DNA of 64,000 nt. It comes from Nostoc sp. HK-01 (lineage in GTDB: Bacteria; Cyanobacteriota; Cyanobacteriia; Cyanobacteriales; Nostocaceae). Both the position numbers and the translations under genes were made by a program. Position 1 is the first letter of the stretch, and each line of letters begins with the position of its first letter. The notes below the pieces were generated by a model. It was not told the DNA's origin. It ran no database searches and saw only the letters and a program-made list of their open reading frames with translations. This document shows, piece after piece, positions 1 to 64,000 of the stretch. The stretch lies in assembly GCA_003990705.1 (NCBI GenBank), contig AP018318.1, positions 2,669,501 through 2,733,500 on the forward strand. The letters run 5' to 3'.

Positions 1-969
1 ATAACAACGGACTGCTTCTACCATTGGGACAATGATGTGGGTATTGAAAAACTTGTAGAGGGCAGAGTTGACACCTTTAGCTAAATCTTGGCGATCGTAT
101 TCTTCAATGTAAGGAATCGAAGGTAACATCCACATCCACACTTGTCGCGCTTTCACCCAGTGGTGGGGACGCATCCCAATATCCGCAAACAAAGCCCCGT
201 AATCTTCTACTGTATCGAAGTCATCGCCTTTTTCGTAAGGCACACCTGTGAGAGGTTCAGAAATGATGTTTTGGGTGTGGGGCTGGAGTTGGTGAATACA
301 GTAATCAAATAACTCATAAAAGTAATCTGTCATACTGTCGATCGCTTCACCAAAAATATGTTCTAGTTCTGGTTCTTCTAGCAACAGCCGTTTAAAGAAC
401 TTTTCCATTTGTAGTTCTTTCCAAGCCCGCATTTTATTCCAGACATCTTTGACGATGACTTCTTCATTGGGCGTCAGGGGTATAGCTGCGGGAATTTCTA
501 CTTCTTTGTCGGTTGTTGGGGTTGGTTTGAGTTGAACACGCGTATGGCTTGGCTGATTGGCTAATAAGTTGACGGTGCTGCTATGTGCTTCACCAATAGT
601 CTGGGTTATCCGTGTTTTCAGGGTTAAGTAGGGTGCTAGACTCCAGGTGGTGATGGGAAATTCTAGTTCAATTGAGTTGTGTCCATGCAAAAAATCTTGC
701 GCCGCAAAGGTCACTGTCCCTGCATCTTGCCAAGGTTGCGTCATATCACCTTGGCGGTAACACAGTGTAATGGTAATGGCGCAGTCTTTGTAGTTAGTTA
801 AATTTAACAGCCAGCTGGGCTGCATCCGCGAAAACAGATCTTTGGACAAAATAGATTGTCCTTGCTCTGAAAGTATCTGTACACGACATTTATACTTAAA
901 ATCTCCTCCAGATGGAACATCGGTGGCTGAGATTTCGGTTAAATGAATCAGTTGTTGATTGTAATCCAT
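1..969 (-). CDS. Globin-like domain protein, C-terminus beyond window
   Basis: Reading the minus strand from the ATG at 969 gives 323 codons with no stop, so the gene runs off the left edge. Residues 1 to about 170 look beta-rich and I do not recognise them; a C2-like sandwich is only a guess. From about residue 185 the sequence resembles a globin fold: a VKDVWNKM opening helix, FFKRLL with EEPELEHIFGEAI, then FADIGMRPHHWVKARQVWMW, which matches the G-helix pattern where globins have a conserved His. The heme ligand cannot be assigned with certainty. The likely role is heme or bilin binding, or a sensor-type globin. The family is inferred from pattern only. Confidence 0.45.
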   Translation of the reverse strand, partial: MDYNQQLIHLTEISATDVPSGGDFKYKCRVQILSEQGQSILSKDLFSRMQPSWLLNLTNYKDCAITITLCYRQGDMTQPWQDAGTVTFAAQDFLHGHNSIELEFPITTWSLAPYLTLKTRITQTIGEAHSSTVNLLANQPSHTRVQLKPTPTTDKEVEIPAAIPLTPNEEVIVKDVWNKMRAWKELQMEKFFKRLLLEEPELEHIFGEAIDSMTDYFYELFDYCIHQLQPHTQNIISEPLTGVPYEKGDDFDTVEDYGALFADIGMRPHHWVKARQVWMWMLPSIPYIEEYDRQDLAKGVNSALYKFFNTHIIVPMVEAVRCY

Positions 970-1482
970 GTGTAAAAAATTATCGAGATGAATAGCAAGT
1001 TCAAGTTGATACCAAAATTCGCCGCAACACTAGAGTTAATCTAATTTCTGCGGGACTGAAATCTTCAAACAAGACATCAAAAGTTTGGGTAGTTAAGGTT
1101 TAAAATCCTCATTCCCTCCAAAGCGAAGCATCTTGTTGTGTAAGTCCTATTTTTGTATCGTGCTGGTTACAAAATGCTCATTCAAAAGTCGGCGAAATAC
1201 GATTGATCAAAATAGCCTAGAAGAGTTAGCCACCATGATTCATCATTGATTGGAGTTAGACCGATGATTCAGTGGCGTTGAAAATTTTTAATAATTGATT
1301 CTGATACCTGAACTATCCGTTCTGTATACGTTTTAAACGGGTATTTGCACATATATACTGACTCACAAATCCTTAAAGGGGCATTAACTAAGTTTGAGTG
1401 TTAGATGATACTTAACTTTGGATTATACAAGTTTTTTAAGTGTAAATCACTACAATGTTGCCGCTAAATTTTATTTTTTGTT
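970..1482. other. Intergenic region, 513 bp
   Basis: This gap separates the starts of a globin-like gene (minus) and the end of the PhzF gene (minus). I see no convincing ORF or RNA gene. It contains one half-site, GTAAGTCCT near 1140, matching the terminal repeat of the MITE-like elements at 9396 and 61650, possibly a decayed remnant. Confidence 0.5.
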
Positions 1483-2283
1483 TCAACAACTAGTAAGTTC
1501 ACCTTGTAGTATGGTGACTGCTTGACCTGAGAGGAGTACGCGATCGCCGCCATCATAATATAATTTGACGACACCACCCCGACTAGATGCTTGATAAGCC
1601 AAGAAAGTATTCTTATTCAAGCGATCGCGCCAAAACGGTGCTAAACAGCAATGGGCGGCTCCTGTCACTGGATCTTCATCAATACCGAGGGCTGGTGCAA
1701 AAAAACGCGAAACAAAATCATATTCTGAGCCTGGATAAGCTTTACTAGTAACGATTACCCCATGTACAGGTAATGTTTTCAAAAGTTGAAAATTCGGCTG
1801 CATTTGCCGTACTACATCCTCAGATTCTACTTCTACGAGATAACCGAGAGAATTTTGATATACAGCTTGATAATTTACACCTAAAGCAGTACTGAGTTCC
1901 GCTGGTGCGTTCGTCGCTTGCGAGTGATTTACAGGGAAATCTAGCTCAATCCATTCATTTTGGCGCTTGGCAATCAGTAACCCACTTTTGGTATGAAATC
2001 GAGCCGCTTCATCCTTTGATAAATGTCCCTCAGACCACAGTACATGGGCGCTGGCTAAAGTTGCATGACCACAAAGCGGGACTTCTACTGCTGGCGTAAA
2101 CCAACGCAGATTAAAGCCATCCTCTTGTTTGACTAAAAAAGCCGTTTCCGACAAATTCATCTCCTGTGCTACCTGCTGCATCCAGCCAGTGTCTTTTGGT
2201 GCAGGCAAAACACAAACAGCCGCAGGATTACCCGCAAAAGGTTTATTGGTAAAAGCATCAACCTGAGTAATGATTTGTCTCAT
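1483..2283 (-). CDS. PhzF-family isomerase/epimerase-like protein
   Basis: 266 residues, the normal size for the PhzF/DapF-fold family. The N-terminus shows the diagnostic VDAFTNKPFAGNPAAVC; NLSETAFL contains the conserved catalytic Glu; CGHATLASAHVLW and DPVTGAAHCCLAPFW are the other two family motifs. In Pseudomonas PhzF isomerises a dihydro-hydroxyanthranilate in phenazine synthesis, but most family members outside phenazine clusters have unknown substrates, and no phenazine genes are visible here. Cytosolic, no signal peptide. It stands alone, with gaps on both sides, so it is probably monocistronic. The family is secure; the substrate is not. Confidence 0.9.
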   Translation of the reverse strand: MRQIITQVDAFTNKPFAGNPAAVCVLPAPKDTGWMQQVAQEMNLSETAFLVKQEDGFNLRWFTPAVEVPLCGHATLASAHVLWSEGHLSKDEAARFHTKSGLLIAKRQNEWIELDFPVNHSQATNAPAELSTALGVNYQAVYQNSLGYLVEVESEDVVRQMQPNFQLLKTLPVHGVIVTSKAYPGSEYDFVSRFFAPALGIDEDPVTGAAHCCLAPFWRDRLNKNTFLAYQASSRGGVVKLYYDGGDRVLLSGQAVTILQGELTSC

Positions 2284-2416
2284 AGAGTTACTCTAGAAAT
2301 GGCAGCTATATATATTTATCAAAACTGTATGAGATATTTACGGATTATCAAAGATAAACGTTATGTATTTACGCTGTAACGTAGATACTTAGATAACGTA
2401 TCTCACAGCGCGAGTA

Positions 2417-2671
2417 ATGTTAAATCAAGATAAAAACTTGAGAATCACCATTATCAGAGGTATCTTTGCTACCATCCATTTAGCGTTCCTTGCTTCAGGA
2501 TCAGTTGGCTGCGTGATCCAAGTACACAGCCCACCAGAACAAACTGCAACACCAAAAGAGCAATCTAACAATCAACCTCAACCACAGCCTGAGCAAGCTA
2601 TAAAACAGGACAAAGATGATGATCATGATCAAGATGACGATAAAAATCATGATCAGGATGATAAAGACTAA
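2417..2671 (+). CDS. Small Asp/His-rich lipoprotein candidate
   Basis: 84 residues. After a short basic N-terminus, residues 13-31 are hydrophobic and end in a lipobox-like GSVGC, which suggests a lipid-anchored extracytoplasmic protein, although the -3 residue is Ser rather than Leu. The remainder is low-complexity: a Pro/Gln stretch, then an acidic C-terminal tail of Asp with interspersed His, Asn and Gln, as in metal-binding tails. It lies 32 bp upstream of the aminopeptidase gene on the same strand. I recognise no family. It is probably a real gene because start, signal and tail are coherent, but this is uncertain. Confidence 0.55.
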   Translation: MLNQDKNLRITIIRGIFATIHLAFLASGSVGCVIQVHSPPEQTATPKEQSNNQPQPQPEQAIKQDKDDDHDQDDDKNHDQDDKD

Positions 2672-2703
2672 ATAACAGAATTTATCCTTATTTTTAATTA
2701 TTT

Positions 2704-4095
2704 ATGGTTGCATACAATATTTCTAGTTCCTTTGCCGATACCCTACGCCACAGACGGCAAAAACTCGCCCAGTTAATTGATTTCCCGGTAATTCTCTGGT
2801 CAGGAAGCAACAGCCCCCGCAACTTTAAAGCTAATACCTATCCATTTCGCGCCAGCAGTCATTTTCTGTACTTTGCCGGCTTGCCTTTGCCCAACGCCGC
2901 TATTCGTCTAGAAGCAGGCAAACTAGAGTTATTCATCGATGATCCCGAACCCAGTAGCGCCTTATGGCACGGTGAAACACCCAAACGTGCAGAAATTGCC
3001 GAGAAAATAGGCGCAGATGTAGCGAGAACCCTGTCCGAGTTGAAACATCGGGGGAGTAATGCAGCCTCAATTCCGGTGCAGAACTATCGCACCAGTCTTG
3101 TGCAGTCGCAAGTTTTGCATAGGGATATTGCTTCACCATCCGATTTGGCAGGACTAGATTTAGAATTAGCCAAGGCAATTGTTACCTTACGCCTCACCCA
3201 CGATGCTGGGGCGTTAGCCGAATTACGTAAAGCTGCGGCTGTGAGTGTGGCTGCACACAAAGCAGGTATGGCCGCAACCCCCAAAGCCAAACAAGAAGCA
3301 GAAGTCCGCGCGGCAATGGAAGGGGTAATTATTGCCCAGAATATGACAACTTCTTACAACAGTATTGTTACCGTTCACGGCGAAGTTTTGCATAACGAAG
3401 CATATCATCACCCACTGCAATCGGGTGATTTATTACTTGCTGATGTGGGTGCAGAAACAGAAATGGGGTGGGCGGCTGATATCACCCGGACTTGGCCTGT
3501 TTCTGGTAAGTTTTCCGCCACGCAACGAGATATTTATGATGTTGTTTTAGCGGCTCATGATGCTTGCATTGCCAAAATTCGCCCAGGGGTGGAGTATGGG
3601 GATATTCATTTATTAGCTGCAACTACCATTGCTGAAGGTTTAGTTGATTTAGGCATTTTACAAGGCAAACCTGAAGATTTAGTAGAAATAGATGCCCATG
3701 CACTGTTTTTCCCCCACGGAATTGGTCATTTACTCGGTTTAGATGTGCATGATATGGAAGACTTGGGAGATTTAGCCGGATATGAAGATGGTAGGAAAAG
3801 GAGCGATCGCTTTGGCTTCAGCTATCTGCGTCTCAATCGTCCCCTACATCCAGGAATGTTAGTCACAATTGAACCGGGATTTTATCAAGTTCCAGCGATT
3901 TTAAATGATCCTCAAAATCGCGCCAAATATCAAAATGTCTTGAATTGGGAGCGTTTATCTCAGTTCGCTGATGTTCGCGGTATCCGCATCGAAGATGATG
4001 TTTTAGTTACTAGTGACGGTAGCGAAGTTTTAACAGCCGCATTACCAAATGATGCTAATACAGTAGAAAATTTAGTGACAAATGTCTCCAATTAA
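2704..4095 (+). CDS. pepP: Xaa-Pro aminopeptidase (aminopeptidase P, M24B)
   Basis: 463 residues. The N-terminal aminopeptidase P domain (about 1-175, FRASSHFLYFAGLPLPNAA) is followed by a pita-bread M24 catalytic domain. The five metal ligands can be placed: Asp in LLADVGAE, Asp in AADITRTWP, His in HGIGHLLGLDVHD, Glu in TIEPGFY and Glu in RIEDDVLVT. The enzyme releases N-terminal residues preceding proline, using two Mn ions, in the cytosol. The ATG at 2704 follows an AT-rich leader; the leading hydrophobic stretch is too weak for a signal peptide. Family assignment is firm. Confidence 0.93.
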   Translation: MVAYNISSSFADTLRHRRQKLAQLIDFPVILWSGSNSPRNFKANTYPFRASSHFLYFAGLPLPNAAIRLEAGKLELFIDDPEPSSALWHGETPKRAEIAEKIGADVARTLSELKHRGSNAASIPVQNYRTSLVQSQVLHRDIASPSDLAGLDLELAKAIVTLRLTHDAGALAELRKAAAVSVAAHKAGMAATPKAKQEAEVRAAMEGVIIAQNMTTSYNSIVTVHGEVLHNEAYHHPLQSGDLLLADVGAETEMGWAADITRTWPVSGKFSATQRDIYDVVLAAHDACIAKIRPGVEYGDIHLLAATTIAEGLVDLGILQGKPEDLVEIDAHALFFPHGIGHLLGLDVHDMEDLGDLAGYEDGRKRSDRFGFSYLRLNRPLHPGMLVTIEPGFYQVPAILNDPQNRAKYQNVLNWERLSQFADVRGIRIEDDVLVTSDGSEVLTAALPNDANTVENLVTNVSN

Positions 4096-4399
4096 AAGTT
4101 TTTATTTTATATTCTTCTGAGAAAGTTTTTATTCATTTATAGCTTTTAGTCAAATTTACGCCTTTGGTAATAAGTGAATTCCTTTCTGAGGATATATTTT
4201 ATTGTGAAAAATCTTATGATAAAAAACATGAAGTTTTTATGAATAAAAATCAGAATATGCTTTGCGAAACTATGGGTGTAAATAGACAATAGACAAGAAG
4301 CAATAGGAAATAATATATTAAAATGTACTGATTGTTGAAAAAAAATACAAATCATTTCTAATAAATAGAGTAAAAAATTTAGACTTTTTACATGAACAA

Positions 4400-4801
4400 A
4401 TGAACAAGACAAATAAATATATTCTTATATGTGATGATTGCCCTATAACTTGTTTGCTATTAAAAACAATTTTAGAAACCAATGGTTATAAAGTTGAAAC
4501 AGTATTTAGCGGAACAGAAGTACTAGCAAAAATAGAAACGCAAGTATTTGATTTACTAGTTCTGGATGTCACAATGCCTGGGATGGATGGTTATGAAGTG
4601 GCTCACCACATCCAGCAAAATCGCAGTTTAAAGTGTTTACCGATTTTGTTACTGAGTGGCCATGAAGAAGATGAAATCCGAAAGAAGTGCCAAGCCATAG
4701 TAGCAGGCATTATCCGCAAGCCTGTTGACATGAATGCACTAATAGAAATAGTTAAAAAAGCCTTAGAATTAAACGACTTTGAGCAAGTAAGTCTTGTTTA
4801 A
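4400..4801 (+). CDS. Single-domain response regulator (CheY-like)
   Basis: 133 residues forming only a receiver domain. The acidic pair is D12-D13, the phosphoacceptor D56 (LLVLDVTMPGMDG), the switch Ser S86 (LLLSGHEE) and the conserved Lys K107 (RKP). There is no output domain, so it should act through a partner as CheY, CpdR or phosphorelay intermediates do. No histidine kinase gene is adjacent. A tiny in-frame-stopped ATG (4392, Met-Asn-Lys-stop) overlaps the start; the ATG at 4400 is chosen because it gives the complete first beta strand. Confidence 0.9.
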   Translation: MNKTNKYILICDDCPITCLLLKTILETNGYKVETVFSGTEVLAKIETQVFDLLVLDVTMPGMDGYEVAHHIQQNRSLKCLPILLLSGHEEDEIRKKCQAIVAGIIRKPVDMNALIEIVKKALELNDFEQVSLV

Positions 4802-5014
4802 TAACAGCGATCGCACACACTGCCACATACCGCCCAAATCAGAATTTATACACAAAAGACGGTTGACCACCCCAACATCAGTAGGTATCCAGTTGTTCAA
4901 GTCGGAGTGAAAACTACTAAGCTGGTAGATAGCACGTTCAAATTCTACCGGAAATTCTGCATCGCTGTTTGGCGATTCAGGCTTCCCTATTGGCTAACTA
5001 CTTGTAACTAAGAT

Positions 5015-6487
5015 ATGTTTGACGCATTAGCAGACCGTTTAGAATCCGCCTGGAAAAAACTACGAGGTCAAGATAAAATTTCGGAATCCAACATTCAAGA
5101 CGCTTTGCGAGAAGTCCGCCGCGCTTTGTTGGAAGCAGATGTCAACCTCCAGGTAGTCAAAGATTTTATTAGCGAAGTTGAAGCCAAGGCGCAGGGAGCC
5201 GAGGTAATTTCTGGCGTGCGCCCTGACCAGCAGTTCATCAAAATTGTCTACGATGAACTAGTGCAAGTGATGGGGGAAGAAAACATTCCCCTAGAGGAAG
5301 CTGAACAAAAGCCTACCGTTGTGCTGATGGCTGGGTTGCAAGGTACTGGTAAAACCACCGCCACCGCCAAATTAGCTTTACATTTGCGTAAATTAGATCG
5401 TAGCTGTTTATTAGTCGCCACAGACGTATATCGCCCAGCCGCGATCGATCAGTTGATCACCTTGGGTAAACAAATTGACGTACCAGTATTTGATTTGGGC
5501 AGTGACGCTGACCCAGTAGAAATCGCCCGCCAAGGTTTAGAACGCGCCAAAGCCGAAGGTGTAAACACAGTCATCATCGATACCGCAGGTCGTCTGCAAA
5601 TCGACGAAGATATGATGGCAGAATTAGCCCGCATCAAATCCACAGTCCAACCCCACGAAACTTTGTTAGTGGTGGACGCAATGACTGGTCAAGAAGCCGC
5701 CAACCTCACCCGCACCTTCCATGAGCAAATCGGCATTACTGGGGCAATTCTCACCAAATTAGATGGTGATAGCCGGGGTGGTGCGGCGTTATCAGTCCGG
5801 CAGATTTCTGGCGCACCAATCAAATTTGTTGGTATTGGGGAAAAAGTCGAAGCCCTACAACCTTTCTACCCTGACCGGATGGCATCACGGATTCTGGGTA
5901 TGGGCGATGTGCTGACCTTGGTAGAAAAAGCCCAAGAAGAAATTGACTTGGCAGATGCCGAGCAAATGCAGGAGAAAATTCTGTCAGCAAAGTTTGACTT
6001 TACCGACTTTCTCAAACAGCTGCGTTTGTTAAAAAATATGGGTTCCTTGGGAGGCATTCTCAAGATGATCCCTGGTATGGGCAAGCTTTCTGATGATCAA
6101 CTCAAGCAGGGAGAAACCCAGCTAAAACGCTGCGAATCGATGATTAACTCCATGACCAAGCAAGAACGCCAAGACCCAGATTTATTGGCAAGTTCTCCCA
6201 GCCGACGACGACGGGTAGCGAGTGGTTCTGGTTACAAAGAAGCCGATGTCAGCAAGCTGGTGTCAGACTTCCAAAAAATGCGATCGCTCATGCAGCAAAT
6301 GGGTAAAGGTAACTTCCCCGGTATGCCCGGAGGTATGTTTGGCGGTGGTGGTATGGGCAACCCCTTCGCCGGCGCAGGCAACCGTCCCTCCGCACCTGGA
6401 TGGCGCGGTTACACTGGTGGTGGCAGTGGCGGCACCAAAAAGAAAAAACCCAAAGATAAAAAGAAAAAAGGTTTTGGCAATCTTTAA
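5015..6487 (+). CDS. ffh: Signal recognition particle GTPase Ffh
   Basis: 490 residues in the usual N-G-M order. The N domain is a helical bundle (1-95); the G domain carries the P-loop GLQGTGKTT at 107-115, DVYRPAA, DTAGRL and TKLDGDSRGG; the methionine-rich M domain ends in a Gly/Met-rich and then Lys-rich tail. With 4.5S RNA it binds signal sequences on ribosomes and delivers them to FtsY. The 213-bp leader contains TTGACC at 4863 with a weak TATCCA 17 bp downstream. It lies upstream of rpsP, as is common in bacteria. Certain. Confidence 0.98.
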   Translation: MFDALADRLESAWKKLRGQDKISESNIQDALREVRRALLEADVNLQVVKDFISEVEAKAQGAEVISGVRPDQQFIKIVYDELVQVMGEENIPLEEAEQKPTVVLMAGLQGTGKTTATAKLALHLRKLDRSCLLVATDVYRPAAIDQLITLGKQIDVPVFDLGSDADPVEIARQGLERAKAEGVNTVIIDTAGRLQIDEDMMAELARIKSTVQPHETLLVVDAMTGQEAANLTRTFHEQIGITGAILTKLDGDSRGGAALSVRQISGAPIKFVGIGEKVEALQPFYPDRMASRILGMGDVLTLVEKAQEEIDLADAEQMQEKILSAKFDFTDFLKQLRLLKNMGSLGGILKMIPGMGKLSDDQLKQGETQLKRCESMINSMTKQERQDPDLLASSPSRRRRVASGSGYKEADVSKLVSDFQKMRSLMQQMGKGNFPGMPGGMFGGGGMGNPFAGAGNRPSAPGWRGYTGGGSGGTKKKKPKDKKKKGFGNL

Positions 6488-6676
6488 TTATTGGTCATTA
6501 GTCCTTTGCTCATAACCATTGACTCTTGACTATTAACCAATAGCCGTAAACACTAATCAAGTGTTAAAATAGGCATTTCAGTATGGGAATTTATTAACAA
6601 AGGCACTTTCGCCCAGTTATTTCCCTCATCTATCCGCTGCCAAAAATCCATATAAACAGGAGAACGATTCTTCAAC

Positions 6677-6937
6677 ATGATCAAACTGCGCTTGAAGCGA
6701 TACGGAAAAAAGCGGGAAGCGAGCTACCGTATTGTCGCCATGAATAGCCTCTCTCGCCGCGATGGTCGTCCTTTGGAAGAACTGGGCTTTTACAACCCCA
6801 GAACCGATGAAGTAAGACTAGACGTTCCCAGCATCGTCAAGCGACTACAACAAGGCGCACAACCCACTGACACAGTACGTCGCATCCTAGTAAAAGCTAA
6901 TGTTCTTGAACAGGTCAGTGCAAAACCCGCATCATAA
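6677..6937 (+). CDS. rpsP: 30S ribosomal protein bS16
   Basis: 86 residues. The N-terminus [12 protein letters not shown], the central [20 protein letters not shown] and the GFYNPRTDE motif are diagnostic of bS16. A GGAGA element lies about 13 bp before the start. The 3' end overlaps the apparent start of the downstream KH-domain gene, suggesting coupled translation. Confidence 0.98.
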
Positions 6938-7337
6938 CGAAAACACACAATTTCTTCTGACAACTAATCCCAACTACGTTGGATTAGTTAAATTTTTGAT
7001 GCAGCCGTTTTTAGAATCTCCAAAGACTTTAAGCGTTGATTGTGAAATTTCTCACACCCTGAAAAAGGCTTGGATTCGCATTGCCTTTGACAGTGAAGAT
7101 AAAGGCAAAGTATTTGGTCGAGGCGGACGCAATATTCAGGCGATTCGGACAGTAATTGCCGCCGCTGCGGAACTTGCTGGACAATCAGTCTACCTGGATA
7201 TCTATGGCAGCAGTGCTATGGGGCGAGACGGTATGTCTTTTGATGAAGACCGCGAAGAGCGACCGCCACTCCCAAAAACTAGGGAAAGAGGCGGGAACAA
7301 CGGGCCTAGACCTATTGCTAAACCTCGTTTCCGCTAG
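6900..7337 (+). CDS. KH-domain RNA-binding protein (KhpA-like)
   Basis: 145 residues from the ATG at 6900, which overlaps rpsP by 38 bp. The conserved part begins near residue 22 ([20 protein letters not shown]), followed by a KH fold with the GxxG loop in [13 protein letters not shown] and a C-terminal Pro/Arg-rich extension. Proteins of this type sit next to rpsP in many bacteria and bind RNA in ribosome or small-RNA functions. The exact start is uncertain: no other ATG precedes the conserved block, so 6900 or a non-ATG codon just downstream must be used. Confidence 0.88.
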
Positions 7338-7504
7338 GTTTAAACTAAAAAGAAAGGAAGATGAGGGAGAAAAAGTATGAAGTATGAAAGATGAAGTCTG
7401 AAACTTAATCCTTCTGCATTGTGCCTCCTCTCATTGACCTAATTTCTAAATGCTATTTTTGAATGCAACTTCTAAATATCTCTGTCAGGGGGTGAAAATA
7501 GGGA

Positions 7505-7678
7505 GTGGCTGAAGTTCGTCTAGGTGAAAATGAAACAATTGACTCGGCACTAAGACGTTTTAAAAAGAAAATTCAAAGAGCCGGGATATTATCTGAAGTT
7601 AAACGCCGGGAAAGATACGAAAAACCCAGTTTGCGCCGCAAGCGTAAAGCAGAGGCTGCACGTAAAGGTGTTCGGTAA
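7505..7678 (+). CDS. rpsU: 30S ribosomal protein bS21
   Basis: 57 codons starting with GTG at 7505. The translation begins [19 protein letters not shown], continues with [20 protein letters not shown] and ends in the basic [16 protein letters not shown], which is a complete bS21. The length and basic tail are normal for the family. It follows the KH gene by 167 bp. A 26-bp palindromic repeat lies 38 bp past the stop. Confidence 0.95.
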
Positions 7679-7716
7679 TAAGGGTTTGAAAGCTTAATTA
7701 ATTTCAACCTCAACCT

Positions 7717-7742
7717 AGTAGAGACGCGATCGCGTCTCTACT
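7717..7742. repeat. 26-bp perfect palindrome with HIP1 core
   Basis: The half-site AGTAGAGACGCGA meets its exact reverse complement, with GCGATCGC at the centre. The GTAGAGACGCGA unit is a familiar dispersed cyanobacterial intergenic repeat. It could form a hairpin after rpsU, but no T-run follows, so I do not call it a terminator. Confidence 0.85.
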
Positions 7743-7902
7743 TCTGCTAGAAAAAACAGCAAAAAATAATTATGTGAAATAGTCATTAGCCAGTAAAAAT
7801 GACGAATCATTAGAAAATAATGTAAAAATAAAGTTAATTAAAAATCTAAGAAATACTGAGACCGTTGTTAAAAATAACTCCCCACACATTGAAGAAATAA
7901 CT

Positions 7903-8856
7903 ATGGCAGATGCTTTAAAAATTCAGCTGCCAAATATTCCCAGTGCGATCGCTCTTGCAGGCGATGGTGAAGAAAATCTTAAAATCCTGTCTCGGCAAAC
8001 AGGCGCAGTGTTAGTACTACGCGGACAGGAATTACAGATCACTGGTACAGATGCACAAATTAATTTAGCATCGCGGTTAGTGCGATCGCTAGAAGACCTT
8101 TGGATTAAAGGCAACAATATTTCCAATGCCGATATTTTAACAGCCCGTCAAGCCTTAGATAGCGATCGCGAAGACGAATTACAAGAATTACGTCGAGATG
8201 TTCTTGCTAAAACCCGTCGCGGTGATGAAGTCCGCGCGAAAACATTTCGTCAGCGACAGTATATTGAAACTATCCGCAAACGTGACGTTACCTTCTGTAC
8301 AGGGCCAGCAGGTACAGGTAAAACTTATCTCGCTGTTGTTGTCGCCGTTCAAGCACTCCTCTCCAACCAAGTTGAAAAGCTGATTTTAACTCGTCCAGCT
8401 GTAGAAGCTGGTGAAAGATTGGGCTTTTTACCAGGAGACTTACAGCAAAAAATTAATCCTTATTTGCGTCCTCTTTATGATGCAATTTACGAATTTATTG
8501 ATGCTGAAAAAGTCCCCAATTTAATGGAACGCGGCATCATTGAAGTTGCACCACTCGCATATATGCGCGGACGTACCCTAAATCATGCTTTCATAATAGT
8601 GGATGAAGCGCAAAATACGACACCCGCGCAAATCAAAATGGTTTTGACGCGGTTGGGTTTTCGTTCGCGGATGGTGATTACAGGCGATACTACACAAACA
8701 GATTTGCCTCATAATCAACAATCAGGTCTATCAGTCGCCTTAGACATTTTAAAGCATGTCGAAGGCATTGGTTTTTGCGAATTTACCCAAAAAGATGTAG
8801 TGCGTCATCCCCTAGTTCAGCGAATTGTAGCTGCTTATGAAAAATACGAAAAATAG
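7903..8856 (+). CDS. phoH: PhoH-family P-loop ATPase/RNA-associated protein
   Basis: 317 residues. An N-terminal KH-like segment (about 14-65) precedes a PhoH ATPase core with Walker A GPAGTGKT at 134-141 and Walker B HAFIIVDEAQN; LTRPAVEAGERLGFLPGD and RMVITGDTTQTDLPH are further PhoH signatures. The family is linked to RNA metabolism and phosphate stress, but its biochemical role is not settled. Gene size and domain order are normal. Confidence 0.93.
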   Translation: MADALKIQLPNIPSAIALAGDGEENLKILSRQTGAVLVLRGQELQITGTDAQINLASRLVRSLEDLWIKGNNISNADILTARQALDSDREDELQELRRDVLAKTRRGDEVRAKTFRQRQYIETIRKRDVTFCTGPAGTGKTYLAVVVAVQALLSNQVEKLILTRPAVEAGERLGFLPGDLQQKINPYLRPLYDAIYEFIDAEKVPNLMERGIIEVAPLAYMRGRTLNHAFIIVDEAQNTTPAQIKMVLTRLGFRSRMVITGDTTQTDLPHNQQSGLSVALDILKHVEGIGFCEFTQKDVVRHPLVQRIVAAYEKYEK

Positions 8857-8862
8857 TTATTA

Positions 8863-8910
8863 GTCAATGGTCAATGGTCAAAAATTTTCAACTGACAAAT
8901 GACAAAGGAC
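8863..8910. repeat. Heptameric short tandem repeats (STRR)
   Basis: GTCAATG is repeated from 8863 to 8880 and TGACAAA is repeated from 8893 to 8910. These heptamer runs are typical of Nostoc-type intergenic DNA. An in-frame ATG at 8874 falls inside the repeat, which argues against its use as the start of the next gene. Confidence 0.75.
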
Positions 8911-8918
8911 AATTAATT

Positions 8919-9323
8919 ATGAGTGCAGATTTAAAAGAATTTTTAGAAGCTTGTGAAGCTTTGGGAACTTTGCGTTTAATTGTTACCAGCAGTGCTGCTG
9001 TATTAGAAGCGCGTGGTAAAATCGAAAAACTCTTTTATGCTGAATTGCCTAAAGGTAAATATGCCAATATGCACACCGAAGGCTTTGAATTTCATCTCAA
9101 TATGGACAAAATTACTCAGGTGAAGTTTGAAACAGGTGAAGCGAAAAGAGGTAACTTTACAACTTATGCAATTCGCTTTTTAGATGATAAACAAGAACCT
9201 GCTTTAAGCCTATTTCTGCAATGGGGAAAACCAGGAGAATATGAACCTGGTCAAGTAGAAGCTTGGCATGATTTAAAAGAGAAATATGGCGAAATTTGGC
9301 AGCCTTTACCAGTAGAGATATAA
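8919..9323 (+). CDS. ChuX/HutX-like heme-utilisation family protein
   Basis: 134 residues from the ATG at 8919, preferred over the ATG at 8874 because the intervening 15 codons are repeat DNA. The sequence (LKEFLEACEALGTLRLIVTS, then TEGFEFHLNMDKITQVKFETG, then LQWGKPGEYEPGQVEAWHDL) resembles the ChuX/HutX/HemS fold of cyanobacteria, thought to bind heme-like ligands. No heme transport genes are adjacent, so the ligand is unknown. No signal peptide; cytosolic. Confidence 0.65.
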   Translation: MSADLKEFLEACEALGTLRLIVTSSAAVLEARGKIEKLFYAELPKGKYANMHTEGFEFHLNMDKITQVKFETGEAKRGNFTTYAIRFLDDKQEPALSLFLQWGKPGEYEPGQVEAWHDLKEKYGEIWQPLPVEI

Positions 9324-9395
9324 GTCATTTGTCATTTGTGCTAGGTGGGGTAGAGCGACAGCAAAACTCAACATTGTTATTGGTGTAATGAATAC

Positions 9396-9523
9396 AGGAC
9401 TTACGTAAAAATAACGTAACTTCGTCATTACGAGCGATAGCGAAGTAATCTCCCTTAATGCTGGGATTGCTTCCCTACACTTCGTTCCGGTCGCAATGAC
9501 ATTATCGGCGTTGCGTAAGTCCT
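9396..9523. mobile_element. MITE-like element with 10-bp terminal inverted repeats
   Basis: The ends are AGGACTTACG (9396-9405) and CGTAAGTCCT (9514-9523), exact inverse copies enclosing 128 bp without an ORF. A second, nested inverted repeat (GTCATTACGA near 9424 with TCGCAATGAC near 9491) lies inside. A related element with the same termini is at 61650, so these are probably non-autonomous transposon remnants. Confidence 0.7.
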
Positions 9524-9562
9524 AGAATATACAGATTACATAATATTTAATTACGAATTAAA

Positions 9563-10360
9563 ATGAAGGCAATTTGCAGTTTTTGCTTAATTGTTTTATT
9601 TATGCTGGGATGGGCTAGAAGTGCAGATGCAGGTGAGTTATCAGAACACTTGACGAACTTTTCTCAATGGGAAAAATTAACTTCTGTACAGCCAGCTTCC
9701 GGCGATTTAGCTTACCCTGAATGGATGGCTGGTACTTGGAAAGTTACAAGTACATTGGTCGATTTAGCGGCACCTTTAGCGCCAGATATTGTTACACCCG
9801 GTTTTGAAAGTAACCGTCAACAACTTAATCAACCTATCAGTTTTATTGTCAGATTTATTCAACAAAAACCAACAGCTATTAGTGGGTTAAAATTTATTCC
9901 CCAAATCAATAATTTTTCACCGATTTTAGTAGCAGATAGAGCCTTTAATAGCTTGAATTTAGCGAAAGCATATTTAGGTGAGCAAGCAGTATTATCAGTC
10001 AAAGTAGATCCAGAGTCTCCGAATCGGCAAATTACATTGTTACGCGGGGAACGGCAATTAGTCTCTATTGTGACAGCACGCGCTACAGAAAGTATTTCTG
10101 AGCATAAATACATCACTGCGGAAGTATTTCAACAAATATTTAAAGGTGCTTCTCGCCCTTATTTGAATTCTGTAGAGTCGACAACTGCTTACCATAAATT
10201 GCCAACAAATAATCCCACAATTGAGGCAGATCAAGTTACTGCGGTCTATCTTTCACCCCAAGATCCAGATTACTTTCAGGCGGGTTCTCGACCTGTGGCG
10301 CTGTATCGCTATCGTCTGGAATTTTTTTCTGTAGAACTTTCACCTCATCCAGAAGAATGA
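9563..10360 (+). CDS. Exported DUF6816-like protein
   Basis: 265 residues. The N-terminus MKAICSFCLIVLFMLGWARS followed by ADAG is a clear Sec signal peptide with an Ala-x-Ala type cleavage region near residue 24, so the protein is lumenal or periplasmic. The mature part (YPEWMAGTWKVTSTLVDLAA, later SIVTARATESISEHKYITAE) resembles a cyanobacterial family with plant thylakoid-lumen relatives, which I place as DUF6816 from memory. Function is unknown. It stands between a MITE and an ABC exporter gene; an operon with the latter is possible (88-bp gap). Confidence 0.6.
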   Translation: MKAICSFCLIVLFMLGWARSADAGELSEHLTNFSQWEKLTSVQPASGDLAYPEWMAGTWKVTSTLVDLAAPLAPDIVTPGFESNRQQLNQPISFIVRFIQQKPTAISGLKFIPQINNFSPILVADRAFNSLNLAKAYLGEQAVLSVKVDPESPNRQITLLRGERQLVSIVTARATESISEHKYITAEVFQQIFKGASRPYLNSVESTTAYHKLPTNNPTIEADQVTAVYLSPQDPDYFQAGSRPVALYRYRLEFFSVELSPHPEE

Positions 10361-10448
10361 TTTTTTAGATTAGCTCTTGACTATTGCGTAATACATTATG
10401 TAGTATATTTGTCCAAGCTCAAGATCGCGCTCTTGGACAGAATAGATC

Positions 10449-12269
10449 ATGGCAAAATTTCGAGATATTCTCACTTATTTTCGTCCTTACTGGAAACAGA
10501 GTGTTCTCAGTATTACCGCATCGAGCATTTACGAAATTATTGATTTGGTTGTCCCCTATGCGATTGGTCAGATATTAAATGTTGTGTCTAGCCAACCGTT
10601 AGATAAACCTCTGCAAAGTGCGATCGCATCTATCTCCGAAGTTACCAATTACCCAGTTGGTAAAACACTATCTTTAGCGGTTTTACTAGGTTTAATTTTT
10701 ATCGTAACGGTAGTGAGAGCGCCTACACAACCGTGGTTAACGGTTTGGTTTCACTGGGATATTGCTTTAAGGTCACGCCGAGATAAAAGTCAAACAGCCT
10801 TAGAAAAAATCCTTTCTCTTCCCCTAGAATTTTATGATGTAAATAACCCCGGACGTATTGCTGGTAGAGTTGCTAGAGGTGTTTCTAACCATACTTGGAC
10901 ATATCCAGAAATTGCCGGACAGTTAATTCCTAAACTGCTGCGTGTAATCGGAATTTTTGGATTTATTTTATTGATTGAATGGCGAATTGCTATTTTATAT
11001 CTGATTTCTTTTGTTATTATCCTCGTCTTTAGTTTGAAAGAACTACGGCAAATAATTTGGCACGAAGGACGCTTGGATAAATACATGGAAAATACCGAAA
11101 GTCGAACTTCAGAAATTATCACTAACATCAAAACGGTGAAAGCATTTGCTACAGAAGCTAGGGAATTAAAACGGCAACAACAACGTTTAAATCGTGAACT
11201 AACAGTAGTTGATTATCGTATCCACAAAAATTATACAAAACTAGTAGCTTGGCAAAAGACAGTCATTCAATTTTGTGTGTTTACGATTTTAGGTTTAACC
11301 TTAGCCGCTACGGTAGACGGGAGAATTTCTCTTGGTCATTTTGTCATGACCTTGACACTTTCGAGTATGGCTTATGCCGAATTAGAACCAATTAGCACCT
11401 TAGCAGAAGTTTTTGCGCGACGCTATTCTTCTATGTTGAGGTTTCATGAATTTCTGCAAGAGCCAACCGGCTCTGATATATCTAGTTTTTCAATATCAGA
11501 CAATGACACCGAATCATCTTATAAATTTACTGGCAAAGTAGAATTTTCTCATATCAGTTTTGGATATCTTGCCAATCGACAAGTTTTGCAAGATATTAAC
11601 TTGCTGATTGAACCTTACCAAACAGTTGCCTTAGTAGGACGTTCTGGTTCTGGTAAATCGACTTTAGTCAAACTGCTATTGCGGTATTTTCAACCCCAAG
11701 ATGGTCAAATTTTGATTGATGGCCAAGATATTCGCAGCTTGGATGTAGGTAAGTATAGACGCAGATTGGCGATCGTTCACCAAGAGGTAGACGTTTTTAA
11801 CGGCACAATTTTGGATAACCTCACCTACGGTAGACCAAACGCAACCTTTGAAGAGGTTCAAGAAGCCTGTCAGATTGCTAGAGTTGATGAGGTAGTACAG
11901 GTGTTACCCCAAGGCTATTACACTGTTGTTGGGGAACGTGGCGTAAGATTATCTGGCGGACAAAGACAGCGCCTCGGAATTGCCAGAGCGTTGTTAGTTA
12001 AACCAGACGTGCTAATTTTTGATGAAGCTACCTCCAGCTTAGATTATGAGTCAGAACGTTCCATTCAATTGGCGATGCGATCGATTCAGGGAACTTGTAC
12101 CACAATTGTGATTGCTCACCGTCTGAGTACAGTCCGCGAAGCTGACAAGATTGTAGTGTTAGAACAAGGTAGAATCGCCGAAGTTGGTAGCCACGAAGAA
12201 CTTTTGCGCCACGAAGGTATTTACCAACGCTTGCACTCTTTGCAAGAAACTGGCGAACTTTTGAGCTAA
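10449..12269 (+). CDS. ABC exporter, fused permease and ATPase
   Basis: 606 residues: a six-helix permease domain (about 1-335) and a nucleotide-binding domain with Walker A GRSGSGKST, signature LSGGQRQR, Walker B VLIFDEATSSLD and the switch His in VIAHRLST. It functions as a dimer in the plasma membrane, exporting lipids, peptides or drugs; the substrate cannot be read from sequence. The length is typical of MsbA-like half-transporters. The last host protein gene before the tRNA pair. Confidence 0.93.
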   Translation: MAKFRDILTYFRPYWKQSVLSITASSIYEIIDLVVPYAIGQILNVVSSQPLDKPLQSAIASISEVTNYPVGKTLSLAVLLGLIFIVTVVRAPTQPWLTVWFHWDIALRSRRDKSQTALEKILSLPLEFYDVNNPGRIAGRVARGVSNHTWTYPEIAGQLIPKLLRVIGIFGFILLIEWRIAILYLISFVIILVFSLKELRQIIWHEGRLDKYMENTESRTSEIITNIKTVKAFATEARELKRQQQRLNRELTVVDYRIHKNYTKLVAWQKTVIQFCVFTILGLTLAATVDGRISLGHFVMTLTLSSMAYAELEPISTLAEVFARRYSSMLRFHEFLQEPTGSDISSFSISDNDTESSYKFTGKVEFSHISFGYLANRQVLQDINLLIEPYQTVALVGRSGSGKSTLVKLLLRYFQPQDGQILIDGQDIRSLDVGKYRRRLAIVHQEVDVFNGTILDNLTYGRPNATFEEVQEACQIARVDEVVQVLPQGYYTVVGERGVRLSGGQRQRLGIARALLVKPDVLIFDEATSSLDYESERSIQLAMRSIQGTCTTIVIAHRLSTVREADKIVVLEQGRIAEVGSHEELLRHEGIYQRLHSLQETGELLS

Positions 12270-12419
12270 GTAGGCAATTTCAACGTAAGTCAATCTGTTT
12301 GTGGGGTGGATATAATTATCCTCGCCCTACAGACATCTCTAAGGAACTTACTAAAATTTTTCCTACTCCCCTTGCTATTTTTAAAATCTGCTGCTAAGAT
12401 TGTAAATCGTGGGACATAC

Positions 12420-12502
12420 GGGTCGGTGTCCGAGTGGTTAATGGAGACGGACTGTAAATCCGTTGGTTTACGCCTACGCTGGTTCAAATCCAGCCCGGCC
12501 CA
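12420..12502 (+). tRNA. tRNA-Tyr (GTA)
   Basis: 83 nt. The acceptor strands GGGTCGG and CCGGCCC pair fully (one G-U), the anticodon loop CTGTAAA gives GTA, a long variable arm (class II) is present, and GGTTCAAATCC forms the T arm. The 3' CCA is not encoded. Confidence 0.95.
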
Positions 12503-12561
12503 CCTGCAATTTTAGATTTTGAGTTTATTCAAATTCAAAATCTAGAATTTGTCAAAATTTC

Positions 12562-12633
12562 GCCCGTGTGGCTCAGTGGTAGAGCACACCCTTGGTAAGG
12601 GTGAGGTCACGAGTTCAATCCTCGTCACGGGCT
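12562..12633 (+). tRNA. tRNA-Thr (GGT), left copy at attL
   Basis: 72 nt with acceptor GCCCGTG/CACGGGC, D-arm GGCTCAGTGGTAGAGC, anticodon loop CTTGGTAAG (GGT) and T-arm GAGTTCAATCCTC. It lies 59 bp after tRNA-Tyr, so this copy sits behind the native host promoter. The whole gene plus two more T residues is repeated exactly at 49050, marking the prophage insertion site. Confidence 0.95.
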
Positions 12634-12662
12634 TTTTTAAATGGCTAAACTCTTAAATAATT

Positions 12663-12702
12663 TGTCCTAAACTGTCCTAACCCTGTCCTAAAGTTTAGGA
12701 CA
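12663..12702. promoter_or_regulatory. TGTCCTAA repeat cluster inside attL (candidate integrase arm sites)
   Basis: TGTCCTAA occurs directly at 12663, 12673 and 12684 and inverted as TTAGGACA at 12695; the last two form a perfect 9-bp inverted repeat with a 1-nt centre. The 20-bp string TGTCCTAACCCTGTCCTAAA (12673-12692) recurs next to the right attachment site. Position and the arm-binding N-terminus of the integrase suggest arm-type binding sites. Confidence 0.65.
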
Positions 12703-12713
12703 AAACGGTACAT

Positions 12714-12737
12714 AAAAAACCACCCCAAGTGGAGTGG
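12714..12737 (-). terminator. Intrinsic terminator of the left minus-strand operon
   Basis: Read on the minus strand, CCACTCC and GGGGTGG pair across a 4-nt loop and are followed by six T residues. It lies 24 bp beyond the stop of the ATPase gene. Confidence 0.75.
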
Positions 12738-12760
12738 CAGGAGCATCAGGTATATAAAAG

Positions 12761-13777
12761 TTAGAATTGGGTAATTTTCTTTTCTATCTTTGGCAGAGCA
12801 ACAGGTAACCACTCATTACTACTGTCAAGTTTCACTAGTGCCTGCCCAGTAGACCGAGGCTGTAGCGTAGCAGGGTCAACCTGTGCTAGGCATTGCACCT
12901 GCAACATCTTGCTTACAAGGTTAAACAAACCTTTGATGCCGAACAGGCAGAGTTGAGTGTTGTTATGAGCTACTACTGTTAATGGCATCATAGGTTTGCG
13001 GCTTTTAGTGAGTGCCAGCTTGCCAAATTTCTCTAGTAAAGCTTTATCTTTAATGAAATCGCCGTAGGTGGTTGCTTCCTCAGTGATTAAGGCGATCGGT
13101 TGTAGCCCGGCGCGCCACTCATCTTCAGACTTGTCACTGTTGTTTAAATCAGCCAGGCGGCGCTCTAGCTCATCAACATAAAGTCTAATTTGTGCTTCGA
13201 TGTCTTCCCAGGTATGGTAGGACTCTACACCCTTCCACTCACTACGGTTAGAGTCGGGGTCGCAAACTATGACGCGATAACCTGCATCTTTCTTAAGCTT
13301 CACAACATAGCGCGCCAGCCAGGACTTACCTCCCCCTTGGTTGCCCCAAATGAGTGCAGTTTGTTTAACCAAATTCTGTGTCCATTCGGTGCTGGTAGCC
13401 GGGGCGGCGGGCATTGGTGCATCATCTAATAAGTCTTGGGCATCAGCGGAAACACTACACCCAAGCTCCGCAGCAGTCTCAATCTCTGTAGCAGTGACTT
13501 CAATACCATACTGCTTTTCATACTCTTTGAGGTTTTGTCCCTTAAGTACGTGAGGTACTAGCCCACGCGCGATGGCAATCTCGCTGTTAACATATTCACT
13601 CGCGCGCTTGATTGCCAAATGCACCAACCAACCACCAACTATTAGCCCACCAGGGATGGAGCCTGTGAATGCTACAGTCGCCATTCCGCTCACCATACTC
13701 ATTAACAGTAAGAACTGCGCGCCAGATTCAGAAATGCTGTCTGAGGCTAAATCCTGCCAATCAGATTTATCGCGCAT
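12761..13777 (-). CDS. Membrane-linked P-loop ATPase (HerA/FtsK/VirD4-like)
   Basis: 338 residues from the ATG at 13777, which has GGGAGG at the right distance; a GTG three bases earlier is too close. Residues 15-60 hold one or two hydrophobic segments, residues about 130-330 the ATPase: Walker A GNQGGGKS, a VIVCDPDSNRSEW strand, Walker B-like PIALITEEATTYGDF, and TVVAHNNTQLCLFGIKG resembling the sensor region of DNA-pumping ATPases. It is the last gene of a five-gene minus operon of which two others are membrane proteins. Possible roles: DNA translocation, exclusion or defence. The subfamily is uncertain; it is not the terminase, which is elsewhere. Confidence 0.7.
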   Translation of the reverse strand: MRDKSDWQDLASDSISESGAQFLLLMSMVSGMATVAFTGSIPGGLIVGGWLVHLAIKRASEYVNSEIAIARGLVPHVLKGQNLKEYEKQYGIEVTATEIETAAELGCSVSADAQDLLDDAPMPAAPATSTEWTQNLVKQTALIWGNQGGGKSWLARYVVKLKKDAGYRVIVCDPDSNRSEWKGVESYHTWEDIEAQIRLYVDELERRLADLNNSDKSEDEWRAGLQPIALITEEATTYGDFIKDKALLEKFGKLALTKSRKPMMPLTVVAHNNTQLCLFGIKGLFNLVSKMLQVQCLAQVDPATLQPRSTGQALVKLDSSNEWLPVALPKIEKKITQF

Positions 13778-14450
13778 CACTACCTCCCTTAGCGTTTAAG
13801 TAGTATCTAATCTGGTTAAGCATAAGCAGCCCGCGCACGCAAACTTCAACCACAAATACAGTTACCGATAGCAAGAAAACATTGCCCCAATTTATTAGTT
13901 GCCACTGACCTGTTATTAGTACATATAATAATTTGCCAATACCGCCGTCTACTGGTGGGTAACTGGCATAGCAAATCAATGTATCTACGACGTAACTGAA
14001 TAAACATCCATATACAATATTTTTAAAGGAAGCGCCTGGGATAGCATTAAGTGCGCGTTTGATAGCTCTCTGGGTGCGGTCGTCATCCTGGCTAGGTGCA
14101 TAGCGCCCGTGCAGACTGTACTCACGCAACACGGCCCGCATGAACTCTTTGTCATGTTTAATTAAAATCGGCGCAACTTGAAGAATCTGCAAAACTCCCC
14201 ACAGAACTACACCTACAATCCAGGGGAATAATCGACCAAAAATGGCGAAAATCCAACCTATTAGCGGCAAGGCGGTGAGCCAGGATATAATTGAAATATC
14301 AGGCAAGCTACCGCCTAAATAATGAACTGCTTTAACGTATGGCGAAATATTTAAAAAGGCAAAATATCCAGCTGCGGCTATCGCCAGGACGTAAAGCAGG
14401 TCAGCGAATGGTTTGATTGAAAATGGCTTGGCTTGGCGGCTTTGGGTCAT
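13767..14450 (-). CDS. Multi-pass membrane protein of the left operon
   Basis: 227 residues with about five hydrophobic segments: LLYVLAIAAAGYFAFL, IISWLTALPLIGWIFAIF, PWIVGVVLWGVLQILQ, a YGCLFSYVVDTLICY segment and VFLLSVTVFVVEVCVRGLLM. A cytoplasmic-looking basic loop (DDRTQRAIKRALNAIPG) joins the halves. I recognise no family. It overlaps the ATPase gene by 11 bp and the upstream TM protein by 4 bp, so the products are probably made together and may form a complex. Confidence 0.7.
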   Translation of the reverse strand: MTQSRQAKPFSIKPFADLLYVLAIAAAGYFAFLNISPYVKAVHYLGGSLPDISIISWLTALPLIGWIFAIFGRLFPWIVGVVLWGVLQILQVAPILIKHDKEFMRAVLREYSLHGRYAPSQDDDRTQRAIKRALNAIPGASFKNIVYGCLFSYVVDTLICYASYPPVDGGIGKLLYVLITGQWQLINWGNVFLLSVTVFVVEVCVRGLLMLNQIRYYLNAKGGSDAR

Positions 14451-14893
14451 TTCACATACCTCGCGGGTAGAATGTCTTGGTCAGCTATGGGCGCGCGCCC
14501 AGTGTATGCAGTATCTGCAATAACCGGAACGTACCGCCCATCATTGTCAAAATCTCTCGGCTGGAGAACGCCTGTATTACCTTGGTCGTCGCAAATTACG
14601 GTTCCTTTTGGTAACGGCAGCCCATCTCTATATACTGGGATGCCTTGTGCGAATCGCTTCACATGCACACAACCGTTTTGGTATCTAGCTTCAGCCAACT
14701 TTGCTTGCTCCTCGCTGACTTGCTGCACGGTTTGCAGATGCATCTGTCTTGAACTATTAAATTGCACTTGGCGTTTGATGCTGTTCATAGTGCTAACCTT
14801 TGCAGTTATCTCTTGGGAGCTAAGACTGAGGGCGGCGGCAAGCCCTAGGCAGGATAGTATAGTCACCTTGTGTCGCCGCCAAAACTTGTTCAA
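14447..14893 (-). CDS. Single-span membrane protein of the left operon
   Basis: I choose the TTG at 14893, which makes a 4-bp TTGA overlap with the upstream stop. A GTG at 14971 would add 26 residues but overlap the upstream gene by 82 bp. The 148-residue product opens with basic NKFWRRHK, then one hydrophobic span (VTILSCLGLAAALSL), then a soluble region (QISSEEQAKLAEARYQNGCV-like helix and a beta-rich tail with IADTAYTGRAP). Type II topology or a signal peptide is likely. No family recognised. Confidence 0.6.
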   Translation of the reverse strand: MNKFWRRHKVTILSCLGLAAALSLSSQEITAKVSTMNSIKRQVQFNSSRQMHLQTVQQVSEEQAKLAEARYQNGCVHVKRFAQGIPVYRDGLPLPKGTVICDDQGNTGVLQPRDFDNDGRYVPVIADTAYTGRAPIADQDILPARYVK

Positions 14894-15495
14894 AACAGTT
14901 TTAGAAGATCGGCTATATCTTGTTGGGTACGTTGCAGGCGTGTACGTGAGTTGTGTCTCGTAACTGACCACTTTCCCAGGCGGTCGCGCTCCTCTTCATC
15001 ACGCTGCATCAACAAAGCTTCGCGTTCAGAAATAAGACTATTAGTCTCTTCCTCTAACGCAGTCATTCTTGAACCGACGTGTGCTTCAAGTACTTGCTTT
15101 CGGCCGGATTCGTAGGCTTGCAGTACAGTAAGTGCGTCGTTAAATCCACGGTTAATTGCGACTACAACTTCCTCATCCATTAACACTTGCTGAATACACT
15201 GTGTAATGCCCAGCACGGCGCTTTTAGCATTAACAATAGCTTCACTACTATTAGCAGATGTAGTCATGCCCAAGCCCCCAGCAGTAGCTTGTGTGTTGCT
15301 ATTAGAAGATGATTTACTGTCTTGAACTCTAGTAGCAAGCTTCTCAATTTCTTCAATAAAAGATTCAGGCACTTCACTATTTATATTGAAGGATTGTTCT
15401 GGGAACTTGGACTGTAGTTGGTCAGTCAATTGCTTGGCGGTAATTTCCTGTCCAGTGACTGCGACTAAATATTCAGCGGCTTCTTTAATAATCAT
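14890..15495 (-). CDS. Coiled-coil protein of the left operon
   Basis: 201 residues. The first 45 residues (AAEYLVAVTGQEITAKQLTD) look like a small helical domain, followed by a Ser/Asn-rich linker and a charged coiled coil (MTALEEETNSLISEREALLM and RDEEERDRLG). No membrane segment. AAGGAG precedes the start. It is the second gene of the operon after the HTH protein and is translationally coupled to the TM protein. Function unknown; perhaps a cytosolic partner of the membrane ATPase. Confidence 0.65.
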   Translation of the reverse strand: MIIKEAAEYLVAVTGQEITAKQLTDQLQSKFPEQSFNINSEVPESFIEEIEKLATRVQDSKSSSNSNTQATAGGLGMTTSANSSEAIVNAKSAVLGITQCIQQVLMDEEVVVAINRGFNDALTVLQAYESGRKQVLEAHVGSRMTALEEETNSLISEREALLMQRDEEERDRLGKWSVTRHNSRTRLQRTQQDIADLLKLF

Positions 15496-15506
15496 TTGGA
15501 TTCTCC

Positions 15507-15800
15507 TTAATTAAATTCGTGTGGATTTTCTGAAATGTACTTACGGGCTTTACCAGGGCTGCCATACTTCTTGAAGGCTTGCTGAATCCTTTTTAATGAT
15601 TCAATATCCCAATTGCTAATCATTGCAGTGCGGCTTATACCTCCTTTACTACATTTGAATCTTTCAAAACGTGGGAGGAACAAAGCACCAGCCTTGAGGT
15701 AGTCGAACAGACGGCGTGGGTTTGTTCCTAAAATATCAGCTGCTTCTTTTCTTGTGAGGAGAGTTTCTACATTATCTCCCTCCACTTGATATGTATTCAT
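15507..15800 (-). CDS. HTH DNA-binding protein (MerR/excisionase-like)
   Basis: 97 residues. LLTRKEAADILGTNPRRLFDYLKAGAL is a winged-helix signature of the MerR/Xis type; the rest contains a second helical pair. It is first in the left operon and follows the operator-like repeats at 15925-16011, so it may regulate its own promoter. A role as excision factor is possible, given its place in the arm next to attL. Confidence 0.65.
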   Translation of the reverse strand: MNTYQVEGDNVETLLTRKEAADILGTNPRRLFDYLKAGALFLPRFERFKCSKGGISRTAMISNWDIESLKRIQQAFKKYGSPGKARKYISENPHEFN

Positions 15801-15924
15801 CTTTTAGTAATCCTTTTCTTATCCGATTCTCTTCAAGTAGATAAAAAGTAGAGCTTCTGTAAACCATCGGTAGAGCATCGGCTATATAAATAATCTAACA
15901 TCTATAAACAGTAAAACAAAGGGT

Positions 15925-16011
15925 AAATAGCCCCTTTTACCACCATTTTTAGGCTATTTTCATCAATCTACATATGGATAATTGATCAAATATCACCATA
16001 TTGATCAAATA
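15925..16011. promoter_or_regulatory. Operator-like repeats upstream of the left operon
   Basis: TTGATCAAATA occurs twice (15982-15992 and 16001-16011) with 19-bp spacing, and each carries the palindrome TTGATCAA. Nearer the gene, AAATAGCC (15925-15932) and GGCTATTT (15952-15959) form an 8-bp inverted repeat. The region is AT-rich and lies upstream of the HTH gene, where a promoter is needed. I cannot assign -35/-10 boxes confidently. Confidence 0.5.
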
Positions 16012-16036
16012 GGCTTATATGTACCATACAGACAAT

Positions 16037-16064
16037 AAAAAAATCACCAGATTCTAACCTGGTG
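16037..16064 (-). terminator. Intrinsic terminator (minus strand)
   Basis: On the minus strand CACCAG and CTGGTG pair around an 8-nt loop and lead into seven T residues. It closes the small gene ending at 16081. Confidence 0.8.
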
Positions 16065-16080
16065 GTGTGCGAGTAAGTAA

Positions 16081-16275
16081 CTATTTATTCGATTCTCTCC
16101 AGAGCTTAACTGCACTTTCCATATACAATGTGTACGGTTCATATGGGGGCAGCTGCCCTTCATGATCCTTAAGCCACTGTTTGATTGACATAGCTTTTTC
16201 TATTTCCCATTCTTCGCCAAGTATTAGCTCGGTAGTTCTGTGAATTATTGCTAGTTTGATCATGAAGTCTCTCAT
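16081..16275 (-). CDS. Small hypothetical phage protein
   Basis: 64 residues from the ATG at 16275, which has GGAG nine bases upstream; a TTG at 16299 would add eight residues with no ribosome site. The sequence is helical and charged (EEWEIEKAMSIKQWLKDHEG). It sits between two terminators, so it probably has its own promoter. No family recognised. Confidence 0.5.
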   Translation of the reverse strand: MRDFMIKLAIIHRTTELILGEEWEIEKAMSIKQWLKDHEGQLPPYEPYTLYMESAVKLWRESNK

Positions 16276-16290
16276 ATAAATCTGCTCCAC

Positions 16291-16317
16291 AAAAAACAAA
16301 ACCCCATTTTCATGGGG
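16291..16317 (-). terminator. Intrinsic terminator after AP2-like gene
   Basis: On the minus strand CCCCAT-GAAA-ATGGGG is followed by TTTTGTTTTTT. It ends the antirepressor, RHH and AP2-like operon. Confidence 0.85.
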
Positions 16318-16352
16318 CGTAACTTGTATTATAGGGATTAATTTATTAGCTA

Positions 16353-16691
16353 TTAATAGAGCTTTTCTAATAAGTGTGGGTGGTGATTCTTAAGTGCTAA
16401 ATCCCTAATTGCTAAAGCTTCATTAAGTGTATCTACCGTGCCATAATTATGGGCTTCACCGTCCCATACACGCACACAATATTTACCTTTGGCTTCATAT
16501 ATGTATTTGCCGAGCGGGGAGGGCTTGCGGGTCTTTCTGGTGGGTGCTGGAGAGGTTTGTTGCCCAACCCATTCAACGATGGATTCTCCCTGTTCCTCAA
16601 AGGATGAGAAAGTGAGGAAATCACATTTAGTATCTGGATCTAAAGTGACTGTATATTCATTGGGATTGAAAGATAGGATTACACTTTTCAT
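16353..16691 (-). CDS. Small protein with one AP2-like domain
   Basis: 112 residues. The C-terminal half (GKYIYEAKGKYCVRVWDGE, then HNYGTVDTLNEALAIRD) has the strand-strand-strand-helix pattern of AP2 domains, which bind DNA through a three-stranded sheet. The N-terminal 60 residues are unrelated, with an Arg/Lys/Pro linker (PAPTRKTRKPSPLGK). It starts directly after the stop of the RHH gene, with AAGGAG placed inside that gene, so it is a third cistron with the antirepressor. See also the triple-AP2 protein at 22756. Confidence 0.6.
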   Translation of the reverse strand: MKSVILSFNPNEYTVTLDPDTKCDFLTFSSFEEQGESIVEWVGQQTSPAPTRKTRKPSPLGKYIYEAKGKYCVRVWDGEAHNYGTVDTLNEALAIRDLALKNHHPHLLEKLY

Positions 16692-16856
16692 TTACTCTTG
16701 CTCCTTTTGGAATTTGGTTTCTACGGAAAGGTTGAAGTATTCGATTGCGGCGCGAATCGCCACACTGCGCTTGATATTTAGAGATTCATAGTTGCGGGTG
16801 AACTCATCCATTAATTGTTCGTCCACACGGAACGAGTAACATCTCATCTGGCTCAT
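16692..16856 (-). CDS. Ribbon-helix-helix (Arc/CopG-like) protein, 54 aa
   Basis: Minus-strand ORF with ATG at 16856 and TAA at 16692. The product (MRCYSFRVDEQLMDEFTRNY, then NIKRSVAIRAAIEYFNLS) has the Arc/MetJ pattern: a short beta strand, then two helices. The start overlaps the antirepressor stop by 4 bp (ATGA) and the stop abuts the next ATG, so it is an operon member. Likely a dimeric DNA-binding regulator. Confidence 0.75.
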   Translation of the reverse strand: MSQMRCYSFRVDEQLMDEFTRNYESLNIKRSVAIRAAIEYFNLSVETKFQKEQE

Positions 16857-17674
16857 GCTGTTACCACCTCTAATTTGCTAGATACATACCCACGCTCCGC
16901 CAAACGGGGAATCAAGTATTGAATACCTTTTTGAGTAATTAATATTTGTTGCCGGGGGATGGCATCGGGTGAAATACTTTCACGCACAAAGAAAACACCC
17001 ATATCTACGAATTTTTGATATGGATGTTTGGACGTGATTAGGTATCCGAGTTTCTTAAGCACTTCAAATAGTTTGTTGCGTCCAATGCCAGGGATGTTGA
17101 GTAACTGTGCAGCTTCTTGCATAGTTAGGTTCGCTTTGCTTTCCAACAGAACATCAGCAGCCTGCGCCTTTGGCTTCAACTCATCAATATATATAGATTG
17201 CTGTTGTACCTGGGCTGTTAAGGCAAGCTTCTGCTCTTCAGAAGCTACTAAGGCTTTTAATGCCTCTAGATAGTTGCCGGGAATCTGGGGCTGAGGACGG
17301 GACATCGCAGCTTTGGCTATGCGTTCGCACTTCAAGAAGTAGATTCTTACCTGTTTGCCTTGCTCAGTTCCGGCCATCATGCCCCACTGTTTTAGGCATT
17401 CAGCGGTGAGGTAAATGTCTTCTTTACGAGAAGCGGCTGCTAACTGTTGGGGGCTGAAAGTACTGTGGTTGACAGATTCCTGAGACTTCAGGAGTTGGTA
17501 ATCTACTCCTTCAGTAAAACCGCATTTAATAAAATTGGCTTTGGCGTTATCTTTACGCGAGTAACCGAGCCATACCCAAGCATCATCGAAGCTTACTGGG
17601 AATTGCTCGGCTGATTGGTATATTTGATTTGCTAATTTCTGGGAAAATTGTGCGGAACGTGCTAAATTATTCAT
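16853..17674 (-). CDS. Phage antirepressor with KilAC domain
   Basis: 273 residues. The N-terminal domain (about 20-125: FDDAWVWLGYSRKDNAKANF and YLTAECLKQWGMMAGTEQGK) is the AntA/Bro-type module found in phage antirepressors. A coiled-coil linker (about 135-175) leads to a C-terminal KilAC/ANT wing (LTMQEAAQLLNIPGIGRNKL through ITQKGIQYLIPRLAERGY). Such proteins bind and inactivate lysogeny repressors. It is the first gene behind the strong promoter at 17764-17798 that carries a LexA-like box, which suits a role in induction. Confidence 0.85.
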   Translation of the reverse strand: MNNLARSAQFSQKLANQIYQSAEQFPVSFDDAWVWLGYSRKDNAKANFIKCGFTEGVDYQLLKSQESVNHSTFSPQQLAAASRKEDIYLTAECLKQWGMMAGTEQGKQVRIYFLKCERIAKAAMSRPQPQIPGNYLEALKALVASEEQKLALTAQVQQQSIYIDELKPKAQAADVLLESKANLTMQEAAQLLNIPGIGRNKLFEVLKKLGYLITSKHPYQKFVDMGVFFVRESISPDAIPRQQILITQKGIQYLIPRLAERGYVSSKLEVVTA

Positions 17675-17763
17675 AGCTCAATGATTGAATTGGGTGTGAA
17701 TTAAATGAACTGTAGTTCTTTAAATGTGCGGCACCGCGAATGCCGTGCATTTATGCTGTTCAT

Positions 17764-17798
17764 AGTACTATTGTATCACAAAACAGCAAACTCTGCAA
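17764..17798 (-). promoter_or_regulatory. Sigma70-type promoter with LexA-like box
   Basis: On the minus strand TTGCAG (17798-17793), a 17-bp spacer and TACAAT (17775-17770) form a good promoter about 90 bp before the antirepressor ATG. On the plus strand AGTACTATTGTATC (17764-17777) covers the -10 box and matches 13 of 14 positions of the Anabaena LexA consensus RGTACNNNDGTWCB. A GAACT-GT-AGTTC inverted repeat lies downstream, between the promoter and the gene. Confidence 0.6.
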
Positions 17799-17840
17799 TT
17801 GTCAAGGGTATTTAGAAAGAATTTTATTTAACATTTAAAA

Positions 17841-17930
17841 CTCCCCAGCGCGTATCCGTACCAGGGAGGCATATTGATATTTTCTGTTAATGTAGTCTCC
17901 CTCAGCTTTCCTGGCTGGGGGGCTTTTTTA
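17841..17930 (+). ncRNA. Candidate structured RNA ending in terminator
   Basis: CTCCCCAGC (17841-17849) pairs with GCTGGGGGG (17914-17922, one wobble); inside it CAGG (17862-17865) can pair with CCTG (17910-17913) and GGGAG with CTCCC (17897-17901). Seven Ts follow. This is either a small regulatory RNA or a 5' attenuator for plus-strand transcription from the divergent control region. No promoter is assigned. Confidence 0.4.
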
Positions 17931-17950
17931 TTGCCTGAGTCTCCGATCGC

Positions 17951-17997
17951 CAACGGTCAACGGTCAACGGTCAATAGTCAATAGTCAATAGTCAAGA
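17951..17997. repeat. Heptamer tandem repeat
   Basis: AACGGTC is repeated three times and then AATAGTC three times, the common cyanobacterial STRR type, here inside the prophage control region. This host-like repeat is otherwise rare within the prophage. Confidence 0.8.
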
Positions 17998-18114
17998 ACT
18001 GGGTGGCTTTTTTATTGGAGGTGATTGCTCCTCCGATCGCTGCAATTCTGCCTTGCGCTGCTCATAGCGGATTATAGTTCGCGCAATTAGTTCTGCCAGT
18101 GTTTCTTTTTTCAT
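17992..18114 (-). CDS. Possible 40-residue small ORF
   Basis: ATG at 18114 with GGGAG upstream at a normal distance; product begins MKKETLAELIARTIIRYEQR and ends KKPPSS. Helical N-terminus with a Pro/Lys tail. Its last codons enter the heptamer repeat. The good ribosome site is the main support; no family recognised. Confidence 0.35.
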   Translation of the reverse strand: MKKETLAELIARTIIRYEQRKAELQRSEEQSPPIKKPPSS

Positions 18115-18179
18115 AAAAATTAATCTCCCTACAAGGCGAAACAGCTGTAGCTTAAGCTTACCGAGTTTGGGCTGATGGT

Positions 18180-18593
18180 ATGCCTTTATCTCCTAGCGGG
18201 AGAATGCTGATTGTTGATCATAAAAGGTTTCCTCAAGCGTGTTGCGTTTACTGTATTTGTTATCCAGAAGGTACTCCCCTTTACGTGGGGAGTACAGAGA
18301 AATTACGTGATCGATGGAGAAAGCATCATCGGTGGGATGAAATTATTTTTGTAGAGGGCGCATACATTGAATGGGAATATTGCAATGAAGAGGATTTGCG
18401 TGATAGAGAGCGCGAGATTATCTCGGAAATAAAATATTTAATGAATGGCACCGCTGTCAAGTCAGTGGCTGAGATAGCGGAAGATATGCGAGAGTACTAT
18501 CGTCTCCGGGATGAAACAAACAGGTACTACGCCGAAGGCGGCGGCAGGTCGGGTATGACTAACAATTTATCAATTGATCCAACAAATACTTAA
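18180..18593 (+). CDS. GIY-YIG nuclease-domain protein
   Basis: 137 residues. CVYCICYPEGTPLYVGSTEK corresponds to the GIY and YIG strands, RDRWRKHH supplies the conserved Arg and His, and LRDREREIISEI holds the catalytic Glu region. The C-terminal part is charged and unrecognised. The domain cuts DNA in homing endonucleases and repair enzymes; here it may be a selfish nuclease or serve phage DNA processing. It is monocistronic on the plus strand in the early control region. Confidence 0.7.
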   Translation: MPLSPSGRMLIVDHKRFPQACCVYCICYPEGTPLYVGSTEKLRDRWRKHHRWDEIIFVEGAYIEWEYCNEEDLRDREREIISEIKYLMNGTAVKSVAEIAEDMREYYRLRDETNRYYAEGGGRSGMTNNLSIDPTNT

Positions 18594-18905
18594 TTGTTTT
18601 TACATCCCTTCGACGAGCGCCTCCCCTCATGTTTAGCGCAACGCTGGGGGGTGCCCGGTAAGAGTGTGTTCCTATCCCCATTACGGAACAAAAATGCTGA
18701 AACCCGCATGGTTAAGGGATTTTGTACCCGTACTGGTTATGGTATTTTGAGCAAAAAGGGGTAACCAGTACTGTTTCGGAAAAGGGTTTTTAGTACTAAA
18801 CGTCAACCTATTTGTACACTTAGAGCCTGCAAGCACACCTCCCAATCCAATACTTAAGTCAGAAGGCTACCCGCAGGCTTTAGTTGAGATACTTGTGGCT
18901 GGGGA
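18594..18905. other. Intergenic region with two inverted repeats, 312 bp
   Basis: GTACTGGTTA (18730-18739) and TAACCAGTAC (18762-18771) are a perfect 10-bp inverted repeat with a 22-bp spacer. AGCCTGC (18824-18830) and GCAGGCT (18873-18879) form another, 42 bp apart. The genes on either side converge on this gap, so these may be terminators, operators or origin iterons; no T-runs follow them. No ORF or tRNA is seen. Confidence 0.5.
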
Positions 18906-19475
18906 CTAGATTTCTAGGAAGGTTGGTTTGCGGTTGATATCAAACTCTACCCTTTCTCTATCCACGCCATTGATTTGCATAATCCTTTGAATAGAATCTT
19001 CCCTTGCTTGGGCTTCTAAATCTGGAAACTTATCTTCCTCAAAATATCTATCATGTAAAGCCTGAGCACCTGCTATTATTGGTATTCTAAACTTGGATAC
19101 TAGACCATATGATAGATACTCCTGCTTAGACTTATTAAAATCTTCCTTATTAAATGTAAAGTCATCTATTGAAAGCCAGGCAACCATAGCTGCTTCAATA
19201 ATAAGTTTTCTTCCCTCATGCTCTAGATCTGGGACTATACTGTCAAATTTATTTCCATATAGTTCATACCCATATGTTTTAACAATGTGTAAGCATTTGT
19301 ACTGTTTAACAAAACATTGGTGCTGAAGCCTAATGTAAGGCGATATACCATCGATTGGTAGTCTTATTAATGTTCCTCTGTACGTGTAATTGTGTTCCTC
19401 CCTTATTCTTTTCAACAGCCACTCTCGCAGAACTGTGGGACTGGAGGGTGCAAAGTCTGTTACTTGTTTGGTCAT
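18906..19475 (-). CDS. Hypothetical phage protein
   Basis: 189 residues from the ATG at 19475, preceded by GAGGAA; an upstream start at 19532 lacks a ribosome site. The protein is soluble and mixed alpha/beta (LLKRIREEHNYTYRGTLIRL, VAWLSIDDFTFNKEDF, FEEDKFPDLEAQAREDSIQR). I recognise no family. It diverges from the replication gene across the T-free tract. Confidence 0.6.
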   Translation of the reverse strand: MTKQVTDFAPSSPTVLREWLLKRIREEHNYTYRGTLIRLPIDGISPYIRLQHQCFVKQYKCLHIVKTYGYELYGNKFDSIVPDLEHEGRKLIIEAAMVAWLSIDDFTFNKEDFNKSKQEYLSYGLVSKFRIPIIAGAQALHDRYFEEDKFPDLEAQAREDSIQRIMQINGVDRERVEFDINRKPTFLEI

Positions 19476-19729
19476 AAAGTGGTTCCTCACTCTATTTAAG
19501 GAATGTAAAGAAAATTTCGACCAGAACAGCACGCATTTTATTTTATGATTTTATACTCTTTTGGGTACTACGTGTCTGGAGATTGTCAGGAGTTTACTAC
19601 GACATAAACGATTAATTGGTGGGTTAAAAGTGGGCAAAATCACCCTAATTTAGTATTCCCGGTGACGAAAAATTGAACGCTGGAAACTCTTACTGTGTAT
19701 GGGTTGTAGAGGCTGATATGTCCACTTAT

Positions 19730-19962
19730 AAAGAGGGCAGGAGGGAGCAGGCAAGCAGGGGGGGGGGGGGAGGAGGGCCAACCGGAAGCCAGCCAGAGGG
19801 GAGAGCCAGAGCCACCCAGCCAGCCACCAACCACAGCCCCGACCAGCCACCAACCACCAACCACCGGGCGACCGCCCAGCAACCAGGCGGCCACACACGC
19901 CAGACCCAACCACCAACCACCAACCAGCAACCACCCACCAGACCCAGGAGAGCCCGCGAAGC
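19730..19962. other. 233-nt tract without any T on the plus strand
   Basis: From 19730 to 19962 the plus strand has only A, C and G. The left part is G-rich with a run of 13 G (19758-19770) and further GGG blocks able to form a G-quadruplex; the right part is C/A-rich with repeated CCACCAACC units. Immediately after it CCCGCGAAGC (19953-19962) recurs at 20002-20011. The tract lies in a 751-bp divergent gap, 264 bp before the polymerase-like gene. Stops are impossible in all six frames here, so ORFs across it are artefacts. Candidate replication origin; function unknown. Confidence 0.8.
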
Positions 19963-20226
19963 TGATTTTTTTGATTTCAGCGTTTCAATCAGCCCTATAT
20001 TCCCGCGAAGCGGCAAACCATATCAACCATTTAAATTCCTGCTTTAATTGTTGGGGAGAGAATGGGGGGTAATACGATATCATATTTACTGCCCTATGTC
20101 TACAGTTTTCCTGCTGAGTGTGCTAGTATAGATTTAAGAGGTTCAACCCACTGCGTACACCTCCAAAGCAAAATTCCTCCCCAGCGCTAACTGGGAAGGA
20201 TTAATCAAAAAATATTTCATTCATAT

Positions 20227-22707
20227 ATGACTAGTATAGCACAAACCAACGCTTCAACCCAAATCAACCCAGAATTATCCGCCAAGCTTCAGAGCCAGCT
20301 AGAAGCCCTCCTCAATAAGCTATGCGAACTCCGATGGATATGTGACAGTGCAATGCTTGGCTGGGATATCAATAAAGATTCTGAATACTTCATGGAGCGT
20401 GTGCGGAATATTCAGCCTCTCACCTACATAAACATGGGTAGGCAAGGATTAACAGATCCAACCTGTATTTATGTAGGAAGCCTTGTTACTAGAGTTCTTA
20501 CCTTAAAGGGCATGATAGGCTTTGATGAAAAATTCTCTCTGGGATGCTTGCAGGATTCTGTACCTCAATATTTAGAGACAATTAATAAAATAAGCGCAGA
20601 GGCTTGTGAACTGCTGGAATCGCTTCAGAATCCCCCAGCACCTGCCCCCGCCACAGATGAACCAGAAACAGTTGTAGAACAACCCCAACCCTATGTAGAG
20701 CCTGTCAAGCCTGCCCGCCGTGGTTTATCCGATCGCGTTATTGAGACGATACGGCAGATGGAAGCATTGGCTAATGCCACGCCAGAACAGTGGGAGAGAT
20801 TGGAGAGACTTGTTCGGACATATAAAGTTTACGCTAATGCCCTGGAAGGTGTGCAACGGTTTCATGAAAAGCATCCGTCTTCTGAATTAGAAGAATTCTT
20901 TTCCAAGCGCCCAGCACAATCACAAGAGCCAACAGAGACTGTCGAGGATATAGATGATGTCTCTGATCATGCTGTTGGCGCCGCGCCCGCCGCTGACCTA
21001 AGCAATCTATATATAATGAAGCTTCGCAAGAGAAGCACCAAAGGAGAGGAGAAGCAACGCAGCTACCTTGGCACGGCTTACATGGCATCTTCATACGTCT
21101 GCACCAAGTCAGTAGCAATTTTTATCAACTCACTGTTGGAAGAGCTTCGCGTCAACCATGACACGCTCAGATTTTACCTGCACATGCTGAATGCCAGCAC
21201 AGTGCATACTTATCACCATGAGAATTACTTTGTTCCTGTGTGTAGAGATTTCATCGCTGATAAGTGCCCCGGTGCAAAAGAAGGCAAGAAGAGTCTTATT
21301 GCTGCCGGGCTTCTAGAATGCCAAGAGGATTACATTCCAGGTGAGAAGAGCAAACGCTACCGCGTCCCTTTTGAAATTCAGGAACGTATTATAGATCTCA
21401 CAATTAACGACCTGCTGTCTGAAGATATTGAGTTGCAGTCCGATCGCTATGATTTGATGAAGCAACGCAGAGCTAAGGATGCGCCCCGCAGTCAATATAC
21501 ATTGGATGGTCAGAAAATAACTGATTCCCACCACGGCCACATAGAGTTCAATAGCAATACTACAAACGTATTCCCTAAAGTCCTGCTTTGTAAGCAACTC
21601 AAGGCATACAGAGCCAAATATAAGGATATGCCAGAAAATACCCTAGAAGAACGCATTGCCAAGCTTAGAGCTAGGGAGTGGTTTGTGTCGGCGTTCAGTG
21701 CGTACAAAGCAGGTACACTTGATGCTGGGGCCATTAGCCTGCCAAACGGTATGGCTATGATAAAACCAGCCTACGCACCGCAGAAATCTGGCAGAATCAC
21801 AATGTACAGGGGGGGTTTCCAGAACTTACCTCGTGAACTACAAGACGTTGCTTTTTACTGGACAGAGTATCGTAACTTCGATATGGTTGCGGCTCAGAGC
21901 AAAATCGCTTACCAATTGCTCAAGGAAGATGGTTTAGAATCTGCTTGGCTAAAGAACTATATTGACGACCCCAATGCCAAGAAAGTTCACGCCGCCGCCT
22001 GCTTCCCAGATGCAGACACTGATGCCAGAGTGAAGACGTTTAAGGATTGCTTGCACGCGTATCTCATGGGCGCTGCTGTTACAGCACCCAGCGATAAACT
22101 CCGTATTGAATGGGAAACTGCTTGGAAAGTTAAGTTTATAGATCGTAAGCCAGTTCGCCCCTCCGCACTCCGAGACATTGTGTTCGGTTTGTACAACACC
22201 TGCTCTGGTGCTTGGGAAGCTTTTGTACGCTGGTACAACCACTGCATACCTCTAATAAAAGACATTAGCGCATGGCACAAACACATCAATCTTGCTGTTG
22301 CTGGCAAAGTCAACGCTCCGACTTGGCTAGTTAGAAATTCCGTTCAAAAGTCTCAACTAGATAAGAACCTCGGCAAGCCTAGCTGCAGGAATAAGATGGG
22401 AAATACAGATCCCATCGACGGACTAAAGGGTGGAAACCTTATTAGAGAGGTAGTCCCATTTTTGTTGCAAGGCGCAGAGGCAAGATTTATTACCGAGGCA
22501 GAGGTTATTTCTGAGGAATACGGTATCAGCATCTCACTCAACATGCACGATGGCTTCATCGCCTTGGTAGATGATGACACAAACCTAGAAGGTAAGCTGT
22601 TGGAAATCTCTTCTAAGGCAAGCGAGAGAAGCGGTGTTGTTGGTTGTTTGGCTGAGAAGCCCTTCAAGGAACCTAAGCTCCTGTTTGAAACCGATCCATA
22701 TATCTAA
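20227..22707 (+). CDS. Divergent family-A DNA polymerase-like replication protein
   Basis: 826 residues. Residues 1-280 are unrecognised (helical, Pro/Glu linkers); about 280-400 resembles a winged helix ending KSLIAAGLLECQEDYIPGEK. The C-terminal half has three motifs in polymerase order: NFDMVAAQSKIAYQLL with D552 (motif A), KTFKDCLHAYLMGAA with K606 and G615 (motif B), and LNMHDGFIALVDD with H774-D775 (motif C). In E. coli Pol I, D705 to K758 is 53 residues and K758 to G767 is 9; here 54 and 9. HDE has become HDG. I infer a phage replicase. No 3'-5' exonuclease motifs are seen. Confidence 0.5.
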   Translation: MTSIAQTNASTQINPELSAKLQSQLEALLNKLCELRWICDSAMLGWDINKDSEYFMERVRNIQPLTYINMGRQGLTDPTCIYVGSLVTRVLTLKGMIGFDEKFSLGCLQDSVPQYLETINKISAEACELLESLQNPPAPAPATDEPETVVEQPQPYVEPVKPARRGLSDRVIETIRQMEALANATPEQWERLERLVRTYKVYANALEGVQRFHEKHPSSELEEFFSKRPAQSQEPTETVEDIDDVSDHAVGAAPAADLSNLYIMKLRKRSTKGEEKQRSYLGTAYMASSYVCTKSVAIFINSLLEELRVNHDTLRFYLHMLNASTVHTYHHENYFVPVCRDFIADKCPGAKEGKKSLIAAGLLECQEDYIPGEKSKRYRVPFEIQERIIDLTINDLLSEDIELQSDRYDLMKQRRAKDAPRSQYTLDGQKITDSHHGHIEFNSNTTNVFPKVLLCKQLKAYRAKYKDMPENTLEERIAKLRAREWFVSAFSAYKAGTLDAGAISLPNGMAMIKPAYAPQKSGRITMYRGGFQNLPRELQDVAFYWTEYRNFDMVAAQSKIAYQLLKEDGLESAWLKNYIDDPNAKKVHAAACFPDADTDARVKTFKDCLHAYLMGAAVTAPSDKLRIEWETAWKVKFIDRKPVRPSALRDIVFGLYNTCSGAWEAFVRWYNHCIPLIKDISAWHKHINLAVAGKVNAPTWLVRNSVQKSQLDKNLGKPSCRNKMGNTDPIDGLKGGNLIREVVPFLLQGAEARFITEAEVISEEYGISISLNMHDGFIALVDDDTNLEGKLLEISSKASERSGVVGCLAEKPFKEPKLLFETDPYI

Positions 22708-22727
22708 ACCCCTATAGTTAATACCAA

Positions 22728-22745
22728 GCCCCCGTCATTGGGGGC
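22728..22745. other. GC-rich hairpin after the polymerase-like gene
   Basis: GCCCCC and GGGGGC pair around a 6-nt loop, 20 bp after the stop and just before the next start. No T-run follows, so it may be a processing or weak pausing site rather than a terminator. Confidence 0.55.
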
Positions 22746-22755
22746 ATAACCATTT

Positions 22756-23379
22756 ATGCCTAAGAAAAAGAAGCAACCACCCCTCCCCCACGTTGAGTTT
22801 ATTGGCGTTGCATGGAATGAACAGCACAACGCCTGGGAAGCAGTTATCAATGGCAAACATCTAGGCTTCTTTGAACATGATTTTTTGGCTGCATTAAGAT
22901 ATGATTTCTACGCCAGTAAAGAGGATCTCACCCCTAATTTCCCTTGGCGTGCCGTGCCATTACCAGTTCCTAAATTCCGGCTCCCCAGTACTACCCAAAA
23001 ATCAGAATATCTAGGTGTAAGGAATAAAGGCGATCGGTGGTGTGCCTACTATAAGAATACTTATTTAGGAACCTATAACAGTCAAGAGGACGCAGCAATA
23101 GCGCGTGATAAGCGCACAGTTGAGAAGGAAGGTTGGCGGTCAAAAAATCTTTCCCTGGCATATTCGCAAAGCGCACTCGCACCCAACCCAGTACCATCTC
23201 AGCGCGCACGCTCTCCACATGGTAAACACATATCCCTGGTAAAGGGCAAACACTACCAAGTGTGCATACGTCGCGGTGGGCAACGTTATTACCTAGGCAT
23301 ATTCCGTGAACTAGAAGAAGCCCAGCATGTAAGAGATGAGTTCTGCAAAAAGCACTTTATAAATACAGAATACAGATAG
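22756..23379 (+). CDS. Triple AP2-like domain DNA-binding protein
   Basis: 207 residues built from three AP2-like repeats: about 13-58 (FIGVAWNEQHNAWEAVINGK, HLGFFEHDFLAALRYD), 84-125 (YLGVRNKGDRWCAYYKNTYL, GTYNSQEDAAIARDKRTV) and 155-200 (VKGKHYQVCIRRGGQRYYLG, IFRELEEAQHVRDEF). Each has three strands and a helix with the typical W/Y, YLG and A-x-x-RD positions. There is no HNH or GIY nuclease attached. Likely a sequence-specific DNA-binding protein for regulation or replication. It is co-directional with the polymerase-like gene and ends at a strong terminator. Confidence 0.75.
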   Translation: MPKKKKQPPLPHVEFIGVAWNEQHNAWEAVINGKHLGFFEHDFLAALRYDFYASKEDLTPNFPWRAVPLPVPKFRLPSTTQKSEYLGVRNKGDRWCAYYKNTYLGTYNSQEDAAIARDKRTVEKEGWRSKNLSLAYSQSALAPNPVPSQRARSPHGKHISLVKGKHYQVCIRRGGQRYYLGIFRELEEAQHVRDEFCKKHFINTEYR

Positions 23380-23382
23380 CTA

Positions 23383-23413
23383 AAAACCCCCAGTTCACTC
23401 GCCTGGGGGTTTT
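23383..23413. terminator. Bidirectional intrinsic terminator
   Basis: AAAACCCCCAG and CTGGGGGTTTT form a perfect stem with a 9-nt loop, with A and T runs on both sides. It separates the converging triple-AP2 and RHH genes. Confidence 0.9.
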
Positions 23414-23435
23414 ACATTTAAATATAATTACTTAA

Positions 23436-23573
23436 CTATATACCTTTATTGTAAAGATAAATCCGCAGACTTGCACGAATCAAGCTATCTACCGATCGCC
23501 CGCCGTGCTTCGCTTCTTTCCTAAGTTCTGCCAGCAATTCGCCGGGTAACTCTATTTCAAGCTTACTTACCAT
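23436..23573 (-). CDS. Ribbon-helix-helix protein, 45 aa
   Basis: The ATG at 23573 lies within the last codons of the upstream membrane-peptide gene. The product MVSKLEIELPGELLAELRKE then AKHGGRSVDSLIRASLRIYL is a typical CopG-like fold: a strand and two helices. An upstream start at 23639 would add a basic stretch in another gene's frame and is not preferred. Likely DNA-binding antitoxin or regulator. Confidence 0.65.
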   Translation of the reverse strand: MVSKLEIELPGELLAELRKEAKHGGRSVDSLIRASLRIYLYNKGI

Positions 23574-23697
23574 CCTTTTTGCCCTCCGCCTTATCTTCAG
23601 ATTTATTTTCCTTAGAGCTAAGAGCGTCAGCCGCCGCAACCACCGCTGATCCTACGAGTGTAACTACGTGTGCGCCAATAATTGTTTCAACAATCAT
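23563..23697 (-). CDS. Small membrane peptide, 44 aa
   Basis: Minus-strand ORF MIVETIIGAHVVTLVGSAVV followed by AAADAL and a charged tail (SSKENKSEDKAEGKKDGK). One hydrophobic helix of about 20 residues and a Lys-rich C-terminus. It overlaps the RHH gene by 11 bp, suggesting coupling. The layout, a small hydrophobic peptide followed by an RHH regulator, is compatible with toxin-antitoxin or a regulatory pair; this is inference. Confidence 0.5.
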   Translation of the reverse strand: MIVETIIGAHVVTLVGSAVVAAADALSSKENKSEDKAEGKKDGK

Positions 23698-23863
23698 TAC
23701 AATCAACCTTTACTTAACTATCTATATACTATCCAGTTTCAATAAGGATCAAAAGGAAATAAAGCCCCGAAATCATACGTATTTGTACTTAATTTAGGCG
23801 GTAGGTGCTGTTTTGTTTTTGTACCTGAATATATTACAATATAGATATATAGCAATAAAAGCA

Positions 23864-24298
23864 ATGATAACCACCAAAGATAAAGAGGAATTATTTAAAG
23901 CTCACTTAAGAGGTGAACCTATAATGTCAATCTCCCGCCGCCTCGGCATTTCACATAACAAGATACATTACTGGTTCCGCACGTTATTTAATTATCAGAA
24001 AGGTAAGTGCAATACCCTCTGCCCGATATTTGAAGAGTACTTGTCTGACAAAGCACTCTCTAAGGCAGATAAAGATATTATTCACCAGTGGTACAGCAAT
24101 AACTTATTTAGTCTTGTGGCTGAAGGTAGAGGGAACGCCCGCCCAGCCTTTGTGGAACGCAAACTCGAACAAAACACCAACCGTGACAACAACAAACTAC
24201 TCGCCGCCGCTATTTCATCAAGAAAGGAGTTAGAAAATGCCTACGATCAACCCACCTTTAACCAAATCGTGCTTTACCAACGGAGCAGATTTAAATGA
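23864..24298 (+). CDS. HTH-domain phage protein
   Basis: 144 residues from the ATG at 23864; an in-frame start at 23813 adds an AT-rich, unlikely leader. Residues 10-45 (ELFKAHLRGEPIMSISRRLG, then ISHNKIHYWFRTLF) form a resolvase/transposase-type helix-turn-helix. The remainder is helical. It is first in the virion-module transcript, so it may be a late-gene activator or an accessory packaging protein. The 3' end overlaps the next gene by 62 bp. Confidence 0.6.
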   Translation: MITTKDKEELFKAHLRGEPIMSISRRLGISHNKIHYWFRTLFNYQKGKCNTLCPIFEEYLSDKALSKADKDIIHQWYSNNLFSLVAEGRGNARPAFVERKLEQNTNRDNNKLLAAAISSRKELENAYDQPTFNQIVLYQRSRFK

Positions 24299-24620
24299 AT
24301 GCCTTATTCAGTACTTTGCTGGCACGTTGGATTATTTTACTGATTTGAGTCGCCTGTGGCTGCCTCCGGCTTTGCTACACCCATCTAATACCTTATGGGG
24401 GCTACTTGATAGTGAATTAATGTATGAAGCTATAGACAAGCTTTCATATCTGCACCGGGCTATTATTACCCAGGAGTATCGTCCGAGTGAAGAAACCCAG
24501 GCATATATTAATGACTGCTATGTCCTAACGTCTAGCAACTTACAACTAGATGATTGGCAATCGAACGAACTGCGCCTGGCTATTTATAGTTTAAGTGAAA
24601 TTGTACTAGATTTACTTTGA
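24237..24620 (+). CDS. Hypothetical phage protein
   Basis: 127 residues with AAGGAG placed seven bases before the ATG at 24237, which supports the overlap with the previous gene. Helical, acidic (NDCYVLTSSNLQLDDWQSNE). No family recognised. It lies between the HTH gene and the terminase genes and ends just before the first copy of the repeated TTCCCACC motif. Confidence 0.6.
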   Translation: MPTINPPLTKSCFTNGADLNECLIQYFAGTLDYFTDLSRLWLPPALLHPSNTLWGLLDSELMYEAIDKLSYLHRAIITQEYRPSEETQAYINDCYVLTSSNLQLDDWQSNELRLAIYSLSEIVLDLL

Positions 24621-24628
24621 CCTGCGAT

Positions 24629-24644
24629 TTCCCACCTTAATAGG
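24629..24644. promoter_or_regulatory. Repeated motif TTCCCACCTTWATAGG, copy 1
   Basis: TTCCCACCTTAATAGG, 8 bp after a stop codon and before TerS. The same 16-mer (one W position) occurs at 27867 and 40160, each time between two virion genes. AATAGGAGG extends it into a ribosome-site-like sequence here. Confidence 0.6.
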
Positions 24645-24681
24645 AGGCACTAACTTACCTTCGTTGCCCTTCCGGCTTGAA

Positions 24682-25137
24682 ATGCTTGATAGAAATAGAA
24701 ATTTAACAGAACTTGAATATAAATTAGTAGCCCTGCTCCTGGTGTTAAATCCCGCAATCACCAGGATGCAAATATCAGATGAACTTAAATCTAGATTCAA
24801 TATTGTAATAACTTATAAACAGTGGCGCGGCGTTAAAGAGAAGGTTAAGCCCATCGTCCAGCGACTTAAGAATGATGAATCAGAGTGCCTGGATATCGCC
24901 AAAGAATGTGGTTTTTTCAAGATAGGACATAAGGTACGCCGCATCCAAAAGCTTGAAGAGTTAATCGAATCATCTTTACGCACCGGACATGAGAGTGCTG
25001 GAGTCGCAGCCCTCCGCCTACTGAAGGAAGAATTCAGCACTGCACAAGAAACGCCTAACGTTCAGGTAATTATAGGCGCCGCCGCGCCCCCGCCACAACA
25101 AGAAGATGACCTCACACCAGAAGACGAAGACCTTTGA
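24682..25137 (+). CDS. Terminase small subunit candidate
   Basis: 151 residues from the ATG at 24682; a TTG at 24664 is possible. An N-terminal HTH-like region (ELEYKLVALLLVLNPAITRM, QISDELKSRFN) is followed by IGHKVRRIQKLEELIESSLR TGHESAGVAALRLLKEE-type helices and an acidic tail. It overlaps the large terminase gene by 32 bp, and this position plus architecture is the basis of the call. The family itself is too divergent to prove by eye. Confidence 0.65.
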   Translation: MLDRNRNLTELEYKLVALLLVLNPAITRMQISDELKSRFNIVITYKQWRGVKEKVKPIVQRLKNDESECLDIAKECGFFKIGHKVRRIQKLEELIESSLRTGHESAGVAALRLLKEEFSTAQETPNVQVIIGAAAPPPQQEDDLTPEDEDL

Positions 25138-26386
25138 TTTAAGCCTGCACGCTTCACAGATGCAGGTTTTTTTAGATCCAAAGCCGTTTAAATTACTGGT
25201 CTGCGGCAGACGTTGGGGCAAGAGCTTTTTGCAGCTTACCAGAACAATAGAACGTGCTGTTTCGTTTAACCAATACTACAACCCCGCCTCGCCCCCGGTT
25301 GTCCTCATCACAATGCCTACGCTAAAAATGGCAAAACAAATCTTCTGGCGCCCACTAGTTAACATACTTAGTGATGCACCATTTGTAGAGTCAATTAACC
25401 GCAGTGAGAATCGCATAGTACTAAAAGGAAATAAACCAGACATCTTAGTGCGTGGTGCTAATGACGATAACGGCGATTCCATGCGTGGTTTGAAGCTTTA
25501 TTATGTTGCAGGGGATGAATGGCAGGATGTCAAACCTTCAGTATGGAGTGACGTACTGTTGCCAGCCTTAAGTGACACCCCCGGCTCCTCGGCTACTTTA
25601 ACTGCAACACCAAAAGGCAAGGCACATCCACTATACCAGTTTCACCTTGATGCTATAGCCAGCCATGAGTGGAATTATTATCACTTCACTACTAAGGATA
25701 ATCCCTACTTCCCGATCGCCAAGCTGAGAGAAGCAAAGCGCAACCTCCCGCCTAAGATTTACAATCAGGAGTTTAAGGCAGGTTGGGAAGACTTTGAAGG
25801 GCAGATATTTGACCAGTTACAAGACAGGCATCTAATCAACGATATACCCCAAGACCTCACATTCTACTGTGGTGTTGACTGGGGCGATGTCAATCCAGCC
25901 ATTGCAATCGTTGGGTTGTCTAAAGACTATGGCAAGTTTTACATAGTTGACAGTTGGCTTAATACCAGCGGGCAAGTTGTTACTCAAGATTTGTTTATGT
26001 CTAAGCTTGCCGCGTATTGCCAAAAGTACAACGTCTTTCGCTGCTACCTACCTGATGACCGCCCGGCATCTATTAAATCTGCCCGTGAGTATGGTCGCAG
26101 GCAAGGTATTAGGGGTATGGAGAAAGCAGTTAGCGTTGACCGCCGGGCTATTGGTGTTGTAGAGCGTTGCCAGATAGCAAACAATCTCTTCTATAGAGAC
26201 GAATTATTCATTAAGCATTCCGAGCGTGAACTAATAGACCAGTTTCAGTCATACCACCGCAAGCAAGACCGCAACGGCATCATGCTGAATGAACCTGCCA
26301 GTAATCAACAAGACCACCTTGTGGACGCGAGTATGTATGTCCTTGCCACCCTGTACTCAGCCATTCAAAAACGTAATTTATATTGA
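25106..26386 (+). CDS. Terminase large subunit
   Basis: 426 residues. ATPase half: Walker A CGRRWGKSF, then LYYVAGDEWQDVKPSVWSD with the Walker B acidic pair and TLTATPKG as motif III. RNase-H-like nuclease half: TFYCGVDWGDVNPAIAIVG with the first metal Asp, a CYLPDDRPASI middle region, and QDHLVDASMYVL with the last Asp. It drives ATP-dependent DNA packaging into the prohead and cuts concatemers. Length is normal. The next gene is the portal, 3 bp away. Confidence 0.93.
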   Translation: MTSHQKTKTFDLSLHASQMQVFLDPKPFKLLVCGRRWGKSFLQLTRTIERAVSFNQYYNPASPPVVLITMPTLKMAKQIFWRPLVNILSDAPFVESINRSENRIVLKGNKPDILVRGANDDNGDSMRGLKLYYVAGDEWQDVKPSVWSDVLLPALSDTPGSSATLTATPKGKAHPLYQFHLDAIASHEWNYYHFTTKDNPYFPIAKLREAKRNLPPKIYNQEFKAGWEDFEGQIFDQLQDRHLINDIPQDLTFYCGVDWGDVNPAIAIVGLSKDYGKFYIVDSWLNTSGQVVTQDLFMSKLAAYCQKYNVFRCYLPDDRPASIKSAREYGRRQGIRGMEKAVSVDRRAIGVVERCQIANNLFYRDELFIKHSERELIDQFQSYHRKQDRNGIMLNEPASNQQDHLVDASMYVLATLYSAIQKRNLY

Positions 26387-26389
26387 TAT

Positions 26390-27859
26390 ATGCCATACCC
26401 AGCGAGCTTAACATTCAAGGTACTAGAATCCTGCCATGAAGAATACCTCTACACTGCTGACACTCTGCGCCGCATCGACTTGCTAACGGCTGGTGGTCAC
26501 AAGCTAGAGAAGAATATTGAAGAATTTCTACCACAAAGACCCGGCGAAGAAAATACCGTATATGAAGCCCGCCGCCGCAAGTACAACTATCTAAATTTGT
26601 TAGGCAGCGCAATTAATCAACAAGTTGCAAAGCTGTCGAGCGCCGCGCTTAGTGTGTCCGGCATTGATGATGAGCCATTCTGGGAAGAATTCAGAGAAGA
26701 TATCGACTTAGCCGGGCGATCGGAACGTGATTTATTATCTTATATCCTTAGTGAACTACTGAAGTTTAAGAAGATTTACCTGCACGTTGATAAGCCACGC
26801 ACCCCCGCTAATCCTGTTAACAGAGCACAGGAAATATCACTCGGTTTAAGACCCTACGTTGTTGCTTACAGCCCTTTTCAGGTAACAAACTGGCATGAAG
26901 AAAGCGGTAAGTTGCAATGGATAAAGATCAGACAGATAGTTACTGCTCAGCCTGACCCCACTAAGGAACCGCAAACGATCGCGCGCTGGACTTTTATCGA
27001 TAATACTAGCGTTGCCACTTATCAGGCAGTAGTTAAGCTCAGAAATGGAAAGATTGAGGAGCTAAATGGCAAAGGTGCTGCTGACGAAACGCCCGTGGCT
27101 TTACAGTCTGAAATCCTGCATGGTTTGGGTGAGATACCTGTAGTTAAGCTTGAGTTGCCTGATACGCTGTGGGTTGCTGACCAGGCTTGCCCTAAATCAA
27201 TGGAACATTTCAGGACTGAACATACCAGACATGATATGCTCACGCTGGCTTACTTCCAGCGCACCTATAAGAAAGTTCAGGTTCCCGACCAAGACTTAGA
27301 AGCTACATACAGTGATATTGAGCCTATTAAGACTGGTCTGCAACATGTCCTGGAGCTAGAAGACTTCAAGTGGAACGAACCGAACGGTGGGATTATTGAA
27401 CACATCAACAACACCTTAGAAAGCATCAAGTCTGAGGTGCGCGATTTGGTTAGTCTCGGCGGTGGTTCCACAACTACTGAAGCCCTCCGGCAATCTGGTG
27501 AGTCAAAGGCAATGGACTTTGTTAAGCAAGAAGCCATCTTGAGACAGTATGGTGCAATCCTCACACAGGGTTATCAGATTCTATTGCAGATGGTTGCTAA
27601 GTCGGCTGGCATTCCAAATCCAGAGTCTATATCAGTTACTGGCCTGCAAAACTTTGAGAATGACACGCTAGAAACAATGATTGCCAAGGTAACTAAGTTG
27701 TCAGACCTAGACTTCGCCGCGCTTGCTGCTAACTTACCTCCTACTGCATACAGACTAGTCTACAGTCAACTAGTGAGTCTGTTGGTTGGTAATTTAAGTG
27801 CGGAACAGCAACAGGCTATTACAGCAGAGATAGAGGCAAGAATCGCTGCCCCCGCCTAA
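26390..27859 (+). CDS. Portal protein
   Basis: 489 residues. The pattern of an N-terminal wing (FLPQRPGEENTVYEARRRKY, NLLGSAINQQVAKLSSAALS), a central beta-rich crown with VAYSPFQVTNWHEESGKLQW, and a C-terminal helical stem (SLGGGSTTTEALRQSGESKA) matches DUF4055-like portals. It makes the dodecameric ring at the capsid vertex. Position directly after TerL and before scaffold and capsid supports the call. Confidence 0.85.
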   Translation: MPYPASLTFKVLESCHEEYLYTADTLRRIDLLTAGGHKLEKNIEEFLPQRPGEENTVYEARRRKYNYLNLLGSAINQQVAKLSSAALSVSGIDDEPFWEEFREDIDLAGRSERDLLSYILSELLKFKKIYLHVDKPRTPANPVNRAQEISLGLRPYVVAYSPFQVTNWHEESGKLQWIKIRQIVTAQPDPTKEPQTIARWTFIDNTSVATYQAVVKLRNGKIEELNGKGAADETPVALQSEILHGLGEIPVVKLELPDTLWVADQACPKSMEHFRTEHTRHDMLTLAYFQRTYKKVQVPDQDLEATYSDIEPIKTGLQHVLELEDFKWNEPNGGIIEHINNTLESIKSEVRDLVSLGGGSTTTEALRQSGESKAMDFVKQEAILRQYGAILTQGYQILLQMVAKSAGIPNPESISVTGLQNFENDTLETMIAKVTKLSDLDFAALAANLPPTAYRLVYSQLVSLLVGNLSAEQQQAITAEIEARIAAPA

Positions 27860-27866
27860 TTTCAAA

Positions 27867-27882
27867 TTCCCACCTTTATAGG
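27867..27882. promoter_or_regulatory. Repeated motif TTCCCACCTTWATAGG, copy 2
   Basis: TTCCCACCTTTATAGG lies 7 bp after the portal stop and 81 bp before the scaffold gene. It differs from copy 1 at one base and is identical to copy 3. Confidence 0.6.
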
Positions 27883-27963
27883 GGCTACTGGATAAGCCCA
27901 ATAAACCAGATACCCGTACCGTAGGGCAAATCGGACACCATATATTAATGGATAAATTAAACA

Positions 27964-28536
27964 ATGACACCAGAAGAAATTACAGCACTAGTCAATCAAC
28001 AAATCGAAGCAGTTAAAGCAGAAATCACCCAACAGATTACATCAGCCAACCAAGGTTTAGCCGCCAGTCTTACTAAAAAGATTGAAAAGCTTTCACAGCC
28101 TGCCCAGGCTTCCCAAGATGAACCTGAAAAGGAATCTCTTACCCTTAAGTCGTTGAAGCAGCAATTGTCTGATATGCAATCCGCGTTCGCTGCTAAGGAA
28201 AAAGAAGCTGCAGACGCATTAAAACGGTCTGGGTTAGCAGAAGCGATCGGACAGCTTAAGGCTCTCTCCCCTGGTATTTTGCAAAAGCTATTTCTCGCTG
28301 AGTATGGCGACGCCTTAAAGCAAGATGGTGGTGTATGGTATGTTGACTCCCCCGCAACTGGAGTTAAACCACTGAATACTGTTCTGAGCGATTTCTTAAA
28401 GACTGACGACGGCAAGCTGTTTCTACCGCCTTCTGGTGTAAACGGGAGTGGTGCTGTAGAGACTAAGCCCATTCCACCCACTAGCGAATCCCCTAAAGCT
28501 GAGGATTTACTGGTTAAAGCTTTTTCTGACATCTAA
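27964..28536 (+). CDS. Capsid scaffolding-like protein
   Basis: 190 residues. Helical/coiled-coil throughout the first 100 (EEITALVNQQIEAVKAEITQ, LKQQLSDMQSAFAAKEKEAA), a small folded region and a Pro/Ser-rich end. Placement between portal and capsid, with low complexity and no protease motif, fits a scaffolding protein. Confidence 0.65.
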   Translation: MTPEEITALVNQQIEAVKAEITQQITSANQGLAASLTKKIEKLSQPAQASQDEPEKESLTLKSLKQQLSDMQSAFAAKEKEAADALKRSGLAEAIGQLKALSPGILQKLFLAEYGDALKQDGGVWYVDSPATGVKPLNTVLSDFLKTDDGKLFLPPSGVNGSGAVETKPIPPTSESPKAEDLLVKAFSDI

Positions 28537-28552
28537 AATCAAACATAAATAA

Positions 28553-29524
28553 ATGGCAACAATCATTTCCCCAGTTGATGCACTCCAGCTTTTAGTTCAA
28601 GAAGAAGTGGCATCAACTCCGTTAGACATGTACCCAATGCTTGACAGGCTCAGCACCGCAGGCAATTTACGGGTTTCCCGTCAACGTCAAATTAAGTGGA
28701 ATATTAATGCTGCTGGTGCAACTGCAACTGGTGAAGCCACTACTGCATCCGTTTCTGCATTCACTTCTGATACTTATATACCCGCAACTCTACCGATCGG
28801 AGAAAACAGAATCCGGCACTCCTTTAGCGTTCAGAAGGAATTGATTGCTGAGGCTGCCTCCGCTGGTAAAGGAGTTCTACGCGATCTATTTGCTGCTGAT
28901 ATTAGAAGCGGTGTGCGTATTTGCCTAGAATCCCTACAAACCAACCTTTACTCTGGTACTGGCGTAGCAGCTAACGGTGGTGTTTTTGGGTTAGACAACG
29001 CGGTTACTGCAACCAGCTACGCAAATATTAGCGGTACCACATACACTAACTGGACTTGCTTTCGCAGTGCAAACAGCGGTACAAACCGTGCCTTATCTCT
29101 AGCACTACTAACTGGTATGGAGGTGGGTATCTATGGTAGAGGTGGTAATTTCACCGCAATTTATACCACACCCGCTATTGTAGCTACTTACAAAGCGCTG
29201 TTTGCCGCACAAGCTAATATTCAGCCTGCGGCAATCCCCACTCAAACTGCCGACCTCGGTTTTACTGGCGTAGCTTACGCCGGGCGCCCGATCATTCAAG
29301 ATCCTTATTGCCCCGCAAACCGTTTGTATTGGGTTGACGAGCGAGATATCTTCTTATACACGTATGGTCAAAGCAACTCCCAGAATCAGCAAGGAATGCA
29401 ATTCTGTATTGAGCAGCTTCCCAGCGATAACCCTGATGCTATGCGCTACGCAATTTACGTGAAGCCTCAGTTGCAGGTGTTCAACCGTCCCAAAGACCTT
29501 GCCCAACTAGCAGATATCACCTAA
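28553..29524 (+). CDS. Major capsid protein
   Basis: 323 residues. Features expected of an HK97-fold shell protein: an N-arm (LQLLVQEEVASTPLDMYPML), a beta-rich spine (IGENRIRHSFSVQKELIAEA), a long helix and the closing YAIYVKPQLQVFNRPKDLAQ. The call rests on the position between scaffold and connector genes and on composition (many Ala, Thr, Gly). Confidence 0.8.
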   Translation: MATIISPVDALQLLVQEEVASTPLDMYPMLDRLSTAGNLRVSRQRQIKWNINAAGATATGEATTASVSAFTSDTYIPATLPIGENRIRHSFSVQKELIAEAASAGKGVLRDLFAADIRSGVRICLESLQTNLYSGTGVAANGGVFGLDNAVTATSYANISGTTYTNWTCFRSANSGTNRALSLALLTGMEVGIYGRGGNFTAIYTTPAIVATYKALFAAQANIQPAAIPTQTADLGFTGVAYAGRPIIQDPYCPANRLYWVDERDIFLYTYGQSNSQNQQGMQFCIEQLPSDNPDAMRYAIYVKPQLQVFNRPKDLAQLADIT

Positions 29525-29877
29525 TGGCTGTACTCACTGAAAGCCAAATTGAGCGTGTCGAACTTCTATGTGGGTATGCTCAATTTCAAACACTAACCCG
29601 CGCGCAGCTACAGTCTGATTTTACCCAGGCTGTAGTTGACCGTGCGGTAGAAATTCTCACCCAGCTTGATACTATTGATGCCCAGTTAATTCAAGTAAGG
29701 GAAGACAATTACGTTACAGAGAGTCGAGGCACCAAGCTTAATTACGGCTATCACACAAAGCAGTTGAAGATATCCGGTTTTAACCTGTTGCTTGAGTTAG
29801 CCAGCATCCTTGGCATTACTCTGTTGAAGAATAGATACATCCTCACTGGTGATTACACTGATATCAACTACTGGTAA
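29524..29877 (+). CDS. Head-tail connector protein
   Basis: 117 residues, helical, start overlapping the capsid stop (TAATG). The pattern (QIERVELLCGYAQFQTLTRA, AVVDRAVEILTQLDTIDAQL) suits a gp6/gp15-like adaptor that docks under the portal. Called by position and size. Confidence 0.55.
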   Translation: MAVLTESQIERVELLCGYAQFQTLTRAQLQSDFTQAVVDRAVEILTQLDTIDAQLIQVREDNYVTESRGTKLNYGYHTKQLKISGFNLLLELASILGITLLKNRYILTGDYTDINYW

Positions 29878-29882
29878 GCAAG

Positions 29883-30191
29883 ATGATTTCAGCTAGTATC
29901 TCGCTTAAAGGCAGAATCTTTGAGAGGGATATAACCAATAAGACCATCACGGAATCTATAGAGAAAACTGCTGATTGGGCGCAGAACAGGTTCAGGGCTG
30001 CCACTCCGGTACGCAGTGGAAGAATGCGTGATGCCTGGGCTGCTACACCTCAGCACCGGGAGTTGTTCATCACTAACTCCGCGCCTTATGCTGATATCGT
30101 TTCGCGCCGCGTCGGGCTATACGGCAAAACCATACCAATGGCTGAACAGAGGCTGAGGCAGGAGTTAAGAAGTATATATGAATCTCTATGA
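29883..30191 (+). CDS. HK97 gp10-like head-tail joining protein
   Basis: 102 residues. TPVRSGRMRDAWAATP followed by ITNSAPYADIVSRRVGLYG is the typical HK97-gp10/minor-tail signature (P-x-R-S-G-R, N-x-x-P-Y-A). It acts at the head-tail joint. The end overlaps the next gene by 14 bp. Confidence 0.8.
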   Translation: MISASISLKGRIFERDITNKTITESIEKTADWAQNRFRAATPVRSGRMRDAWAATPQHRELFITNSAPYADIVSRRVGLYGKTIPMAEQRLRQELRSIYESL

Positions 30192-30651
30192 GAAACTCGC
30201 TGGGGTTGAGGCAAAGGTTGGTCAAATAGAGGAACGCTTGGGTTTGCCACAGCGTAAAAACCTACTGGTACGCCAAATTGTAAACAACCACGTTGCTAAG
30301 ACCTCAGTTATAACAGACCATCTGATCTCGCCTAAAGCTTACATTACTAATGTTGCGCCCCGGCTAGTGAACTTGCAGGTGGCTAGTGAAGGTGTAGACC
30401 AGGTATTTATCGCCTCAAGTGACACACAGGTGGAAATCCCCCGCACCTATTCCAAAAGCTTCTTCCTTACTGTTGGGTCACTGAAGACCATATATATGAT
30501 AGACCCCCCACTTACTTCAGGCGGGGCAATTTCGTATACAAACCCGAATACCAAGACCATCAATGGATACTTCCACAATCTGATCTACCTGTCAGATAAT
30601 GACCCAACTAGGTGGATTCTAGTCTTAAGGCAGGAGACTGATAAGAGATGA
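30178..30651 (+). CDS. Hypothetical virion protein
   Basis: 157 residues with a short coiled coil (EKLAGVEAKVGQIEERLGLP) and a beta-rich domain. Overlaps with both neighbours (14 and 4 bp) show it is expressed with the head-tail genes. No family recognised; possibly a neck or decoration protein. Confidence 0.6.
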   Translation: MNLYEKLAGVEAKVGQIEERLGLPQRKNLLVRQIVNNHVAKTSVITDHLISPKAYITNVAPRLVNLQVASEGVDQVFIASSDTQVEIPRTYSKSFFLTVGSLKTIYMIDPPLTSGGAISYTNPNTKTINGYFHNLIYLSDNDPTRWILVLRQETDKR

Positions 30652-31262
30652 ATATTATCACTGCCCGCGAGGCTATTAGAGCTTTCGTTGATGCAAATAT
30701 CCCTATTTACCGTTGGGATATGGACGTGCCGGATGTGCTCTACTACAACCGTGGTGGCTTCAATATCTTCGCTAATACAGCAATAGAATTGCCATTGCAG
30801 GAGCTTGTTTCTGTTAGAGAAGGTAACAACGGTGTTGTTGCCAGCGTGCGCTTCCCTTATCGTGTCACTTGGATATTCAACGGTGACCAACCAATTAACT
30901 TACTTCCATTCAAAGCTGTGGAAGCTGTAGTTGCCAACATCCAGGTATTAGCTTTAATCAGAAGACCAAGCCCCGATTTCACGCAGTTCATACCTTACCA
31001 AGAGCCGGACACTGTAACAATCAGCAACACAGAGGATGAGTCTAAGGATTGGCTCTTGAGTGCTAATTTCAGCTTTGATGCCACCTTTAGAGTTACCACG
31101 CTGGCAGACACCTCAGACCTCATCTCCCCAGGTTATTTCGATTTAGGAGATGAAACTGAGATTAACGATATATCTATTAAGGTGCATAAGGCAGAGCAGG
31201 GTTTTGAACGCACCAATAACAATACTTTCAAGCTTGACAACACTATAAATATTCAACCGTAA
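30648..31262 (+). CDS. Tail terminator candidate / neck protein
   Basis: 204 residues, beta-rich, no membrane segment. LITAREAIRAFVDANIPIYR-like opening helices, then NVYRVTWIFNGDQPINLL-like strands. Its place directly before the sheath gene fits a tail terminator in myophages. Position-based call. Confidence 0.5.
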   Translation: MNIITAREAIRAFVDANIPIYRWDMDVPDVLYYNRGGFNIFANTAIELPLQELVSVREGNNGVVASVRFPYRVTWIFNGDQPINLLPFKAVEAVVANIQVLALIRRPSPDFTQFIPYQEPDTVTISNTEDESKDWLLSANFSFDATFRVTTLADTSDLISPGYFDLGDETEINDISIKVHKAEQGFERTNNNTFKLDNTINIQP

Positions 31263-31267
31263 AAATA

Positions 31268-32746
31268 ATGGTTAACGTGTTTGCAAATATACTATCTCCG
31301 AGCGTACGTGTGACGGAATCCGCTCAGGGATACAGGAATCTAGAGATTGCCAGCCACAGCCACGTTTACGTGATCGGTTCGGGCGCAACTGGCAGTTTCA
31401 ACACTCCAACCCAGGTAACGTCTTTAGCAGATTTTACCAACGTATTTGGCTCTTCACCTAGTACTGATGAAGTCAAGCTGTTCTTCCGCAACAACCGCCG
31501 AGGCATCTTGTACTTTGTACGCACACAGATTGCCCAACGTAATGAAATCACAATTGCTTCTGCAGCTGCTGGTGCATACACAGTCACCATCAATGGTACA
31601 GCAGTAACATACACCGCGCCCGCTTCACCAACTCCTACGCTACAGAATGTTGCTGATGGCTTGTTAGCTGCTATCAACGCAAACAGTACTGTTTCCTCTG
31701 CGGTAATTGCCACTCCTGGCTCCACTACATCTAAGGTTTATGTGCGTGCACGTGTTCCCGGCGTTACCTTCACCCTAACAGCAACCACCGCTAACCTAAC
31801 TCAAGCTGCTGCCACCCCTACAACTCCCGTAGCTGCTGATTATGTTTATGCAATAGAAAATGCTTTTGACGCTGATGATAACTGGCCACAAGGCTTCATC
31901 ATTGCTCCTGAAGCATTCATGTTGCTAACAAGTCAGACCGATCGCCTGGCTGTTGGTAATGCAATGCACGCCCTTGCCTCAGATGAGTTGTTTGACTGGG
32001 TTGCATTGGTTGACCCTGGTGCTGGTTTAACTCCTGCACAAGCCAAAACAGAGGGTGAATTATATGTTTCGCCGCAGGGTCATTTAGCTTTCTACTATCC
32101 TTACCTGATTGACCTAGAGGCAGTAAACGTACCACCTTCTCCTGCGGTTGCTGGTGTGGCTACCCTTCGATATGCCACTCAAGGATTCCAGGAACCTCCT
32201 GCTGGCGCTCAATTCCCAATCCTGGGTGTCACTGATGTTGTAACCAGAATATCTGGACAGATTCAAGACACTTTAAACCCCTCCGGGATTAATGCCATTC
32301 GCAACCTTAGAAACAAAGGTGTAGTGATTTGGGGTATGCGTACCCGCGCCTCTGACGATCTATATAAACAAATCAGCCAGCGCGTGATTATGAACGTAAT
32401 CAATGGTACGTTGCGCCGGGGCTTTGATAACTTCTTATTTAGTGCAATCGACGGCTTCGGCATCCTGTTGAATGCAATGAGTCAAACCGCCAACGCTGCA
32501 TTAGAGAGTCTGTGGCGTGGTAAAGCTTTGTTCGGGGCTACTCCTGTGGAAGCATTTGAAGTTAAGTGTGACTTTGAGAACAATACTCCTGCTTTACTTA
32601 GCCAGGGCAACGTGATTATGGAAGTTTACTGCGTGACTAGCCCTGCACTAGAGAAGTTACTCATTCAGACAATCAAGGTCTCGATCGGAACTCTCCCATT
32701 GAATCAAGAACAGACCCAAGTAACAGCACTACAACAAGGAACTTAA
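31268..32746 (+). CDS. Tail sheath protein
   Basis: 492 residues. The N-terminus ILSPSVRVTESAQGYRNLEI, the TSLADFTNVFGSSPS motif and the C-terminal handshake region ALEKLLIQTIKVSIGTLPLN identify a contractile sheath. An inserted beta domain lies around residues 95-195 (GAYTVTINGTAVTYTA), an ornament also seen in other sheaths. It proves the phage is a myovirus or contractile relative. Confidence 0.92.
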   Translation: MVNVFANILSPSVRVTESAQGYRNLEIASHSHVYVIGSGATGSFNTPTQVTSLADFTNVFGSSPSTDEVKLFFRNNRRGILYFVRTQIAQRNEITIASAAAGAYTVTINGTAVTYTAPASPTPTLQNVADGLLAAINANSTVSSAVIATPGSTTSKVYVRARVPGVTFTLTATTANLTQAAATPTTPVAADYVYAIENAFDADDNWPQGFIIAPEAFMLLTSQTDRLAVGNAMHALASDELFDWVALVDPGAGLTPAQAKTEGELYVSPQGHLAFYYPYLIDLEAVNVPPSPAVAGVATLRYATQGFQEPPAGAQFPILGVTDVVTRISGQIQDTLNPSGINAIRNLRNKGVVIWGMRTRASDDLYKQISQRVIMNVINGTLRRGFDNFLFSAIDGFGILLNAMSQTANAALESLWRGKALFGATPVEAFEVKCDFENNTPALLSQGNVIMEVYCVTSPALEKLLIQTIKVSIGTLPLNQEQTQVTALQQGT

Positions 32747-32749
32747 AAA

Positions 32750-33223
32750 ATGCGTTTAGACGCGATTTCACCGATTGCAAACAGCGATTACTTACTTACC
32801 ATTGAGGGTTTGTCTGTTGATGGCTCCCCCGCTTACTTTACTAAGTTCAGTGGTGTTAAGTTTAACCGTACTGGTGCTGAGTTTACCGATGGCTTAAGCA
32901 ATGCCAAGCGTTACGTAGAAGGCGGCGTTAAATCATACCAGAACGTAACCATTAGCAAACCGCACGACCCAGAACGTGACCAAGCAGTAATCGACTTCCT
33001 CAAAACAAAAGAGGATGGTTCTAAGTTCACGTTCCGCGCCCGCCCTATCCGCAAAACAGCCACAGGTAACGAAGCGGAAACATTCAGAGGAACAAAAGCC
33101 TGGGATTTTACTGGGTGTGACCTTGTTTCCTGGATGTGTGCTGATAACGTGGATTCTTCTGATGGTGCTCAAACCGTAATGCTTACCATCGAGTTTCGTG
33201 TTGAACAGGTTGAGTACAAATAA
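32750..33223 (+). CDS. Tail tube protein
   Basis: 157 residues. YLLTIEGLSVDGSPAYFTKF, then GAEFTDGLSNAKRYVEGGVK and VDSSDGAQTVMLTIEFRVEQ follow the contractile-tail tube pattern (T4 gp19/XkdM-like). It follows the sheath gene as usual and overlaps the chaperone start by one base. Confidence 0.88.
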   Translation: MRLDAISPIANSDYLLTIEGLSVDGSPAYFTKFSGVKFNRTGAEFTDGLSNAKRYVEGGVKSYQNVTISKPHDPERDQAVIDFLKTKEDGSKFTFRARPIRKTATGNEAETFRGTKAWDFTGCDLVSWMCADNVDSSDGAQTVMLTIEFRVEQVEYK

Positions 33224-33642
33224 TGGCAAGAAAAGTAACCGCAGTTGAGGAACCTAAGCCAAGTGTAGTGGCTCTTCCTGTTCCTAAAACATTCACTGTT
33301 GACTACGATGATGAGGCAGGTATTGTCTCCTTTGAATTAGCCGATGGTACTCCGGTGGTAATGAAGAAACCACGCACCCGGCAACTACTATTAATTGATA
33401 GCTGGCGAAACAGCGTAGAACCAGAGTATTTAACCAACGCATTCACATCATTGAAACTAGCTTCACTCTGCATTACCAAGTTTGGAGATAAGGACAAGGC
33501 TACGTTTGACGACCTGGCAGACTTAGACTTTGAAAATTGCGAGAGGGTGGTGAAAGCCCTTGAATGCTTTCGAGACGTATTTGAACATCTCCAGCAACAC
33601 GCTGCTAGTGCAGGTGCAGTCTCTCCCGGCAATGACACTTGA
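33223..33642 (+). CDS. Tail assembly chaperone, first frame
   Basis: 139 residues. A beta hairpin (FTVDYDDEAGIVSFELADGT) then MKKPRTRQLLLIDSWRNSV and helices, as in XkdN-like chaperones preceding the tape measure. The following ORF overlaps in a different frame, as for the G/GT pair of other tails; see the finding on possible recoding. Confidence 0.75.
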   Translation: MARKVTAVEEPKPSVVALPVPKTFTVDYDDEAGIVSFELADGTPVVMKKPRTRQLLLIDSWRNSVEPEYLTNAFTSLKLASLCITKFGDKDKATFDDLADLDFENCERVVKALECFRDVFEHLQQHAASAGAVSPGNDT

Positions 33643-33832
33643 AATGCTTCTGTATCTACTCATGGCTTGCTCCGGTGAATACTTAAGCGAAACATACTAC
33701 CGGATGCTGGACATGGAGCTATCTGAATCTTTATACCATGCCTTCACCTGGCAAAACCTAAAGAAAAAGCAACATAACATAGACGATACGCCGGAGTGGG
33801 CTAGAGGGGTGGAATGGCAAGCAACACAGTAG
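33632..33832 (+). CDS. Tail assembly chaperone, second frame
   Basis: 66 residues from the ATG at 33632 (MTLEMLLYLLMACSGEYLSE, then MLDMELSESLYHAFTWQNLK). Its frame is open upstream to about 33560, giving an 80-bp overlap with the first chaperone frame. It can be made from its own ATG or as a +1/-2 frameshift extension. Overlaps the tape-measure start by 19 bp. Confidence 0.7.
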   Translation: MTLEMLLYLLMACSGEYLSETYYRMLDMELSESLYHAFTWQNLKKKQHNIDDTPEWARGVEWQATQ

Positions 33833-35748
33833 TAATTACGTTACAAGCTAACAACCAAGCCGCCCCGGTAGTTTCCCAACTTGCCAATCAGATTGAGTCC
33901 AGGCTTGGTGGTGCATTCCAGAAAGCTTCCTTTAATGCTGGATTGATGCTTAAGGGGCTAGAGGCAGGGCTCTCTGCTGTTACAAGTCTCATCGGCAACC
34001 TAACAAGTGGCTTGACAAAAGCAATAGATGCCCAGACTGAGAATATTACAGTTGCTGGCAACATAATGAAGCTTACCGGGCAAAACTTCCAGCAAGCCAC
34101 AGATTTTGTCGATAGATTCTCTGAAAGTATATCTAAGGTTGCCGCTGCCCTCCCCGGCACCACTTCAGACTATGTAGACTTTGGTAAGGCGATCGTAGAT
34201 GATGTAATTCCTGCAATTAGGGAAGTCAACGGTTCTATTAATCCTGAAAAACTACAGAAAGAATTAGAAGCTGTATCTACTTATGGTACATTGCTGGCGC
34301 AGCAGGCTAAGGTATCCAGTACACAAGCCGCTCAGTCACTATCTAAATTCCTGGGGGGTACTGCAACCAAATCTGAACTAACACAGAACGATTTCTTCCA
34401 GAAGAACACTACGTTCCGCAATGCCTTATTTGCAGAGGTTGATAAGCTGGGCGGTGACATTCGCAAGTTAACTGTACAGCAACGGCTAGAAATATTTAAG
34501 AAAGCTGCTAACATCCCAGGTGAAGTACTTAAAGCACAATCACAGTCTATTGCTGGGCTTACAGCAAGCTTTGTATCTAATTTATTTGACCCTCAGACTG
34601 GTTTGTTTGGGTTCGCCCGCGATTTAGATAAAACTACTAAAGGTAGTCAATCTGCCCTCTCAGCCCTAAATGAAGGTTTACTACTGCTAGTTGGTGATGA
34701 TGGACTACTCAGCACCATTGGTAAGCTGCTGACTGCTTTGGGTGTGGAAGCAATCGATCCTATGGTTGCCCTGCGTGGCACCATCCTAAATATAAATTCT
34801 AAAATTAGAGAATTAAAAGATTTTCTTGACAACACATTAGACGCGCTCGACCAAGGATTAAAGGTTAATATTGCATCAGATTTCCTTCAAAACTTTAATA
34901 TTAGTGGTCTAGGCGGTGGTATAGGACGATTCTTTAATGGGCTGTTTGACCAGCTTGCAGGGATGAATTGGTCTGCTGTCTTTTCAGTAATTGGTGTGCT
35001 GGCTGCAAACTTAATCAATGAAATTGCGAAATTCATTAACACCTTAGACTTTGGCAAACTACTCAGCGTGGTTGTATCCGTAGCTGGGGGCTTGTTTATT
35101 GGTATTGGTAAGTTCTTATCTTCCCTGGATTGGGGTCAGGTTCTTGTTGCGTTCGCCAAAATTGTGGGCATAGCGCTTCTAGCTTCTGTTGCTGCGGCGG
35201 CAGTGGCGATGGTTGCACCTATTATTGCCAGCGTAGGACTACTTGGGGCAGGCATAGCCGCCGCCGTCACAGGATTATTGGCAGTAGTAGCAGCAAACTG
35301 GCAATCTCTTACTAATACGGTATCTAATATTTGGAATAATGTAGTCTCAACTGTAACTGGCTTCTTTAACCAAGTAGTTGGCTGGTTTAATGATCTAATA
35401 TCTAAAATTCCAGGAGTTGGTGGTAAAGCTGAGACTGCGCGAGTAGGTGTGGTGCCAAACATCCCAAACTTCGCCAGGGGTAATCCTGGGTTACTTGCAG
35501 GCCTACTAAGAGAATCACAGCAGGCACCCCCTGGCTCTACACCAGTCATCGCTAACTCCAGTGAGGCAATACTCACCCAAGCCCAACAACGTGCCTTGCT
35601 GAGTAACAGAGGTGGGTTATCAATAGGTAATATAACAATCCAAACCGCTGCCACTAGTGCAGAGGAAATTGCTAAAGACTTGTTCCATTACATTGAGCGT
35701 GAGTATGAGAAGTTCACGCAATCCCGCATTGTTACGGTGGAGGCATAA
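33814..35748 (+). CDS. Tape-measure protein
   Basis: 644 residues with a helical N-terminal half, hydrophobic segments near 340-480 (VFSVIGVLAANLINEIAKFI, VGIALLASVAAAAVAMVAPI) and a C-terminal SPVIANSSEAILTQAQQ-like tail. Tape measures set tail length at about 0.15 nm per residue, which would predict a tail of roughly 95 nm. Gene size is modest for a myovirus. Confidence 0.85.
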   Translation: MASNTVVITLQANNQAAPVVSQLANQIESRLGGAFQKASFNAGLMLKGLEAGLSAVTSLIGNLTSGLTKAIDAQTENITVAGNIMKLTGQNFQQATDFVDRFSESISKVAAALPGTTSDYVDFGKAIVDDVIPAIREVNGSINPEKLQKELEAVSTYGTLLAQQAKVSSTQAAQSLSKFLGGTATKSELTQNDFFQKNTTFRNALFAEVDKLGGDIRKLTVQQRLEIFKKAANIPGEVLKAQSQSIAGLTASFVSNLFDPQTGLFGFARDLDKTTKGSQSALSALNEGLLLLVGDDGLLSTIGKLLTALGVEAIDPMVALRGTILNINSKIRELKDFLDNTLDALDQGLKVNIASDFLQNFNISGLGGGIGRFFNGLFDQLAGMNWSAVFSVIGVLAANLINEIAKFINTLDFGKLLSVVVSVAGGLFIGIGKFLSSLDWGQVLVAFAKIVGIALLASVAAAAVAMVAPIIASVGLLGAGIAAAVTGLLAVVAANWQSLTNTVSNIWNNVVSTVTGFFNQVVGWFNDLISKIPGVGGKAETARVGVVPNIPNFARGNPGLLAGLLRESQQAPPGSTPVIANSSEAILTQAQQRALLSNRGGLSIGNITIQTAATSAEEIAKDLFHYIEREYEKFTQSRIVTVEA

Positions 35749-36510
35749 ATGGCAGCAAACACAACTGTATTAAACTCCCTCCCCACCGTTGGGCAAGATA
35801 CCACAGCCACCGCCCAGTTAATTGATAATCTGGGCAAGACTGTTTATACCTTCCTTTATAACCCAGAGGCTAAAAGCTTCTCGGTTAGGGCTAGTTATAA
35901 GGAAGGGGCGGCGGCGCTTACCAGTCTACCCTCCCAGAGTTACCAATACACCACAGGGTCAACACTAAGCCTGGATAACTTAATATTAGAGTCTTGGGCG
36001 CGGAGTAAGTCTATTACGCCCTTGCTCAACTCTCTTAAGAGTCTGATGCAGGCGGAGCCTACAAGAGGTAAGTATGCCCCAAGTCCAGTTACCTTTGTTT
36101 GGGGTGCCAACAAGTTTGGATTAGCAGTTATCACTGACCTTAACTGGACTGAAACGGCTTGGATTAGTGGTGAACCTGCCAGCGCACGGGTAAGCATGAA
36201 GTTAATAGAGATTCCACTTCTAAGCAAGGCAGAAACACCCCAGCAACGCTTACAAACTGCGGCGGCAAAGGAACAAGCCAGAACAGCCAGAGAGAAGGCA
36301 GAAGCCACTGCAAAGGCTAACCAGTACCTACAACAGAATCTTAAGTCACTAAATGCCACGATCGCGCAGGTGGTTAGGTCTAAGTCATTTACCCTGAAAG
36401 TAAGTGACATGGGCGTGGTTACTATTAGTGACAAGAAGGGTAATGTGCTGGGCACAATTGGCACCTACACAAACGGCAAACTTACAGACGCGGGGCGCAC
36501 TCTAAAATGA
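35749..36510 (+). CDS. CIS-tube/baseplate adaptor protein (Afp7-like)
   Basis: 253 residues. YTFLYNPEAKSFSVRASYKE, LDNLILESWARSKSITPLLN and PSPVTFVWGANKFGLAVITD follow the CIS_tube domain pattern of Afp7-like adaptors (the FxYNP opening and VxFxWG strand). The usual C-terminal LysM is absent and is encoded by the next gene instead. It should join the tail tube to the spike complex. Confidence 0.7.
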   Translation: MAANTTVLNSLPTVGQDTTATAQLIDNLGKTVYTFLYNPEAKSFSVRASYKEGAAALTSLPSQSYQYTTGSTLSLDNLILESWARSKSITPLLNSLKSLMQAEPTRGKYAPSPVTFVWGANKFGLAVITDLNWTETAWISGEPASARVSMKLIEIPLLSKAETPQQRLQTAAAKEQARTAREKAEATAKANQYLQQNLKSLNATIAQVVRSKSFTLKVSDMGVVTISDKKGNVLGTIGTYTNGKLTDAGRTLK

Positions 36511-36962
36511 CCAGACCAATCGACCGCAACTCACGTATTGTAAGGAATGCTGGTGAACAGATAACAACTGAGATTCAGTTAAGGCAGGGCGATACATTGG
36601 TGCGCCTTGCCAATGAATTTTTAAGTGACTATAGCCGCTGGCGTGAGTTTGCCGAGATGAATAATATAGATATCTTCGGTGATTTGCCGATTGGTAATAA
36701 TATTAAAATCCCAGATAGAGAAGAACTTAAGAAAATAATTGATGCCGAGCAAGCCAGGGTAATAGCTAGTGCAAAGAAAGATGTGAAGGCGCGACTTACC
36801 CAGATTGCATCGGACAGGCGTGTACAGAGCGTTGCCAAGATTCTTGGGGTTGACACAACCAAGTTAATCCAAGACTTAGACCTATCCCCACTGTCTAAAG
36901 GTCTACCGAAGTTGTCGAGCAATGTAGACCAGGTGTGGCAGCTTATTAGTTGGATATCGTAG
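36507..36962 (+). CDS. LysM-domain baseplate protein
   Basis: 151 residues. Residues 23-70 (IQLRQGDTLVRLANEFLSDY, RWREFAEMNNIDIFGDLPIG, NNIKIP) form a LysM fold typical of tail adaptors (XkdP/gp53-like). The rest is helical. It starts 4 bp inside the previous gene, suggesting the adaptor and LysM were once one protein or function as a pair. Confidence 0.8.
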   Translation: MTRPIDRNSRIVRNAGEQITTEIQLRQGDTLVRLANEFLSDYSRWREFAEMNNIDIFGDLPIGNNIKIPDREELKKIIDAEQARVIASAKKDVKARLTQIASDRRVQSVAKILGVDTTKLIQDLDLSPLSKGLPKLSSNVDQVWQLISWIS

Positions 36963-36963
36963 T

Positions 36964-39174
36964 ATGACTAGTCCCAATTTATTAGCCCCATACCTAAAGA
37001 TTACGTTAGGGGCGATCGGTAACTTGGCTGCTGAAACCTTTACTATTGGTGATGGTAAGCTAGTCTCTGCATCCATCCAGCTTGGTGAGGGTACATTACA
37101 AAGCAATTGCAGCTTCGCTGTGCGTGACCACAGTAGAACCTTACTAGATAAGTTTCTTGCTTATATTGAATCTATTGATGGGTTAAGCGAACTCAATGAT
37201 CCTACGCCAATAGCAAGTGACCTTACACAGACAGTTAATACAAACCCTGAGAGTCACGTTGGCAGTCCCGAACTAGAATCGCAACCTGGTCAGGTGATTT
37301 ATGATAATGTGCAAGCCAGCACCTATGGTTACGGAGAATCAACCCAAGGCGGGCAAATAGGGGCTTATGGCGACCGCATACAGTGGAGTGGGTTGTTTGC
37401 CGCTATGGCTGACACCAGGTACAAGTACGCATCAATGCGCGTCACCAACCTCACCAACAATAAGTCTATCGTGGTAAAGATTGTTGACCGTGGCCCGTTT
37501 GCCGTAGTTAATGGCAGGGCAGCAAGACCGCTTAGGGAACACCCTACACGCAAGATAGACCTTGTGCCTGGGGCATGGAGTGCCTTAACTAATGGCGCAT
37601 CTCCCGGCATTGTTAATGTAAAGATTGAGTGGTTACAGCCCGGTACAGCCGCGCCTAGTACCCTGCCAGCAACACAACAGCAGAAAGACGCAGCTATATC
37701 CACAGAACAGCAAAAGGAAAAAGCCACCAGCCCCCAGACTGTTACTTCCACTGTTTCTGCCACCACTTCCCCTCAAAAAATAGCAAGCAACCCCGCCATT
37801 ACCCTAGTTGGCTCTCAGATAACCATAGAAGCAGGGTACAACGGTGAATCAATCGCCGCGTGGTCATTTATTCATACAGGTTTAAGATATTCACTGTTTG
37901 ATCCAGACTTACTTGAGTTTAGCGGGCAAGCAGCTACCTGGGTGATGACACAGCGCCTAAAGAACACTGTATACCAAAAACTTACCCTCAAGAAGCTTGC
38001 TACGAAGATTACAGCATCCTACGGCATGTCTTTAGAGATGTCTGAGGATGGCCCATACTATGAATACTTCCCGCAGCGCGGACAGAATGACTATGAGTTC
38101 CTGCTGGCGGAGGCGCGGCGCATTGGTTATCGTGTCTACACCAAAGGACGCAAGTTAATCATTGAGCCTAGAAGCAAGATATCAACACCAGATATTTTTG
38201 TGCTTGAGTATGGCGTGAATATGGGTTTAAGCTTTGAAATTACCCATGAGGCACAGTCTGATACCAAAGGTGGCGCCCGCAACTCAGACCCCGGCAACAG
38301 GACATCCACAGGTGTTGTTAAGTTTGAAATCGACCCTGATACAGGTAAGGTAAATCAAACCAAGAAAGAGTCTAGTGACGGTCTAGGGGCTGACACAACA
38401 GCCATTATCTCCGGCAATACACTGCCGACCCCTAAGCCACGCACAAATGGCACTACATCCAATGTAGACAGTGAGCGCAAAGAGAATGAGAAGCGCATTA
38501 AAGGCATAAAAGCAACTGCCAGCTTCCCTACAACCCCAGAGGCATTGCTAATTACACCCGATACCCCATTGCAAACTAAGAACGTCTCAGTTACTGCCGA
38601 TCGCTACTGGGTGGTTGACTCAGTGGAACTTACATATAAGGAAGGCGGATTCACCACTAACCTGAATCTCTATTCACCTCTACGTAACAAGTATCCCAGT
38701 GGGGATATAAACACACCCTCTACCACAGCGCCACCAGCCCAGACACCCGCAGTACCGTTTGATGCCAATGCACCTAAGTTTATTAGACCCACTACCGGGC
38801 CAATAACTTCACTACACCGCACCGAGAACCCTAAACGTCCCAACCACAGAGGAATTGATTATGGGGTGTCAGTTGGAACATCTGTAGTAGCAGCAGCTAG
38901 TGGTACTGTATCGAATGTTGTTACGGGCTGTAGGGTGGGTGATACTGCCTGTGGAGGTGGTTACGGTAACGTTGTATATGTTGATCATGGGGGCGGCTGG
39001 CAAACGCGGTACGCCCACCTAAGTTCTGTCTCGGTTAGTAACGGGCAATCAGTGAAGCAGGGGCAGGTAGTAGGGTTATCCGGCAACTCAGGACACTCAA
39101 CAGGGCCACACCTCCACATGGAGATACGCAAGGACGGACAGGATTTAAACCCCAGAAAGTACATTCCAAACTAA
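36964..39174 (+). CDS. Baseplate hub with RlpA-like and M23 peptidase domains
   Basis: 736 residues. Hub domains of the gpD/gp27 type flank residues 1-90 and 275-590 (ITIEAGYNGESIAAWSFIHT, YLKKLATKITASYGM-like). Inserted at 118-225 is a double-psi barrel like RlpA, with VVKIVDRGPF (D175) and RKIDLVPGAW (D199). Residues 606-736 are an M23 endopeptidase with H628/D632 (NHRGIDYG), H685 and H716-x-H718 (GPHLHMEI). It should puncture the cell envelope, with two enzymes for glycan and peptide bonds. The RlpA assignment is by motif only. Confidence 0.85.
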   Translation: MTSPNLLAPYLKITLGAIGNLAAETFTIGDGKLVSASIQLGEGTLQSNCSFAVRDHSRTLLDKFLAYIESIDGLSELNDPTPIASDLTQTVNTNPESHVGSPELESQPGQVIYDNVQASTYGYGESTQGGQIGAYGDRIQWSGLFAAMADTRYKYASMRVTNLTNNKSIVVKIVDRGPFAVVNGRAARPLREHPTRKIDLVPGAWSALTNGASPGIVNVKIEWLQPGTAAPSTLPATQQQKDAAISTEQQKEKATSPQTVTSTVSATTSPQKIASNPAITLVGSQITIEAGYNGESIAAWSFIHTGLRYSLFDPDLLEFSGQAATWVMTQRLKNTVYQKLTLKKLATKITASYGMSLEMSEDGPYYEYFPQRGQNDYEFLLAEARRIGYRVYTKGRKLIIEPRSKISTPDIFVLEYGVNMGLSFEITHEAQSDTKGGARNSDPGNRTSTGVVKFEIDPDTGKVNQTKKESSDGLGADTTAIISGNTLPTPKPRTNGTTSNVDSERKENEKRIKGIKATASFPTTPEALLITPDTPLQTKNVSVTADRYWVVDSVELTYKEGGFTTNLNLYSPLRNKYPSGDINTPSTTAPPAQTPAVPFDANAPKFIRPTTGPITSLHRTENPKRPNHRGIDYGVSVGTSVVAAASGTVSNVVTGCRVGDTACGGGYGNVVYVDHGGGWQTRYAHLSSVSVSNGQSVKQGQVVGLSGNSGHSTGPHLHMEIRKDGQDLNPRKYIPN

Positions 39175-39911
39175 TGAACGCAATATTTGAGATATTAGCT
39201 AGAAGTGAGCGTGCCTCCCAGCTTGCCCTCGACCAGCAAGGACGCTCCCCCTACCCGACGCTCGGCATAGTTACGCAGAATCAAGACCCAGACAACAGGC
39301 GTAGGATTAAGGTTGCCTTACCCCACAACCCACAGGTGCAGTCAGACTGGATACGCCGCCTTACACCATTCCCGCAGTTTGACCCTCCCCTGCCTCAGAT
39401 TGGACAGACAGTATTAGTCTTCTACGCAGACGGGCTAGAAACGAACGGATACTACCTGCAACTGGTTAATGACACTAACCCTGTACTAGACAAGGAAAGT
39501 GCCTTAAATGATCACCACACGGCTCTTCCTGGACATAGGAAGGTAGAAGTAGCAGGAGATGACATAACGGCTGTTGAGGGTGATTCTACCCTGGTGGCTG
39601 AGAATGTCTCAATAGCTGCTGGTACTGACTTTAACTTAGATGCAGACCGAGACATATTGATGGAGGGGCAGAGGGACTTAAAACTTCTAGCTGCACGCTA
39701 CCTGAGAATACAAGTCTCACCCACCAACTATATCGAACTGAGTTTTGACGGCACAAATCGTGTCGGCGGTGCTTGGACGATTAACTTGTCTGGGTCGTCT
39801 ATAAACTTCATAAATGCTGGGAGCAGCGCCATAACCATAAATGGTAAAGCTGTTGCGGTTGTTGGGGCAAATGTCAGCGGTGGTTCAACTGTTGTGACCA
39901 GTGGATATTAA
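39174..39911 (+). CDS. Baseplate spike protein (gpV/VgrG-like)
   Basis: 245 residues. An OB-fold (PTLGIVTQNQDPDNRRRIKV, then QSDWIRRLTPFPQFDPPLPQ and GQTVLVFYADGLETNGYYL) is followed by a beta-helix (DFNLDADRDILMEGQRDLKL and further repeats). It forms the trimeric tip below the hub. TAATGA overlap with the hub stop. Confidence 0.85.
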   Translation: MNAIFEILARSERASQLALDQQGRSPYPTLGIVTQNQDPDNRRRIKVALPHNPQVQSDWIRRLTPFPQFDPPLPQIGQTVLVFYADGLETNGYYLQLVNDTNPVLDKESALNDHHTALPGHRKVEVAGDDITAVEGDSTLVAENVSIAAGTDFNLDADRDILMEGQRDLKLLAARYLRIQVSPTNYIELSFDGTNRVGGAWTINLSGSSINFINAGSSAITINGKAVAVVGANVSGGSTVVTSGY

Positions 39912-39935
39912 GAACAATTTATATAGGAAAAAAAT

Positions 39936-40136
39936 ATGAACTCTGAAGACTTGGGCAAAGAACTTTACTGCATTCACGCCAGCCTGCGCTCCGGCTGTGC
40001 CAAAGAGGTGCATGAAGATGCCTGGCAATACCTTAATCCCTATGAGCAGCAGTTGTGGATCAACACTGCCAAAGAGATGAAAAACCTCCTGACTCCTGCA
40101 AAGAGCAAGAAGGCAGCCCCCGCTACTGAGGATTAA
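39936..40136 (+). CDS. Small hypothetical phage protein
   Basis: 66 residues, acidic and helical with a Lys/Ala-rich end (ASLRSGCAKEVHEDAWQYLN, AKSKKAAPATED). GGAAAAAAA precedes the ATG. It sits between spike and gp25 genes. No family recognised. Confidence 0.55.
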   Translation: MNSEDLGKELYCIHASLRSGCAKEVHEDAWQYLNPYEQQLWINTAKEMKNLLTPAKSKKAAPATED

Positions 40137-40159
40137 AAGCCCCAGCCCCGCTTGTTTAT

Positions 40160-40175
40160 TTCCCACCTTTATAGG
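40160..40175. promoter_or_regulatory. Repeated motif TTCCCACCTTWATAGG, copy 3
   Basis: TTCCCACCTTTATAGG, 23 bp after a stop and 7 bp before the ATG of the gp25-like gene. Identical to copy 2. Confidence 0.6.
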
Positions 40176-40182
40176 TACTCAT

Positions 40183-40521
40183 ATGAAAGGAATTACCTTT
40201 CCGCTTGCGGTTGACCCCGCACGCAAGACCCTGGTAACTGCTTCAGATGCAGAACTATACCGGGGTCACATATTGTCATGGTTATTAACCCAGCCCTACG
40301 AACGGGTAATGCGTCCCGATTATGGCTTAAAAGATTATTTATTCACTGCTATTCCCGATTTAGATGTAATTACCTCAGAGATGCAGCTTGGCTTAACCGA
40401 GTATATTCCTGAGTGCCAATTCACGCTGCAAGGCACAATCAACGACCTAGGTGAGACTGTAATCACTGTCTTTTGGAGTTACCTGGGTGAAGACCAAACG
40501 ACACTTAATGTAACGCTCTAA
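40183..40521 (+). CDS. Baseplate wedge protein gp25/gpW-like
   Basis: 112 residues. ILSWLLTQPYERVMRPDYGL KDYLF is the hallmark of gp25/GPW (P-x-G-R-M/E-R-V-M-x-P-x-Y/F-G), followed by IPECQFTLQGTINDL. It anchors the wedge and nucleates the sheath. Normal length. Confidence 0.92.
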   Translation: MKGITFPLAVDPARKTLVTASDAELYRGHILSWLLTQPYERVMRPDYGLKDYLFTAIPDLDVITSEMQLGLTEYIPECQFTLQGTINDLGETVITVFWSYLGEDQTTLNVTL

Positions 40522-40522
40522 T

Positions 40523-41692
40523 ATGACTGATATATCAACAACTCTAAACTCGATCATCTTAGACGATCGTGATGAGGAAACCATCGTCCAACAAGCCCAG
40601 TTGCGTGTATTTAACGCCTCTAGTGGGCAGTTAGATGATTTTACAGAGAATAGCCCGGTCGCGGCGTTAATCCAGGGTCAAGCTTTTGCAGCCAGCGAAC
40701 TACTATATAAGGTTAACAAGTTACCGATCGCTGTAATTATAGATTTTCTAAAAGTAATTGGTGTAGAGCGTAGGCTCGGCACTAAAGCTACTACCACTCT
40801 TACATTCACCCTTACAGCACCACTAAGCAACACCTTTATAATTCCAGAAGGTTTTGAAGTTATTGACGTTAGTGGCAACTTATCATTCCTGACTAATACT
40901 GCATTAAGCATCCCTCCTGGCTTAGTCTCTGGTAGTGTAACGGCAACCGCAGAGGCAAACGGTGCAGCATATAATCTTGCAGCCTATACCTTAACTGGTA
41001 TTCCCAATCCGCTGACCTTTCTCGCCTCAGTTACCAATATTGATGGCAGCAACGGGGGCAGCGATGCTGAGACAGATGAAGAGGTAATTAGCAGAGGCAT
41101 CACTGAACTGCGTGTGCGCTCACCTATCAGTGCAGCAGATTTTGAATTTATTGCTGAGCGGGAGCTAGGGTTTGGGTCACGTTGCATTGCCATTGGGTTG
41201 CTTGGTGCTAATAGATTTACGAGACAATTGGGTGCAGTGCATTTGTTTTTGTTAAATGCCGATGGTACGCCCGCTAACTCAGCACAATTAATCAAGGTGC
41301 AGGAGGCATTTGCAAGTCGAGTGTCGCTAGGTAGTTCGCTGTATGTAAGTCCCATTGAATTGCTAAATATCTCAGGAGATTTGGTTGCGCGGTTGGCACC
41401 TGGACGCGAGCCAGAAGAAACAGCAGATGAGCTATGGGAAGCTTTCAATACTTACCTTGACCCTACGCAGTACCCAGTTGGTCAAGACATCATATTAAAT
41501 GAAGTTGAGTATGCCTTGCGCGCTACAGGGGCAATCAAGGACATTCAAACGTTAAACCTCAATGGGCAACCCCTAAACATTCCATTACCTAATCAATACA
41601 CCCTACCAACTGCCTTCTCATTAAATATGAGTCTGGTTAATGAGGAAGGAATTATTTATGAGGTACTGCGCGGTGCAGGGGAGCCAGAGTAA
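40523..41692 (+). CDS. Baseplate J-like wedge protein
   Basis: 389 residues. FTENSPVAALIQGQAFAASE, an N-terminal helical core, TTLTFTLTAPLSNTFIIPEG, GSNGGSDAETDEEVISRGIT and RSPISAADFEFIAERELGFG are the standard gpJ features. It pairs with gp25 and protein I to build the wedge. One bp separates it from gp25. Confidence 0.9.
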   Translation: MTDISTTLNSIILDDRDEETIVQQAQLRVFNASSGQLDDFTENSPVAALIQGQAFAASELLYKVNKLPIAVIIDFLKVIGVERRLGTKATTTLTFTLTAPLSNTFIIPEGFEVIDVSGNLSFLTNTALSIPPGLVSGSVTATAEANGAAYNLAAYTLTGIPNPLTFLASVTNIDGSNGGSDAETDEEVISRGITELRVRSPISAADFEFIAERELGFGSRCIAIGLLGANRFTRQLGAVHLFLLNADGTPANSAQLIKVQEAFASRVSLGSSLYVSPIELLNISGDLVARLAPGREPEETADELWEAFNTYLDPTQYPVGQDIILNEVEYALRATGAIKDIQTLNLNGQPLNIPLPNQYTLPTAFSLNMSLVNEEGIIYEVLRGAGEPE

Positions 41693-42255
41693 TGCACACC
41701 AAAGAAGCCTGGGCAAGCGGGCGACCAATATTTAGCCGTTTGCCTGATGTCTACCAAGACAATCCTGTAACTGATTGGCTAACAATATATTTTGATGAGT
41801 TACTGGTAGGCACAAAACAAACTGTTGATGACCTATCGAACCAATTCAATCCCTTAACCTGCGAAACGCGGTGGCTAGACTACATTGCGCCTTTATTTGG
41901 ATTCTCTGGTGCTTATTGGGATAGAGGATGGGCTGAAGCAAGCAAGCGGGCTTTACTCTCCGGGGCATACACCACAATCTGGAAGAATCGAGGTACGCGT
42001 GCATCCCTTAGCTACGTCCTTACGTCACTAAACATTGAACATAGCATTTGGGAAGGGTCTACATTCATCCTAGGCACCAGCCAATTAAGCATAGGTACAT
42101 TAGGCTCCGGCGCTTGGAAGTACAAAATCCTATTACCCCGCCGCTATTCGTTCGGTGGGTATGAATTTAAGCTTACCCAGAAGATTGATAGGCTTTTTGG
42201 CAATCTTTGGTGTGAAAGCGAAGTAATTTACTACGATCAACTAGACAACTCATGA
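41692..42255 (+). CDS. Tail protein I-like (P2 gpI) wedge protein
   Basis: 187 residues. FSRLPDVYQDNPVTDWLTIY, TRWLDYIAPLFGFSGAYWDR and RALLSGAYTTIWKNRGTRAS follow the tail-protein I family pattern. It bridges the wedge and the tail fibres. Overlaps J by one base and the fibre gene by 4 bp. Confidence 0.85.
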   Translation: MHTKEAWASGRPIFSRLPDVYQDNPVTDWLTIYFDELLVGTKQTVDDLSNQFNPLTCETRWLDYIAPLFGFSGAYWDRGWAEASKRALLSGAYTTIWKNRGTRASLSYVLTSLNIEHSIWEGSTFILGTSQLSIGTLGSGAWKYKILLPRRYSFGGYEFKLTQKIDRLFGNLWCESEVIYYDQLDNS

Positions 42256-43751
42256 CAACCTTAACAGGTACATTTGAAAACGGTAGCGTAGCAGTGCCTG
42301 GCAAACTTGTGCTGACTTTAGCTAATGGCACAGTTAAAGATACCGCACCTAAGAAAATTTTCCTGCCGAAACCTATTGAAATTCTCTGTCCTTCTGGGGC
42401 TATTCCTGGCTCCACAAACATTGAAGAGACAGAGACAAAGAATACTAGTTATTACCTAGAATATTTCCCAAGAATTAGCACCTCACCAGATGTATTCAGC
42501 GACGAGCAGTTAAGTCCATTCCCTTTCTACACAGTCATTCCAAACCTAGCATCTGTTGATATTGCCGATCTAGTACCTACCGGGTATGTGAGTGATGTAC
42601 TCTCTACTGGTGCAGTACGGATTGCGCGAGTAATAGCAAGTGACCCAGCACTGGCAGCAAGTATTGGGGGCATTACACCGAAAGGAGCCTACAATATCTC
42701 CACTAGTTACAAGCGTGGCGATGTAGTTTCTTATCTTAATAGATTCTTCCTTGCATCTGAGGTAGTACCATTCTCCGGTATTGTACCCACGAATACTGCA
42801 TACTGGATGGAAATACCCGTAGCGCCAACTGGTAGTATCGCCTTGGGCGACTCTACTGTATATGGTGCATCGTGGAATAATTCTGGCTTGGCGCCAACCC
42901 AGGATGCAGTCTACGACATTCTGCAATCAGTACAGGGCACCATCACCCTCAAGGCAAATACCACAGATGCAGTGCTGGCTGGTAACCCTACTACCCCAAC
43001 GCAAGCTACATCCGACAACAGCACGAGAATTGCATCCACTGCTTATGTTAAAAGTAACCTAAGTTCCTACGCCCCTATAGCATCCCCAGCACTTACAGGC
43101 ACTCCCACAGCACCTACACCAACAGCAGGAAATAACACTACACAGATATCTACAACGGCTTTTATACAGAGTGCCTTAAGCTCATATGCACCCCTTTCTA
43201 GTCCCACATTCACTGGAGATCCTAAAGCACCTACACCTGTATGGGGCGATAGCGATACCTCAATATCCACTACAGCATTCGTAAGGAATTACTTTACTCC
43301 TGTTGCACAAGTTGAAAAAACCACCAGCCAAAATACAGGAAATAATAATTTCTCTACTGTAGATGGTGGATCAGTCATAACGTTCAATTCAACCATTATT
43401 GACACAGATTCTACTATTTCTGGGAATAGTATTATTCTCCCTTCGGGTAGGGGTGGGTTTTACGGAATATTCATGAACCTAACTATTGGTACTACTTCAA
43501 GTGCCTCAGCCACACACAAGCACGCGTGTTACTTGAGAATTAATAGATCTGGGGTTGATAGCTTTATTCAAGTATTTGTAAACATAGTAACCGCTGCCAC
43601 AGGTGTAACTGAAACTTTTTCTCCTACATTATTCAGAAATTTATTAGCTGGCGATACCTTAACCTTGCTGAGCAATTCAGGTACGTCTGCTAGTTTCTCT
43701 GCCCATACTGTGGGCTCTGGCTCTTCATTCTCAATTATTAGGCTTTATTAG
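42252..43751 (+). CDS. Tail fibre with C1q/TNF-like tip
   Basis: 499 residues. An N-terminal attachment region (1-190) leads to three fibre repeats of about 33 residues around 250-355 (ASTAYVKSNLSSYAPIASPA LTG type). The C-terminal 140 residues (VDGGSVITFNSTIIDTDSTI through SAHTVGSGSSFSIIRLY) look like a C1q/TNF jelly roll, a common receptor-binding trimer. The 3' 420 bp are more AT-rich than the upstream coding sequence, suggesting a swapped tip. Confidence 0.7.
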   Translation: MTTLTGTFENGSVAVPGKLVLTLANGTVKDTAPKKIFLPKPIEILCPSGAIPGSTNIEETETKNTSYYLEYFPRISTSPDVFSDEQLSPFPFYTVIPNLASVDIADLVPTGYVSDVLSTGAVRIARVIASDPALAASIGGITPKGAYNISTSYKRGDVVSYLNRFFLASEVVPFSGIVPTNTAYWMEIPVAPTGSIALGDSTVYGASWNNSGLAPTQDAVYDILQSVQGTITLKANTTDAVLAGNPTTPTQATSDNSTRIASTAYVKSNLSSYAPIASPALTGTPTAPTPTAGNNTTQISTTAFIQSALSSYAPLSSPTFTGDPKAPTPVWGDSDTSISTTAFVRNYFTPVAQVEKTTSQNTGNNNFSTVDGGSVITFNSTIIDTDSTISGNSIILPSGRGGFYGIFMNLTIGTTSSASATHKHACYLRINRSGVDSFIQVFVNIVTAATGVTETFSPTLFRNLLAGDTLTLLSNSGTSASFSAHTVGSGSSFSIIRLY

Positions 43752-43759
43752 AAACATTT

Positions 43760-44902
43760 ATGACCCGCCCAATATATCAAAACGGCGATGTACTTACCGC
43801 CGAAGCTGTTAATGCTATCGGGTACCCAATCCCAGATGGACAGGACTTCATCGGGCGAGGGCCAAAGGTAGTAGATAGTTTCCTAGATGACTCCCCAGAC
43901 CAAATAAAGGGTAGATTTTACAACTTCTACGACAGATTAAAAGTCAGTCACCAATCGGGACTGACTTTTGCTTATTTAAGTGGATTGGTACTGCTTTCTA
44001 GTGGTTCTATAGTTACAATTTCAGCCAGCACTATTAATGTTCCTAACAACGCTACCAGCTATATATATGTAAGTAGCGCGGGGGCAGTAGCTACTGCACC
44101 ATCATTACCTAATGAGTCATTTCCGCTGGCACTAGTAACTACAGCAAGCGGTACACTAAGTGGCGCAGTAGCTGACCTGCGAGACAAGCTCGTAGACAGA
44201 GTACAACCATCCACTGTACCTTCCTCAATCCAAACAGGTATGGGCATGGAATGGTGGGGTTCTACCTTACCTTCAGGCGGTTGGTTATGGCAAGACGGCA
44301 CTGAATATGACATTGCAACCTATCCAGCACTAGATGCTGTCTTGGGTGCAGCATTCCGCACTACTGCTGGTAAGTTTCGAGTGCCGGACAGACGAGGGCG
44401 TGTTGGAGTTGGTGCTGGTACTGGCACAGGTTTGACCGCACGGACGGTTGGACAATTAATTGGTGCTGAGAACCATCAGCTAAACGTAACTGAGATGCCT
44501 GTGCATGGGCATAGCACAACCGAATCTCCTCACACCCACGGCACTAGCCAGACTCCACATACCCACACATTTATAGAAGCAGCACACACTCACCCGTTGC
44601 TGGTTTGGGATGGTACAGATGGTAATGCCTCTGGTGGATTTGCAGATGAGCGTGTAGATAGCTTTATTAGCAATGCAGCTATAGCAGGGGAAGTGGCGGC
44701 TACAAGAAGTTACCGCGCAAATAATGGTGCTGGTGTGCCAATCATACAGAATATAAGCACTGGATCGAGCATTGCCCAAGGTAATGCCAATATTTCCCTG
44801 AGTGCTACATCTACTGGAATCACTGTTAATAGCCAAGGCGGGGGCGCGGCACACAACAATATGCAGCCAAGCGTTGTTTGCAATTACATAATCAAAATCT
44901 AA
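43760..44902 (+). CDS. Tail-collar domain fibre protein
   Basis: 380 residues. [40 protein letters not shown] and [16 protein letters not shown] form a phage tail collar domain. The [20 protein letters not shown] series supplies several H-x-H pairs; in T4 gp37 such motifs bind iron in the fibre core. The N-terminal 150 residues are a beta-rich attachment domain. Confidence 0.85.
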
Positions 44903-44904
44903 AT

Positions 44905-46668
44905 ATGCCCACATACCGAAAGATTAAAGCCACATTCATGGGAGTGGGGCAGGTTGCGCTTGCCCGCCAACCCGTGAAGGTGCAGCATCTACAGCGCAAT
45001 GATGCTAATGGGGTAATCTTCCCTAAAGATATAGACACCTTCTACACGGATTCGGCAGGGTATGTAGAATTTACCCTCTGGACTAATGAGGAGGGGGAGA
45101 ATGCTTCTCAGTACCGCATTACCTTACCTGATGGCACTTACTTTGATACTGTGGTGCCTGTTGGTACTTCTGATTTGGAACTGTCTGTGCTAGAAGATGG
45201 TGGAGTTAACAGTGCCGACCCCCAGTACCAGACCTTAATCAGCTACATATTAAGTGAGGTTGGGGCTGGAGCAGGGGCCTCACCGATCGCTTCTGCTACT
45301 GTATCGGGAACTGTAAAAACCAATACTACTACTGCTGACCCCGTGGTATACCTCAAAACAGAGGTCGACACCGCGCTGGCTCTCAAGGCTAATACTAGTG
45401 CTTTGTCAGGTTATGTTACGAATGGTGGTTTAACCACCACACTAGCAGGCTACGTAACTAGCAGTAGTTTAACCACCACGTTAGGTTCATACCTTCTGTC
45501 ATCAACGCGGGGCGCGGCGAACGGTGTAGCAAGCTTGGATGGTAGCACGCTTGTACCTGCGGCTCAAATTCCAAATATTCAGAACCTAAATGGCACTCTT
45601 ACCGTTGCCAAAGGCGGTACTGGTGCAACTACTGCTAGTGCAGCACTAACCAACCTTGGTGCAGTGGCAACCACAGATGGCAGACTAAGTGATGCTAGAA
45701 CACCTACAGGTAGTGCCGGAGGCAGCCTATCAGGTACATACCCTAATCCCACTATCGCCACCAGTGGAGTAACTGCTGGGAGTTATACCAATGCAAATAT
45801 TACTGTAGGTACTGATGGGCGAATCACTGCTGCAAGTAATGGTGCTGGTGGAGGCGGGGGAAGTGCGCCTACTGCCTCTAGCACAGTCACAGGTACGGTA
45901 AAGACAAATACCACTGTTGCTGATCCGGTGGTTTACCTCAAAACAGAGGTTGACACGGCTATAAGCTCCCACGCTACAAACACTAGTAATCCCCACGCAG
46001 TGACTGCGGCTCAAGTAGGCAATACTACAGCACAGTGGAATGCAAATCAGCTTCAAGGTATCCCTATCTCAGCCACAAGCCCAACTAACGGGCAAATGTT
46101 GAAGTTCAACGGGTCAGTTTACGCTCCTACAAATGATGTTCAATCTAATTGGCAAACATCCGGGGGTTCGGGGCGATTTTACATTTATTCCAATAGCACA
46201 GTTTCAGCTACCAACACTGCATTAAGTCTTGGTGTTGTTTACCTTTTCCCTTTATTCATCCTCAAGACAGTAACTATTGACCAATTAGTAATTAATGTCA
46301 CTACAGCTGGAAGTGGATTAATGAGACTTGGTGTCTATGATGAAGCTTCAGATCTTCCTAATAATTTAATCTTTGAAGCTGCGGAGGTAGCCAATACTTC
46401 CACAGGATTTCGCACAACAAGTGTTACCCCCTCGCTAACACTAACTCCTGCTAGATACTGGGCGGCATTCTTTAGCTCCACGGCTATTACAGTATCTTGT
46501 ATGTCTACTAATCTTTTAAATTCTTCTGTTTTTGGATCGGCAAGCGCGACTACAACTACATCATCTTTAGGTAGAACTGTTTCACTTTCTTATGGTGCGC
46601 TACCTAATCCTATTTCAGGAACAACTTTATCTTCTACTATACCTATTTTTTGGGTAAGGAATGTTTAA
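44905..46668 (+). CDS. Large tail fibre with internal duplication
   Basis: 587 residues from the ATG at 44905; the TTG at 44878 lies inside the previous gene. An N-terminal domain ([20 protein letters not shown]) is followed by collagen-free beta repeats including [20 protein letters not shown], duplicated near residues 135 and 340, and the common fibre motif [20 protein letters not shown]. The last 150 residues are an unrelated beta-sandwich, probably the receptor-binding tip, encoded by more AT-rich DNA. Confidence 0.75.
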
Positions 46669-46669
46669 T

Positions 46670-46843
46670 ATGGCTAGATATATTCGTTTTTCAGGGCAGG
46701 ATGAAAATGGACAAGAGTGGAAATATTACGTTGAGGTAGTTCTACGCAAATATTGGGATCAGATCGCAGGCACGGAACCTGGATTCGAGCCAGATCCTAT
46801 TACCGATGAGGTAGTGGTTGATGGAGACTACCCGGACAACTAG
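46670..46843 (+). CDS. Small hypothetical tail-region protein
   Basis: 57 residues from the ATG at 46670 (MARYIRFSGQDENGQEWKYY, then EPGFEPDPITDEVVVDGDYP). Acidic. It overlaps nothing and precedes a terminator. It may be a fibre assembly or attachment factor; no family recognised. Confidence 0.55.
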   Translation: MARYIRFSGQDENGQEWKYYVEVVLRKYWDQIAGTEPGFEPDPITDEVVVDGDYPDN

Positions 46844-46860
46844 ATAAAAGTTTTTGATGT

Positions 46861-46886
46861 CCTCCTATTAACCTAGGAGGGCTTTT
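46861..46886 (+). terminator. Intrinsic terminator after the fibre genes
   Basis: CCTCCTA and TAGGAGG pair across a 6-nt loop, then GCTTTT. Confidence 0.8.
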
Positions 46887-46946
46887 ACATATAAAAATAG
46901 AAGGGTTGTTTTAAGATGCAAGATATATTTCATCTTAATTTAAATT

Positions 46947-46975
46947 AAAAACCCCAACTAATAAATTGGGGGGTT
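46947..46975. terminator. Second hairpin before the holin-like gene
   Basis: AAACCCCAA and TTGGGGGGTTT pair across an 8-nt loop, with T residues after. It is 28 bp before the holin-like gene, so termination here would set that gene apart. Confidence 0.65.
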
Positions 46976-46999
46976 TCTCTAATTCTTTTCAACAGAAAT

Positions 47000-47341
47000 A
47001 TGAATAATAATATCTCGAAAACTGACCAACATCAACAGCAACTCGCTGTTTCAATCACACCAGAAATGCAGAACCGCGTCCTAGACCAAGTACTAATCCA
47101 GTCATCAGGCGTAGGGTTGGGTATTATTCTTTCTATTCTTGGTATGGTTGCCCTGGCAGAATGGTTGGGCTTGCGGGCAGCATTACGGGGGTGGATTGAT
47201 AGACAGAAGGTAGAGTCCGAGGCGCTAAAGAATCTTAGTAACGCCTTTACCTTATTCCTCTCTGAGTATAAGCGGGACAATGCGGACATTCAGAATAAAC
47301 TACAAAATCTATACGATAAGCCTTGCGTACATAAACGATAA
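47000..47341 (+). CDS. Holin-like single-span membrane protein
   Basis: 113 residues with one hydrophobic segment (GVGLGIILSILGMVALAEWL, about 37-57), then a charged helical tail. Size, topology and position at the end of the virion module suit a holin or membrane-lysis protein. No endolysin is adjacent, which weakens the call. Confidence 0.55.
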   Translation: MNNNISKTDQHQQQLAVSITPEMQNRVLDQVLIQSSGVGLGIILSILGMVALAEWLGLRAALRGWIDRQKVESEALKNLSNAFTLFLSEYKRDNADIQNKLQNLYDKPCVHKR

Positions 47342-47375
47342 AATACCCCGGTAGAATAGTCTACCGGGGTATTTT
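47341..47375. terminator. Perfect bidirectional terminator
   Basis: AAATACCCCGGTAG and CTACCGGGGTATTT form a 14-bp perfect stem with a 6-nt loop, separating convergent genes. Confidence 0.95.
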
Positions 47376-47380
47376 ATTAA

Positions 47381-47590
47381 CTATCTAGACACTTTCTTGC
47401 GAGATTTGAGAGATTTTACTTGCTCAGTCCTTAAAAACACAACGTATTCAGACATCTCCTTAAAATCACGATCGTATTCTTTGCAAACGCTCAATAAATT
47501 GAATAAGTAATGTTCAATGAAGTTTACGTCTGCTCGTGTTGCTGTTAAGATAGCGTTAACTACTGCTGTCTCTAAATCTTCTAGTTTCAT
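47381..47590 (-). CDS. Small hypothetical protein of the integrase operon
   Basis: 69 residues from the ATG at 47590, preceded by GGAGA. An extension to 47662 would run through a Pro/Arg stretch without a ribosome site. Helical (LEDLETAVVNAILTATRADV, then Lys/Arg-rich end). It is third after integrase and the RHH gene. Function unknown. Confidence 0.6.
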   Translation of the reverse strand: MKLEDLETAVVNAILTATRADVNFIEHYLFNLLSVCKEYDRDFKEMSEYVVFLRTEQVKSLKSRKKVSR

Positions 47591-47658
47591 GGGTTGATCT
47601 CCAGATATAGAAGACGGGGCGCGGGTTGGGCGTGGGGTGTTGGTAGCACCTTCCGCCC

Positions 47659-47838
47659 TCAAGCTTCAGAATTCCAGTCAATAAGTCCTCTAGCAGCCCG
47701 CTCAACAAACTCACTTCGGGAAATACCGTGTTTGTCAGCTTCTCTTTTTAGAAGATCCCAACAGGTGTCGGTGAGCATGATACTGCGGTGCTGCTTTAGT
47801 TCGTTCCAATCAACTGGTGTACCTCTTACTCGCTTCAT
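47659..47838 (-). CDS. Ribbon-helix-helix regulator, 59 aa
   Basis: ATG at 47838 with AAAGGA upstream. MKRVRGTPVDWNELKQHRSI then MLTDTCWDLLKREADKHGIS and RSEFVERAARGLIDW follow the CopG/Arc pattern with the GISRSEFVERA second helix. It lies 76 bp after the integrase stop on the same strand and could be a control or excision factor. Confidence 0.75.
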   Translation of the reverse strand: MKRVRGTPVDWNELKQHRSIMLTDTCWDLLKREADKHGISRSEFVERAARGLIDWNSEA

Positions 47839-47914
47839 CGCCCCGTCCTTTGGCTTACTAGAATATGTTCACATACTAAATAGCCTCTAGTCAAGGGTTT
47901 TAGAAAAATATTTT

Positions 47915-49009
47915 TCAGATTGGTATATCAGGTAAATCAGGGCGATTTATCATATGCCCGTAGGTCATCATTACCATCCGAGTGTCACCATGCCCAGCGA
48001 TGTAAGCTACTCCAGTAAGCGGTGTGCCTTGCTCTATAGCGTGGCTAATCGTGGTGTGGCGCGTGGTGTAGGGTCTTCTGTAGTCAACACCTACTTTAGT
48101 AAGCACTTTTACCCAGTACCTTTCCCTAAAATTACCATCGTCTATTGTTTTGCCTTTGACTGTGGTGAACACTAGGCAATCTCGGTATGTCCTGTGCGGT
48201 TTAATTGATAAAAGTAGTTGCTTAAGTTCAGGACTCATTTTTAGCTGGCGCGCGCCACCTGACTTGGTTTCCTTCCGAACCCTTTGGTAGCCATTGCCTG
48301 CCCAGTCTCTGGACAAGCTCTCCTGGACTGTTATCAGTTCTCGCTCAAAATTAATGTGTTCCCAGCGCAACCCGATCGCTTCTGAGGTTCTTACACCAGT
48401 AGCCAACAAAAACTTGACAAACGATACATAGTGTGGTGCAAACTCTTCAAAGCCTTTAATGATTGTCCTGATTTCCCTGTCATTAAAAGGCTTTATAGGC
48501 TTTGGCGCAACCTTACGGGTCTTCACATCAGCATAATGGTTAACGTCTGTCAATCCCTTAGTTAAAGCCCATTTGAAGCAAGATTTTAGATAGCCTAGGC
48601 GCTGATTAAAGGTGGACGGGGAGAGTTCGGCTTTTACTAACCATGCTGTATCAGTTAAGTCTGGGTTAGATTTAACAATCTGCTGTCTAATTGTTTTGTA
48701 GTGATGTTCTCTGGTGGCAGCCGGGAGGTCGAGCGAGTCTACCCACGCGTCCCATAACTTAATTAATAACTTTGGCTTTGGCGGGGCTGGTTGAGTCTTA
48801 AGTGATAGCCTGTAACGATCTAAAGTGGGGTCAAAATTCCTGGCAAGGATGTCGTTCTCTATTTGTGTGGCTATAGCTCTGGCATTTGCTATATCCCGCT
48901 TATCACTGTAACGTCCAGCGGGTATAGGGTTGAAGCTATATCGCTTGCCACCATGAGTGAATTTTAACTGTATGCTCCCATTATTATTTATTGGTTCAAT
49001 TTTTCGCAT
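47915..49009 (-). CDS. int: Tyrosine integrase
   Basis: 364 residues. The N-terminus (QLKFTHGGKRYSFNPIPAGR, then ARNFDPTLDRY) matches the arm-DNA-binding domain of DUF3596-type integrases; a core-binding helical domain follows. The catalytic domain has Arg in ATGVRTSEAIGLRW, the lysine beta-hairpin (ETKSGGARQLKM), R in YTTRHTTISHA (where Y replaces the first His of H-x-x-R), H in AGHGDTRMVMMTYGH and the nucleophile Tyr. It lies just inside attR, with candidate arm sites directly upstream of its start. Confidence 0.92.
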   Translation of the reverse strand: MRKIEPINNNGSIQLKFTHGGKRYSFNPIPAGRYSDKRDIANARAIATQIENDILARNFDPTLDRYRLSLKTQPAPPKPKLLIKLWDAWVDSLDLPAATREHHYKTIRQQIVKSNPDLTDTAWLVKAELSPSTFNQRLGYLKSCFKWALTKGLTDVNHYADVKTRKVAPKPIKPFNDREIRTIIKGFEEFAPHYVSFVKFLLATGVRTSEAIGLRWEHINFERELITVQESLSRDWAGNGYQRVRKETKSGGARQLKMSPELKQLLLSIKPHRTYRDCLVFTTVKGKTIDDGNFRERYWVKVLTKVGVDYRRPYTTRHTTISHAIEQGTPLTGVAYIAGHGDTRMVMMTYGHMINRPDLPDIPI

Positions 49010-49029
49010 TGTCCTAACCCTGTCCTAAA
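49010..49029. promoter_or_regulatory. TGTCCTAA repeat pair inside attR
   Basis: TGTCCTAACCCTGTCCTAAA at 49010-49029 is identical to 12673-12692. It touches the integrase start codon, so binding could both recombine and repress. Confidence 0.65.
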
Positions 49030-49049
49030 TGGTGGGTTAGAACCTCCGA

Positions 49050-49121
49050 GCCCGTGTGGCTCAGTGGTAGAGCACACCCTTGGTAAGGGTGAGGTCACGA
49101 GTTCAATCCTCGTCACGGGCT
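49050..49121 (+). tRNA. tRNA-Thr (GGT), right copy at attR
   Basis: Identical to the left copy over all 72 nt plus two T residues (repeat 49050-49123). The upstream sequences are unrelated, so the shared block begins exactly at nucleotide 1. This copy is complete, but its promoter is unclear. Confidence 0.95.
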
Positions 49122-49228
49122 TTCAAAACACTTAATAGTCAATAGTTTGTAGTACATAGTCTAAATTACTTTTAGATTTCATCAACACTCAGCCTACAGG
49201 TCAAAAATTGCATAGAAGTTGCATAAAT

Positions 49229-49327
49229 AAATGGCGTTGCTAATTAGTTGAAGGATTTTGCCTCACCCAGAGGAGCAGAGAGAATTAAGTATATTAGGCT
49301 TTATCTCCTGATTCAGCAACGCCATTT
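49229..49327. mobile_element. MITE-like element with 13-bp terminal inverted repeats
   Basis: AAATGGCGTTGCT (49229-49241) and AGCAACGCCATTT (49315-49327) are exact inverse copies with 73 bp between them and no ORF. It lies just beyond the prophage and directly downstream of msrA; the T-run after the right repeat could also serve as terminator. Confidence 0.65.
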
Positions 49328-49353
49328 TTTCCTTGGGACTACTGTCTGACTGC

Positions 49354-50022
49354 TTACTTCACTTCTGCTTCAAATACACCTACAGGACAAGCAACGTTTG
49401 TCCCGCCTAAACCACAATAGCCGTTGGGGTTTTTGGCTAGGTATTGCTGATGATAAGCTTCAGCGTAGTAAAATTCTGGCGCATCTAAGATTTCTGTGGT
49501 GATTTCGCCATAACGCGCCTTGGTTAGTTCTTGTTGATAAGCTTCGCGGGATGCTTCAGCTTGTTGTTTTTGACTTTCAGAATAGACGTAAATCCCCGAA
49601 CGGTATTGTGTACCAGCGTCGTTACCTTGGCGCATTCCTTGAGTGGGGTTGTGGCTTTCCCAAAAAACTTTGAGTATTTGCGCGTAACTAATAACTTGAG
49701 GATCAAACACAACTAATACCACTTCATTGTGGCCAGTCATCCCTGTACAGACTTCTTCGTAGGTAGGGTTGGGTGTGATTCCCGCTGCATAACCTACAGC
49801 AGTGGTATAAACTCCTGGAAGTTGCCAAAATTTACGTTCTGCACCCCAAAAACAGCCCAGTCCAAACACAGCTTGTTCCATACCTGTGGGGAAAGGTGGT
49901 TTTAGGGGATTGTTATTTACATAGTGATGAGCAGGTACTGGCATTTCTTTTGCCCGTCCTGGCAAAGCTTCTTCAGCAGTAGGGAGAGCCAGCTTTTTTT
50001 TACCGAATCCAAACAATACCAT
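49354..50022 (-). CDS. msrA: Peptide methionine sulfoxide reductase A
   Basis: 222 residues. The catalytic [13 protein letters not shown] places the nucleophilic Cys at 57; [31 protein letters not shown] and [25 protein letters not shown] are standard. A 45-residue N-terminal extension resembles other Nostocales MsrA. The enzyme reduces methionine-S-sulfoxide with thioredoxin. Confidence 0.95.
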
Positions 50023-50270
50023 TGGTTCTAACTCTAAGGTTTGATATACATTTTCACTGTAGTTAATATTCTAACGATTCTGGCGATCGCTACTGATATT
50101 CTGCTAAAGCCTGCGATCGCATTTTGACTCGAAGCTGATACCGTTAGGAAATGAATTATTGAACCACAGATAACACGAACAAAAAGATCCCCAACTTTCC
50201 TTCAAAAGTTAGGGAGATGAGCCGCTTGACTTTCAAAAATCAAATGGATATGGATTGCTATTTTGCCTAT

Positions 50271-51542
50271 TTATGCACTTTTATTTATAGAATGCGATCG
50301 CATTCTATATAACTTTCTGCCAAATCCAAGGGCTATGAACGAACCAAGGATAGTGGCTGGTTCTGGCACTGGTGCAGGTGTAGTATTTTGACTAATTGCA
50401 ACTTGACGAAGTTGTACTTGACCAGTACTGGTAAAGGTTAACCCTGTAACAAATGCAGTAATGTCATTAGGATCAAGTCCTGCACTAGGTTCAATACCTA
50501 ATATACGGAACCTATCTACACCGCCATCACCAAAATTAAAGGCAAAACCACCAGTAATATCTACTCCAGAATCAACAAAATCATTTGCTGTGCTGTCAAA
50601 AGTGAACAAATCGTAGAGGTTATCTCCAATACCAGTGGGCAGAATTACAGAGGCAATGTTTGGCCCTGAATCAACAATGTAGTCGTAACCAATTGCGACT
50701 GGAGGATCGATAAACACTGGCTGAGTAGGATCAGCAATGTTAAAGTCGAAATTCCAACCATCTTCTGTAACTACTGGGAGTAAAGGATTTTCTGGAGTTG
50801 CTCCTGGTAATGCACCGTTACGGACAGCAAAAGACCAAAGACCAGGAACAGGCTCAGGAAGATTACTGGTATTTTGTAAGTTGAGAATCTCGGCAGTTCG
50901 TGAGCCAGGCAGAGTGAAGAAATTAACATTATCACCTGCATCAAAGCCTGCTTGGGCTGGAATTCCACCTAGACCATTCACACCGCCACTAGCATTTCCT
51001 GTAGTCCACTCTAAGGTTTCATAACGAAATTCAATGTCAAAGTTTCCTGCACCTGTGTCATTACGATTGCGGAGAACTGTCTGAAAAGTATTCAATTTAT
51101 CAGATCTGTTGGAAAAGTAGCCAACATTGTTCCACGTAACAACAACTGTGTCTGAGTTGGGGGAAGCAACATAAACTTCACCGCAGGTTGTACACCGAGT
51201 ATCAACATCCGACCAGTATGGTGCGATGATTGGTTGGTTAGCAATGGGAAAAGCATTGGGTGTAAAAGTTCTTAATTGACTTCTAAATGTGAGGTTCCCA
51301 TTATTGTTCACAAAGAAGTTATTAAAAGTGTTACCGAAAAAGTTGATTTGAAACGGGAGGTTAAGTTGGTTTGATGATTCATCATCATTTCTCGGAAGGG
51401 CTAATTCTCCAAAACCCGCATTACCACCGAATCCATTCAGCAAAAGACCAGCTGCTTGAGCGTTATTAGCTGTACCTATAATTACAAATGCTGCACTTAA
51501 GGCAGTCATCGATAGCCTATTCAAAAGTTTGGAGATGGTCAT
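50271..51542 (-). CDS. PEP-CTERM protein with nidogen-like domain
   Basis: 423 residues. Signal peptide (LSMTALSAAFVIIGTANNAQ, cleavage near AQA), a NIDO-like domain at about 30-235 (FGNTFNNFFVNNNGNLTFRS, PIIAPYWSDVDTRC, VVVTWNNVGYF), a second beta domain, and a C-terminal PVPEPATILGSFIALGFGRK sorting signal. In PEP-CTERM systems this tail is recognised by an exosortase and the protein is exported to an exopolysaccharide matrix. No exosortase gene is present in the window. Confidence 0.85.
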   Translation of the reverse strand: MTISKLLNRLSMTALSAAFVIIGTANNAQAAGLLLNGFGGNAGFGELALPRNDDESSNQLNLPFQINFFGNTFNNFFVNNNGNLTFRSQLRTFTPNAFPIANQPIIAPYWSDVDTRCTTCGEVYVASPNSDTVVVTWNNVGYFSNRSDKLNTFQTVLRNRNDTGAGNFDIEFRYETLEWTTGNASGGVNGLGGIPAQAGFDAGDNVNFFTLPGSRTAEILNLQNTSNLPEPVPGLWSFAVRNGALPGATPENPLLPVVTEDGWNFDFNIADPTQPVFIDPPVAIGYDYIVDSGPNIASVILPTGIGDNLYDLFTFDSTANDFVDSGVDITGGFAFNFGDGGVDRFRILGIEPSAGLDPNDITAFVTGLTFTSTGQVQLRQVAISQNTTPAPVPEPATILGSFIALGFGRKLYRMRSHSINKSA

Positions 51543-51795
51543 TAGGATGATTTCTTAAACTAACGTGGTTTTACTGAGTCATTACTCCTGCTGAATATCT
51601 GCTGTCTCTGTCCCAGAATGGCAGATTGAAATCGAAGGGTTTGGGAATCCTAAAAACTGAAACTCAGTAAGAGTTTAATATTCTGTTTAAAAAGGTAAAA
51701 TATTTTATGTAAATTTTTCATGAATTATTCAGTATTTATACGTAAAAATTCTGTAAAGCCCGGTGGGGTGGCTATTCTATTAAAGTTGCCGTGAA

Positions 51796-54093
51796 CTATG
51801 AAGCAACAGATACACAAGTATGCACTAAGGGTAACAAAGGCCCTAATTGTTCTTGGCCGTTTACGGCTAAATCGCTGTGACACAAATACACTTTTTCAGA
51901 TACACGCGAGAGTAAATCTGTCAAAATTCTGCGTAATCTTTCTTGTTCTATATTTTTTTCATCTTGGGCTGTCCAAGCTTCGCCTAATCTATCTTGTAAG
52001 AATAACGGCGCACCGAATAAGGTAGCTGCACCACCTTTTGCCCATAATGGTGAACCCGCATCTAGCCAAAAATGCCAACGGTGCGATCGCCGACTCGAAC
52101 GATATTGGAAAATAGTTGCTAAGGTGACGGCTTTTCTTGACAAGCCAATAGGACGCAAGGGATAAGGATTGGCGGTGATAGTACCACGTCGCAAGAGTTG
52201 AATAAATTCAGCCAAGGGAGTGCTGAGTGCTGAGTGCTGAGTATTTATTAATACTTCTTCTGCCCCCTGCCTCCTGCCCCCTGCCTCCTGCCCCCTGCCT
52301 CCTGCCCCCTGCCTCAACCTAGTATCAATTTCCCAATAATGTTGGGCAGTTTCTAGCAGTTCTCGCAATGCGGCCATTTGGTCGTAGGGGGGGTTATTAT
52401 CTTTACAAAAAAAGTCTTGAATTGCTAGATACAACAGAGAAATGGGGCTAGGTATTAAACGCTGTTCTTGTTGCGATCGCTGTTTTTCAATCCACTGTAA
52501 TATCTGACTATAAGCTGTGGTTGCGGCATAGCCAATTCTATCCCAGCGCTCAAAAGATGTGACTGGTAATAAATTAGGTCGGTCAGGATGAGGTACAAAG
52601 CAATAATCAGCGATTAAACCCGCACGTACTGGGTCGATGTGTGTGCTGAGTACTGAGGAGCCACTGCGTTGGGCGGGTTCCCCGACTTGAAGCAAGTGGC
52701 GTTGCTGAGTTAAAGATTCTACTTCTCCCCCCGCCTCCTGCCTCCTGCCTCCTGCCTCCTGCCTCCTACTCAACACTACCAACATCTCAGCAACTGCATC
52801 TCGGTCTACCAAGCGCCCCAAACCTGGATAAATTAATGCCAACATGGTTAACAATGCCCTAATCATTGGTGAACTAATCAAGGGGCGTTGGTCGTTGAGT
52901 GATTCAACGGGGATGTTTTGCTTAGTGAGAATTTCGGTGATAGTATAACGAGCGATCGCATCTAAACCAGGTGCAATGATGGCAATTTCTTCTGGTTGTA
53001 TTCGTCCTGATTTGATAGCTTTGCCAATGACCTCGGCTGTAGTTCGCAGTAGTTCAGCACGAGAGGTAGTTTGAATTGATTGTACTGTTGCTGGTAACTC
53101 TAACATTACCAGTGGTTGTGTAATAAATTCTACTATTGGTGTAGCTAGTTGCTCTGCCAAAGACTCTTCCACGGGTGCAAACAAAGTTTCTAAGCGACAA
53201 TGCCTGGCTAAACCTTCCAAATAGTTAGGATCTGCGCCTAATCCCCAGCGGATAGCTCCATCAGGATTATAAGTAAATGCACCAATTGCGCCACGTTCTA
53301 AAAGTGTTTCACATAACTGACGGGCTACAGCTGGATAATCATCAACATCATCAGCTAGTATGGCTTGATACCTTTGGGTCAGGCGCTCTTGGTAATGGCG
53401 ATCGCTTAACAAATGCTGAGAGTATAGTTCAGTTATAATCCCATAAGTGAGTAAGCCTCGCTCTAAACACCAGTTACGCCAATCTAGCAGCAAAGATGCC
53501 AGAAATTCCGGCTCTAGATTTATGCCATTTTCCTCTAAACCTTTTTGCAAAACCTCTGCAATTCCTTCACAGGGTGTGCCACTATAAGCAGCTAGTTGCA
53601 ATAAATCCAAAATCCGCCGCACTAAACGGTATTCATTCACTCCCACCCGACGCAATACTTCTGCATCTAATTGCTCACGCCAGAGTTTTGTTGCTAATTC
53701 CTGTTCCGTTTCTGGGCGTAATCTTACCGGAAATTGTGCCTTGAGATGCAACAACTCAATTAGTAAAGGCCAAAATAAAATAACTTCATCCTGAAAAAAA
53801 CCTAATGGAGTTTTAGCACGAATAGGGTATTTTCCTAAAGTTTTTGTAACAATTTTGTCAGATAATTCTCGACGATTGTCATCATTGGCAGCTAAGACCA
53901 AAACTCCCGGTTCTGTTTGCTTCAAACCTAAAGGTTTCGAGATGGAATTGTCTGATTTTTTTCCGGCTTTTTTAGTATAAAATAATTCAAAGTTATGATT
54001 TTCTATTTGCAGCCAACGACAAAAATGTTCTACTAAACGAGTTGTCTTACCACTGCGGCTATTGCCGACAATCCAAACAGAATGCGAAATCAC
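51796..54093 (-). CDS. UvrD-like helicase-related protein with inserted repeats
   Basis: 765 residues, GTG start at 54093 with AAGGAG. Walker A GNSRSGKTTRLVEHF, a degenerate motif II (QAILADDVDDYPAVARQLCE), EEIAIIAPGLDAIARYTITE and later helicase-like blocks suggest the UvrD/AddB superfamily. The D-E-x-x box is D-D-V-D-D, so helicase activity is uncertain. Residues about 445-480 and 605-635 are low-complexity (RRQEAGGRRQEAGGEVES and similar), encoded by heptameric DNA repeats that keep the frame open. Likely role in recombination or repair; the cyanobacterial family has no known function. Confidence 0.6.
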   Translation of the reverse strand: MISHSVWIVGNSRSGKTTRLVEHFCRWLQIENHNFELFYTKKAGKKSDNSISKPLGLKQTEPGVLVLAANDDNRRELSDKIVTKTLGKYPIRAKTPLGFFQDEVILFWPLLIELLHLKAQFPVRLRPETEQELATKLWREQLDAEVLRRVGVNEYRLVRRILDLLQLAAYSGTPCEGIAEVLQKGLEENGINLEPEFLASLLLDWRNWCLERGLLTYGIITELYSQHLLSDRHYQERLTQRYQAILADDVDDYPAVARQLCETLLERGAIGAFTYNPDGAIRWGLGADPNYLEGLARHCRLETLFAPVEESLAEQLATPIVEFITQPLVMLELPATVQSIQTTSRAELLRTTAEVIGKAIKSGRIQPEEIAIIAPGLDAIARYTITEILTKQNIPVESLNDQRPLISSPMIRALLTMLALIYPGLGRLVDRDAVAEMLVVLSRRQEAGGRRQEAGGEVESLTQQRHLLQVGEPAQRSGSSVLSTHIDPVRAGLIADYCFVPHPDRPNLLPVTSFERWDRIGYAATTAYSQILQWIEKQRSQQEQRLIPSPISLLYLAIQDFFCKDNNPPYDQMAALRELLETAQHYWEIDTRLRQGAGGRGQEAGGRRQGAEEVLINTQHSALSTPLAEFIQLLRRGTITANPYPLRPIGLSRKAVTLATIFQYRSSRRSHRWHFWLDAGSPLWAKGGAATLFGAPLFLQDRLGEAWTAQDEKNIEQERLRRILTDLLSRVSEKVYLCHSDLAVNGQEQLGPLLPLVHTCVSVAS
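52218..52314. repeat. Heptamer repeats inside the UvrD-like gene, block 1
   Basis: GAGTGCT is repeated from 52218, then CCCCCTGCCTCCTG units (14 bp) from 52263 to 52314. Both are intergenic repeat types in cyanobacteria. The 7-bp unit is translated in three frames over 21 bp, giving repeats like GGRRQGA without a stop. Confidence 0.85.
52642..52768. repeat. Repeat insertion inside the UvrD-like gene, block 2
   Basis: A GTGCTGAGTACTGAG segment at 52642, then a GCGTTGGGCGGGTTCCCC GACTTGAAGCAA-type repeat and five CCTCCTG units (52734-52768). The middle part resembles another dispersed Nostoc intergenic repeat. All remains in frame. Confidence 0.8.
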
Positions 54094-54181
54094 AAACTTT
54101 CTCCTTCTAGATTTGGTTAGTATATCTTGTACGTTAACTTAGGGTTAAGAATCACTAGAAAAGGCTGGATAATTGCCTAAA

Positions 54182-55510
54182 ATGAATAATTTTGTTTTTA
54201 CCCAAAAAATTTACTCTTACTTACTAGCTGCTTACCGTTGGTACTTATTAACGCCACAGCGTTCTCTTGATGAGGCTTATCAAGCAGCATTACAAATTAA
54301 ATCCATAGAAGATGAGCATTTCAACGGACAGAAGATAGACGCTGACTCAAGCATCTACAGCAGCAGTATGATGGATTATTTTGAGTTAGATCTAAAAAAA
54401 CAATTAAAAATTGCCAGGATGCGCTTGACGGAATTTCGAGCCAGCCGTTGGTTTTCTAACGAATCTAATCAAAAAGCAGCCCGAAAAACCGGGATAGAAT
54501 ATCCCAGTGCTGACATCATTTTAGAAAAGTTAAGATTTATTGATGAAGTCATATCAAAATATACTGTAGCTGATCCTGAGATTAATTCTGCAATAGTTAC
54601 CCAACCACAAATAGTCAAAGTTGATGAGGTCGCTACACAAAAATCACCTGCTCCATTGACGACACCATCACCGAATAAAAATATAGAACAAAAACTAAAA
54701 CCACGGCGAAAAGCTGATACAACAGGTGTATTGCCGCGCTCAATTTTAGGTACAATTAGTCGTTTACAAGTTGAATTAGACCCTAATTCAGAGCAAGATG
54801 TTGTTCAAAGTTTTCGTCAGGCTCAAAGAAGAACCATTATATCGATCAGATTTATATTATTACTAATTATTGTACCTCTTTTAGCACATCAACTATCAAA
54901 AACTTTGATTGTCGGGCCATTAATTAGCCATTTTAGACAAGATGAAACAGCAAATGTCTTCATCAATTTTGAAATGGAAGAAGAAGCTCTGGCAGAATTA
55001 CAAAAATTTGAGGAAAGACTTAAATTTGAAAATTTAATTGGACTGACACCAACGCTGAATCCAGAAGCAATAGAAGACAAACTGAAAGAAAAAGCAGCAG
55101 AAATTGCTGAAGAATTTCGAGGCGAAAGTGCTAATGCGATTAAAAATGTTTTTGCAGATATTTTCTCGGTAGTTGCTTTTGTGTGGTTGCTGCTGGTTAG
55201 TAAGCAATCTATTTCCGTACTAAAAGATTTTTTTGATAATCTTGTTTATGGCTTGAGTGATAGTGCCAAAGCATTTATTATTATTTTGTTTACCGATGTA
55301 TTTGTAGGATTCCACTCTCCCCACGGCTGGGAAGTAATTTTAGAAGGGATATCTCGTCATTGGGGTTTACCTGCTAATCGAGATTTTATCTTTTTGTTTA
55401 TTGCGACATTTCCAGTAATTTTAGATACGATTTTTAAATACTGGATATTCCGTTACCTTAACCGGATTTCGCCTTCGGCTGTGGCGACTTACCGCAATAT
55501 GAATGAGTAG
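54182..55510 (+). CDS. pcxA: Proton extrusion protein PcxA (CemA family)
   Basis: 442 residues from the ATG at 54182; a TTG at 54173 adds three residues. The N-terminal helical domain (YRWYLLTPQRSLDEAYQAAL), the hydrophobic segments (ISIRFILLLIIVPLLAHQLS, FSVVAFVWLLLVSKQSI, FIIILFTDVFVGFHSPHGWE, FIFLFIATFPVILDTIFKYW) and the end SPSAVATYRNMNE are those of PcxA. It is needed for light-induced Na-dependent proton extrusion in Synechocystis; the chloroplast homologue is CemA. Plasma-membrane protein, normal length. Confidence 0.93.
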   Translation: MNNFVFTQKIYSYLLAAYRWYLLTPQRSLDEAYQAALQIKSIEDEHFNGQKIDADSSIYSSSMMDYFELDLKKQLKIARMRLTEFRASRWFSNESNQKAARKTGIEYPSADIILEKLRFIDEVISKYTVADPEINSAIVTQPQIVKVDEVATQKSPAPLTTPSPNKNIEQKLKPRRKADTTGVLPRSILGTISRLQVELDPNSEQDVVQSFRQAQRRTIISIRFILLLIIVPLLAHQLSKTLIVGPLISHFRQDETANVFINFEMEEEALAELQKFEERLKFENLIGLTPTLNPEAIEDKLKEKAAEIAEEFRGESANAIKNVFADIFSVVAFVWLLLVSKQSISVLKDFFDNLVYGLSDSAKAFIIILFTDVFVGFHSPHGWEVILEGISRHWGLPANRDFIFLFIATFPVILDTIFKYWIFRYLNRISPSAVATYRNMNE

Positions 55511-55576
55511 GTGGGGGAGTTAGAAGTTGGGACAAAGAAATAAGGAAATTATTGAATACTCAGCACTTTGTCATCA

Positions 55577-56824
55577 ATGAAATATAGATTAGAAACTATC
55601 CTCAGTCTACCAATCATTATGTTGAGTTTTCTGGTGGGGATGCAGCCATTGGGATATCGAGAACTGAGTTCACCAGGATGTAGAGTGAAAAAATGGGAGA
55701 TCCCAGAGTCTTTACAAAATACCCAGCGAGTTCTGATTCAACGATCGCCTGTTAGTTGTTGTCAAGATGATCTCTCATGTCTCGATCAAGTTTTATATCA
55801 ACCAGAAAACAATCAATTAGCAGATAAACAAGCCCTAATTACTTCTATCGATCGCAGTTTACAATATTTGCAAACATCACGAGCGATCGCAGCTTATCAA
55901 AAATATCCAGTCACGGGAATTACCCGCGATCGCATCATCAAAAGCTTAACCAGATTCCGCCAACTCCTCCTCACATCTCAATCTGCTAAAGAATTACATC
56001 AAGCCATCGAACGCGAGTTTGTTTATTACCAGTCTGTTGGTAAAGACGAAAAAGGCACAGTTTTATTTACCGCTTATTATGAACCACTGTATCAGGCTAG
56101 TCGCTCTCCCACAGTGGAATTTCGCTATCCGGTTTATCGATTACCTGCTGATTTCAACTCCTGGCCGCAGCCTCATCCTACCCGCTTAGAATTAGAAGGT
56201 GCTGATGGCTTACAAGGAGCGTCAGGAAAATTGCGCGGATTAGAGTTATTTTGGTTCCGCGATCGCCTGGAACCATATATGATTCAAATTCAAGGTTCGG
56301 CGCAGCTACAATTGACCGATGGAACTAAAACAACTATAGGTTACGCAGGTAATACAGCTTATAACTATAAAAGTATTGGCAGAGAACTAGCCAATGATGG
56401 CAAATTGCCTTTACAGGGGATGACAATGCCTATTATCCTGGACTATTTTCAACAGCATCCCCCAGAATTAAATATATATATCCCCCGTGATCCCAGTTTT
56501 GTGTTTTTTCAAGAAAACCACGGCGCACCAGCCCAAGGTTCGATTAATGTCCCACTCACACCAGAACGCTCAATCGCTACAGATAAGTCTCTCATGCCTC
56601 CTGGTGCTTTAGGTTTAATTCGCGCGGCTTTTCCTTTTGCCACGAGTAACGGTGAGATGGAACATCAGATTGTTAGCCGTTATGTGCTTGATCAAGATAC
56701 AGGTGGAGCCATTAAAGGCGCAGGTAGAGTGGATTATTTTTTGGGTACTGGGAAACTAGCAGGCGATCGCGCTGGCGTTACTGTTAGCAATGGACAATTG
56801 TATTACTTGTTACTCAAGCCTTAA
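55577..56824 (+). CDS. mltA: Membrane-bound lytic murein transglycosylase A
   Basis: 415 residues from the ATG at 55577. A hydrophobic N-terminus (TILSLPIIMLSFLVGMQPLG) gives membrane anchoring or export. The MltA domain (FTAYYEPLYQASRSPTVEFR, FWFRDRLEPYMIQIQGSAQL) and the 3D domain (VLDQDTGGAIKGAGRVDYFL GTG) with its conserved Asp residues are present. It cleaves glycan strands to 1,6-anhydro ends. Distance of 66 bp from pcxA allows cotranscription. Confidence 0.93.
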   Translation: MKYRLETILSLPIIMLSFLVGMQPLGYRELSSPGCRVKKWEIPESLQNTQRVLIQRSPVSCCQDDLSCLDQVLYQPENNQLADKQALITSIDRSLQYLQTSRAIAAYQKYPVTGITRDRIIKSLTRFRQLLLTSQSAKELHQAIEREFVYYQSVGKDEKGTVLFTAYYEPLYQASRSPTVEFRYPVYRLPADFNSWPQPHPTRLELEGADGLQGASGKLRGLELFWFRDRLEPYMIQIQGSAQLQLTDGTKTTIGYAGNTAYNYKSIGRELANDGKLPLQGMTMPIILDYFQQHPPELNIYIPRDPSFVFFQENHGAPAQGSINVPLTPERSIATDKSLMPPGALGLIRAAFPFATSNGEMEHQIVSRYVLDQDTGGAIKGAGRVDYFLGTGKLAGDRAGVTVSNGQLYYLLLKP

Positions 56825-57373
56825 AAAACTAGACACTATAGCCAAAGCATTAAAATTATTGGGTTCCTACTCAGCACTCAGCGAGAACTTGTGTTGAGCA
56901 AACTGTAGGGATTCAGCAGCATTTTGCTATAAATAGCAAAAAAATTTTCAACTTGGAACTCATCAAATCATCTGCCGTCATTCTTGCTAATAGTCAATAT
57001 TTAGACAGAGCAATGTTAAAGCTTGCTTTTATTTTATGCGTATTTAAGTTGATTGTGATGTGAAATGAGCCAGTTTTCTTTTTTTATAGTTTTATCACAG
57101 ATAAGTTACTTATCTTAATATTTTGCCAAAACAAAAGGAAAATCAAATCTGAAATAATGATTAATTCCCTTGTATTTGATGATGTAAGTTTAAGTTCCAG
57201 TTACTACGACTAATGCTCGTTTATATTAGCAGCACCTTTATTCTGAATTTTAGCGATCGCGGGTTAACTACAAAAACTCAGTGCTGACTACGCTTCACTG
57301 TTAGGGGAGCATATTGAGTGGTTACTAACCACTTCTTAGCTGCATTTATTCAGTCCATCATTGGGAGTTGAAA
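56825..57373. other. Intergenic region, 549 bp
   Basis: Contains short STRR-like pieces (CTCAGCACTCAGC near 56873) and a perfect palindromic arm TTTTGCTAT/ATAGCAAAA at 56922-56941. No ORF or RNA gene that I can support. AT-rich, with a GGGAG site directly before the PIN gene. Confidence 0.5.
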
Positions 57374-57817
57374 GTGTTCAGGATTTTAGTTGATGCCGAT
57401 TTAATCTTAGATGCTTTGATAAATCGCCACAAATTGACAGAAGATGTCAGAGAATTACTCGACGGGGTGCATCCATCAATTAAGTTGTATTTAACAGATA
57501 TTGGCTGGCAAAAAATAGCCGCTTACACTAGTCGCTTGCAAAACAGTCAAATTGCGGAGATAGTTATTGATTGGTTGCGCGAAAAAATTCACATTTGTAT
57601 TGTTGACCAGCAAATTTTGCAACTAGCACGCTCGTTACCCTTGAGAGATTTTGAATCTGCTGTAGAGTTAGTTTGTGTCAGTGATCAATTGCTAGATGCG
57701 ATCGTTACCCATACACCAGAGGATTTTGTGGAAGCACCAAATCAGCTATGGGTTTGGTCAGTTAGCGACCTGTGGTTGCGAGCCGATTTAGAAAGACAGT
57801 TACAAAAATGTCTTTGA
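57374..57817 (+). CDS. PIN-domain protein
   Basis: 147 residues from the GTG at 57374, which has GGGAG six bases upstream; TTG at 57368 would be too close. Asp residues in ILVDADLILDALI, Glu in DFESAVELVCVSDQ and Asp in LLDAIVTHTPEDFVEA follow the PIN nuclease pattern (D-x-D, E, D-x-x-DF). No antitoxin gene precedes it. In cyanobacteria similar PIN modules also occur attached to signalling proteins, so this could be a lone or regulatory PIN. Confidence 0.7.
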   Translation: MFRILVDADLILDALINRHKLTEDVRELLDGVHPSIKLYLTDIGWQKIAAYTSRLQNSQIAEIVIDWLREKIHICIVDQQILQLARSLPLRDFESAVELVCVSDQLLDAIVTHTPEDFVEAPNQLWVWSVSDLWLRADLERQLQKCL

Positions 57818-57964
57818 TTGCTTAATATTCAATGGTCAATAGTACTGAGTAAAGCATATTCTCCCCTGCATCCTGACACTCTTACTGACTTTAGTGCTAA
57901 TTTTTCAGGAAGATGGTTGAAAATAAAGTTTTTTTAGGGATTTTCTAGGCGCAGGTTTTTTTTG

Positions 57965-57981
57965 GTGCTAGGATCTAGCAC
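57965..57981. promoter_or_regulatory. Operator-like inverted repeat before XRE gene
   Basis: GTGCTAG-GAT-CTAGCAC is a perfect 7-bp inverted repeat, 28 bp upstream of the XRE regulator start. GTGCTGTAGC nearby (57999-58008) is a degenerate half-site. Autoregulation is a reasonable inference. Confidence 0.5.
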
Positions 57982-58009
57982 TATATATTGAGATAAAAGT
58001 GCTGTAGCT

Positions 58010-58351
58010 GTGAAACAAAAGCCAAAACCGAGGATTGCTTTGCTTCGTGAGAGAGCAGGGCTGACCCAGCTTGAATTGTCGCGTCTTGTTGGCGTAACTG
58101 AAAGCACTATTCAAAACTGGGAAAGCGGCAGAACTGGGACAGACCACATTGAAAGAATCATTAGGTTCTGCAAGGCCTTAGATTGTAAAGTAGAAGACCT
58201 AATAGAATATGTGAATGAACCATTAGAAGAACCTGTAGCTAAACCAAGTTCTATAAACGAAATACATCAGATATTGGGAACTGAAGCAGCAGCTTCAACC
58301 ATAAATTCTGAAAGTGAAGTTACTCAAAAGCGTCAAGCCACGAGTAGCTAA
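58010..58351 (+). CDS. XRE-family HTH regulator
   Basis: 113 residues with GTG start. IALLRERAGLTQLELSRLVG VTESTIQNWESGRTG is a textbook XRE helix-turn-helix at 10-45; the C-terminal part is unstructured and Ala/Ser-rich. Similar stand-alone XRE proteins are frequent in filamentous cyanobacteria. The inverted repeat upstream may be its own operator. Confidence 0.88.
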   Translation: MKQKPKPRIALLRERAGLTQLELSRLVGVTESTIQNWESGRTGTDHIERIIRFCKALDCKVEDLIEYVNEPLEEPVAKPSSINEIHQILGTEAAASTINSESEVTQKRQATSS

Positions 58352-58380
58352 CATAGCTCTTAAGTAAATTCCCTGGACTA

Positions 58381-58429
58381 ACCGATAGATAATCTCTCAA
58401 AAGTATTTGGCAAGAGATAATCTGTCGGT
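58381..58429. terminator. Long imperfect hairpin after XRE gene
   Basis: Arms 58381-58397 and 58413-58429 are complementary at 15 of 17 positions with a 15-nt loop. No strong T-run follows. It may terminate the XRE transcript or be a MITE-like remnant. Confidence 0.45.
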
Positions 58430-58531
58430 AATTTTCAAGTATTCAATTTTAATTAGTTTGATTGTATAGCAGAAGGCAGGAGGCAGGAGGAAAAGTCTTA
58501 TTATTCCTGGCATTCCAGCTTTCAAATTGTC

Positions 58532-59215
58532 CTAACATATCTGACTACTGCTATATCTCCATAAATTATCTACTGTGACAAACTGGTAGCCTTGTTGTAT
58601 TAATTGGGGAATCAAGACTTCTATTGTTGCAGCTACGTCTTGTCCGCCACAAACACCATCATGTAAAACAATGAGTGAACCATTTTGTACTTGTTGGTTG
58701 ACTCGCTGCACTACAGTGGTAATTCCCGGACTGACCCAATCTTCTGGTACAACACTCCACATTACCGGACGGTAATTCCATTGACGGAATAAATTTAAAG
58801 TTTTTGGGGTAAATAAACCGTTGGGAGGCCGAACATCGCGTACTTGTTCAGGTAGGAGGTTACAACTATCGTAGATAGCCGCTTGGGTTTTTGCTAAACT
58901 TTCCTTGAGTTCGTTAGCGGTCAGCAAAGGAAAGGAACGATGATCGTAACCATGCAATCCAATCCAATGGCCGCGATCGCACACGGCTTTAGCAACCTCT
59001 GGTGAACGGTTAACACAAGCACCCAACCAAAAAAAACTGGCGGTAATATTGTAGCGGTCTAAAACTTGCAATACTTGGCGGGTGTATTGGGGATGGGGGC
59101 CATCGTCAAAAGTCAGTGCGATCGCTTTGGAGTTGCGATCGCCACACCAAAGACAATCAGGAAAACTCGGTTGAAGAATCCGATAAATAAAAGGGAAAAA
59201 GGGAGCAAACTGCAT
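58532..59215 (-). CDS. Polysaccharide deacetylase (NodB-homology)
   Basis: 227 residues from the ATG at 59215; a TTG six bases earlier is less likely. AIALTFDDGPHPQYTRQVL holds the metal Asp pair, HGYDHRSFPLL the two His ligands, DVRPPNGLFTP the third motif and LIVLHDGVCGG the last His. The enzyme removes acetyl groups from peptidoglycan or another N-acetylated glycan. No cleavable signal peptide is clear; an FFPFIYRIL segment near the start may anchor it. Confidence 0.88.
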   Translation of the reverse strand: MQFAPFFPFIYRILQPSFPDCLWCGDRNSKAIALTFDDGPHPQYTRQVLQVLDRYNITASFFWLGACVNRSPEVAKAVCDRGHWIGLHGYDHRSFPLLTANELKESLAKTQAAIYDSCNLLPEQVRDVRPPNGLFTPKTLNLFRQWNYRPVMWSVVPEDWVSPGITTVVQRVNQQVQNGSLIVLHDGVCGGQDVAATIEVLIPQLIQQGYQFVTVDNLWRYSSSQIC

Positions 59216-59288
59216 TACCAATTTTTTTGTAGCTTCCCCTAGTCTAGCTCTAGAATTTTGGGTGTAAGGGTGTAGGAGTATAAGGGAC

Positions 59289-61457
59289 TTATTTTCCCTC
59301 TGAATTCAACTCGCCAAACTTCGGACTCCACCAACCTTTGGCTGTACTAAAATAAGCCACATCTTTATGCTTTTTATCTTGACGAGATGCAGCAGAACAA
59401 CGCAGCATGGTTTTATTTTGTCCATCTTTGGTGTAGCTATACTCTTCTAGTGGTTTTTTACAGACTGGACAGGGATATGAGCTTAACTTAGCAGGCGGTT
59501 GGGAGTGATTTTCTGGTTTGGTTTCTTGGGTGCGTGGTGGTTGCCAAGATTTGCTGAAGTCACTCCAAAATAGGACTATATTTGCACAGCCACTAGTGCA
59601 TTTGAGGAAATATTTTTTCTTGACCTTGCTGCTGGGAATTTTAGCGAGAAAATTATTACATTCAGGACAGCGAGTTTTAGAAGTATTATATTTACGTTCA
59701 GCTACTGATGTTTTGGCACTTGATGGAGTTATAACAACAGTTTTGGCTTTTACTAAAGCCGGGGCGAAGTAATTTTTATTCCAAGTTGTTAAGTATTGCT
59801 GCCACCCTTGTTTGCCTGCGGCGATCGCATCGAGGGCGCTTTCCATTTTGGCTGTGAACTCTGCTTCTAGTAAATCTGGCAAAGCTTTCTGCAAAAAATC
59901 ATCCACTTCTAGCCCTAAAGTTGTGGGTTGAAGATTACCCTTGGTTAACTCCACATAACCCCGCTTTTTTAAAGTAGCGACAGTAGGAGCGAATGTACTA
60001 GGACGACCAATGCCTTTGCGCTCCATGAGTTGTACTAATTTCGGTTCACTGTAACGAGGTGGCGGCTGAGTTTGTTTTTTCTCCGAATTCGCATTCTCTA
60101 GAGTTAATGCTTGTCCCTGCTGAACCAGAGGTAACACACTATCTTTGCTGAGGTTATTCCAATAACGAGCGTAACCGTAAAATTCGACTACTTGGCCTCT
60201 GGCTTGCCATAACAAGGAACCAGAGTGTGTGATAATCTGAGTCTTGCAGAGTTGAGCAGCCCGACATTGAGATGCGATCGCTCTTTTCCAAATCATCACA
60301 TATAAATCAAATTCCTCAGCAGGTAGTTCTTGACGTAGCTGGACTGATGGACGAAACACATCGGTAGGGCGAATCGCTTCATGGGCTTCTTGCGCTGTTT
60401 TAGCGCTCCGATGCTTGGCAACTTGCTGCGGTACATTCTGCGGATCATGTTCTTCCAACCACTGACGAGCCGCAGCGCAGAACTCAGGACTTAACATTAC
60501 TGAATCTGTTCGCATATATGTAATTAGCCCCGCCTCATACAGCTTTTGAGCTAAAACCATCGTTTTGTCGGGAGCTAATTTCAGCTTGGAACCGGCTGCT
60601 TGTTGCAGAGTGGAAGTAATAAATGGTGGTGGTGGTTGACGATAAACAGTTTTACCTTCAACATGAACTACTTGATGGGGATGCTGGCGTGCTTCTTCAA
60701 CTAAACGTGTGGCTTCTGCTTCTGAAAGAACCCGCTTAGATTCTGGCGCTTGAGTGTTATTATTACCCGCTGCATCATCGTGGGCTTCTGTTTCTGTTTC
60801 TGGTGCATCACTGAGAGAATTGGCTGTACCTTTATAAAAAGCTCGGAACCCTTCAGCGTAGTCTACCCAAACACTCCAATAGTCTTGGGGTACAAAGGTG
60901 ACAATCTCCCGTTCTCGCTGACATATTAGGTGCAACGTCGCACTTTGCACTCGCCCGACACTCTTCGCACCGTTGTTTAACGCCCAAACCAAGGGACTAC
61001 CTTTGTAGCCTACAAGCTTATCGAGACAATCGCGGCATAGTCCAGCACCAACTAAGTTAAAATCCAGTTTACGAGGATTAGCGATCGCACTTCGTACCGC
61101 CGATGCTGTAATTTCACTATAAATAACTCGTTTCGGTTCTCGCAATCCCAGCACTTCTTTTAAATGCCAAGCAATTGTTTCACCTTCTCGGTCTGGGTCA
61201 GTAGCGAGAACAACTTCATCAACCTGCTTACTAACTGCCTTTAGCTGCTGGATAGTTTCTTTAGAGCGTTGGTCACGGGGTACATAGTTGCACTTAACAC
61301 TACCATCATTAATGACGAAACCTAAAGAATCTTCTCCCGTATCACTCAGTTCGCGGATGTGACCACAACTAGCCCGCACAATCCAATCAGCACCCAAAAT
61401 CTGACTGAGCTTTTTGACTTTCCCAGGAGATTCAACAACTAGAAGGCGTTTCGGCAT
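59289..61457 (-). CDS. topA: DNA topoisomerase I (type IA)
   Basis: 722 residues. TOPRIM domain MPKRLLVVESPGKVKKLSQI with E9 and LATDPDREGETIAWHL; catalytic Tyr in YEAGLITYMRTDS (about residue 315); RKGIGRPSTFAPTVATLKKR is also typical. The C-terminus has two Cys clusters: CPECNNFLAKIPSSK with KCTSGCANI, and CPVCKKPLEEYSYTKDGQNK, which look like degenerate zinc ribbons. An acidic insert lies at about 220-245. It relaxes negative supercoils. Confidence 0.93.
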   Translation of the reverse strand: MPKRLLVVESPGKVKKLSQILGADWIVRASCGHIRELSDTGEDSLGFVINDGSVKCNYVPRDQRSKETIQQLKAVSKQVDEVVLATDPDREGETIAWHLKEVLGLREPKRVIYSEITASAVRSAIANPRKLDFNLVGAGLCRDCLDKLVGYKGSPLVWALNNGAKSVGRVQSATLHLICQREREIVTFVPQDYWSVWVDYAEGFRAFYKGTANSLSDAPETETEAHDDAAGNNNTQAPESKRVLSEAEATRLVEEARQHPHQVVHVEGKTVYRQPPPPFITSTLQQAAGSKLKLAPDKTMVLAQKLYEAGLITYMRTDSVMLSPEFCAAARQWLEEHDPQNVPQQVAKHRSAKTAQEAHEAIRPTDVFRPSVQLRQELPAEEFDLYVMIWKRAIASQCRAAQLCKTQIITHSGSLLWQARGQVVEFYGYARYWNNLSKDSVLPLVQQGQALTLENANSEKKQTQPPPRYSEPKLVQLMERKGIGRPSTFAPTVATLKKRGYVELTKGNLQPTTLGLEVDDFLQKALPDLLEAEFTAKMESALDAIAAGKQGWQQYLTTWNKNYFAPALVKAKTVVITPSSAKTSVAERKYNTSKTRCPECNNFLAKIPSSKVKKKYFLKCTSGCANIVLFWSDFSKSWQPPRTQETKPENHSQPPAKLSSYPCPVCKKPLEEYSYTKDGQNKTMLRCSAASRQDKKHKDVAYFSTAKGWWSPKFGELNSEGK

Positions 61458-61823
61458 AGATGCTTTTGATAACTGAGATTCTAGTCTTTGATATGGTAAT
61501 ACGATTTGATTCCTGAACTATCAATCATCACGCTCTACTTAAAAAAATGCAATAAAATTAACCGCAGATGCACGCGGATATAGACGCGATAGCGGCTTCC
61601 CAGAGGGTACGCTGATAGGCATTTTTATGAGGCGTTGATGAATTAAGATAGAACTTACGCAAGAACTCTCTCAAACTCTTATAACTTTGTGTCCTTTGCG
61701 GTTCGTTTTTTCATAAATTTGCGTAAGTCCTGTAAGAAATAAAATCTCAGGTAATTAAATGTTCAACTCCTTCTCCCCTCTGCGCCTCTGTGTGAAACAA
61801 ATTCATCCCGTACTTTTACTTTC
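61458..61823. other. Intergenic repeats including MITE-like element
   Basis: 61650-61731 has termini ACTTACGCAA (61653-61662) and TTGCGTAAGT (61719-61728), matching the element at 9396. Near 61560 an ACCGCAGATGCACGCGGATA repeat and near 61590 GCGGCTTCCCAGAGGG belong to other dispersed cyanobacterial repeats. No gene is seen. Confidence 0.65.
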
Positions 61824-63746
61824 TTATTGAATTAAAATAACCGCCTCTTGAACTTTCATAGAAAGTGCTTTTTGTAGACCTTGTTCAACTTTTTGGGTGA
61901 GTTGTTCAAAAGCTGCTTGATTATTAGTTAATTGTTCTCGAAAGACATTTTCTAATTCCGGTTTGATTTGGACGCACATATCTGCAATTTTCTGATCGTT
62001 CATCAAACTAGAACGAATCCAACTGGGGATATCGATATTTTTCTTAATTGTTTCTTGGACAGTTTTGCGATTGAGTTCCATACCTGCGGCCATAACCGAA
62101 GCACCGTAGACTAATGCGATCGGCCAGGTTAAGTGTCCTGTAAGAATCAGAGTAATGATACTAGCAACAGTACCACCACCAATGACGACGTTGACGATAA
62201 ACGCCACTGTGTCAGCCAAAATAGCATCACCAATTCGTAGTTCGGGGTTGACAAAAGCTGGTTCGATGCTATCTTCAAACCTTAAACTACTTCTAGGTAT
62301 CTGAAATTTTCGGCAGATGGGGTCGGTAACGGCTGCTAAGTCTGGTTGAATTTTGTTGTTAAACCAACGAATACATTGATTATTAATTATTTGCTGGGCG
62401 ACATTACCTTTTAACCACTCTTCTGCGCGATTTTTCATTGATGTTTCCAAATCAGCTAGAGTGCGAATTTTATTTTTTTGCCAGTCTTTTACTCCTGGTC
62501 TGACGGCGTGATCAATCAAGTTTTCTGCTAATGGCTGAGTTAACAATTCAACTAACTCTGGGATATGTCTACTAATTAATTCTGTGAGTTTTTGAGAATC
62601 CAAAAGTTGATTCACTTCTTGTTGGAAAGCCGCCGCCCGCAGATCCCATCTTCCAACTCGCGCTAAACCCAGTGCAATGCAGCGTTCTGGTTCAGGATCG
62701 GGGCGGAGTTGGCTTTCAGGTTCGGGAAACATTTGCTGACAAATTTGATGGGTAAATTTCATCCGCGATGCACCACCAGTCATCAGCACTAATTTTGGGA
62801 TTGTCTCAAGTTGTTGTAGCTTGGTTTTGGCTTCGCTGACAGCATCATGAAATGCTTGAATCCAACTTTTATTTCCTAGTTCGGGTAAAGGTTGGTGTAG
62901 AATTTCCTCCATCATCAATTTGTTGACTTGGGGGATAAAATAAATTTGTTCGTTGATGGATTCAAAGCCACGGGCAAAAGATTGCGGGTCGTTATATAGC
63001 TGTTCATTAGAAAAATAATCTTCTTTGGCTTTGCGACAGGCTAATTCACAACGTGCTTGGTGATGGGGATATTCTTGAAATACTTTTTCGAGTAATGGTT
63101 TTTGCTCATGTTTATCAAGAGTCCGGGCAAAAATTGCTTTGTCAATTAAGGATGCACCTAAAGTATTACTACCAAAATCTAACGGAATTTCATGTAAGCT
63201 TTTTACCAAGGTAAAATCTGTGGTTGAAGAGCCAATATCGACAATTAGCACCGATGCTAGGAGTTTCTCATACTCCAACTTTCCGGCTTCTTTGGCCTGC
63301 ATAAAAGCCGCACGGGATTCGGGGATGACGTTGAGGTGGGGAATACCAGCCTCTTGAAGTAGTTTTTGATATGCTTGGCGATCGCTCATTGACCATCCGG
63401 AAGGACAACCAATGTAAAAATAACTACTTTCCTCGCCTTCTATTTGTTTGCTTTCTTGGAGTTTTTGGTAGTAAGTAGCGAGAAAAGTTGAGATTGTTTT
63501 TTTGTAATTGGGATCGTGATTGGGTTTTTGCTTAAAAGATATACTTAGTTGGGTAACGCCAGCTTGAATTAAGGCTTGTTCCCCTACCAAATAACCGAGT
63601 TTGGGATGCCAACCTAAAGCAGTAATTTGATTTTTCTTGTTATTAATTTCTAGCATTTGGGGCGGTTCGATGCTTTCGACTATGGCTTTGGCTACGGCTG
63701 TCTCACCATGTCCCAAATCAAAACCGATTGTTTCTAAAATTCTCAT
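61824..63746 (-). CDS. Hsp70/actin-like ATPase with C-terminal membrane segments
   Basis: 640 residues. Actin-ATPase motifs: ETIGFDLGHGETAVAKAIV (phosphate 1), SVLIVDIGSSTTDFTLV (phosphate 2) and LVLMTGGASRMKFTH (adenosine). A CxGWSMSDRQ-like region and RPDPEPERCIALGLAR also fit. There is no DnaK substrate domain; instead residues about 500-560 hold two hydrophobic stretches (DTVAFIVNVVIGGG, TLILTGHLTWPIALVYG). Cyanobacterial Hsp70-family proteins of this type have unknown roles. The next gene upstream is 14 bp away, so it may be in an operon. Confidence 0.8.
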   Translation of the reverse strand: MRILETIGFDLGHGETAVAKAIVESIEPPQMLEINNKKNQITALGWHPKLGYLVGEQALIQAGVTQLSISFKQKPNHDPNYKKTISTFLATYYQKLQESKQIEGEESSYFYIGCPSGWSMSDRQAYQKLLQEAGIPHLNVIPESRAAFMQAKEAGKLEYEKLLASVLIVDIGSSTTDFTLVKSLHEIPLDFGSNTLGASLIDKAIFARTLDKHEQKPLLEKVFQEYPHHQARCELACRKAKEDYFSNEQLYNDPQSFARGFESINEQIYFIPQVNKLMMEEILHQPLPELGNKSWIQAFHDAVSEAKTKLQQLETIPKLVLMTGGASRMKFTHQICQQMFPEPESQLRPDPEPERCIALGLARVGRWDLRAAAFQQEVNQLLDSQKLTELISRHIPELVELLTQPLAENLIDHAVRPGVKDWQKNKIRTLADLETSMKNRAEEWLKGNVAQQIINNQCIRWFNNKIQPDLAAVTDPICRKFQIPRSSLRFEDSIEPAFVNPELRIGDAILADTVAFIVNVVIGGGTVASIITLILTGHLTWPIALVYGASVMAAGMELNRKTVQETIKKNIDIPSWIRSSLMNDQKIADMCVQIKPELENVFREQLTNNQAAFEQLTQKVEQGLQKALSMKVQEAVILIQ

Positions 63747-63760
63747 ACTTTTATTGTCTG

Positions 63761-64000
63761 CTATTCTCTCGCCTCAGAGTACGCTGGCTCAATCACTCGA
63801 CCACGCCGGAGTAAGCGATCGCCTTTTAACAAGGCAGGTGTGATGGTAACGTAATCTTTGGTGTTTGGGTCGATGCTCGGCTCAAAATCAAAATACTCCC
63901 GTTCACTTTGAGGTGCTTGCTGTTGGTAAAGTTGAGCGCGAATTCCTTGAGACATTAAAATTTGGGGGAGGAGTTTTGTTAATGCGATCGCCATTTGGGG
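63761..64000 (-). CDS. Partial ORF upstream of the Hsp70-like gene
   Basis: The frame is open from the stop at 63761 to the window edge. There is an ATG at 63994, but the gene may begin beyond the edge. Visible part: LTKLLPQILMSQGIRAQLYQ, then DYVTITPALLKGDRLLRRGR and a charged end. No family can be recognised. The 14-bp spacing suggests an operon with the Hsp70-like gene. Confidence 0.5.
   Translation of the reverse strand, partial: PQMAIALTKLLPQILMSQGIRAQLYQQQAPQSEREYFDFEPSIDPNTKDYVTITPALLKGDRLLRRGRVIEPAYSEARE

Follow-up and report, generated by a model that had tools for sequence, protein, structure and literature searches.

A T-free tract beside a divergent family A polymerase-like gene in a Nostoc prophage: a probable replication origin element and a possible site of RNA priming

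A 64 kb stretch of the Nostoc sp. HK-01 genome (positions 2,669,501 to 2,733,500 of AP018318.1; hereafter the window) contains a prophage in which 233 nt of the forward strand, positions 19730-19962, lack T altogether (71 A, 92 C and 70 G; 162/233 or 70% G+C). The tract occupies a divergent gap between genes at 18906-19532 (- strand) and 20227-22707 (+ strand), the second of which appears to encode a DNA polymerase. We consider it probable that the tract forms part of the start site for phage DNA replication, and put at about 0.4 the probability that it is, more specifically, the non-template strand of an RNA-primed origin in a cyanobacterial prophage encoding its own Pol I-like polymerase. 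In favour of an R-loop origin are the complete lack of T in three genomes, the conserved edges of the tract, the extreme energy of the RNA:DNA hybrid and the association with the polymerase gene. A first-pass annotation of this DNA had already suggested an origin or priming role, and this is still the best reading because skewed tracts go with the polymerase in 17 of 19 loci.

The basic description given by that annotation was accurate in all its parts: 233 nt without T, a G13 run, C/A units (for example CCACCAACC) and a location in a divergent gap, with 264 bp between the 3' end of the tract and the polymerase ATG at 20227. Its further claim, that such a run has negligible probability by chance, is borne out. 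The longest T-free runs in 60 order-3 Markov simulations trained on the window minus the tract averaged 34.1 nt with a maximum of 57, and a sample of the same genome (33 stretches of 20 kb, or 660 kb of 7.5 Mb) had a longest run of 85 nt, a GGGGGCAGG-type repeat, followed by runs of 45 and 43. That nothing similar exists elsewhere in the window is true of length, the runner-up T-free run being 50 nt, but needs qualifying for a 62-nt A-free repeat of CCCCCTGCCTCCTG type at 52254-52315, the opposite strand of which is T-free and which resembles an ordinary cyanobacterial repeat. GC and AT skew turn close to the tract but track gene direction. An ORF (19673-20047) crosses the tract and stays open because a T-free strand cannot contain a stop codon; in the related locus L067 the same frame ends, by eye, in TAA just before the tract, and we therefore do not take this ORF to be a gene. 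The features of the region are collected in Table 1.

Table 1 Features of the tract, its flanks and the surrounding prophage, in window coordinates
Feature	Position	Strand	Basis or remark
Antirepressor (KilAC/Ant), same early region	16853..17674	-	PF03374, 2.9e-18
208-aa gene across the divergent gap	18906..19532	-	No Pfam/PHROG match
Imperfect palindromic site (GCTGGAAACTCTTACTGTGTATGGGTTGTAGAG), 5' edge of tract	19679..19711	+	Sequence; conserved in L046 and L067
Promoter-like pair TTGTAG-17-TATAAA	19704..19732	+	Sequence; T-free run begins inside -10 box
T-free tract, 233 nt	19730..19962	+	First part G/purine-rich, second A/C-rich
G13 run within tract, possible R-loop nucleation cluster	19758..19770	+	Sequence
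GCGAAGC, 3' boundary of tract	19956..19962	+	Invariant in three close relatives
T7 run directly after tract	19966..19972	+	By eye
CCGC-GAA-GCGG mini-hairpin	20003..20013	+	Comparison by eye
TGTGCTAGTATAGAT, predicted separate promoter of polymerase gene	20119..20133	+	First 14 bases unchanged in L046 and L067
Divergent family A DNA polymerase gene, 826 aa	20227..22707	+	Fold of homologue
Winged-helix-like domain preceding polymerase domain (residues 281-421)	21067..21489	+	Predicted
Integrase	47915-49009		

The clearest evidence that the absence of T matters comes from two close relatives, L046 and L067, whose polymerases are 69% and 55% identical to that of the window (the latter value applying to L067/L003). 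Both carry orthologous T-free tracts, 154 and 156 nt long, upstream of the polymerase gene and on the same strand. Counts of T in the window, L046 and L067 are 0, 0 and 0 in the tract, 20, 19 and 21 in the preceding 60 nt, and 83, 83 and 80 in the following 264-291 nt. In a MAFFT alignment conservation falls on the edges: the palindrome and a CCACTTA box ahead of the tract, and GCGAAGCT where it ends; the length and letters of the tract itself vary among the three, and the G13 run as such is conserved in neither relative. The three tracts align better than their own shuffles, which fits common descent or a shared order, purine-rich first and A/C-rich last. The absence of T has thus been shown to be kept while the sequence turns over in three relatives. 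We propose that the letters diverge between conserved edges because selection would act on base composition (no T on one strand) and not on sequence. The finding of ordinary sequence at the same gap in related prophages would have spoken against the tract; none was found in these two close relatives.

Since independent genomes have the tract, the suggestion of a low-complexity assembly artefact can be set aside. A related reading holds that T-free repeats (the GGGGGCAGG and CCACCAA families) were inserted or expanded by slippage and have no function. CCAACCA heptamers do form arrays in the window tract (stretches of 24 and 35 nt, plus a weak 11-mer array with a 64% match), these parts match 16 other genomes of the 150 searched (own included in the 150) and the genome sample holds the 85-nt T-free repeat mentioned above. 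With the whole tract as DNA query, 17 of the 150 genomes (own included) matched, the pieces outside the own genome being 27-117 nt long and the query ranges mainly the C/A heptamers or the G-rich start. The heptamers recall cyanobacterial STRR elements, but no short unit runs head to tail through the window tract, and the orthologous tracts of L046 and L067 contain no CCAACCA arrays and still have no T. Together with the conserved edges and the recurrence of a skewed tract by the polymerase in 17 of 19 loci, this has already weakened the idea of functionless growth, which we regard as very improbable.

This recurrence emerged from a wider survey of the polymerase. Searches found it in 7 of 150 relatives and 9 of 388 genomes of the order (own genome included in both), and also at six genome contig loci, on eight viral contigs (one being the window's element) and on one plasmid. 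Searching 72,556 plasmids by tblastn gave one match and 50,697 phage records none; further scans of viral contigs with two distant queries returned no relative, and a motif scan of viral contigs returned one contig, the same as L049. Nineteen loci were left after removal of duplicates: L001, L002, L045, L053 and L104 repeat the window, L047 repeats L039, L040 and L058 L063, L005 L041, L007, L051 and L057 L042, L008 and L054 L044, L004 and L055 L068, L006 and L056 L069, L003 and L110 L067, L059 L064, L060 L065, and L061 and L062 L066. The named related loci come from Anabaena, Nostoc, Cuspidothrix, Calothrix and Picosynechococcus, with one contig binned as SAR324.

We scanned the 19 loci in 70-nt windows for a shortage of any base or an excess of any two. 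The most skewed window lay outside the polymerase gene but no more than 750 bp away in 17 of the 19 (2.27 expected under random placement, P 1e-14, the 750-bp limit having been set after seeing the data). When the test was applied to the loci's other ORFs, down to a length of 150 aa, 11 of 142 qualified. The two exceptions, L041 and L066, are distant loci with no notable tract near the polymerase. The skew takes several forms. Six of the 19 loci (the window, L046, L067, L039, L068 and L069) have a T-free run of 100 nt or more on one strand or the other, the T-free strand of L068 being opposite to the polymerase and the tract of L069 lying downstream of the gene. At the remaining tract-bearing loci the sequence on one side of the polymerase gene or the other is rich in purines or in pyrimidines, and some of them also have shorter T-free or A-free runs, as in L048 (71 nt), L052 (69 nt) and L042 (48 nt). 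The trait thus runs in the family, the window having its longest tract, and it extends to the 13.7 kb circular plasmid L038, where a homologue is likewise accompanied by a skewed tract. In L043, the SAR324-binned contig from outside the Cyanobacteria, a pyrimidine-rich tract lies just upstream of the polymerase homologue. In L049, a viral contig of 190.9 kb, no in-frame ORF longer than 250 aa covers the polymerase match, and the gene may be split or truncated.

That the 20227-22707 gene is polymerase-like, as the first-pass annotation had it, is supported by structural modelling. A family A fold (right-hand, Pol I type) was found for a homologue of the window polymerase, and the putative catalytic Asp residues of two segments, YDLKSSQ and HDG, which by eye resemble motif A and motif C, are invariant in 16 of 16 sequences. 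No DNA-polymerase family was matched by the window protein in Pfam and PHROGs or by the 16 homologues in PHROGs (threshold 0.1) and Pfam (threshold 1), and no polymerase chain by a sequence profile searched against PDB. Some homologues match PHROGs of unknown function (phrog_34692 in 6/16, phrog_30690 in 5/16) and one weakly matches a DNA primase family (E 0.0065). Among the best matches in a viral fold search are proteins of large phages, Dickeya phages JA29 and JA11 and Erwinia phage Yoloswag (E 3e-12 to 7e-9; BFVD entries A0A384ZXE9 and A0A1S6L3C5 for Dickeya and Erwinia phages); these share the fold, are themselves uncharacterised and possibly belong with the window polymerase to one unannotated polymerase group. 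Prophage-borne PolA3 polymerases are mentioned in PMC12926913. The survey also draws attention to a set of family A polymerases with no Pfam or PHROG polymerase match.

How might such a polymerase use the tract? Under the RNA-primed reading, host RNA polymerase would start at a putative promoter overlapping the palindrome, the -10 box of which supplies the last T. The transcript would lack U over about 220 nt and be G-rich at first; with strong rG:dC pairs and no weak rUU:dAA step, as the computed energetics suggest, it could stay paired to its template. The resulting R-loop would nucleate where G is abundant and extend as far as the T run that follows the tract. Once cut by RNase H, this RNA may prime the adjacent family A polymerase, which the winged-helix-like domain may bring to the site, perhaps by binding the palindrome. 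We regard the R-loop primer step as tentative. A bolder version, in our view rather unlikely, would make the winged-helix/family A polymerase fusion both initiator and replicase of a new kind of phage/plasmid replicon, its origin defined by base composition, in which a U-free transcript held on the template primes DNA synthesis and the sequence is free to change while no T appears. The promoter-like pair keeps its spacing of 17 in L046 (identical hexamers) and L067 (TTATAG-17-TAAAAG); a consensus promoter scan did not list TTGTAG-17-TATAAA, the scan rule requiring T as the final -10 base.

Hybrid stability was estimated as RNA:DNA minus DNA:DNA energy along the T-free strand, with two parameter sets and, for the relatives too, a background of same-length windows sampled from the window's genome. 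No background window was as low as the tract of the window (0/35,310), L046 (0/35,442) or L067 (0/35,442), and all three were extreme under both parameter sets. The first set comprises the values of Sugimoto and SantaLucia. No hybrid step is less favourable than rUU:dAA in this table, and only rCG:dGC is in the other, which is why freedom from U suits R-loops. In the window, L046 and L067 the energy is lower in the first half of the tract and the complement is less favourable as RNA. Extreme values were also obtained for L069 (12/35,508) and L048 (5/35,574), though there the second half outdoes the first. Under the second table the A/C-rich tracts of L039 and L068 do not come out as R-loop-prone, 4,884/35,508 and 22,139/35,442 background windows being as low. 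That table reproduces the values in PMC6442632 (seven negative steps, a mean of 0.23, a mean of -0.15 for the negatives and -0.36 for GG), where G clusters are also described as initiating R-loops.

A denser scan in fixed 100-nt windows, which like the R-loop locus counts covered 18 loci with plasmid L038 left out, gave background fractions as low as the tract of 3.0e-6 for the window, 2.6e-5 for L046 and 0 for L067. For 13 of 18 loci the top-ranking R-loop window falls no more than 750 bp from the polymerase, the exceptions being L039, L068, L041, L064 and L066; that of L069 is on the antisense strand, beside the tract.

ColE1 Pol I and mitochondrial Pol gamma are both family A enzymes, and human OriH is not known to exclude T. 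The proposed scheme resembles the ColE1-type origin (RNA II R-loop, DNA polymerase I) in its promoter, its G-rich transcript retained in a hybrid and extension by a family A polymerase, but here the polymerase is phage-encoded and divergent and the transcript would be U-free over about 220 nt. According to PMC6317783, R-loops prime replication both in ColE1 and at human mitochondrial OriH, where the R-loop primer (LSP transcript, CSB II R-loop) is processed by RNase H1 and a G-rich non-template strand likewise follows right after the promoter. OriH is served by a mitochondrial RNA polymerase, whereas a bacterial-type promoter is predicted here. Among the titles and abstracts listed in literature searches, none describes a T-free origin. 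Origins are usually recognised by conserved sequence words; the property conserved here is one base missing from one strand over 150-230 nt in three relatives, with the letters changing. If the R-loop reading is true, the tract would allow a clean test of the idea that U content governs how long R-loops last and how primers form; it would also supply a compact polymerase-plus-origin module drawn from the mobile DNA of cyanobacteria, and a route to spotting unannotated RNA-primed origins.

Polarity is what tells against a single R-loop model. Of the 17 loci with a tract near the polymerase, 6 (L068, L052, L044, L043, L049 and L038) have their purine-rich or T-poor strand antisense to that gene, and the palindrome lies 5' of the T-free strand in five (the window, L046, L067, L039 and L068) but, as placed by eye, 3' of the purine-rich strand in eight more distant ones. 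One promoter-to-tract polarity therefore does not fit all loci. At L068:7121-7391, moreover, are six copies of an iteron-like 18-nt repeat (AAACTAACTTTGTTAAAC, 83-100% alike) that come to within 85 bp of the tract and suggest initiator-driven melting. For both reasons an origin element that works at the level of DNA has to be taken seriously as a rival, if a somewhat less probable one: the strand-asymmetric stretch would melt and offer a base-restricted single strand to polymerase, helicase, SSB or primase, beside a palindromic initiator site, with no transcript needed. This would cover the A/C-rich and the pyrimidine/purine-rich forms in both polarities, and is in keeping with the winged-helix-like domain on the polymerase and with the A/T-rich DNA that accompanies the repeats beside the L068 tract. 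Such repeats and A/T-rich DNA, and the palindrome beside most tracts, are also points of likeness to iteron/A+T-rich plasmid and phage origins. The window differs from these in its G+C-rich tract, in having no recognised initiator among the genes scanned and in its repeats: no iteron array appears among the five largest of the nine direct-repeat families of 18560-20230, the multi-copy ones among these five being the tract's own C/A repeats. By itself, melting leaves T exclusion unexplained, nor does it account for the way the tracts of the three close relatives begin G-rich and reach such extreme hybrid energies, and at 70% G+C the window tract would be a poor melting site.

Folding speaks on both sides. 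The window tract leans towards the unstructured strand predicted earlier, since as DNA it was outdone in folding by all 200 of 200 shuffles (z 3.0; z 2.2 as RNA); among dinucleotide shuffles, 146/150 fold as well for the window, 146/150 for L067 and 150/150 for L069, as an origin acting as DNA would have it. Lack of structure is not supported as a common property, since scores are uneven over seven tracts: L046 and L039 are not low like the window, L067 and L069, and L068 and L048 hardly fold. The G-quadruplex also envisaged is not supported as an essential or shared feature, since of five T-free tracts tested the window's alone shows the strict pattern, which it owes to its G13 run.

The palindrome at the 5' edge could be placed by eye in most polymerase loci. 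Its 23-nt core, with up to three mismatches, has one match in the window and none in 100 shuffles; a model of it (R1) refinds the copies from which it was built, which is circular. We reject it as an RNA hairpin, covariation in 17 copies being no better than in shuffles, and as a specific marker, similar sites with no tract beside them being scattered through Nostocales genomes: with a 35-position model, 58 of 60 genomes gave matches at E up to 0.5. Eighteen palindrome loci besides the window and L067 (about 3 kb each or less, from 20 loci printed) had no base-free run above 60 nt listed. The type AA.CCTTAC...GTAAGG.TT is dispersed in Nostocales (loci L105-L123), with 46 matches at E up to 0.5 in genome G022. 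By eye, tract and palindrome occur twice each in L063, L065, L041 and L052.

At the other edge, d(GCGAAGC) hairpins are stable, and the motif is non-specific, with 12 occurrences in the window against 5.9 expected. A/T-rich DNA follows the tract, by eye, in all three close relatives, and the mini-hairpin has a counterpart in L046 (CTGC-GAA-GCAG), which amounts to one compensating pair in two sequences only. The block at 20119-20133 is probably the polymerase gene's own promoter, judging by its conservation. This bears on a further reading, that the tract specifies a U-free regulatory leader or small RNA, long-lived or protein-binding, which sets a lysogeny/replication switch and plays no part in initiation. 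The promoter-like sequence at the start of the tract, the antirepressor gene nearby and the second tract and palindrome copies of L063 and L065 would suit such an RNA; yet the polymerase has that promoter-like block of its own, and the constant partner of the tract is the polymerase gene. An Rfam search of 18500-20400 at E up to 1 gave no match, which speaks against a known RNA, and we hold a purely regulatory RNA to be improbable.

The prophage itself has a contractile tail, with terminase, portal, major head, sheath, tape-measure, baseplate and tail-fibre genes; its IMG/VR entry, L045, is a contig of 33.5 kb that, judged by offset, spans window positions 15507-49009. That it looks intact is what commends a packaging or recombination site, the former among the earlier suggestions. 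We find this hardly credible: the terminase (25106, some 5 kb off) and the integrase (47915) are distant, the constant neighbour is the polymerase, and a similar skewed tract lies by the polymerase on plasmid L038, where a Pfam scan covering 10 of the 25 annotated proteins recognised no phage structural gene. No helicase, primase or initiator was recognised among 20 window proteins searched against PHROGs. The 208-aa gene has no tblastn match (E 1e-4) in the 18 other polymerase loci searched, and antirepressor homologues occur in 7 of these 18.

At the left end of the early region, the product of 12761-13780 resembles, weakly, a P-loop ATPase (AAA_10, E 2e-4; terminase-like, E 6e-4) and shares 26% identity with a DUF87-type protein of plasmid L038, over 97 residues only. 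Around the origin region are genes for a GIY-YIG endonuclease (18180-18593), an HNH endonuclease with a weak AP2 match (22756-23379) and a weakly HNH-like protein (16353-16691). Tandem heptamers, ACGGTCA changing to ATAGTCA, lie at 17950-17995 between genes of the prophage early region.
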